Shown here one piece after another: positions 1 to 32,675 of a stretch of 32,675 nt of DNA. A program made the position numbers and the translations under genes. Source of the DNA: a virus. A model generated the notes under the pieces. It saw nothing but the letters and a program-made list of their open reading frames with translations. It was not told where the DNA came from and did no database searches. Each line of letters opens with the position of its first letter. Positions within the stretch are counted from its first letter, which is position 1. Location: positions 1 through 32,675 of the IMG/VR virus record IMGVR_UViG_3300027770_002233; one strand, 5' to 3'.

Positions 1-924
1 AGTTTTGGGATAAGACAAATGGCGGCTCTTGGCAAGGCGTTCAACATCTTGGGCAGCGTAGATGTTCAACCCACCCAATGACTTCTCAATGGTTTCAATT
101 CGAGCACTGAGCCCGTCATCAATTGTTTGCAACTTGTCAAGATCTACCCTTACCCCATGCCGCCGCATCTGCAACAGCAACGGGATCAAAGCAGTCTCTA
201 AGTTAAACAGTTCAAGCAAGTCATCGCGTTGCAAGATTTCTTTCTGTGCATTCCAAATCCGAATGGGCAATGAGGCATCACCTTCTGCATATGGGCCCAC
301 AAGCACAGGTGGGCAGCGGTAGATGTTGGCTGCCTGTTTCCTGTCTGCATTGCCCCCATACGCCCGGCTTGACCAGTCGTACAAAGCACTCTCAAGTTTT
401 GTCTCACCCAGGTACTTCTTTGCCAACGCATTGAGTGAGTAGCTGAGTGCGTTTTCATCAATGAGGGGCTCCGCCAACTGAACATCACAAATGGGTCCCG
501 CCACATGCACATCTAAGGTGGACAACCAACCCAGGTCGTACTGGGAGTGGGCAAAGATGTAGGAACGGGTGTTGTCAGACAAGACATCTTGCAAAAAGTT
601 GATAACCTGTTCCTTGTTCTGATTCTCACCCATGGTGTGAGCAATGGGGTAGTACCAAGCGGCGTCAATAGTTGCAATGGAGATGCCTGCCACATTGCCA
701 TGCCCCGTTGCCCACCCCGGACCCAAGTCAAGCAGTTTGGGGTCAAAGGTTTCTGTGTCCACACCCAATTGAAGCACACCATCTAAATTCGGAAATTCTC
801 GCAGTTGCCAACCCGTGTCCGGTATGGCAGGCATGACGCGATTAGTTTGTGGCTTCACGCCGCCTTTGACGGGTTTGACGACCTCAATATCTTCCCAGAA
901 CAACCCAACTGAATCATGTCTCAT
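1..924 (-). CDS. Family A DNA polymerase, N-terminal part (cut by window edge)
   Basis: This is the phage replicative DNA polymerase of the Pol I family; only the first 308 codons are here and the frame is still open at base 1. The visible part is the DEDDy-type 3'-5' proofreading exonuclease. Exo I is seen as VDTETFD near residue 64, Exo II as FAHSQYDLGWL near residue 130, and Exo III as YAEGD near residue 222. The LFNLETALIPLLLQMRRHGV stretch is typical of the linker into the polymerase domain, which lies beyond the window. The ATG at 922-924 overlaps the stop of the sliding-clamp gene (ATGA), so the two are translationally coupled. There is no 5' nuclease domain before the exonuclease. Family assignment rests on the exonuclease motifs, since the catalytic palm is not visible. 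Confidence 0.88.
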   Translation of the reverse strand, partial: MRHDSVGLFWEDIEVVKPVKGGVKPQTNRVMPAIPDTGWQLREFPNLDGVLQLGVDTETFDPKLLDLGPGWATGHGNVAGISIATIDAAWYYPIAHTMGENQNKEQVINFLQDVLSDNTRSYIFAHSQYDLGWLSTLDVHVAGPICDVQLAEPLIDENALSYSLNALAKKYLGETKLESALYDWSSRAYGGNADRKQAANIYRCPPVLVGPYAEGDASLPIRIWNAQKEILQRDDLLELFNLETALIPLLLQMRRHGVRVDLDKLQTIDDGLSARIETIEKSLGGLNIYAAQDVERLAKSRHLSYPKT

Positions 925-1889
925 TGACGGACCCCCACAATCATCCCCCGCATGCCCTCTGGGCCTGTAAAAGGACTGGGCGCTGGGTAAGTGCTCAAAT
1001 CCATCTTCGTTGCCTCATTCAACACCTTGCCTATCATCTCCGCCCTAAACCTAGCCACCGGTAAACTAATGCCTTCAACCGACGCTGTATGCCCACCATC
1101 CATAGTATGTACCCCCTCTGCATTAAAAACCACCACCGGGAACTTGGGATCTGGATGGAAATGAGATATCTTGTCCACTGCATCCCGCAACTGCCCGGGG
1201 ATAGCGGGCAAGGCGTCATAGTCATACTTAGAGAGCATTTTTTCAATGTCAGGCCAGGCGGAGTTCATGGGCAACACCCGGCACCAAAAGGTGTCGTAGA
1301 GAAAATAAATGCTTTGCCCACTCTGTACTATGTGCCCGGGATCCCGGTTGATACGCATTAATTCATCAACAGAGGCAGCGGGGAGGGAGAAGGTGTAAGG
1401 GGACACAAAAGGCACCGACACCACAACCACGTTGTTGGTTGCATACATATGCGTCTTGTCTACCAAAATGGAGCAAGACCAAGGCCTACTAGCATCCTCT
1501 GAAATAAATGGCGCTATCCGTTTAAGTGCCTTAATGAACCCAGGTGCCACAGGAGTTGGCTCAACTCCCTCTGGTGGACCTTTAACCTTTGGGTAGTCAG
1601 CGTTTGCCATGAGGGGCAAGACAGCTTTAAAGCCAGCTCTTTTGATGGTCAATTTGCCATTCTTCTCTGTAATCACCGGTTCCCCATCACAAGCATTGAC
1701 TGCACGCAGGAAGCGGGAGGCAGGCACAGTTGCATTGACATCTTTTAACTTCTCACAAAAAGCATCAATGGCAGTACACCGACCATCATTGCCCTGAATG
1801 TGCCCATCGTAGATGTGGATGTGGCTGAAGGCAGGCACCAAGGTCTTGTCTGCCACCGTCCCCGCTACCAACTTGATTGTTTCTAGCAT
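921..1889 (-). CDS. DNA polymerase sliding clamp, beta-subunit-like
   Basis: A 322-residue protein resembling the DnaN/beta sliding clamp, the ring that tethers polymerase to DNA. Seen in the sequence: an N-terminal segment on the pattern of clamp domain 1 (LVAGTVADKTLVPAFSHI, then IYDGHIQGNDGRCTAIDAF), and a VPASRFLRAV segment followed by KNGKLTIKRAGFKAVLPL, like the helix and strands that close domain 1. It is somewhat shorter than bacterial DnaN (about 366 residues), as expected for a divergent phage clamp. It lies between the DpdA gene (3-nt gap) and the DNA polymerase gene (ATGA overlap), which supports a replisome role. The fold is inferred from pattern, not from alignment. The alternative is a conserved phage protein of unknown function. 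Confidence 0.72.
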   Translation of the reverse strand: MLETIKLVAGTVADKTLVPAFSHIHIYDGHIQGNDGRCTAIDAFCEKLKDVNATVPASRFLRAVNACDGEPVITEKNGKLTIKRAGFKAVLPLMANADYPKVKGPPEGVEPTPVAPGFIKALKRIAPFISEDASRPWSCSILVDKTHMYATNNVVVVSVPFVSPYTFSLPAASVDELMRINRDPGHIVQSGQSIYFLYDTFWCRVLPMNSAWPDIEKMLSKYDYDALPAIPGQLRDAVDKISHFHPDPKFPVVVFNAEGVHTMDGGHTASVEGISLPVARFRAEMIGKVLNEATKMDLSTYPAPSPFTGPEGMRGMIVGVRQ

Positions 1890-1892
1890 CTG

Positions 1893-2831
1893 TTATAACT
1901 CAAAAAGTGAATCTTGGAACATGTGGTTAGGCTCTGGTAAAGAGTTGTGCCAAGACACAAACTCAAGCCCCGACATCAATCGTCGTGCGTTTTGATCAGT
2001 CACGATTTGTTCAAGAGTCAAACCGTAACCTGCTGCTCTGTCAATGATTGCTTGTGCTGTGCCTGGTGGCATGTTGCAGATGTGCATTCCAGCGTTGTGT
2101 CTGTCTGGGCTTTGGTCGGAGGTTGCAATAGCAGTCAGGCGTCCGTTGTCGTTAAAGTTCACCCGACCCATCACAGCAGTGTAGAGCCAAGTGGCAGAAT
2201 CTACTGAATACCACGGCACTTGTTTCAACATAGTGCCACCAGTGGCTGCCAAGCCGTGACACTTCTTGCCAGGCAACTTACGGTGTACATAGTTAGACCA
2301 ATTGACACGTGTCCATTCAGGCAAATCGTTCCTGGGTGAGACGCAGATGTAGTCAGCCATTTCTGCTACCTCAAACATCCGCTCCTCTGCCTCATTCTGA
2401 TGGAACACCGGCAGCACAATATCCCCAAACTCTTCCTTCAATATTTTGAAGTTCTCATCTGACGTCTTGATTGCTTGTGCTATTTCCTCTGGCCCCGCAG
2501 TCACCCCGGGAGACCCCGGGATCACATCCAAGTTGATGAGCCACACCTGCACATGGCTAGGGATGAGAGACATGATGTTCTTGTACACCGTAATCAAGTG
2601 CTTCAAATCCACCTTCTTACCCTTTGACCAAGCGGTGAAGGCGCCACTATCCAACATCATTTCTTGAATAGCAGCGCCGTCTATCTTGCACAGGTCTGCC
2701 CAAATCTTCGCCTCCTTCACATAAGCATCATGGCAGGAGCAGAGGCGATGGGTGAACGCCCTTGCAAGACGTTGCTTCATCTCATCTGAGCCACCGGTGG
2801 TGCCGGAGAAGAAAAGTTTGACCTTGGACAT
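1893..2831 (-). CDS. dpdA: DpdA-like DNA 7-deazaguanine transglycosylase
   Basis: A 312-residue TGT-like protein of the phage DpdA type, expected to exchange guanine in DNA for a 7-deazaguanine base (preQ0 or preQ1). Visible features: MMLDSGAFTAWSKG (Asp61), matching the DSG signature of tRNA-guanine transglycosylases; VWLINLDVIPG (Asp102); LPVFHQNE and YICVSPRND, typical of TIM-barrel strands; and SVDSATW (Asp211), a candidate nucleophile region. The last residues are QDSLFEL, which fits the beta-clamp-binding pattern Q-x-[SD]-L-F. The gene follows QueF by 7 nt and GGAG lies about 10 nt before its ATG. Its place at the end of a complete preQ0/preQ1 gene set is strong contextual support. Which base is inserted cannot be read from the sequence. 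Confidence 0.85.
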   Translation of the reverse strand: MSKVKLFFSGTTGGSDEMKQRLARAFTHRLCSCHDAYVKEAKIWADLCKIDGAAIQEMMLDSGAFTAWSKGKKVDLKHLITVYKNIMSLIPSHVQVWLINLDVIPGSPGVTAGPEEIAQAIKTSDENFKILKEEFGDIVLPVFHQNEAEERMFEVAEMADYICVSPRNDLPEWTRVNWSNYVHRKLPGKKCHGLAATGGTMLKQVPWYSVDSATWLYTAVMGRVNFNDNGRLTAIATSDQSPDRHNAGMHICNMPPGTAQAIIDRAAGYGLTLEQIVTDQNARRLMSGLEFVSWHNSLPEPNHMFQDSLFEL

Positions 2832-2838
2832 CTTTTAC

Positions 2839-3540
2839 TTACTCCGCATTGTGCCAGTATTCAAAGGTAGGCCAGAAGGGAATGCCACCCCGTGGTGTAA
2901 ACTGCCCCTCAACCCTCAAATACTCTGGTTGCAACAAATCAACCAGCGCCTGTGCAATGTGAGTCACACAGGCCTCATGGAATTCACCTGTCTGACGAAA
3001 CGAACCTAAGTACAATTTCCATGCCTTGGACTCCACACACCATTCACGTGGCTTATATTCCACCACAATGGTTGCAAAATCGGGTTGCCCAGTGAGGGGA
3101 CAGAGCGATGTGAATTCAGGCGAAACAATTTTGATACTTGTCTCTGCATGTGCGCCTGCACGGGAGACGGTAAGTTTCATTGGGTTGGGGAAGCGTTCAA
3201 GCAAAGAGGCATCAGCGCCTTCATACTTGTACCCTGTGTCCTTACCCAAAGATTGCAGATGGTCAGCTTTTGAGAGCTGAATTGCACTGTGTGTTGCCAT
3301 GGGTTCAAAGTCCTTAAAAAGTGGAATATCAATAGGTCCAGGTTGCGCCTGCACCTCCTCTTTATGCCAAATCCACAAACAGCTTTTGCTTGCTTTGTAT
3401 TTTTTGACATATCCTTTCTCACCCAGTGCCCAAAGTGACTTGGACACAAGATCTGGTGACAATTGCAGTTTTGCTGCTATGTCTTGAGTGGTTAGCCAGC
3501 CGTGGGGTCCGTGGGCTAAAAACCAACGGATGCGATTCAT
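2839..3540 (-). CDS. queF: Winged helix-QueF fusion: NADPH-dependent preQ0 reductase
   Basis: A 233-residue protein. Residues about 91-233 are a unimodular QueF, which reduces the nitrile of preQ0 to the aminomethyl of preQ1. Seen: LGKDTGYKY, then FTSLCPLTGQPDF with catalytic Cys147 and Asp154, the signature ESKAWKLYLGSFR starting at Glu170, and FHE at 187-189. Residues 1-60 form a winged-helix-like domain (WLTTQDIAAKLQLSPDLVSK, then LWALGEKGYVKKY) not normally part of QueF. The ATG at 3538-3540 overlaps the FolE stop as ATGA, so I chose it. An internal ATG at 3298-3300 has AAGGA 10 nt upstream and would give a 153-residue stand-alone QueF of normal length. An upstream extension to 3669 exists but runs through FolE and is rejected. 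Confidence 0.88.
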   Translation of the reverse strand: MNRIRWFLAHGPHGWLTTQDIAAKLQLSPDLVSKSLWALGEKGYVKKYKASKSCLWIWHKEEVQAQPGPIDIPLFKDFEPMATHSAIQLSKADHLQSLGKDTGYKYEGADASLLERFPNPMKLTVSRAGAHAETSIKIVSPEFTSLCPLTGQPDFATIVVEYKPREWCVESKAWKLYLGSFRQTGEFHEACVTHIAQALVDLLQPEYLRVEGQFTPRGGIPFWPTFEYWHNAE

Positions 3541-4094
3541 CGACGAACCAGGTCTAACAATTCTTCTTTGGCGGATCTGTCCCATTCGAAGAGCCCTTTC
3601 ATTGCTGAGGTTACAGTGGAGGCACCCTGACGTTGGATGCCGCGAGATTCCATGCACATGTGGCGGCACTCAATGATGACCCCAACCGCTTTGGGTTGGA
3701 GTGCATCTTGAATAGCATTTGCCACTTGACTCGTAAGGCGCTCCTGCACCTGTAGGCGTCTAGCAAACACATCCACTACACGCGATAGTTTGGAGAGTCC
3801 CACAATCTTGCCATCAGGGATGTAGGCGACATGGGCAACACCAAAGAATGGTGCTAGGTGGTGCTCACAATGACTGTAGACAGGGATATCTTTGACCAGG
3901 ATGATCTGGTTGTAATCCTCCGCTCCGTCATTAAAAGTTTTGAGAATCTCCGCTGGGTCCTCCTTGTACCCACCCGCCCAATGCTGCCAAGCTTTAACAA
4001 CACGGATAGGAGTGTCAATCAAACCACCCCTCTCTGGGTCCTCACCAATGACTGTCTTCAACAGGTCGGCAACAACAGTTAACTTATCAGGCAT
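3537..4094 (-). CDS. folE: GTP cyclohydrolase I
   Basis: A 185-residue GTP cyclohydrolase I, which opens GTP to 7,8-dihydroneopterin triphosphate, the first step to preQ0 and folate. Motifs: [13 protein letters not shown] (zinc ligands Cys76 and the following His), [19 protein letters not shown] and LQVQERLT, which are the family signatures, and [11 protein letters not shown] containing the second zinc cysteine (Cys147). Length is close to the bacterial enzyme core. The start at ATG 4092-4094 overlaps the QueC stop by 8 nt; the longer frame opening at 4115 would need a larger overlap and has no motif support. It sits in the queE-queD-queC-folE-queF-dpdA run, so it most likely feeds deazaguanine rather than folate synthesis. 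Confidence 0.96.
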
Positions 4095-4881
4095 GACGCA
4101 ACTCCTTGATCTCATCTATCAACAAGTTGTAGAAGTCCTCGTTCTGCAAATAGTTGTTGGTGCCTGGCAACTGCATCAACCCATCCATCCAAGCGCGGAT
4201 GACCAAGGGGTCAGGCAACTGTGCTTCCTCAAACCCCTTTGCCCTCAACACATTGGCATGGTTCATGTCCGTTGGTGGGTACTTGCCGTCATAAGATGTG
4301 TGGGTGTAGGCAAGGGCAGCGTAGCCCCCTGCCTCCTTCATCACCCTGATGCTCTCCGCCTTTGTGCTGCCAATCAACGGGGCGATAATGTGCAGGTGGC
4401 TAATGCCCAAGGACTCGTTAGCCATTTGCTCGTACGAAAATCTAAAATCGTTAGTGCAATCGGGGTAGTTCGCGTTGTCAGCTTGGCATATGCCAGTAAC
4501 AAGGGTGAAGCAATCAGCAACAATAGCGCGATTGGCAGCAACGGTAAAGAAGAGTGTATTTCGCATCGGTACGAAGGTGAGTTCCACCCGGTTGCCAATA
4601 ATTTTGTCCATGGTTTCGTAGTCATCATATTGCTCCAAAAGTTGAGAAGAATCGGTCAGTGGTGAACGCCCTTTGAGGATGGGACCGAGTTCCACTACCT
4701 CATGGGATGCACAGCCAGCGATTCGGGCAACCTTTCGTGCTGCCTCTATCTCCAAGCTGTGGCGTTGGTTGTAGTCAAAGGTGACAGCATGCACTTCCTT
4801 GTAATTTTGCTTTGCAAGGAATAAGCAGGTTGTCGAATCTTGTCCGCCAGACAAGATGACCATCGCTTTTTGTTTCAACAT
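4087..4881 (-). CDS. queC: 7-cyano-7-deazaguanine (preQ0) synthase
   Basis: A 264-residue QueC, the ATP-dependent enzyme turning 7-carboxy-7-deazaguanine into preQ0. The PP-loop ATP motif [12 protein letters not shown] is at residues 8-19. [16 protein letters not shown] and [14 protein letters not shown] match conserved QueC blocks, and [15 protein letters not shown] is the C-terminal block. In bacterial QueC the segment just before that block holds four zinc-binding cysteines. Here it reads [19 protein letters not shown] (about 193-211) with no cysteine, so the zinc site appears lost or replaced. The start is ATG 4879-4881, 2 nt after the QueD stop; the longer frame to 4998 lies inside queD. 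The gene overlaps folE by 8 nt. Confidence 0.94.
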
Positions 4882-4883
4882 CT

Positions 4884-5351
4884 TTAGTTTCCTTTTCCTA
4901 AGTAAATTGCTGAATTCGCACCGTGTTCTCTCACCTCTGCACTCACCACCCGGCAACGTGGTTTGTACGAATCCGCATACTCCGCCTCCCTTAACCATTC
5001 ACAGGCCAAGCCGTAGGCAAACTCTGCAAACTTCTCGCACCCAATCTCATCCATGATGACCAAGTCTGCGATGCCTCTCTTTTGTGCCTCAATAAACCAA
5101 TCCATGTTGGGATCATCATCAGCAACCAATGTCCGGTGGTCAAAGTAATTTTCAAGCTTGGCACGCAACTTTTTCAACCCACCAAAGTCAACCACCCAAT
5201 GGTTCTCATCCAACTCTGTTGCCTCAAACTCAAACTTAATGGACAAAGCGTAGCCATGCAGTTTGTTGCAATGACTCTTTGCCCGCCATTGACGGAAACA
5301 AGCGCTGAGTCCTATTTCATGCCCGTAGGTTTTTGTAGATCTGAAAGTCAC
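4884..5351 (-). CDS. queD: 6-carboxy-tetrahydropterin synthase
   Basis: A 155-residue member of the QueD/PTPS family, which makes 6-carboxy-5,6,7,8-tetrahydropterin from dihydroneopterin triphosphate. Seen: [19 protein letters not shown] (about 26-44), where Cys28 lines up with the catalytic cysteine and His32 with a zinc ligand; [16 protein letters not shown]; and a C-terminal [10 protein letters not shown] with the conserved Glu. The usual HGH is HGY here, so one canonical zinc ligand is a tyrosine. I chose the GTG at 5349-5351 because it overlaps the QueE stop as GTGA; the longer frame to 5408 would overlap QueE by 61 nt. The [11 protein letters not shown] opening fits a QueD-like variant family. 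It supplies the substrate for QueE. Confidence 0.88.
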
Positions 5352-6052
5352 GGTAGTCCAATCATTTTGTGAAGTTGTAAAGTTAGTCGGTGCCCATGGG
5401 TCATGCAAAGGGCAGCCGCGTATTCGGTGTTCTCTTTCGTCTTGTCCCAGTCAACAGTTCTGTCTTCATGGTACTCCATCATGGGTTGCAACCAGATGGT
5501 GCCTTTCCTTGCCCTGTAGATCATCAACTCTTTGTAATCTTGTGTGGACATGTTGGGCATACCATCTGCCTCACTGCATTCACCTTTTCGCACAATGTAC
5601 TTCCAGTCAAAGCAGTAACGAACAAAGCCAGAATGGACAGTGGCGGTTTTGGGAGAACAGACAATGGTCACAAGTTTCCCCTCCACCAAATCCTCCATCC
5701 CATCTTGCCACAAAGTGCCCGCTGTCTCAATCTGAATCTTCACATTGTTTGCTGCTACCAACACATTGCAAAGGTCAAGAAGGTTTTGACGGAAGGGCTC
5801 ACCACCTGTGATAACCACAAGATCGCACTTGTAGGCGGCGCACGCCTCAGCAATTTCCTGCGCTGTCATGTAGGTAGTAGAGCTCTCAAAATCGGTATCA
5901 CAGAAGTGGCACCGGAGGTTGCAACCACCCAGGCGAACAAACACCGCTGGCATTCCCGCCAATGGTCCCTCTCCCTGAATGGTGTAGAAGATTTCTTGCA
6001 CCCAGAAGGTGTCTTTAATCTCCCTTTTCATAATCTTATTCTTCCCGAACAT
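5348..6052 (-). CDS. queE: 7-carboxy-7-deazaguanine synthase, radical SAM
   Basis: A 234-residue radical SAM enzyme that contracts 6-carboxytetrahydropterin to 7-carboxy-7-deazaguanine. Seen: FYTIQGEGPLAGMPAVFVR, typical of QueE; the Fe-S motif C-x3-C-x2-C as GGCNLRCHFCDTD (Cys44, Cys48, Cys51); the SAM-binding VVITGGEPF (GGEP about 83-86); and IQIETAGT. A C-terminal block WLQPMMEYHED is also QueE-like. The start at 6050-6052 has AAAGGA 7 nt upstream and overlaps the preceding small gene by 17 nt. ATG 6029-6031 with GGGAAG upstream is a good alternative and would remove seven residues. The stop overlaps the GTG of queD, so synthesis of the two enzymes is coupled. Confidence 0.94.
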   Translation of the reverse strand: MFGKNKIMKREIKDTFWVQEIFYTIQGEGPLAGMPAVFVRLGGCNLRCHFCDTDFESSTTYMTAQEIAEACAAYKCDLVVITGGEPFRQNLLDLCNVLVAANNVKIQIETAGTLWQDGMEDLVEGKLVTIVCSPKTATVHSGFVRYCFDWKYIVRKGECSEADGMPNMSTQDYKELMIYRARKGTIWLQPMMEYHEDRTVDWDKTKENTEYAAALCMTHGHRLTLQLHKMIGLP

Positions 6053-6248
6053 GGATGAATCCTTTTCTTAATAAAACTGAGAGGTGCCGGTTGATATCTT
6101 TCTCCTCCATTCCAAATCCAACCTGCGCATATCTTACCAAATCCTTGTGAGCAATGCCCAAAACACTTGCTGCCTGTATCTTGTCCAACACTATCCTTGA
6201 ATCGCCGTTGCCAGCACGGATAGGTGGACGGGAGAGATAATACCTCAT
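6036..6248 (-). CDS. Small winged-helix-like protein
   Basis: About 70 residues, not assigned to a named family. The sequence looks like a small helix-turn-helix or winged-helix protein: IVLDKIQAASVLGIAHKDL, then MEEKDINRHLSVLLRKGFIHV, the latter resembling a recognition helix plus wing. This is a loose resemblance, not a firm call. I chose ATG 6246-6248; a GTG codon lies directly before it and would add one residue. A G-rich stretch sits immediately upstream. It lies between the DUF932 gene and queE, in the same direction and with a short overlap into queE, so it is co-transcribed with the deazaguanine genes and could regulate them or have no link. Confidence 0.6.
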   Translation of the reverse strand: MRYYLSRPPIRAGNGDSRIVLDKIQAASVLGIAHKDLVRYAQVGFGMEEKDINRHLSVLLRKGFIHVREE

Positions 6249-6264
6249 CACCCCCGCCCTTTCC

Positions 6265-7242
6265 TTACGCCGCTACCAACTGATTGGCAAGGTTGACTGC
6301 CAACTCTTTGGTTGTCTGACCATCACCAAACCAGGCACGGTCAATGCGAACATCATCTGTACGACCACGGTGATGATCCACGTGTTCTGTCACAGCATTG
6401 ATAAGGCCCCAAACTGTCTTGCGCGCTGCCTCCAAATCTGAACCCATGCCACGACCTTGGTACAGGTCAAACAAAGCGTCCACTGTCTTGGGGCTAACCA
6501 CCTCATCACCTTTCTCATTGGTGTAGGTAGAAACGGCGCTGAAAAAATTGTGCGCCTGGTCATTGTCAACCTTTGTCTTGCTCCACACATCCACTGACTT
6601 GATGAATGAATCCCATGAAGTAGCAGCCAGACCCAACTGTGCCTTGACCTTAGTCTCGTTGAAGTTGCTTCTATGGTTGATGCGAACAATGCGTTGGCCT
6701 TTGTTCGCTCCTGTGCCCTCAACTGCAAAGGTCAAAGTGTTATTGCAAACTACTCGGATGCTTGTGAACATGGCGACAGTTGACATTGAACCGTCACAGG
6801 CAGTGCCCAACAACAAGTAACCTTTGATAGTGTCGTCCAACACCTTCGCCTCTTGACCCATATTGGCAAGTGCCCAGTATTTGCGACCATCGCGCAGGAC
6901 ACCAGCGGTTTCCATTTGAAAACCAGCGCTCTCTGTCAAGTCACGATAAAACTCCAACACCTCACCGGGCTGGACAACTTTGTAGTTGCGTGAAACCACA
7001 CCCAGCGCCTTTTGGTTGTCAGAGCGGACCAGCACCTTGCGGTCAGGCACTGTCAAGATGTTGCCGTCATTGGTTTCAAACAGAACGTCTTTGCTCTCCA
7101 GGCTGAAGTTCATGCCAGCGGCATACTTCCATTCGTCAATTGTCTTGCCAGCTTCCATTTTCTGACCCAAGCCATGCCAGGGGGTGTCACCAACATATGC
7201 CATTGCTGCTTTGCCAGTGGTGAAGTCAATTTCGTGTGCCAT
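6265..7242 (-). CDS. DUF932 family protein (phage/plasmid-like)
   Basis: A 325-residue protein matching the DUF932 / TIGR03299 'phage/plasmid-like' family. Seen: an N-terminal AYVGDTPWHGLGQKM, the central VVSRNYKVVQPGEVLEFYRDL, then YLLLGTACDGSMSTVAMFTSIRVVCNNTLTFA as two conserved strands (separated in this family by short linkers), and RINHRSNF. The family is common in phages and mobile elements near replication genes; its biochemical role is not established and I do not assign one. The start ATG 7240-7242 has AAGGA about 8 nt upstream. It is preceded by a small gene of unknown function and followed by the deazaguanine operon. Confidence 0.85.
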   Translation of the reverse strand: MAHEIDFTTGKAAMAYVGDTPWHGLGQKMEAGKTIDEWKYAAGMNFSLESKDVLFETNDGNILTVPDRKVLVRSDNQKALGVVSRNYKVVQPGEVLEFYRDLTESAGFQMETAGVLRDGRKYWALANMGQEAKVLDDTIKGYLLLGTACDGSMSTVAMFTSIRVVCNNTLTFAVEGTGANKGQRIVRINHRSNFNETKVKAQLGLAATSWDSFIKSVDVWSKTKVDNDQAHNFFSAVSTYTNEKGDEVVSPKTVDALFDLYQGRGMGSDLEAARKTVWGLINAVTEHVDHHRGRTDDVRIDRAWFGDGQTTKELAVNLANQLVAA

Positions 7243-7260
7243 GATAATTTTCCTTAAAGA

Positions 7261-7572
7261 TTAATAAACGATTTGAACATTTGCGCGGGGGTTAGTTTCT
7301 GCAGACATGATGTCTTTAGCCACTGTAGTGTACTTGGTGACAAGTTCTTCTGGAGCGTTGAGCTCTTTGGCAACTTTTGCCCATGCCACTGTCTTGCGCT
7401 CCGCTGTGTGCTTAACAGTAGTAGTGAACAGGTCACCCACATATGTACCTGCGCCCAACAACTTGAGTTGGTTTTTCAAGTCTTCTTGCTGTTCGCGCAA
7501 TTGCTCAATTTGGTCCTCAATGAGGCCCAGGCGATCTACTAATTCCAAAGTGTTGTTTACTGCGTGTGACAT
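7261..7572 (-). CDS. Conserved small phage protein, coiled-coil N terminus
   Basis: A 103-residue protein of unknown function. Residues about 8-40 are a predicted coiled coil (LGLIEDQIEQLREQQEDLKN and onward). Then comes GAGTYVGDLFTTTVKHTAERKTV, and a helical KVAKELNAPEELVTKYTTVAK. This layout, a coiled coil followed by an 'age-like' beta segment, recalls small phage proteins of the Gp157-like sort, but I cannot claim that family. The start is ATG 7570-7572 with AAGGA 7 nt upstream; an in-frame start at 7599 lies upstream of that ribosome site and is less likely. The 115 nt before it hold an AT-rich hairpin. Confidence 0.65.
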   Translation of the reverse strand: MSHAVNNTLELVDRLGLIEDQIEQLREQQEDLKNQLKLLGAGTYVGDLFTTTVKHTAERKTVAWAKVAKELNAPEELVTKYTTVAKDIMSAETNPRANVQIVY

Positions 7573-7628
7573 CTTTCTATCCTTTCTGGTTTCTGACATT
7601 TACTTTGTCATTGCTGTCCATTGTATGG

Positions 7629-7658
7629 CAAAAAAGATATACATCAATAACTTTTTTG
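7629..7658. promoter_or_regulatory. AT-rich hairpin between helicase and small gene
   Basis: A perfect inverted repeat, CAAAAAAG at 7629-7636 and CTTTTTTG at 7651-7658, with a 14-nt AT-rich loop, in the 115-nt gap between the UvrD-like helicase and the next gene downstream. It may be a weak terminator, an RNA-processing site or an operator. The stem has only one G-C pair at each end, so it is unlikely to be a strong intrinsic terminator. Confidence 0.35.
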
Positions 7659-7687
7659 ATTATTTTCAACAATTGTTTTTATCGGTT

Positions 7688-9226
7688 CTACATTGGCAAT
7701 TGAAAAAACCTATTGGTCTGGGGCTGGACAATATGCAAGCACCTCCGTGCGCGGGTAACTCCCACATACATGACGCGTCTTTCTGCATCTGGATTTGCCA
7801 GGTATTCCAGGTTGGTTTTTCTTGCCTGATCTAAATGCAACACCACATTCTCCGCCTCCCCTCCCTTCACCCCGTGAATGGTGTTCACATGCACCTCCGG
7901 TTTACTTGTAAATGCCTCCGATCCATAGATGCGGAGAATGGACAGATAATACTCAATGTCGTCTGATGAAATGGCCTTGAACGCATCATGCCAAATGGCA
8001 TTTGTCAACAACCCGAAATTGTCGATCAATTCCTGCATAGTGTAGGTAGTGTTATCGTCCATCTTGCTCAGGGATTTGAAGCCTCTTTTCACCTCATGTC
8101 CAACACGAAATTGCTCATACACTTTTTTGATAGCAATGCCTGCCTGATAGTGCCCTTTCCGCAACTTCTCCCAACACCTAATTGCTTGCAGGTGTGTTTG
8201 ATTGACTGACCATGAGCCGTGTCGCCTGATGTAGGGGATGCCCATTAGGCGCAAATTCTTTTCAATGTTGGACAAGGCGTAGGTGTTGCGCACCAAAATT
8301 AACCATGAGCCTTTGCTTGGGTCAATGGGTATGCTGTCTGGGTCATTGTGGAATTCAATTGAGCCCTCCTCATTCCTTGGCACCACCGCCTTCTCATACC
8401 TGTGGCTTACTTGTTTGATGATGCGTTGGGACAGGTCAAAAATGCTCCTTGGCATCCGGTGTGAAATACCCAGCACCTCTTTTTCACCCTCAAGGGCAAG
8501 GAATGTCTTGATGTCTGCCCCTGACCATGAGTAAATGGCTTGGTCATCATCCCCCGCTATGTACACCCAGCGGCAATGGGCGAATGCAACCTTCAACACC
8601 TCCCATTGCAGGGTAGATAAATCTTGTGCTTCATCAATGAAGGCGATGTCGCAGTTGACAGGTGAGCTGTAAGCAACAAATTTTTCCAAGATGTCAGTGA
8701 AGTCCAACACCCCTGCCTCTTGCCTGTACCTGTCGTAGGCATCAGCAATTTGTTTGAACATGTGCCAAGTAAATGCAGGTTGAGCAAGCTCCTGATACAC
8801 CTCCTCCAACGGCGCTCTCCTAACCCGCGCAAGTGAGGCATAGAAAAGCATCTCATCACCAAGGGTGGCGCCAGCAGCCAAGCCAGTGGAATCATCCATG
8901 TTGGCGCTGAATGGCATGCGCATGACTTTGGAAAACTCAACCATGTTGGCAGGGGTAACCAGTTCGTTCTTTTTTACTGCCAATTCTCGGTAGCAAAGTG
9001 CGTGGATGGTTTTGAAGTTGTGCAGGTCTGCCTTTTGATACTCAAACTGTTGACATGTGCGTGAAATGGCTTCTTGTACAGCTTTTCTAGTGAAGGAGAC
9101 AAAGGCAATGCGTCCAACAGGCGATCCAAAGGCGATTTCCTGCTCCAGCAGCTTCAAAAGGCTTGTGGTCTTGCCACACCCAGGGGCTCCTAGGATCAAC
9201 CGCTGCTCGCCCATTCCAATCTTCAA
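7688..9226 (-). CDS. UvrD/Rep-like superfamily 1 DNA helicase
   Basis: A 512-residue SF1A helicase. Motifs in order: Walker A GAPGCGKT (13-20); Ia-like AFVSFTRKAV (41-50); the DEAQD Walker B box (198-202) in IAFIDEAQDLSTLQ; motif III GDDDQAIYSWSGAD (225-238); ISHRMPRSI near 254; motif V VNTIHGVKGGEAENVVL; and motif VI VMYVGVTRARR near the C terminus. It would unwind DNA 3'-5' in replication or recombination. The start is a TTG at 9224-9226: it overlaps the primase stop as TTGA and has GGAG 8 nt upstream. An ATG four codons later is the alternative. Coupling to the primase suggests they act together at the fork. Confidence 0.93.
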   Translation of the reverse strand: MKIGMGEQRLILGAPGCGKTTSLLKLLEQEIAFGSPVGRIAFVSFTRKAVQEAISRTCQQFEYQKADLHNFKTIHALCYRELAVKKNELVTPANMVEFSKVMRMPFSANMDDSTGLAAGATLGDEMLFYASLARVRRAPLEEVYQELAQPAFTWHMFKQIADAYDRYRQEAGVLDFTDILEKFVAYSSPVNCDIAFIDEAQDLSTLQWEVLKVAFAHCRWVYIAGDDDQAIYSWSGADIKTFLALEGEKEVLGISHRMPRSIFDLSQRIIKQVSHRYEKAVVPRNEEGSIEFHNDPDSIPIDPSKGSWLILVRNTYALSNIEKNLRLMGIPYIRRHGSWSVNQTHLQAIRCWEKLRKGHYQAGIAIKKVYEQFRVGHEVKRGFKSLSKMDDNTTYTMQELIDNFGLLTNAIWHDAFKAISSDDIEYYLSILRIYGSEAFTSKPEVHVNTIHGVKGGEAENVVLHLDQARKTNLEYLANPDAERRVMYVGVTRARRCLHIVQPQTNRFFQLPM

Positions 9227-10734
9227 AACTCACTCTCCACCTGCGGCACTGCAAAATCCTCATCCTGCTGTGCAAACTCATCTATTGACCAGCACTGCAC
9301 GCACTTGCCTTTGATGTTAAATTGGTGATGGGAAGAACCCGCTCGCCTAAGCGCTGCCCATTGCTCTTTGTTGGTAAGTTCTCGGAAATGTTGTTGGTCC
9401 AGAAATCGAGCAAGATCGACTGATCTAAAGTATGTTCGTTTTTCATTTGTCCAGGGTTTGCCTGCGAGTAATTCATCTTGATGCCTTGCTTGTGCTTGTC
9501 CAGTGCAGAAGGTTTCTACCAACTGCATAAATCTTCCCTCTGTTGATGCATCGGGTGGTGCCTCTATCAACTCCACATGCTCCAACTTCTCCTTCACCAT
9601 CTTCTCCCACCTGTGCGGTTTAATCCGGTTGGGCAACTTGTTGATCTTTTCCATGCAGATCTTGCGGAACTTTTCCTGTGACAACAAGTCATCAGTATTC
9701 AACTCCAACCTGACCCCGTCAACATCAATGATCCAAGTGGGCGGGTCAGACAGTATTTTAACCAAAGTGCCAATGTTGATAGATGGCTCATCAAGATCGT
9801 TCTGTCCAATCCCGTATTCCCTGTGTTTGCACAATTCTTTGTTGCAAAGACCGGTTAGAGGGGCTTTGGTGCAGGGGTAGAAGTAGTTCTTTCGATTGAG
9901 TGACTTGATGACCATGCCAACTTCTTTGAAGGGCAAAGGCGGGTCAACATACAGTCGGTTGTACTCTGTAACCTCTGTCTCCCAATCATCCCCAAACTTC
10001 ATCCTAGCGTAGACACCCAGAGCAAAGAGGCCTTCATTCCTCTGCCCTTGAGGTATTTTATTGAGTGAGAGCGCTTGCAGGCAAGGTGGCCCATCAGCAA
10101 ATGATTCAGTTTCTTTGATGGCAAGGTTGGCTAGTTTTTCCTCTGTCAGCGCAGTTTTGATCTGCTCCGCTCTTTTAAGGAACTGGAGTACAGAAGCTTT
10201 CTTGCCACCAATGATGGCGTAGCGGTCTGTTTTGTCAGCATTAAAATACGGCATGTTGATCCAGTTGCCAACATCTCGCTCACTTGCTAGTTTCACCTGC
10301 TTTGGAAATATCTCCACTCCTGGATGCCCAAGAACAGAGGAAAACTTCATCAAGTAATTCCGCACCTTTTCTGCAGACACTGGGGTATTTAAAAACAAAT
10401 ACAAATGCGCCCCACCTGACTTGGTACGGCAAGGCACCAATGGCAAATTCATGTCTTTCAACTTGGCTTCCAACGCCGGTATGTCCAAGGGGTAGGTGTC
10501 AATGTCTATGGCACCCCAAGAGCAAGTAGCATCATCCCGAATAGGAATTGAACCCACACCCAACTTGCCATTCAAATGATCTTCCCACTTGTCTATGGTC
10601 AACGGCTCCAACACCGTTAACGCTCTGCCTGAAATCTTTTTATCTCCAACCGATGCATCATTGATACGGTATTGACCATGTGCCCGGTGTAGCCCTTCAA
10701 ACAGGGCTTGAAATCTTTCTGCTACTTGTCTCAT
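9223..10734 (-). CDS. Archaeo-eukaryotic-type (AEP) primase
   Basis: A 503-residue protein with an AEP primase domain of the type called TOTE conflict-system primase in databases. Seen: the metal-binding DxD in WGAIDIDTY (Asp77, Asp79), SGGAHLYLF (106-114) with the nucleotide-binding His110, then GVEIFPKQ and GNWINMPYF, all in family order. A later region has four cysteines, Cys218 (PPCLQAL), Cys288 (FYPCTK), Cys297 and Cys302 (GLCNKELCKHREYG), which could bind zinc or an Fe-S cluster. The C-terminal 150 residues are not recognised. The stop overlaps the TTG of the helicase gene. In this context it most likely primes phage replication. Confidence 0.85.
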   Translation of the reverse strand: MRQVAERFQALFEGLHRAHGQYRINDASVGDKKISGRALTVLEPLTIDKWEDHLNGKLGVGSIPIRDDATCSWGAIDIDTYPLDIPALEAKLKDMNLPLVPCRTKSGGAHLYLFLNTPVSAEKVRNYLMKFSSVLGHPGVEIFPKQVKLASERDVGNWINMPYFNADKTDRYAIIGGKKASVLQFLKRAEQIKTALTEEKLANLAIKETESFADGPPCLQALSLNKIPQGQRNEGLFALGVYARMKFGDDWETEVTEYNRLYVDPPLPFKEVGMVIKSLNRKNYFYPCTKAPLTGLCNKELCKHREYGIGQNDLDEPSINIGTLVKILSDPPTWIIDVDGVRLELNTDDLLSQEKFRKICMEKINKLPNRIKPHRWEKMVKEKLEHVELIEAPPDASTEGRFMQLVETFCTGQAQARHQDELLAGKPWTNEKRTYFRSVDLARFLDQQHFRELTNKEQWAALRRAGSSHHQFNIKGKCVQCWSIDEFAQQDEDFAVPQVESEF

Positions 10735-10834
10735 GCTTTCTTTCTAACAGGTGGGGGTACTCGCTACACTGCTTACTTTGCGCTTCACTTCAGAGTCACG
10801 CAGAATCTGCTTTCCCCCCGAAACTCAACAAGGG

Positions 10835-11617
10835 TTAAAACGGAACATCATCCGCAGTGGCAGCAACAGGGGCGGCAGGCTTAGCCTCACCACTCTTTAC
10901 CGCATCACGGAATGACTTAGCGGCACCGTACAAAGCCGCATCCTCAACTGCCCCTGCAGTCTCAATCTTCCACCCATACCACGAACCCTGATCGTTCTGC
11001 TCTGGCACAGTGGTCAGGTGGTACATGTGGGAAAACATGGGAGGAGTGAAGAGCTGACCAGCAGCATTCTTAAACTTGATACTCTCCATGCGCGTCATCC
11101 ATTGACGACTCTTCTTCACCTGGGTGCTACTCATACTGATGAGGGCAGGGGTGAAGAGACCTGTCGCCTTGTCCACAACCAGCACATAATGGGTGCGGGT
11201 ATCAACCAAATTGTTGCCGTTAGGCAAAACCAGTTGATTCTTTGCATCACGCTGGCAATTGATGACCGTTGGGTCAGAGGGCAGGTGTTCCCCCGCCAAC
11301 CCACCACCACCTGCTGCCTCCCGAGGCACCCATTCAATAAAGCGCCGGGTGAAGTAGCAGGGGATGACCAAAAGGCCTGTCGCCCCATCCACAATCTCCT
11401 GACTTACGGAGTTGAACAAAAAGCCCTCCTCCGCCCCTTTAATATAGGCACCATCTGATTTCTTCACCTGCGGTGACCCCGATTGCAAAATAGCAATATA
11501 GGGTATGGAATAAGAATCACGGTCTGCGTTCTCAAATCCGGCACCGACATCTTGCTCATACATTGAGGCAAGCGCTGGCAGGTTTTCCTGCTTTACTGCA
11601 ACTTCATTTTTCGCCAT
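10835..11617 (-). CDS. Putative single-stranded DNA-binding protein with SSB-like tip
   Basis: A 260-residue protein with no fold I can name with certainty. Its last residues, ATADDVPF, closely match the acidic DDxPF tip by which bacterial SSBs recruit replication partners, and the preceding EAKPAAPVA stretch is a plausible disordered linker. The body contains YSIPYIAILQSGSPQVKK, FLFNSVSQEIVDGATGLLVI and a WYGWKIET segment, fitting a beta-rich fold. Start ATG 11615-11617 has a perfect AAGGAG upstream, so I rejected the in-frame start at 11638. It lies between the primase and other replication genes. SSB function is inferred from the tip and the context only. Confidence 0.62.
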   Translation of the reverse strand: MAKNEVAVKQENLPALASMYEQDVGAGFENADRDSYSIPYIAILQSGSPQVKKSDGAYIKGAEEGFLFNSVSQEIVDGATGLLVIPCYFTRRFIEWVPREAAGGGGLAGEHLPSDPTVINCQRDAKNQLVLPNGNNLVDTRTHYVLVVDKATGLFTPALISMSSTQVKKSRQWMTRMESIKFKNAAGQLFTPPMFSHMYHLTTVPEQNDQGSWYGWKIETAGAVEDAALYGAAKSFRDAVKSGEAKPAAPVAATADDVPF

Positions 11618-11674
11618 TTTTGGCTCCTTAAAAAACACCGGGCTAGTTTTTACCCTCCGCCCAGCTCAAGAGGT

Positions 11675-12187
11675 TTACTTCACTGTTGCCTTGGTGACCT
11701 GATAGGCCCCGAAAAGCTCCAATGGAATATTCTTTCCCTGCGCCAACTGCTCTTTCACAAAGGCCTTCAAGGTTGCTGAATGCACTGACCGTTTGTCCTC
11801 TGGGTTGAGGCCTAGGCTTTGTGCTGCCGCTATCAATTCTTTCGCCCTTGCATCCTCCTCCTTACCAAACGACGCTGACACCACATGCTTGATGATACCA
11901 CCAAAGCCGTTGGTATTGAGCCATGCAAACGCTGTACTTTCTTTGTCTTTTGGAATGGATGCATAGACATCTTCTTTCGTTGACACCTTCATCCCATTGT
12001 CCAGGGTAAAGGAACTAACGCCTGCCTCAAACATAGCAGTTGGCAGGTCAACTTCTGACACCACCCGCAGGTCCTCATTCAGTAGTTTGAGGTCTGCCTC
12101 TACCTGTTCAATCTTTTGCAGCAAATCAAGTTGCCGTTGGGCAAGGTCTGCGATCTGTTTAATGCTGTCGTTGCTTGGAATACTCAT
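11675..12187 (-). CDS. Conserved phage protein, replication-linked, unknown function
   Basis: A 170-residue protein. Residues about 8-45 are a coiled coil (IADLAQRQLDLLQKIEQVEA and on). Then come strands FTLDNGMKVSTKEDVYASIP and AFAWLNTNGFGGIIKHVVSASFGK, and a C-terminal helix TLKAFVKEQLAQGKNIPLELFG with a YQVTKATVK end. This pattern recurs in phage replication regions, but no function is established to my knowledge and I name none. It starts at ATG 12185-12187, overlapping the previous stop as ATGA, and is followed 57 nt later by the SSB-like gene. Confidence 0.7.
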   Translation of the reverse strand: MSIPSNDSIKQIADLAQRQLDLLQKIEQVEADLKLLNEDLRVVSEVDLPTAMFEAGVSSFTLDNGMKVSTKEDVYASIPKDKESTAFAWLNTNGFGGIIKHVVSASFGKEEDARAKELIAAAQSLGLNPEDKRSVHSATLKAFVKEQLAQGKNIPLELFGAYQVTKATVK

Positions 12188-12531
12188 ACTGCTTTCCCCG
12201 ATGTATCAAGTTGAATAGAAATGTAGTCATGCTCAATCCGATCCCATTTAAGGATCTTCACCCGCCCATTGTTCTTTTCCCCCGCAATCATGGCAGCAGC
12301 CGCGATGACGGATGGGTCACCAACTGTGAGCAAATAGTCATCATCAGAAAAATCTGCCAACTTCTCTTTTAGTGTACGAATGGTCAGGACAGGTGCAAAG
12401 AGCGCTCTTCCTGCTGGAATCAACACCTCCATCTTCCCATACTTCAACGCAGGCGTCAGATCAAATTGCTGAACGAAATCGCCTGCAATATTTTTCCGCA
12501 TCTTTTCTTGTGTGATAAATACTTTTGACAT
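12184..12531 (-). CDS. Conserved small phage protein of unknown function
   Basis: A 115-residue protein starting MSKVFITQE. It holds FDLTPALKYGKMEVLIPAG and DFSDDDYLLTVGDPSVIAAAAMIA, then VKILKWDRIEHDYISIQLD, a mixed alpha/beta pattern that recurs beside phage helicases and is of unknown role. The frame remains open five codons upstream to a GTG at 12544-12546 overlapping the helicase stop; I prefer the ATG at 12529-12531, but the choice is not decisive, since the best purine-rich site is spaced poorly for either. It ends in an ATGA overlap with the next gene. Confidence 0.65.
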   Translation of the reverse strand: MSKVFITQEKMRKNIAGDFVQQFDLTPALKYGKMEVLIPAGRALFAPVLTIRTLKEKLADFSDDDYLLTVGDPSVIAAAAMIAGEKNNGRVKILKWDRIEHDYISIQLDTSGKAV

Positions 12532-12536
12532 TTTCT

Positions 12537-14021
12537 TTATATCCACTCCAGTTTAGGATCCCCAGTTACCAATGACGCAATATCTTGTTTATCTCTTAGT
12601 GCTTTTACTATCGCTTTGTCTATCGTGCCGACTGCTTCCACGTCAATGTAGGTTACGCTTTCGTCTTGCCCTATTCGGTGCGCTCGATCTTCACTTTGAA
12701 GTCGAGTCTCGAGAGAGTAGTCGTTCGAGTAGTAAATAACAGTTTTCGCCTTAGTGAGGGTCAACCCAATACCACCTGAATGTGGCTGACCTACAAAGAA
12801 CCTGGCATCACTTGCTTGAAACCTGTCCACAGCATCTACACGATCTTGCTGTTTGACCTCTCCAAAATACTGCACCACCGAATCATCCCCATACTTGGTT
12901 TTGAGGGCAGCGCTGATGGCTTTGATCTCTGCCACAAAGCGTGCCCAAATGATGACCCCTCCCTGTATATCTTCCAACGCCTCCATCATGGCAGCGATGC
13001 GTGGGTTTTTTTCTGGTGTTTCAAAATAGCTCTTGCTTTCCCCGTCATGCCCACCTACCACTTGTTGTAGGCGCAAAATGGATTCCATCTTGGTGAGCAC
13101 TTTCACATCGCCACTCTCCATCTTCATCCGCAACTCATCCTTAATGTAGTTGTAGGCCTTTTCCTGCACCGGCTCCAGGTCATGGTACAGGCGTTGGTAG
13201 ATTTTGGGCGGTAGGTCCAAGCACTCGACTTTCCGCTTACGGTAAGAGTGGGGGGCGAGCAACGCTTGCAACTTGTCAAGGTTCCGCCAAATGGGCCTAC
13301 CACTCTTGTCCTTTGCAATGACCTGTGGCACAAACTTGGAGCCAGTTCGCGCAGCAATATGCCGCATGAGCCCATGGTTGGCTGGCAACAACTCAGAATA
13401 CTCAGCCTTGAAAGCGTAATAACTACTGGTTTGCAGGATGTTCTCATCAAGAAATGAAAACTGGGCAAAAACATCTGTGGGACCTTGCGTCACTGGGGTG
13501 CCGGTCATAATTCTTCTGTAAGGCGCCAGCTTGGCAAGTTTCAAAATATTCTTGGTCCTTTGTGCCATTGGTGTCTTGATTCGCGATGATTCGTCAACAA
13601 CAAACAGAACCTTGTGTGTGCGAAGCCAGTTCTCAGCCATTTTGCGCCCCTTTTCAGAAGAGAACGCTTCAACGTTGAGGGATAACCAACGAAGACCCAC
13701 AAACTTGGGATCTGACAGGTTTTCAAGGGCCTTGCGTTCTGCCTTCGTTGGCATGGATGACCAGTAGGTGGCGATGTGGGGAGCCCAATCTGGGTGGTGC
13801 ACTGGCAACTCATTGTGAATCCAATTGCGGTGAACACCGTTGGGGGCAACAACAAGCACAGCATCAATCCGGCCCAACCCAAACAAATGGGCCGCGGTAT
13901 CAATGATGACTTTCGTCTTGCCAGTACCTTGTTCCATCAACAAGGCAAATGATTCTAGTTCAGAGGACAGGTTAAATGCCTCTAGCTGATGGTCATAGGG
14001 TTTGGTTTTAAATCTCTGCAT
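12537..14021 (-). CDS. SNF2-like superfamily 2 helicase
   Basis: A 494-residue SF2 ATPase of the Swi2/Snf2 type. Seen: Q-like YDHQLEAFNL (9-18), Walker A MEQGTGKTKVI (29-39), Ib-region VVAPNGVHRNW (57-67), the DExx box VVDESSRIK (141-149), motif III MTGTPVTQGP (172-181), and C-terminal motifs IIWARFV, GGIGLTLTKA and EDRAHRIGQ, the last a hallmark of the family. It is the first gene after the candidate origin and promoter. Start ATG 14019-14021 with AAAGAG upstream is preferred; the frame is open to 14123 but that part runs through the promoter and encodes an unlikely peptide. Probable roles are origin opening, fork restart or removal of bound proteins. Confidence 0.92.
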   Translation of the reverse strand: MQRFKTKPYDHQLEAFNLSSELESFALLMEQGTGKTKVIIDTAAHLFGLGRIDAVLVVAPNGVHRNWIHNELPVHHPDWAPHIATYWSSMPTKAERKALENLSDPKFVGLRWLSLNVEAFSSEKGRKMAENWLRTHKVLFVVDESSRIKTPMAQRTKNILKLAKLAPYRRIMTGTPVTQGPTDVFAQFSFLDENILQTSSYYAFKAEYSELLPANHGLMRHIAARTGSKFVPQVIAKDKSGRPIWRNLDKLQALLAPHSYRKRKVECLDLPPKIYQRLYHDLEPVQEKAYNYIKDELRMKMESGDVKVLTKMESILRLQQVVGGHDGESKSYFETPEKNPRIAAMMEALEDIQGGVIIWARFVAEIKAISAALKTKYGDDSVVQYFGEVKQQDRVDAVDRFQASDARFFVGQPHSGGIGLTLTKAKTVIYYSNDYSLETRLQSEDRAHRIGQDESVTYIDVEAVGTIDKAIVKALRDKQDIASLVTGDPKLEWI

Positions 14022-14047
14022 TTCAAAACTCTTTCTGTTGCTTTCTG

Positions 14048-14082
14048 AGTACCCATTATAGCCCAATAACAGCAATGTCCAA
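14048..14082 (-). promoter_or_regulatory. Sigma70-type promoter for the replication/modification operon
   Basis: On the minus strand a perfect -10 box TATAAT lies at 14055-14060 with a weaker -35, TTGGAC, at 14077-14082, spaced 16 nt. The predicted start is about 14048, giving a leader of about 25 nt to the SNF2-like helicase ATG. This is the only strong promoter match I see, and it fits a host-RNA-polymerase early promoter reading the whole left module. The palindrome at 14103-14112 sits about 20 nt upstream of the -35. Confidence 0.6.
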
Positions 14083-14102
14083 TTGTTTTTTCCTATGCCA
14101 TA

Positions 14103-14112
14103 CACGTACGTG
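14103..14112. repeat. Palindrome CACGTACGTG, copy 1
   Basis: Perfect 10-bp palindrome just upstream of the predicted promoter -35. An identical copy lies at 14311-14320, about 208 bp away, so the pair brackets the DnaA box and TATTAG repeats. It is most simply read as the binding site of a symmetric dimeric regulator or origin-binding protein; the ligand is unknown. Confidence 0.6.
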
Positions 14113-14170
14113 ATAGGGAACAAATGTATTTTTCATTTTCCAAAACTGAAACCGTTGCAACAAAGCATTC

Positions 14171-14179
14171 TGTGGATAA
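14171..14179 (-). promoter_or_regulatory. Perfect DnaA box (TTATCCACA on minus strand)
   Basis: The plus strand reads TGTGGATAA, the exact complement of the consensus DnaA box TTATCCACA. It lies 8 bp from the first TATTAG repeat in the only long gene-free stretch of the window. A perfect 9-mer can occur by chance, but its place beside iterated repeats and upstream of replication genes supports an origin role using host DnaA. Confidence 0.6.
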
Positions 14180-14187
14180 CTACGAAA

Positions 14188-14265
14188 TATTAGCTGTTAT
14201 TAGCACTTATTAGTACCCATATTAGTAAAAAGTCAATGACTACGTGTGTTCTATCAGTATATTAG
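14188..14265. repeat. TATTAG iteron-like direct repeats
   Basis: TATTAG occurs at 14188-14193, 14198-14203, 14208-14213, 14220-14225 and 14260-14265. The first three are spaced exactly 10 bp, the fourth 12 bp, so the first four lie on about one face of the helix; a near match TATCAG is at 14252. On the minus strand the unit is RCTAATAW. The surrounding 14260-14300 is extremely AT-rich. This looks like an iteron array or DNA-unwinding region of an origin, or a cooperative operator. Confidence 0.62.
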
Positions 14266-14310
14266 CATTTTCAACTTTTTTATGAAAATAAAAAAAATGA
14301 CCTAAGGGTT

Positions 14311-14320
14311 CACGTACGTG
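14311..14320. repeat. Palindrome CACGTACGTG, copy 2
   Basis: Second perfect copy of the 10-bp palindrome, 10 bp downstream (in the minus-strand sense) of the late terminator's T-run. Bases flanking the two copies differ, so the conserved unit is the 10-mer itself. Confidence 0.6.
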
Positions 14321-14329
14321 TAAAGAAGG

Positions 14330-14360
14330 CAAAAAAAGCCCCACCGGTTAGGGCAGGGCT
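14330..14360 (-). terminator. Intrinsic terminator of the late operon
   Basis: On the minus strand AGCCC and GGGCT arms enclose a 14-nt segment that can pair further, followed at once by seven Ts (14331-14337). It lies about 46 nt past the stop of the 1734-residue protein gene, just where the late operon should end, and before the replication module begins. Confidence 0.75.
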
Positions 14361-14405
14361 ATGAGGCTCCTGGCAACTGCATAATATCGCTGGAGAACAG
14401 ATATT

Positions 14406-17400
14406 TTAATGCAAAAAGCCACCGTACTGGTAATGAAGGGAGGCAAGTTGTGAATTTCTCATAAGTGGTCGAACCAATCCACCTCTTGCACGACCTTCTG
14501 GGTTTTGCCTCTGCTGTTGTTGTTCTTGTGCCTGTGCTTGCAGGTCTGCAACACGGATTTCAATCATGTTCATCACCGCCCGTTCTTGCCCCTGCAACTG
14601 CGGAAACTGTGCCATAAAGTCATTGAAGAACAAAGTTGCTTGTTCTGGGTTTTGCAGTTGTTGAAGGTAGTTGGCATGCAACCGGTCAAGAATATCACGT
14701 TGTTCAGGTGTGGCGGCTTGTCTTGCGGGTACATTGGCTGGGTGCCCAGGATCTGGCTCAAACAGGTTCAAATCATCCACATTGATTTCTGCAGGAAGCG
14801 GTTCGGGTAGCTGAGGCTGTACCATAAAATCAGGCAAGGGATAGCCTTGTTGTAGCAACCTGTTTGCCATCAAACCAAGAACATCCCTTGACGCTTGCAA
14901 ATGCTCATCTGCATTCATCCCATTATTACCTCGGAAAGCAGGATAATCCAGAACACCGTTTTGGAGAGCGTACATGGTGTCGTGAACTGCTGTCAGGTTC
15001 AAACGACCATCAGGATGCACATCTTGAGTCATCAAGTCATCTGCTGTTGCTACAGGATCAAAAGCAGGCGGCTCATTGCCACCTGCCTGTCGCTCATACC
15101 GTTCTGCATAATCTTCAAGCTCCCTTGCCAAATTAAACATGTCGTTTTCATCTTGCCCCATTTGACGGTGCAAGTTTTGAACGCCCCCGTTATTGCGCAA
15201 GGAGTCAGCGTAGTGAAGCAACTGACGAGCATCGATTTCCCCATTTTCAAGTCTGGTAGTTAAGGCGTCAAAACTTTGCTGAAGGTCTTGAGGTTCAACA
15301 GGGTATGGGTTGTCTTGACCCAACATCTCTCTGGTTCCTGCATCCCTAATGGCATTTTCCATGTTGGACTCAGCATCCCCCAACTTGTCTTGCAAATACT
15401 GGTAACGGGTTCGAGTCAACCCCATTTGAGTAGGTGTTTTGAACCCCTCATTTAATGCCAGTAAGTTTTTAGCTACCCCGGCTTTTACTGCACGGTAACG
15501 GTCTGTTTCTGTAGCAGCATTTCGGTATTCGTCAGAATTGCGAATGTCGTTCCAGATGGAGGTCAAGTATTGCTGTGCTCGTTCCCCGCCTGTTTCGGTT
15601 CCAACAAAGTTAGAGGTTATGCGTCTTTCCCCTGGTTCACCTACAATTTCTTGTGGTGCATCATACGCCAACTCCTGTGTTATGGGTACATTTACAAACT
15701 CTGGAACCTTAACGTCGCGACCTGCAGTAAAGGCATGACTTACCAAATGCCTCTCCTCTCTTGAAAGCGGTGCAAGCAACTCACGGACTACTGGGTCATT
15801 TTCAAAACGGTTAATGATTCCTTGTATTGAGGTGTTGTCTCTGTACTCAGGTGAATCATAAAACCGGGTGCCCGGGGGTGCGTTTTGCAACCTATCAAAG
15901 TGCTCATGGATTTGGTCAAGTGTACTTTTTGCTCTTCTTTTCGTTTCCACAACTGATGGTGCAGTTAACAGGCGTGATTTTTCCTCTGCCAGGGCAGCAT
16001 GCAGTTTTTCTAGCATCTGATCTTTGGCTTTGTTAAATTGTTGTTCTTGCCCATAATTCTTTTTGGGCAGTATGTCTAGCCCTGAAATTTCGTAGAGCCT
16101 ATTTACCTCATGGCCATTTGTTAGTCTATCAATGACATTTTGCAAAGAATCAACATCTGGGTTGCCGTCATGCCCACTTGCATAATTCAGTAACTTTTTA
16201 GAAGCGTCATCTATTGAAAAATTCTTAATCCTCGCCTCTGTAAAAGCATCTTTTACCTTGTCTGCATAATTACTAAAATCGTTTGTGTTGTAAACACCTT
16301 TATGACCATCTTTTTGGCGACTGTTGATTTGGTAAGCACGGTCGTAGGCATCTTGAGCACGCTTGACTTCTGAGCTTAATTCTGGCGCTGTCATTTGACC
16401 AAGTTCGGCATCTGTTTTAAAAGGTGGTGCAAGTGTAGACATGGGCATGCCGTATTGATTGGCTGCATCAAGCACATCTTCTTCCCCAATAAACCTTGTT
16501 CCGCCCAACCCCTGCATTAAAGCCTCGTTGTATTGGTTACGATAAATTTTCCACGCCTTGTCTACGTCTTTTGAAAGTTGATCGGTCAGCTTTGCCGGGT
16601 CAAGCGCAGCCATAAAAGCGTTTTTATCATTGCTACCAACCGCGTCCCCTACCACTTCATGTATCCAGTCTTGGAAATCTTCCCCAGGTGGAACAAGGTT
16701 TGGGTCAGCAGCATTGTCTAAATAGGTGACCAAATCCATTTGTGCCTCACGCCTTGCCTCTTCTGCCACCTCTTGCATCAAGTCATCTACTGCATTGTGG
16801 TCAAACAGGGGGTTAAATTTGACTGCATCCCGCTGATGATTTTCCAACAAGTCAAGGGTGTTGGGAAGGTTATGCATGTCGTTAACCCGGCTGTCCAATT
16901 TGTCTTTATTTTTATTTAACCATGCCCGAATAGGTGCCTCAAACCGTGGATCTATTTTGCTGTTATTTTCACCCTTTATTTGATCTACTTTGTAGGTAGT
17001 CTTGTCATCCATCAATTTCTGCAGTTCAGGCATCTCAGCAACAGCTGCTTGCCACTGTCTTCCCGTCTGTATAAACCTTTGCACACCAACGGGCAGGGCG
17101 TCAATTTGATTCATGCCATTGTCTAAAAGATAGCGTTTTACATCTTGCTGTAAATCATTTGGGTTAGGATCGGTTAGACGCACCTGCATTGCCCCCTGCG
17201 CTGAGCCATCTGGGGCGTAGACAGCTGGGAACATTTCTCGCCCCGCTGCTGCCTCATCTATGTAGCCAGAGGAGGTAGTGTCGTTGCCCCTTGGTACAAG
17301 ACCAGTGTGCGGTTCAACCAAAGGGGAGTGGCCGGGGTAGTCAGGAGTACCGTGACCGCCACGGGCAAGGCAGAAATTCAAGTCTTTGGTGAGAACTGAG

Positions 17401-19610
17401 AAATCCCTGATGTACATGTCGGGGTTAGCATCAATGAATGCTTTGTTGAATTCCACTATCCTTGACCCGGCAGGTGTGATGCCTACCGGTTTTGTAAAAA
17501 CAACAGAAGCCGGGTATTCTTGAACACGGTTGTAGCGCCAGTCCCCGTATGCTTTCTTGCTGTTTTGTTTTGCTTTTTCTTCTGCCTTCTGCTGTTTGTG
17601 CGTCAAGTTAATGGCTGCAACCATATCAACTTTTTTCAAGTCTTCTGGTGCAATTTCACCTTTTATCAGGCTTCTAAAAACATTTTTTCGCACATTTTCC
17701 AAACCCATCTTATCTATGTACCGGTCATTTATGTCGTAAATTGGAACGTCATTTGGGACCCTAGACATGTAGGGGTAGTCTGGACCTGTGTAGCCTTCAT
17801 CCTTTAACAACTCATTGTGCCATTCTTGCGCCTCTGCTTCATTTTGAAATGTACGAGCACCTACATCCGTTGTGTTATTTCCCCGCCTTGACACCCACCG
17901 TTGACTTCTTGTGTCAAAAGTCAATGAGGGAGGTTCCTGTGTCTTAACCCTATCATCATTCCAATGATCGGAGGTGATAGAGGCGTCACTCATATTTTCA
18001 ACTTTTTGACCCAGTGGGGTAGTTGCTGTTTGAGTACCGATTTCAGGATTCTTTGCCAAAGCGTCAGCAGAATGATTACTAATAGCGTACTGACGCTGAT
18101 CTTCACCCCTGTCTTGTGCCCGGCTGTAGTAGTTAGAATCTGTTACAAAATCACGGTCACCCACAAACACATCTTTCTCAGCTGCTTTGACAAACGGGTC
18201 ATTCTTGGTGCCGGTGCCCATTTGTTTGGTGATGTAGTTGAGGTAGGGGCCTTTGGTAAGCCAGTCATAATAGGGCTCAATTACTTTGCCAACATCCAGG
18301 GAAGAACCAGGAATTTGTGCAAAAGGTGAATCTGCGTGTTCTGCATTCCATTCCTTTGTAAAATTATCGCTTGCAGTGTTATAAATAACATTTTTAATAT
18401 TTTTAGGCAAGTGATAGAACTCAATCCCGTTGGGGGGCAATATATTTGGGTCTTCTAACAGTTGTTGAGGAGTGTAGGTGGGTCCGTCATCTTGAAGTTT
18501 AAAACCCGGTTGCTCCAAAATAGCCGGATATTTTTGTACCCAGTCTTGCCACAATTTTGCGTCCTGTTTTAATTCAGTATTAAGAAACCTATCAAAAGCC
18601 TCTCGTTGACTGTTATCAAGTATGTTCATTTTCCATTCAACAAAATGCGTTTTGCCAAGCCCTGGAATGTCATTGACAGGGGTGTAGTTGAGGTCAGGAG
18701 CGGATGCATTTAGGTGACTGTATATGGGGGAGTTGTCAGCAAGTTCTTCTATTGGCTTGGTTGCACCCAAAGTTGTTGGAAAGTTGCCACCGCTTGGCTT
18801 GACTGCAAACAATTGCGTTTCTGGTTGAAGCACCTCTGGCACACCTGGAATTGGGTTCAACCCCTGCGCCTTGCGCCGTTCCATGGTTTGTGCAAATGAG
18901 TCAGCCGCTGTTTGCAACTTGGTACCGTATGTTGGTTTGTTTGTGACTGGGTCTACACGTCTAAAACCACTCTGTGCATTTGCAAAATCGGTGGGTATGT
19001 CACGCACTTGTGAAGCAACCCGGTTTGCTTCTCCACGCAAAGCGATCGCGTCACTAGGTGTAAGCACAGGACGGCGTTCCCCAGATGCTACAAACCCCGA
19101 ACCCCTAGGACCTGACATTACAGGCGGCAGTTTTAAGGTATCAAACAAAAGGGAATTGACACCTTGCTGAATTGCTTGCCCACCGGGCGTTTGTGTTTGC
19201 AAAGGACCGTAGTACTTTTGCATCAAAGCGTCAATTGACGGTAGCTGTTCCCTCTCTTTTGCAATACGCGCAGCATTTTCCTGATCGCCTACAGCTTTGT
19301 AAAGTGCCTCTGAACCTAACTTGTTTACATTGCTAAGAACAGTGTCCCCAGTGGCTTGCAACATTGGAATAACAGCAAGTGGGGTGTAGTTCACACCTAA
19401 TCGACCAACATCTCGCAACGCTTCTGGCGCTTGCGACATTGTTTTCTTAACACGGTCAACAAAAGTTGGAGAAGAGGAGGGTGCTGGATATCTAGCAAGT
19501 AGCCTTGCAACCTCTGGGTTTACAGGAAGTTTAGGAGCAGGAGCAGGGGTGTTGTCGCCCATACCGTCATCACCGGCGTATACACCGTTTGCATCATAAA
19601 TATCAGCCAT
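14406..19610 (-). CDS. Giant virion/ejection polyvalent protein with PcfJ-like region
   Basis: A 1734-residue protein, the last of the late operon. Most of it is hydrophilic and helical with no clear enzyme motif. Residues about 640-900 resemble the PcfJ-like module of phage 'polyvalent proteins': GDWRYNRVQEYP, then TKDLNFCLARGGHG (Cys747), a short FPAVYAPDGSAQGAMQV segment in the place of the usual 'sLRD..G' strand, and a closing YKVDQIKGENN (QIKG 877-880). The C terminus, RGRARGGLVRPLMRNS then YQYGGFLH (preceded by a Gln-rich coiled stretch), echoes the GG motifs of its neighbours. Such proteins are typically packaged and injected with DNA. It starts in a TAATG overlap with the 1357-residue gene. 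Host-takeover or ejection function is inferred. Confidence 0.72.
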   Translation of the reverse strand: MADIYDANGVYAGDDGMGDNTPAPAPKLPVNPEVARLLARYPAPSSSPTFVDRVKKTMSQAPEALRDVGRLGVNYTPLAVIPMLQATGDTVLSNVNKLGSEALYKAVGDQENAARIAKEREQLPSIDALMQKYYGPLQTQTPGGQAIQQGVNSLLFDTLKLPPVMSGPRGSGFVASGERRPVLTPSDAIALRGEANRVASQVRDIPTDFANAQSGFRRVDPVTNKPTYGTKLQTAADSFAQTMERRKAQGLNPIPGVPEVLQPETQLFAVKPSGGNFPTTLGATKPIEELADNSPIYSHLNASAPDLNYTPVNDIPGLGKTHFVEWKMNILDNSQREAFDRFLNTELKQDAKLWQDWVQKYPAILEQPGFKLQDDGPTYTPQQLLEDPNILPPNGIEFYHLPKNIKNVIYNTASDNFTKEWNAEHADSPFAQIPGSSLDVGKVIEPYYDWLTKGPYLNYITKQMGTGTKNDPFVKAAEKDVFVGDRDFVTDSNYYSRAQDRGEDQRQYAISNHSADALAKNPEIGTQTATTPLGQKVENMSDASITSDHWNDDRVKTQEPPSLTFDTRSQRWVSRRGNNTTDVGARTFQNEAEAQEWHNELLKDEGYTGPDYPYMSRVPNDVPIYDINDRYIDKMGLENVRKNVFRSLIKGEIAPEDLKKVDMVAAINLTHKQQKAEEKAKQNSKKAYGDWRYNRVQEYPASVVFTKPVGITPAGSRIVEFNKAFIDANPDMYIRDFSVLTKDLNFCLARGGHGTPDYPGHSPLVEPHTGLVPRGNDTTSSGYIDEAAAGREMFPAVYAPDGSAQGAMQVRLTDPNPNDLQQDVKRYLLDNGMNQIDALPVGVQRFIQTGRQWQAAVAEMPELQKLMDDKTTYKVDQIKGENNSKIDPRFEAPIRAWLNKNKDKLDSRVNDMHNLPNTLDLLENHQRDAVKFNPLFDHNAVDDLMQEVAEEARREAQMDLVTYLDNAADPNLVPPGEDFQDWIHEVVGDAVGSNDKNAFMAALDPAKLTDQLSKDVDKAWKIYRNQYNEALMQGLGGTRFIGEEDVLDAANQYGMPMSTLAPPFKTDAELGQMTAPELSSEVKRAQDAYDRAYQINSRQKDGHKGVYNTNDFSNYADKVKDAFTEARIKNFSIDDASKKLLNYASGHDGNPDVDSLQNVIDRLTNGHEVNRLYEISGLDILPKKNYGQEQQFNKAKDQMLEKLHAALAEEKSRLLTAPSVVETKRRAKSTLDQIHEHFDRLQNAPPGTRFYDSPEYRDNTSIQGIINRFENDPVVRELLAPLSREERHLVSHAFTAGRDVKVPEFVNVPITQELAYDAPQEIVGEPGERRITSNFVGTETGGERAQQYLTSIWNDIRNSDEYRNAATETDRYRAVKAGVAKNLLALNEGFKTPTQMGLTRTRYQYLQDKLGDAESNMENAIRDAGTREMLGQDNPYPVEPQDLQQSFDALTTRLENGEIDARQLLHYADSLRNNGGVQNLHRQMGQDENDMFNLARELEDYAERYERQAGGNEPPAFDPVATADDLMTQDVHPDGRLNLTAVHDTMYALQNGVLDYPAFRGNNGMNADEHLQASRDVLGLMANRLLQQGYPLPDFMVQPQLPEPLPAEINVDDLNLFEPDPGHPANVPARQAATPEQRDILDRLHANYLQQLQNPEQATLFFNDFMAQFPQLQGQERAVMNMIEIRVADLQAQAQEQQQQRQNPEGRARGGLVRPLMRNSQLASLHYQYGGFLH

Positions 19611-22600
19611 TACTGCTCCTCAGTGGCGTATTTTTTCTTCAGCTCTTCAAATGTAGCATCATCCGCGGCCTGTTGATCCTCAGCACTGGGTTCTTCTTTT
19701 GTGGGCAACTTGGGTGCTTTGCCAGAAGAAACACTTATAGCACTTGTCATTTTCTTTTCGCGCACAGCGCTTTTAGCCGCCTGTTGGGATTGCTTCTGCA
19801 CCTGCCCCTCCAACCGTTCCGTCACTTTTTGCACCTCCCGCGGGGTGCCTGTTTTCAGTATTTGCGCCACCTCGTTGGCAACCTTTTCACTCATGGGCAG
19901 GCCTTGTTGATACATTTTAAAGAGCTTGGCAAGAAAAGAACCAGGACCACTGGAGGCACTTAGGTCAAGCATTTGCCCTGTAATGTCAACAGCGGAGTTT
20001 TCATCTAAGTCTTTCATAGCAGCAGCACGGGGTGCGGTGCGGCTATTTCGCACAAGGTCTTGGGCGTTGCGAAACACTTGTGCCTCCCGCTCCAACGCTG
20101 CCTCAAACAACTTGTAGTCGTTGGGGTTGTCAAATAAGGCAGCCAAGCGGGCCTTAGTGGCGGGGGCTGAAATGACAATTTGAGCAGCATTGATTTGTTG
20201 AGGGCGAGTCAAAATGTCGTTGAGGATGCTTTGTGCTACACCAGCCCGCAGTGCGTTCTTTTCAGCATCAGACATGGTTTTCACCATTGCCTTTGCCTGA
20301 TCTGGCATAAAGCCTTTCTTCAAAAACTCATCCTTACCAAACCTTAACGCCTCCAACACCTCACTATCTCCTGCATACTTGGTTCGTGCCTGTGCATACT
20401 TGGAAACTCCTGTCGCTGGGTCTGTGGTCACACTATCAATGACCTTTACAAACTCTTTCTTCACATCTTTAAGTGCATTGGCCTCAGTTTTAGACAATGG
20501 GTTGGTGCCGCCAAAACCCTTATCAATAATTGAGTCAATACCGCGTTTGATGTAGTCAAGAGTGCGGACATCTGGCATTTGAGTCACACGGGCTGTGCCG
20601 TCTGCATCAACAGTGTAGAGGCGTTTGAGGTCGTACTGGTCAGTGTTTTCACCCCTCAACTGCGCTGCCAACTTTTCTTTTTCAGCAATAGACCGTGCCT
20701 CATCGTAGGCCTTTTTGAAGGTAGGATCTTCCAACACCTGTGTAATTCGTGGATCATTGACTGTGCCAAAAGCGTAGGCATCTTTGTAGGCAGTATTTGC
20801 GTTACCCCTCAAAGTGCTCACCATTTTGCCTTCTTGATCTGCGTAATTCACATTGTTACCCACAGCCTTTGTGACCTTGTCACCCACGTTTTGACGCCCA
20901 GCTTCCAAGCGTTTTTCCATTGGGTCACCCAAAATCTTTCGCCCACCGCCTGGTTTAGCCACAACCGCCTCACCCAGGCTAGTCAATGACGGGGTAACAT
21001 CAGCAAGGGTTGACTTGACACCCAAAGCCGCATCCCGCGCCATGGTGCGTTTGAGAGAACGCATGCCAACTGAATCACGGTTCATTGCGTTGAGCACTTT
21101 GTTGATGGCGGCATCACTGACATCTGTTGCACTTGGGAGGAGTGCTTTTTTGACTGCTTTTAGTCCTTGCCCCGTCTTGGTTATTACTTTAGAAAGGGTA
21201 GGTGCTACCACAGCGGTTGTTGCACCTGTTTTGACACCTTCAGACAGGCGATCACCCATGTCTCCCTCACTCGCCCCCATGCCAGATACGAATCCTTGTG
21301 CGCCTGCACTTCCTGAGGTTTTTGCAAGGTCGTACAACCGCTTGCCTCGGCTCGCTGTCATGCTTAGACCAATAGCGGCGGGTGCTTGACCACCTGGGAT
21401 CATTTCCATGGCAAGAGAAGGTGCAAGACCGCTAACTAACTCCGTGCCTAAAGCGGCGTAGGGGTGTTTGTTGGCAAAGGCTGCATACTTGCCTCGTTCT
21501 TCTGCCAACACGTCCTCATACGGCCTGTTTTCCATCTGCGCACGCACACGCGCAATTGCCTCATCACCAAAAGAAAATCCAGCCCCCTGTCCCACCGCTC
21601 GCCCAAAGTTAGCCAATGAATAATCCGCATCTTCCTCAGTTGGTGTGTAGGTGGGCGGTGCTCCTCCATTTTCCATCCGCACAGCCCCACCATTGGCAAA
21701 ATTCATTTTGTAGTTGGCGTTGTATTGTGTTGGTCCTTGCGTTGGTTGGGTGACGCCAAAGTTAAAAGTGCCGGAACCTGCTGGGTGACTTAAATTAAGG
21801 TAACGGGCGTCAACTTGATTTTTACGAGTAGGCAGGTAATGAGATGCTGATACTCCAGCGTCCACAGAACCGCGTCCCACAGGGTAAGATGCTTGCAGAT
21901 CAGCCAAGCGAACAGGCGCCCCAGTTGGCTGTGTTGCTGACAAACTCACACGACCTTGCCCCACTGGGTGACTGTAACGGGCAGAAAGTGCGCTAAAAGT
22001 TCTTGGGTCTACATCTGGCATGTGGCTCACTTGCCCTTCAACTGATGCGTAGCCAGGACCCATTTTGCGTCCTGCCCCTAGCATGGCAGATTCCTGCCGC
22101 CCTTGTGAGCCGTAGTTGACGTTGGCGCCCGTCAGTTTTTGATACAACTGCTCATCGTCCAACTCCATGTGACCGCCATCCTCCATCTTGACGTAGCCAC
22201 CCTCTGCAAACTCCTCTGTCTGCGCTTTGTGCATCGCGCCTGATCTTCTTTCTTTAAGTGTTTCCTCATGCTCCTTAATTTTCCTAAGAGCAGCAGCCTG
22301 GGCGTTTTTGAACAGTATTGCCCTTTCTGATGCATTCATGTTGAGGGAGCCTTGCAGGTCCATCAAAATACCGCGTTCACCCTCTGTTGGGTTACCTCCA
22401 AAAGTAATTTTCAATTGACTCAAGGCGTTTTGACCCACAAGGTTTTCAAGCTCAGTGCTCGCTTTTATACCCTCTGACTCACCCACTAAAGGTATGTTCC
22501 TGCCAAAAGTACGGCGCGCACCTGCGGCAAAACCTTCATACGCTTTTTCGTTAATTTTTAACGCTTTGCTAAGGTTAAGAACCAAGGTTTTACCTGCACT

Positions 22601-23683
22601 AATGCCTGCCTTTGCCTCATCAATCGCTTTCCTGTCATCAGCAGTAAGTTTGACCTCTGACCGTTCTTTTTGCAGGTCTTGCACCCTTTTGTTAAAAGCA
22701 GGAGTGCCTGGGGTCAACCCCTCATCCTGCGCTACTTTGCCTAAAGGCGAAACGGCTTTGTTCGCCTCACCTGTGCTGTCTTTGCTAGGTGCAATGTGGG
22801 TGGCTTTTTTGATAATTGCGTTTGCCCTGTCCACATCCGCTTTAGGGTGCGAACCGGGCGTTTTTGCTACATCCATCAATACTTTGTTGGCCCACTGCTC
22901 AAGGGTTAAATTGGTATCTGCTTTTTCTTCTGGCTTGATGTAGTTCAATCTATCAAGGCGTTTTTGCGCATTGGTCTTGGCAAGCTGCGTGGAGGTTTTG
23001 CTTTCAATAGTAGCAGTCAGGCGGTCAACTTCGGACGTGGGGCTTTTATCTCCCGGTGTCCAAGTCATCTTGTTCATCCTTTTTTCCAGCATCGCTTTGT
23101 CAGTTGTATAAGTAGGCGACTTAGGATCAAGCCCCTGCAACTGCCGCATCAACGTCTGGTACTCACCCTGTTTGCCTTGCGTCAACTGAGAAAGCTTGGT
23201 GATTACACCAATTTGACCACCCAAGTCGTTTACATCTTGGTCAAGCCCCATTTGTTTGTATTTCATCTGCAGGTCAGACAAGGCGTCTTTTCGCGCCTGC
23301 ATCTTTTCAACTTCAGGAGCAAGGGCTTCACCCACATTGCCCATAGTCTCACCAAAAGAACCAGTGCGAGTAGGTTTACCAAAGGCGCCTGCCATTTTGA
23401 AATACATGGCTGCTTCACCCATCGGGTCCGCAGCCCTTGCCAACAACTTTCGCTGCGCTTCCGCAAGAATGGCTGTGCGGTCTGTTGACCGCTTGGTCAA
23501 CGCCCCTTGATACTGCGTTAACAGGCTCTTTAACTGCGCAGAATAAGGGCTACCGGAATCTAGACCAGTAGAGGTACCGATTGCGTCATCGGACCCTTCT
23601 GCATCAAGTTGTGCTTGATCTTTTGCATCCTCTGCTTCCAGTTGATCAACAGTTTCAATTTGGTCATCATCTTCTTTTGCCAT
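19610..23683 (-). CDS. Large internal virion protein with beta-barrel-like insert
   Basis: A 1357-residue late protein. Residues 1-490 are acidic then helical, with TFGGNPTEGERGILMDLQGS, a block seen in phage ejection-type proteins. Residues 495-504 (GGYVKMEDGG) and 665-674 (GGAVRMENGG) are two copies of one motif. Between them is a 160-residue module of alternating polar/hydrophobic strands with three imperfect repeats: YSHPVGQGRVSLSATQPT, ASYPVGRGSVDAGVSAS and LSHPAGSGTFNFGVTQPT. After it come a Gly/Ala-rich hydrophobic stretch (about 690-830) that could contact membrane, and a long helical C-terminal part rich in lysine ending in a charged tail. I infer a role in DNA ejection through the envelope; no enzyme is recognised. 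Confidence 0.7.
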   Translation of the reverse strand: MAKEDDDQIETVDQLEAEDAKDQAQLDAEGSDDAIGTSTGLDSGSPYSAQLKSLLTQYQGALTKRSTDRTAILAEAQRKLLARAADPMGEAAMYFKMAGAFGKPTRTGSFGETMGNVGEALAPEVEKMQARKDALSDLQMKYKQMGLDQDVNDLGGQIGVITKLSQLTQGKQGEYQTLMRQLQGLDPKSPTYTTDKAMLEKRMNKMTWTPGDKSPTSEVDRLTATIESKTSTQLAKTNAQKRLDRLNYIKPEEKADTNLTLEQWANKVLMDVAKTPGSHPKADVDRANAIIKKATHIAPSKDSTGEANKAVSPLGKVAQDEGLTPGTPAFNKRVQDLQKERSEVKLTADDRKAIDEAKAGISAGKTLVLNLSKALKINEKAYEGFAAGARRTFGRNIPLVGESEGIKASTELENLVGQNALSQLKITFGGNPTEGERGILMDLQGSLNMNASERAILFKNAQAAALRKIKEHEETLKERRSGAMHKAQTEEFAEGGYVKMEDGGHMELDDEQLYQKLTGANVNYGSQGRQESAMLGAGRKMGPGYASVEGQVSHMPDVDPRTFSALSARYSHPVGQGRVSLSATQPTGAPVRLADLQASYPVGRGSVDAGVSASHYLPTRKNQVDARYLNLSHPAGSGTFNFGVTQPTQGPTQYNANYKMNFANGGAVRMENGGAPPTYTPTEEDADYSLANFGRAVGQGAGFSFGDEAIARVRAQMENRPYEDVLAEERGKYAAFANKHPYAALGTELVSGLAPSLAMEMIPGGQAPAAIGLSMTASRGKRLYDLAKTSGSAGAQGFVSGMGASEGDMGDRLSEGVKTGATTAVVAPTLSKVITKTGQGLKAVKKALLPSATDVSDAAINKVLNAMNRDSVGMRSLKRTMARDAALGVKSTLADVTPSLTSLGEAVVAKPGGGRKILGDPMEKRLEAGRQNVGDKVTKAVGNNVNYADQEGKMVSTLRGNANTAYKDAYAFGTVNDPRITQVLEDPTFKKAYDEARSIAEKEKLAAQLRGENTDQYDLKRLYTVDADGTARVTQMPDVRTLDYIKRGIDSIIDKGFGGTNPLSKTEANALKDVKKEFVKVIDSVTTDPATGVSKYAQARTKYAGDSEVLEALRFGKDEFLKKGFMPDQAKAMVKTMSDAEKNALRAGVAQSILNDILTRPQQINAAQIVISAPATKARLAALFDNPNDYKLFEAALEREAQVFRNAQDLVRNSRTAPRAAAMKDLDENSAVDITGQMLDLSASSGPGSFLAKLFKMYQQGLPMSEKVANEVAQILKTGTPREVQKVTERLEGQVQKQSQQAAKSAVREKKMTSAISVSSGKAPKLPTKEEPSAEDQQAADDATFEELKKKYATEEQ

Positions 23684-23693
23684 TTTTTACCCT

Positions 23694-24686
23694 TTAAATG
23701 ATGCCGGTTTTCTTTAAACCTGCAACGGTCATACCAGTGGAGGCAAGTTGCGACAAAACAGATGGCTGATAAGCAGCCGCTGGACCTGTTGATTCTGTGG
23801 TGGTGCGTGATGGCAAATCCAACCCGCGAACTGCTGCGTTCATAAAAGCGATGCGGTTGTATGGGTCGTTTTGCTGTTGCTGGAAGTCTTGATACGCAGT
23901 ATCCATGCTTCTCTGTGCCAACGCCTGTTTCTGACCACCCACAGATTCAAGTGCTGCTGCCTCTGTAAGACCTGCTTGTTGCTGCAGACCACCCAAAGTT
24001 TCCTGTTGTTTGGCTAGGTCAAGCAGACGGGCTTGATCTGCGCCTTGCAAGTTACCAGCAGCTTGTCCCATTTGAGCAAGCCGGGTCTGATCTGCTTGCA
24101 TCTGTGTACCTGCCTGTGTATACCCTTGTTGCATGGCCTGTGCCTGTTGAGCAAGTGTGGATTCTTGCAAATCACGCATACCCCTTGCCAACGCCTCCCC
24201 TGACCTACTACCCCCAAAACTACCACCGCCAATAAACTGACTTTGAATAGTTGGAATGATGTTTTCTGACAATTGACGTTGCGCAAGATCGCCTATCCTG
24301 TTCACCACTTGATTGGTGTAGGGGTTCATATAGGCGTTGATGCCTTGGGGGACAGTTTGCGCGGCCTGTGAAAAATAGGGCTGCGCTGCGCCCATACCAG
24401 TGGCGTCGTCTACAGTGCCTAAAGTGTTACCTGCAGCTGTAAATTGCGGTTTGTAACTACCTGCAAGCTCTGGGGTCTGGTTAAAAGCCTGCAACTGCTG
24501 CGGGTCAAACCCAGCAACCCGTGGGCCACCAAAAGTCTGGTAAGGGGCGGCAGCAATGGCGTTGGCCTTTGCCACCAACCCTTGTGTGTAATCACTGTAC
24601 CAAGCGGGGGTGTCTTTGGCTGCAACACCGTAGGTTGTTACCGACGCTGGTGGTTTGCCTTCAAATAGAAAGTCTGCTACGCTCAT
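23694..24686 (-). CDS. Tail/ejection structural protein
   Basis: A 330-residue protein of a recurring podophage structural type. Seen: PYQTFGGPRVAGFDPQQLQA near the N terminus, MNPYTNQVVNRIGDLAQRQL (about 117-136) and QSQFIGGGSFGGSRSGEALA (about 148-167), then a long Gln/Ala-rich helical region with heptad character and a DPYNRIAFMNAAVRGLDLP block near the C terminus. The layout is that of proteins found beside internal virion proteins in many phages; exact role unknown. It overlaps the 614-residue gene's stop as ATGA and precedes the 1357-residue gene by 10 nt. Confidence 0.72.
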   Translation of the reverse strand: MSVADFLFEGKPPASVTTYGVAAKDTPAWYSDYTQGLVAKANAIAAAPYQTFGGPRVAGFDPQQLQAFNQTPELAGSYKPQFTAAGNTLGTVDDATGMGAAQPYFSQAAQTVPQGINAYMNPYTNQVVNRIGDLAQRQLSENIIPTIQSQFIGGGSFGGSRSGEALARGMRDLQESTLAQQAQAMQQGYTQAGTQMQADQTRLAQMGQAAGNLQGADQARLLDLAKQQETLGGLQQQAGLTEAAALESVGGQKQALAQRSMDTAYQDFQQQQNDPYNRIAFMNAAVRGLDLPSRTTTESTGPAAAYQPSVLSQLASTGMTVAGLKKTGII

Positions 24687-26527
24687 GCCATTCTCCCACT
24701 AAGATAGGTAAGGGGTGACTGGGCGTCAGGGGAAATCTTGCCCCTTGACAACGCACCACCTTTTTGTTTTCTAACCGCTTCTCGCATCTGATCCAAGCGC
24801 TTAGCGCCTGCATCCCCATTGCCATTGCCAAGCAAGGCAACTGTTTCTGCGTCCATTACATATTCTCCGGGAGAAAGCATGGCGTGGATGTTGTCTGTTC
24901 TACCATCTGCAACATTGCCGCCATGTGCCATTGCTAGCCCACCTGTCGCGTATCTTTGAGAAGGCTGTGATTGCTGCATGGTAGGTTGCACTGAAGGCGG
25001 CACGGCGCCGTAATTAAAATAGCGGTAATTGGGATTTTGCTGTTGCATGGGTACTTTTTGCAAAGCACCTGTAGGCCGTTGTGGCATTGCGCCCCTGTTT
25101 GCTTGTGCTCCACCAAGTGCGGCAAGCGGCGATTGCTGAGGCATAGGTGCCTGTTGCCCTTGCGGCATAGGTTGTTGCGGCATCATTTGCGGTTGAGGTG
25201 CGCCAAGTTGTGGAGATAAGCCCCCGCCACCCATATACCCGCCATCTTCCATCCGCACAAATCCCCCATCTTTTGCAGTGTAGTCAATAGGTTCATAAAC
25301 AGGGTCAGACAAAAACTTATGGGTGCCTTCTGTCTGCGCGTATGTGCTGTAATCCCCGGTGTACGGGTTGTACTCACGTTTCATTTCCAATTGCGGTAAG
25401 CTGGTGTAAAAACGTGAATCACCTATTTGTGTATCAGGAGTGCTTGTTGGCTGATCATCTTTTTTCTTGTCGTCTTTGCTTGCAGCAGCTATTAATGCTG
25501 CACCTCCTAGCAGATAGTAAGGGGTGCTTCCAGTTGTTGACCAACTGTATGCATTTTCACCTGCAGCAAGCGCCGCATCTCCTACATTTGACAAGCTTAA
25601 CGCACCGGTATCAGGCGACGCTACTCTACTGTAGTCCACTACTTCTGGTAAAGTAGGCTCATTTGCTACCCTAACCCGCATATTGGGGTTGTTGGGGTAG
25701 TCGGGGTCCTGCGCAAAGTTCTTGTCACCGCCTGTTGCGGGTTGTTTTCCAGACCCAGACTTATAGTCTGAGTCCATGTTGCTTTCTGTCTTTAAGCCGA
25801 ATTTTTGATCCAGCACAGGATCAGGCTCTGGAACATATGGCTCATAAATACTGCCTTGCCCCGTGTTCATTTGCACATTTGCTTTGTTAATTGCAGGTGT
25901 TGTTGTTTCTGCAGCAGTTGACTGTGTTGGGAAACGCGTATCTAAACTTTGCATCTCTAACCCAGAAGGTGTTGGTGGACCAACTGGGTTACTTGCAGGA
26001 GGCAAATCTGCGCCACTGAGCTCTGTGCCACCTGCCACTGGCGCACTGCTAGCAGACCCGTCTACCTCAAACCCTCCACTAGTAGACCCACTACCGTCTA
26101 CAGTAGTGTCAAGTGATACAGGAGGACCGCTAGCGTCATAAGGCACCCCGTTAGCGTCATAAAGTGGGACAGCACCAGGTGATGTTGGGGTACCGGCAAA
26201 AAATTCTTTTTTAACATAATTACCAGCAGCTGTAAACGCAGCTGTTGTAAGCCCGTCTTTGACAGCCGCATCAAAGCTTTTGCCCTGCGCCAACGAGTAA
26301 GTGCCCGCAGCTATGCCTGTAGCTGTTGCCGTCCCTGCCCCTGCAAACTCTAGCCCCGGTATCCCGTATGTGTATGCTGCTGCAATGACAATAAATCGTA
26401 CCGGGTCTTGTTTTATAGGCTCAATAATTTTGTCATTAACAAAATTTCCCACATCGTTCACAGCATTATCAAACTTGTCACCAGCACCTGGTACAAATGT
26501 ATTTATTACAGACCCAAAGAAACTCAT
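24683..26527 (-). CDS. Structural protein with C-terminal DGRTDxIxAxLSPGEYV domain
   Basis: A 614-residue late protein. The N terminus (FFGSVINTFVPGAGDKFDNA, then a hydrophobic VRFIVIAAAYTYGIPG) may enter membrane; a second hydrophobic segment AYSWSTTGSTPYYLLGGAAL lies mid-protein. A Pro/Gln/Met-rich linker is flanked by GGFVRMEDGGY and by ATGGLAMAHGG. The last 70 residues hold GRTDNIHAMLSPGEYVMDAE and KRLDQMREAVRK, a compact domain that recurs at the C terminus of many environmental phage virion proteins. Function is unknown; position and composition suggest a packaged or tail-internal protein. Confidence 0.7.
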   Translation of the reverse strand: MSFFGSVINTFVPGAGDKFDNAVNDVGNFVNDKIIEPIKQDPVRFIVIAAAYTYGIPGLEFAGAGTATATGIAAGTYSLAQGKSFDAAVKDGLTTAAFTAAGNYVKKEFFAGTPTSPGAVPLYDANGVPYDASGPPVSLDTTVDGSGSTSGGFEVDGSASSAPVAGGTELSGADLPPASNPVGPPTPSGLEMQSLDTRFPTQSTAAETTTPAINKANVQMNTGQGSIYEPYVPEPDPVLDQKFGLKTESNMDSDYKSGSGKQPATGGDKNFAQDPDYPNNPNMRVRVANEPTLPEVVDYSRVASPDTGALSLSNVGDAALAAGENAYSWSTTGSTPYYLLGGAALIAAASKDDKKKDDQPTSTPDTQIGDSRFYTSLPQLEMKREYNPYTGDYSTYAQTEGTHKFLSDPVYEPIDYTAKDGGFVRMEDGGYMGGGGLSPQLGAPQPQMMPQQPMPQGQQAPMPQQSPLAALGGAQANRGAMPQRPTGALQKVPMQQQNPNYRYFNYGAVPPSVQPTMQQSQPSQRYATGGLAMAHGGNVADGRTDNIHAMLSPGEYVMDAETVALLGNGNGDAGAKRLDQMREAVRKQKGGALSRGKISPDAQSPLTYLSGRMA

Positions 26528-26528
26528 A

Positions 26529-26981
26529 TTATGCTCCCATTGCCAATCCAGGTGCTTGTGGGGCGCCTAGTGTAATTGTTGCGTTGTACGAATTTTGCTG
26601 GTCTTGCTGCATTTGAATGCTATACTTTTGCGAAAGTTGTTGCAATGCAGCAATAGTTTCAGGCTCATCCAGCTTCATGCGAACAGTTGTAATACCGTCA
26701 TTTTGCAAGTCATCAAAAAGTTGCATTGCGTTGATAGGCACATTAGGTGCAGTGTCAGCATTTGCTGTATACACAATTGCTGCAGTTGGTGTTTTTTGAG
26801 AAACCATTGCAACAAAAGATGTGTTGCCGTATTTCAAGGCATGTGCGCCTGGGTAGGTCATCATCTTTGCATACGCCGCTTTTACAATTTGAAAAGGCAC
26901 TTGCTGTGCTGCGTTTGCAGAGTCGATCTCAAGGATCTGACCTACTGTCAGCATTTTTTGTTTACTGTCTACTAGTTCCAT
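26529..26981 (-). CDS. Small late protein of unknown function
   Basis: A 150-residue protein not recognised. It reads as a compact alpha/beta protein (MLTVGQILEIDSANAAQQVP, GNTSFVAMVSQKT, IVYTANADT, TTVRMKLDEPETIAALQQL) with a Gln-rich C terminus. It sits 1 nt before the 614-residue structural gene and 11 nt after a small gene, all in the late operon, so it is likely a virion or assembly protein. ATG start at 26979-26981. Confidence 0.6.
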   Translation of the reverse strand: MELVDSKQKMLTVGQILEIDSANAAQQVPFQIVKAAYAKMMTYPGAHALKYGNTSFVAMVSQKTPTAAIVYTANADTAPNVPINAMQLFDDLQNDGITTVRMKLDEPETIAALQQLSQKYSIQMQQDQQNSYNATITLGAPQAPGLAMGA

Positions 26982-26992
26982 ACTATTGCACC

Positions 26993-27220
26993 TTATCCTA
27001 CTGCTTGCACAAATCTACTTGCCCATTCCCGCCAGTCATCAAAAGCTAACGGGTTAGGTGGATTCTTTTGACTGATGCCAGAAAGGGCGCAAAAAGCAAC
27101 GCCCCACTCCTGCCACTTACTCTCATCATCAAGCCTTGGAATAGGCGCGTATTCAGCCAAGTCCAACGACAACTGATCTGCCCAATCTCGTAACTCGATT
27201 ATAACGGGCAACGTAATCAA
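26993..27220 (-). CDS. Small late protein, TTG start
   Basis: A 75-residue protein with DWADQLSLDLAEYAPIP and DDWREWASRFVQAVG, two amphipathic Trp-rich helices; not recognised. The start is a TTG at 27218-27220 overlapping the stop of the preceding structural gene as TTGA, so it is translationally coupled; there is no nearby ATG. The late context suggests an assembly factor or minor virion part. Confidence 0.58.
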   Translation of the reverse strand: MITLPVIIELRDWADQLSLDLAEYAPIPRLDDESKWQEWGVAFCALSGISQKNPPNPLAFDDWREWASRFVQAVG

Positions 27221-28848
27221 GTGACACCCCCAAGCACTGTGCCATCGGCCTCTTCCAAATGCGCAATTACTTGCCCCATCTGATAGTCGCCATTGATGGT
27301 ATTGGACATGAACCTGAAACGCATTTCACGCCTAATATCCTTGAAAAACACTACTTGCTCATACGGTGTTGTGGCGCTGTCTGGAAACACGTGCGGTTCT
27401 GTTTCCACTTCCACCGACCTTGCATTTGCCCGACCGTGAATGGCAACAGACATATTGCCCACTTGCACAAAGTCTGGCTCAATCATGGTGCAACGCAATG
27501 ATTTCTCATGGTTTTGTGTAACCAAGGCACTCATGTCAGCGGTTTCAAAATACGATTCGATTGCGTTAATTTCACTAATATCTACCTCATTCACCCCCAC
27601 CTCATGCCGCCACAGCTTGTAGCTATTGCCAGCCCAGGTGATACGAATGTCACCACTTTGTGTGGTGCGCACAGCGCCTGTTTGCGTTGTTCTTTGCCCA
27701 GGTGCTATGCGTGAGGTGTTGAGCAGGACGCCCGTTAAAAAGGGTGCGCCAAAAGTGGTTGCAAACTCCCCTGCTGACCGCCCATCGTTAGGCAACTCTG
27801 TATCATACCAAATGTTTTCACGCACGTTGTAAATAACGGCATGCGTACATTCTGTTGCAGAACCTCTTGGGTAGCACCACCAAATTTCGCCAAACCGGGG
27901 CACTTTAAAAGCAAACACCCGCTGTGCTGCTTCGCGATTCAAGCCATCAAAGAACCAGTTGATGTTCATGTTGTTGGGCAGGTCGCGGACAACACCATTG
28001 AAGAAAATAAACCGGTCAGTACCGCACCAGTAGTACACACCGTCATGCTCAATGACAGAAGCAGCGGACAGAATAGAACTGTTTGAACTGATAGTGTCAA
28101 ACTGAAATATCTGTGTGCTGCCTACATACGATGCTCTAACCACTGCATCCAACGACCAGTAGAGGCCCGCTGGGGCATTTCCAGGGCCGCCCCTTAGGGG
28201 TAACCCTCTTACCAGCTTTTGTGCAGCGATACGGGCGTTTCCTGACCCTGTGCTAGTTAAATCTGCAGGATTACCTGGGACTGACCAACCAATTGAGCCA
28301 TCTTTTCCAAAAATAGTCAGGTATGGGTGTAACACGCAAACCCCGCCTGAGCCGTCTACTCCTGCAGGCAGTGTAAGTGGAGTTAGTCGGTCTGTGGTAC
28401 GCAGATCACCGTAGAAAATTTGGGCATCTGTGGTGTTGGACAAAGAACCGGCGTTGGGTGCTACTTGAGCAACAATTTTGTTGCTTGGCACCAAGCTGAT
28501 TGAGTCATACAGAACGTCAAACTGCCAAAGGTTGTTGTCATTTTGAGTAAGCGTAAGAGGTGTCCTATCTTGCACGCCACTTGCACTTGCCGCCTCATTC
28601 AATGTGACCAATTGCACATAAGAAGCACTTCCCATATGTACGTAGGTAGTACCATTTTCTGTAAATGTTTTCAAGCCCCTGCAAACTTCAGCCAAGTAGT
28701 CAGTTACGTTTTGATACCCAAATATCTTTCTTGGCAACCCGCGCTGAAACCGCACCCATTGACCGTCAACGTAATAATCACCTTCAAACCGCGTGCCATC
28801 ACGCTTAATGCCTGCAAGGGATTTGATGACAATAGGACTAGTTGCCAT
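27217..28848 (-). CDS. Large structural tail/hub protein, beta-rich
   Basis: A 543-residue late protein, beta-rich throughout, beginning ATSPIVIKSLAGIKRDGTRF then VDGQWVRFQRGLPRKIFGYQ. It holds blade-like repeats around GDIRITWAGNSYKLWRHEVG and ends with a RFMSNTINGDYQMGQVIAHL segment. This is the sort of protein found next to adaptors in podophages, analogous in size and position to P22 gp10-type tail hub/nozzle proteins, but I see no decisive motif and claim analogy only. It starts in a TAATG overlap with the tail fibre gene. Confidence 0.62.
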   Translation of the reverse strand: MATSPIVIKSLAGIKRDGTRFEGDYYVDGQWVRFQRGLPRKIFGYQNVTDYLAEVCRGLKTFTENGTTYVHMGSASYVQLVTLNEAASASGVQDRTPLTLTQNDNNLWQFDVLYDSISLVPSNKIVAQVAPNAGSLSNTTDAQIFYGDLRTTDRLTPLTLPAGVDGSGGVCVLHPYLTIFGKDGSIGWSVPGNPADLTSTGSGNARIAAQKLVRGLPLRGGPGNAPAGLYWSLDAVVRASYVGSTQIFQFDTISSNSSILSAASVIEHDGVYYWCGTDRFIFFNGVVRDLPNNMNINWFFDGLNREAAQRVFAFKVPRFGEIWWCYPRGSATECTHAVIYNVRENIWYDTELPNDGRSAGEFATTFGAPFLTGVLLNTSRIAPGQRTTQTGAVRTTQSGDIRITWAGNSYKLWRHEVGVNEVDISEINAIESYFETADMSALVTQNHEKSLRCTMIEPDFVQVGNMSVAIHGRANARSVEVETEPHVFPDSATTPYEQVVFFKDIRREMRFRFMSNTINGDYQMGQVIAHLEEADGTVLGGVT

Positions 28849-29975
28849 TAGAAGCTACCACCATCTACTGGGTTAAGTCCAAGGGCGACAACAGCGGCGG
28901 GGGCAGTTACAGCACCTGTGCCGCCTTGCGCAATAGGCAGCGGCAACGTAATACCTCCAGTATCTGCATCCACCACTTGTGAGCCGTTGCAGTACAAAAT
29001 GGATGAAGCACCGGCGTTAACTGTTTGCCCCGACAAAGACGCGGTTTTAATAGTAAGAGTAAAGGCGCCTGTTGCATTGTTGGTCACCCAGTACTGTTGA
29101 ATGGTATTAGGCACAACAACATTTCTGTTGCCCGTTAACACACCCGTAAAGTTGTAAGCAACACGGTTCAACTCTGAGCCAGACAAGGTGTAGTTGCCTG
29201 CTCCTGCCACACTTATTGTTATGTAATCAAATGCAAAAAGCGCCGATTGCCCATACCCCAATGAATAGTAGTTGGTACCGTCGGTAAGAATAATAGCAGA
29301 GTCAAGAGGTTGTAAAACCAGAGTTGATGCAAGATCAATGGTGTTGGCACCCACAGGGGTGATGGTCAATGTGCCGGTGCCGGCATTTTTAATTTGAACA
29401 AACCAGTTGTCAGCAGCACTTGAGGCAAGGGGCAAGGTTATAGTGCCAATACCACCTGTCCACAAATATGTGTCTGCACGTGCGTCTGTGGTGATTGCAA
29501 TGTTGGTTGAAAAACTGATAACCGGCATTGACTGCGACAGCACAGAGCCAAGAGCCACAATACCTGTGCCTGCAAGGGAGGAGGCGTTGGCTGTTGAAAC
29601 AGCAGCACCATATTGAAATGCGCGCCATGTGCCTTGAGGTGTTGAGTTGTCCGTCAAATACAATTGGTATGTGGTGCCAACTGCACTACTCAACAACTGC
29701 GTGCCTGTGGAATCATGTACGGTGTAGGCGTAAGCACCTGTGTTGTTGAACAGCATGGCTGTGCCTGTGGACACCTCCATGGCAGAGGGCAACCAGAGTT
29801 GTCGGCTTGCAGAACTTGCCGATACATCCATGATACCAGCAAGCAAATTGGTACCTGTTGACGCCTCAACGGGCCAACTAAAATAAGTGATGGCGTCAGT
29901 TAGGGTGACAGCTGAGTAAGAAAAGTCAGCGGGTGCAATGTTACTCCCGCCAAAAATGTTGGTGTAAACAGTCAT
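28848..29975 (-). CDS. Tail fibre or spike protein
   Basis: A 375-residue protein rich in Thr, Ser, Ala, Gly and short beta strands, as expected for a trimeric fibre. It ends with ITLPLPIAQGGTGAVTAPAA and a VALGLNPVDGG tail, the IAQGGTGAxTA type motif found widely in phage tail fibres. The interior has repeated strands such as GTITLPLASSAADNWFVQIK and GTLTITPVGANTIDLASTLV. It should contact the host surface or join the tail to the receptor-binding part. It lies between the adaptor-like and the 543-residue structural genes. A separate receptor-binding domain is not evident. Confidence 0.72.
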   Translation of the reverse strand: MTVYTNIFGGSNIAPADFSYSAVTLTDAITYFSWPVEASTGTNLLAGIMDVSASSASRQLWLPSAMEVSTGTAMLFNNTGAYAYTVHDSTGTQLLSSAVGTTYQLYLTDNSTPQGTWRAFQYGAAVSTANASSLAGTGIVALGSVLSQSMPVISFSTNIAITTDARADTYLWTGGIGTITLPLASSAADNWFVQIKNAGTGTLTITPVGANTIDLASTLVLQPLDSAIILTDGTNYYSLGYGQSALFAFDYITISVAGAGNYTLSGSELNRVAYNFTGVLTGNRNVVVPNTIQQYWVTNNATGAFTLTIKTASLSGQTVNAGASSILYCNGSQVVDADTGGITLPLPIAQGGTGAVTAPAAVVALGLNPVDGGSF

Positions 29976-29977
29976 GG

Positions 29978-30634
29978 TTATACCTCTTGTCTTGCGCTGC
30001 CGCGGTCAATAATCTTCTTATCGTCTTCTTGACCCATAGACGACGCCGCCATTTGATAGAAATTCATCCAAGTAGCAATACGCTCATCATTCTTTAGATA
30101 AGGTGTAGCTTCAAGTAGAGTGCCGTATAGCAGCAAGTTAGGCGCAAACTCTGTGAGCCAATTAGTCTGCGTGCTGTCATCAAGTAGGGCAGGAAGTTCG
30201 TAGTACACAATTTCCATTGGGTATGCAAAGTCAGGAGTAGGCGCAAAGAGCCAGTGCCTGTAGTCGTAATCAGCGTAAAAAACAGGAGTTTCTGTTTCTG
30301 TTTGATTAGGCCAATACGCTCTGCAATATTCATACGATCTGCCAAACACCTCCGTCCGCACATTGTTGGTTGCACCGGTACCTATGTTGATAGAAATTGT
30401 TTCGCGCCAACGGTCGGGTTTAGGTATTACCGCCACATTGGCTTGCATGGTGGAGGAGACAACAGTTTGAAAACCTTGAACTTTTAAGTCGCGAGCAATG
30501 CGGCGCTCAGCAAGGTTGATGAGTTTAGGAATCTGTGCGTAAACAAGTGGGTCAGTGGCGGCAGAAGCGCCACGTTCCAAGTAACTACGAACGTCGTCTT
30601 TTAGGGACGTAAAGGTCATTGCCTGAGGCATCAC
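29978..30634 (-). CDS. Head-tail adaptor-like protein
   Basis: A 218-residue protein similar in layout to the SU10-type phage adaptor family: an N-terminal helix TSLKDDVRSYLERG, then LINLAERRIARDLKVQGFQT, strands with PDRWRETISINIG, YDYRHWLFAPTPD and MEIVYYELPALL, and a C-terminal LTEFAPNLLLYGTLLEATPY helix. Such proteins join the portal to the tail. The start is a GTG at 30632-30634 that overlaps the endolysin stop as GTGA; ATG codons at the second and sixth positions are alternatives. The family call is by pattern and position. Confidence 0.65.
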   Translation of the reverse strand: MMPQAMTFTSLKDDVRSYLERGASAATDPLVYAQIPKLINLAERRIARDLKVQGFQTVVSSTMQANVAVIPKPDRWRETISINIGTGATNNVRTEVFGRSYEYCRAYWPNQTETETPVFYADYDYRHWLFAPTPDFAYPMEIVYYELPALLDDSTQTNWLTEFAPNLLLYGTLLEATPYLKNDERIATWMNFYQMAASSMGQEDDKKIIDRGSARQEV

Positions 30635-30969
30635 ACATTCCTTTCAAAATGCGGGCAATCTACCAATGATTTGAAGTTTCCACCCCATCTATTCTTGAGG
30701 TTCAAAGACTCCCAATAAGCCCCTAACGGGGCAATGGTTGCCTTGTCCCAGATTATACTTCCGTTTTGAAAAAAGTTCAAGTCAATAGCACATCTTTTTA
30801 AATGGATAGAGTTCATGGTCTTGGAGCGACCTGTCTTGAAGTAAATTGCTTGCTGTTCAGGTGTGCGGGCAAGTTCGCCGCCTGTGACCACAAAACCTTG
30901 CTCCGTGGCATAGGTGATGAGTTTGCAAGCATCCAGCAAGAATGCGGCTTGTTCGGTGCTTAAGCTCAT
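30631..30969 (-). CDS. Endolysin, M15-type L-alanyl-D-glutamate/D-Ala-D-Ala peptidase
   Basis: A 112-residue zinc peptidase of the M15 (VanY-like) family that would cut peptidoglycan peptides. Seen: VTGGELARTPEQQAIYF near 28, the first zinc site SIHLKRCAIDLNFF (His56, Asp63), WESLNLKNRWGGNFKSLVD, and the second site DCPHFE (His108). The spacing and order match phage L-alanyl-D-glutamate peptidases. No signal peptide is seen, so export would need a holin, and a holin-like gene lies two genes upstream. The start overlaps the previous stop as ATGA. Confidence 0.88.
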   Translation of the reverse strand: MSLSTEQAAFLLDACKLITYATEQGFVVTGGELARTPEQQAIYFKTGRSKTMNSIHLKRCAIDLNFFQNGSIIWDKATIAPLGAYWESLNLKNRWGGNFKSLVDCPHFERNV

Positions 30970-31187
30970 TTTTCTTCCTCATCATGGGACAGTTTCACGC
31001 CAGCCAACAACCCAATAAACCCGCCCACAATGGTTTGAAATGCCGGGCTAATCAGTTTGAAGATTTCAGCGTTGTCCACTTTTTCGTCAAACAAGCCCAT
31101 CATTAAAACGCCAACCATGCTGATGATGACAACGCACAAAGTGAAGCTGACCATCAGCGTTACAAAAAAAGTTAGTTTTGCCTTCAT
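30966..31187 (-). CDS. Small two-TM membrane protein, holin/antiholin-like
   Basis: A 73-residue protein with two hydrophobic segments, FFVTLMVSFTLCVVIISMVG (7-26) and AFQTIVGGFIGLLAGVKL (about 49-66), joined by an acidic loop and ending in a charged tail HDEEEK. This is the shape of small class II holins or holin modulators. It lies between the 3-TM holin-like gene and the endolysin, with ATGA overlaps at both ends, so a lysis role is the natural inference, though not proven by a family motif. Confidence 0.62.
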   Translation of the reverse strand: MKAKLTFFVTLMVSFTLCVVIISMVGVLMMGLFDEKVDNAEIFKLISPAFQTIVGGFIGLLAGVKLSHDEEEK

Positions 31188-31696
31188 TTTTTACCTTTCA
31201 GTTCAGCCAGCTTTTCAATGGTTCTGCCACCGAAGTATGCACCCATGATAAGCATTCCCCACTGTCCAAGCAAGGAAACATAGGATTCATTGGCATTTAA
31301 ACCAAACGCCGACATCATGGCAAACAAGAAATACCCGCAGAAGATGGCAATCAGTGACATAGGCCGGATATTCTTGGACAACCAGCTATCGCTGCTCATG
31401 TCGGCTTGCCAGCGGTCTGTGACGTTATCCGCATCACTCTGCGCAGCTTTGGCAAACATTTCCATTTCAGCCAACTCTAGCTTGGCTTTTTCAATGCCCA
31501 GTTCAATGAGTTTTTCTTCGTGGTCAAACTGAAGCTGGCGCAGCTTGGCGACGTCTTCTGCGGTTGGGTTGTCAGGAATCTTCACGCCAAGCGTGTTCTC
31601 AACGACCTCCTTGCCTTTGGCTTGAATGGCGCTGGATAGCAGCCCCAACCCGTTTTCAGCGAGAGTGCCAAGTAGTGATGCAATGATAGGTAACAT
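31184..31696 (-). CDS. Holin-like protein (GTA-type 3-TM holin family)
   Basis: A 170-residue membrane protein. Seen: an N-terminal hydrophobic ASLLGTLAENGLGLLSSAI, a charged helical middle (FDHEEKLIELGIEKAKLELA), the conserved RWQADMSSDSWLSKNIRP, then SLIAIFCGYFLFAMMSAFGL and a last membrane segment ending YFGGRTIEKL. I recognise this as the family annotated 'holin of 3TMs, for gene-transfer release'. It would form the membrane lesion that releases the endolysin. It starts at ATG 31694-31696 in a TAATG overlap with the preceding gene. Confidence 0.7.
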   Translation of the reverse strand: MLPIIASLLGTLAENGLGLLSSAIQAKGKEVVENTLGVKIPDNPTAEDVAKLRQLQFDHEEKLIELGIEKAKLELAEMEMFAKAAQSDADNVTDRWQADMSSDSWLSKNIRPMSLIAIFCGYFLFAMMSAFGLNANESYVSLLGQWGMLIMGAYFGGRTIEKLAELKGKK

Positions 31697-31857
31697 TATT
31701 TTTCCTCACGTTTCTTTTGTTCAATTTCACGTCTGAGCTTTTCTACCTTCTCTACCTGCGCCTTGACTTCGTTCTTGGCTGTCAAGATGTCCATGTACAA
31801 CATTCCAAGCAGTGGCAGCATCAGCCCAACCAAAACCAAAGCAGCGATCCAGCCCAT
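31696..31857 (-). CDS. Membrane-anchored coiled-coil protein, inner-spanin-like shape
   Basis: A 53-residue protein with one N-terminal membrane segment (IAALVLVGLMLPLLGMLYMD) followed by a charged coiled coil (AKNEVKAQVEKVEKLRREIE). That is the shape of an inner-membrane spanin. I chose ATG 31855-31857: it overlaps the upstream stop (TAATG) and has GGAG 8 nt before it. The frame stays open to an ATG at 31978-31980 (94 residues), which also has AGAGG about 8 nt upstream and would overlap the preceding gene by 124 nt in another frame. Both products are possible. No lipoprotein partner is seen. Confidence 0.6.
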   Translation of the reverse strand: MGWIAALVLVGLMLPLLGMLYMDILTAKNEVKAQVEKVEKLRREIEQKKREEK

Positions 31858-32537
31858 TATGTCTTCTCCCACCGATTCAGCAGGAGGAGCCACGCCCAGA
31901 GATACAGGAGGAATATAGTAGTCGCTATCAGGTACGCGGACTTTGCTTGGAAGCTTCTTTGCTTTTCCCGCCGTTGCCATAGCCTGTACCTCTGCTGCGC
32001 TTCTTGTTTCAGCCTTGCCTGTTCCTGCTCCTGACCAATGACTTCCCGCATCTCAAACACTTTGCTGTACAGCGCCCCCATCTCAGGCGGAGATTGATAC
32101 ACCATCGTTTCCCTGACCGTTACTATCAATGCCGCCATCTGTTGCTGCGCCATGACTCGCTGCAATGCAGATTCCATCAGGTTGGCAGCGGGGTCATAGA
32201 CGTTTTTGGACTTTTCTTCTTCCTCTCGGATGTGCGTTGCTAACTGCTCTTCAAGTTTAAACAGCTTGGTGAGCTGCCCAACGATGTCCGCCATGACTTG
32301 AGTTTCGTCAACGGCAACGAACTTCTCCTTCTTTTTCGCCACAGGCTTGGTCGGCTCTGGGTCTGCTGCAAACAACTTTTGCCAAAAACTGCGAACCTGC
32401 TTTGCATCAGAAACGATTTCATCGACAGTCTTCTTGACCTCCACAAAAGACGTTTTAGCGTCCTTGTACAGCTTGCATCCCTGCTTGATAGCAGCAACAC
32501 AGGCATTGGCGGCAAAGAGGAGAGATATAGGATCAAT
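31857..32537 (-). CDS. Membrane/coiled-coil late protein, apparent ATT start
   Basis: A 226-residue protein if it starts at the ATT 32535-32537. The frame upstream of the annotated-type start (GTG 32442-32444) continues with a convincing N terminus, DPISLLFAANACVAAIKQG, and the ATT follows directly after an in-frame TAA that is also the stop of the previous gene. GGGG lies 7-8 nt upstream, whereas the GTG has no ribosome site at good spacing. The middle is charged and coiled-coil; the C terminus has one membrane segment (ATTIFLLYLWAWLLLL). It lies in the lysis region; function is unknown. If ATT is not used, the gene is 31857-32444. Confidence 0.62.
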   Translation of the reverse strand: MDPISLLFAANACVAAIKQGCKLYKDAKTSFVEVKKTVDEIVSDAKQVRSFWQKLFAADPEPTKPVAKKKEKFVAVDETQVMADIVGQLTKLFKLEEQLATHIREEEEKSKNVYDPAANLMESALQRVMAQQQMAALIVTVRETMVYQSPPEMGALYSKVFEMREVIGQEQEQARLKQEAQQRYRLWQRREKQRSFQAKSAYLIATTIFLLYLWAWLLLLNRWEKT

Positions 32538-32675
32538 TTACAGCCCCAACAGTTTTTTGACAAACTCGCCGGCAACGCCTGGGCCAAACAACACGCAAAT
32601 CATGACTGCATACAGCAAGTATTCAATCTTGGTCATGCGTTTGTCGCTGTCAGCCAATGACTTTTGGATGGCTTC
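32538..32675 (-). CDS. Partial small membrane protein (cut by right edge)
   Basis: The last 45 codons of a gene entering from the right. It reads AIQKSLADSDKRMTKIEYLL, a hydrophobic AVMICVLFGPGVAGEF and KKLLGL before TAA. A helix followed by one membrane segment recalls XhlA-type haemolysin/holin-associated proteins, but the visible piece is too short to claim that. Its stop abuts the ATT start of the next gene. Confidence 0.55.
   Translation of the reverse strand, partial: EAIQKSLADSDKRMTKIEYLLYAVMICVLFGPGVAGEFVKKLLGL

Follow-up and report, generated by a model that had tools for sequence, protein, structure and literature searches.

Gene content of the locus

The window, by which we mean the whole 32,675-nucleotide stretch of the IMG/VR virus record IMGVR_UViG_3300027770_002233 analyzed here, carries a dpdA gene with a clamp and a polymerase gene downstream and a 7-deazaguanine gene set, comprising genes for QueF-like, FolE, QueC, QueD and radical SAM proteins, upstream (Table 1).

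Table 1. Position, strand and basis of assignment of the features in the window.
Feature	Position	Strand	Basis
N-terminal part of family-A DNA polymerase, truncated at the window edge	1..924	-	PF01612 2.6e-10; PHROG 17 6.2e-27
Polymerase N-terminal motif HDSVGLFWED, possible second clamp-binding peptide	889..918	-	family motif; function inferred
Phage beta-type sliding clamp, 322 aa	921..1889	-	PHROG 947 E=1.6e-48, 'DNA polymerase processivity factor'
dpdA, 7-deazaguanine DNA transglycosylase (TGT-like), 312 aa	1893..2831	-	PHROG 887 E=7.5e-41
Full tail QDSLFEL, DpdA residues 306-312	1896..1916	-	inside sole low-confidence stretch of DpdA model
QDSLF pentapeptide, DpdA residues 306-310, putative clamp-binding motif	1902..1916	-	QxxLF consensus match, conserved logo
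QueF-like protein	2839..3669	-	PF14489 4.4e-28
FolE, GTP cyclohydrolase I	3537..4115	-	PF01227 2.1e-70
QueC	4087..4998	-	PF06508 1.5e-46
QueD	4884..5408	-	PF01242 6.4e-15
QueE (radical SAM)	5348..6052	-	PF04055 4.7e-12; QueE by gene context

The PHROG family that DpdA matches is annotated as queuine tRNA-ribosyltransferase, and among the top Foldseek hits of the protein TGT QTRT1/2 gave the best TM (0.54-0.59, E about 1e-3); a profile search of PDB sequences with DpdA found no TGT. A Pfam match to MazG (0.0089) lay below the cut-off and was discarded as noise. The protein combines phage DpdA/TGT homology with a 7-deazaguanine gene cluster and in both respects belongs to the 9g-type DpdAs. Insertion of 7-deazaguanine into DNA is established for the DpdA family (PMC6884629), and from this membership the same activity is predicted for the DpdA of the window phage. 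The QueF-like protein displays a weak winged-helix (MarR/ArsR) similarity in its N-terminal part, with MarR_2 below cut-off; if real, such a winged-helix/QueF-like fusion would be unusual.

As originally predicted, dpdA is followed by a sliding-clamp gene, whose start lies 3 nt beyond the dpdA stop codon and which matches PHROG 947, and then by a gene for a family-A polymerase. The DnaN-like fold emerges from the comparison of the clamp family profile with bacterial DnaN structures (5.5e-19) and from the modelled clamp of a relative (L143), for which Foldseek retrieved DnaN (E=3e-20, probability 1.00, TM about 0.7); the window clamp itself is assigned by its PHROG match and by hhalign against E. 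coli beta (95.6% probability). On these grounds, the family belongs to the true beta-type clamps. With regard to the binding pocket of E. coli beta, which we take to be lined by P242, T172 and the VMPMR region, the phage clamps keep a proline at the P242 equivalent in 66 of 67 rows, a TN motif at the T172 position and, as the counterpart of VMPMR, a hydrophobic [IV][VI]GxR strand at the C-terminus; other pocket positions differ from E. coli beta, and the alignment is uncertain in the pocket region.

The adjoining polymerase begins with MRHDSVGLFWED in the window. Its N-terminus follows a near-invariant pattern, RxD[AS][ILV]G[LMF]FW[EQ]D, that is present in 95 of 102 related polymerases and is succeeded by a K/P-rich linker. 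This peptide may be the means by which the polymerase itself hooks onto the clamp, and its core is similar to VGLFDL, the DpdA tail of three contigs (L124, L125 and L127).

A conserved, flexible tail at the C-terminus of DpdA

The reading frame of DpdA ends with NHMFQDSLFEL, residues Q306-F310 coinciding exactly with the predicted nucleotides, and DpdA is the only one of the 30 genes in the window to encode a C-terminal QxxLF. The pentapeptide QDSLF conforms to Q-x-[S/D]-L-F and to the more general QxxLF. When the window DpdA was modelled with AlphaFold2 (mean pLDDT of 92.9), disorder was confined to the last ~12 residues (pLDDT about 50): The block 301-310 scores 55 and residues 311-312 score 45, which places the peptide in a flexible, accessible terminal segment. 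A tail that is conserved yet unpacked in the model is typical of a short linear motif.

Close relatives retain the tail almost unchanged: Eleven of ~98% identity share QDSLFEL exactly, and two of 67-68% identity have QDSLFDL. For a broader view, DpdAs were sampled from annotated phages and IMG/VR contigs, yielding a clamp-encoding set of 112 proteins at 80% non-redundancy. A Q-x-[E/G/S/D]-L-F-like peptide lies within the last 14 residues of 105 of them, and in the aligned tails leucine and phenylalanine are each found in 101/105. At position -4 from the motif phenylalanine, glutamine is the commonest residue (50/105), with valine and isoleucine next, while position -2 is occupied by Glu, Gly, Ser or Asp in 86/105 tails. 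The strict form QxxLF within the last 14 residues was found in 39 of 74 DpdA clusters (70% identity) vs 4 of 2110 background ORFs (0.19%), the background being other ORFs, at least 180 aa long, that lie in the same loci; the resulting p of about 1e-58 is indicative only, since the sets contain related sequences.

Conservation in homologues, on which the original prediction had hinged, is borne out: No other feature of the DpdA C-terminus is as well conserved as the tail in homologues that are mostly 22-46% identical to the window's protein, and F310 is kept in at least 90% of 40 aligned DpdAs, most of them in this identity range. Motif-bearing DpdAs span gamma-, beta- and alphaproteobacterial, cyanobacterial and streptococcal phages, with the tails RLQDLFDE in 9g, RVMELF in CAjan, RIQELF in NP1, DQPGLF in VpKK5, DQPELF in Me-ZS1, DQMGLF in S0112, EQQGLFV in BcepGomr, RQRRLF in Dp-1 and QQYLFGGL in Pan1. 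Judged by these comparisons, conservation of the tail across relatives goes far beyond chance. Many tails read [VI]QELF, the glutamine standing at position 1 in only about half, and tails of this type could bind weakly.

A scan of genome contigs for the window's DpdA type found no relatives, a scan of viral contigs with the DpdA of Cellulophaga phage phiSM gave no matches, and the PADLOC DpdA profile matched weakly and only the NP1-type DpdA. An alignment pooling all DpdA types (A2) was dropped as a query for the contig scan, being too diverse.

The tail tracks the phage clamp

The original prediction had further asked whether the tail co-occurs with a phage clamp, and among the sampled DpdAs it does. 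At the level of 60%-identity representatives, the motif is present in 36 of 39 clamp-encoding DpdAs; two further DpdAs (L145 and L189) have the motif and no clamp within 6 kb, but a clamp is encoded elsewhere. Conversely, no match to PHROG 947 was found in the records of Mufasa8, its relative L217, Typha, L219 (paired with Typha), Salmonella 7-11 and K392, L217 and L219 being fragments, and the DpdAs of all six lack the QxxLF tail, with K392 (ending QMELI) as a borderline case. These clampless DpdAs number fewer than ten, and several sit on long branches. In a tree of 45 DpdAs, the clampless pairs Mufasa8/L217 and Typha/L219 are nested with starred support in sets that have both clamp and motif, and a third clampless pair stands apart, the tree having long branches and an arbitrary root. 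The motif was likely lost together with the clamp at least twice independently, as read from this topology.

Three exceptions are found on the clamp-encoding side: phiSM encodes a clamp and a short DpdA without a tail, the DpdA of L138 ends with NFGFI, and the tail of the ART DpdA, QMELLG, is degenerate. In phiSM, the CxxCxxCC-domain (YkgJ-like) protein adjoining the tail-less DpdA (L030:4940-5593, minus strand) ends with DNQVNLF, which has the form of a canonical clamp motif; the protein is 99-100% identical in seven Cellulophaga records, and its Pan1 homologue has no QVNLF tail while the Pan1 DpdA has one. The QVNLF of the phiSM protein may have taken over the clamp hook.

Two other C-termini were observed in the sampled contigs. 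A QueC (L144:1203-1970, plus strand) ends with IQLSLFNEEN, a canonical clamp-binding motif found in this one contig only, and a small ORF of 92 aa (L145:9411-9689, plus strand) ends with the canonical-looking ESTQIDLFA.

Which partner the co-occurrence points to has to be weighed against the host. QxxLF is the bacterial host consensus, and the phage clamp, being homologous to DnaN, has a pocket with similar elements, so the tail might bind the host beta clamp instead of, or besides, the phage clamp. The host clamp is, however, open to every phage, and the lack of the motif in DpdAs of clampless phages argues against it as the partner; moreover, the phages carry their own polymerase and clamp in a cassette with dpdA. 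We regard the host clamp as the main rival partner and as an unlikely one.

Alternatively, the terminal Leu-Phe could belong to the fold or dimer interface of DpdA itself, for which its high conservation and that of an aromatic residue at position -8 from the motif phenylalanine (Phe in 66/105 tails) would speak. Apart from this aromatic, the ~20 positions ahead of the motif are mostly divergent and of low information, and the residues after the phenylalanine are variable. The tail is also unordered in the model of one DpdA copy, though the alignment showed its conservation, and clampless homologues manage without it; a structural role within DpdA is accordingly quite improbable.

A third reading, in which conservation stems from the DNA or RNA (a ribosome-binding site or overlap with the clamp-gene start) or from a C-terminal degradation tag, could draw on the frequent adjacency or overlap of dpdA and clamp gene and on the 77/105 tails that end exactly at the phenylalanine, but it is largely refuted, with scarcely any probability left to it, because all six leucine and both phenylalanine codons are used among the 105 tails, 28/105 continue for 1-7 residues, and the motif is kept where dpdA and the clamp gene are set apart by another gene or by 2-3 kb (Pan1, R26L and ART) or another gene or kilobases follow dpdA (CAjan, S0112 and HD01). 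This codon and position variability indicates selection on the peptide rather than on a ribosome site or an exact C-terminus, and by this sequence evidence the DpdA tail is a protein-level short linear motif.

Proposed tethering of DpdA to the phage clamp

Its identification as a clamp-binding motif of the QxxLF class is well supported by conservation and by linkage to the clamp, and this part of the original prediction stood. The other part, in which the transglycosylase rides on the clamp and couples base exchange to newly made DNA, is retained as a proposal: Physical binding, the choice of clamp and the coupling to replication are the parts of the tether model that we infer. DpdA would carry the C-terminal motif on its flexible tail, and the leucine and phenylalanine would occupy the hydrophobic cleft formed where domains 2 and 3 of the phage beta-type clamp meet, with the glutamine, where present, reaching an adjoining subsite. 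The clamp would be loaded for the adjacent family-A polymerase, DpdA would be carried behind the fork, and there it would swap G for the 7-deazaguanine supplied by FolE/QueDEC/QueF on freshly made DNA. We assign a probability of roughly 0.78 to DpdA being tethered to the phage clamp and exchanging guanines on newly replicated DNA.

An AlphaFold2 model of tail, linker and clamp is neutral in this respect. It was built for L143, in which the dpdA tail and the clamp lie in one frame, with the intervening stops read as Gly. The motif remained below a pLDDT of 50 and the clamp was above 90; as the alignment had no depth over the tail and strands formed in part of the artificial linker, the model neither supports nor refutes docking.

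A more far-reaching and tentative idea, which we consider rather doubtful, is that one docking code on the phage clamp might serve DpdA, the family-A polymerase and sometimes pathway proteins, giving a modification-competent replisome. Candidates among the pathway proteins are the YkgJ-like protein of phiSM (...QVNLF) and the QueC of L144 (...QLSLF). If true, 7-deazaguanine supply and base exchange would be physically coupled to synthesis.

Comparison with known clamp-binding proteins

The clamp-binding motif of E. coli Pol II is QLGLF. The DpdA tail falls into the same pentapeptide class as QLSLF at the C-terminus of PolC and QMGLF of DnaE, and is likewise C-terminal on a flexible tail; unlike in the bacterial cases, the carrier is a DNA-base transglycosylase and the expected partner a phage clamp that shares only about 17-19% identity with bacterial DnaN. 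The bacterial consensus is QL[S/D]LF or QxxLF; DnaE3 polymerases have the variant xxxLF (PMC12309361).

The closest precedent we found is the alpha-glucosyltransferase of phage T4, which has been described as binding gp45 (Sommer 2004, as cited in PMC13216743), an interaction confirmed by pull-down in 2026 (PMC13216743). As proposed here for DpdA, it is a phage DNA-hypermodification enzyme on the phage's own clamp, for which replication-coupled modification has been proposed. The two systems differ in that the T4 enzyme belongs to another family and transfers glucosyl onto hmC instead of exchanging a base, and in that gp45 is a T4-type trimeric clamp while the window clamp is of the beta type. 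In T4, the alpha/beta ratio follows mostly from expression, and the interaction with gp45 is not its main determinant (PMC13216743); by analogy, the physiological weight of clamp tethering may be small.

The phage 9g-type DpdA (Hutinet 2019, PMC6884629) represents the same enzyme family and gene cluster as in the window. The DpdAs of 9g, CAjan and Dp-1 carry the tail; that work covers base insertion, and searching its text for C-termini gave no result. HVTV-1 with its PCNA box was considered as a comparison and dropped, as it has no DpdA (PMC6884629). In open-access papers, we found no description of DpdA together with a sliding clamp, replisome or processivity factor; a description elsewhere is possible. 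A clamp-tethered DNA-modifying enzyme is already known from T4 alpha-glucosyltransferase and gp45, and a motif of this kind on DpdA appears to be new.

Implications

The finding bears on how DpdA finds phage DNA and on when it acts, be it before, during or after replication. If the tether is true, replication-coupled base exchange would become a testable general rule across the sampled phage groups, the preferential modification of phage DNA would be explained, and deletion of the tail would provide a simple separation-of-function mutant in the well-studied E. coli phages CAjan or 9g.
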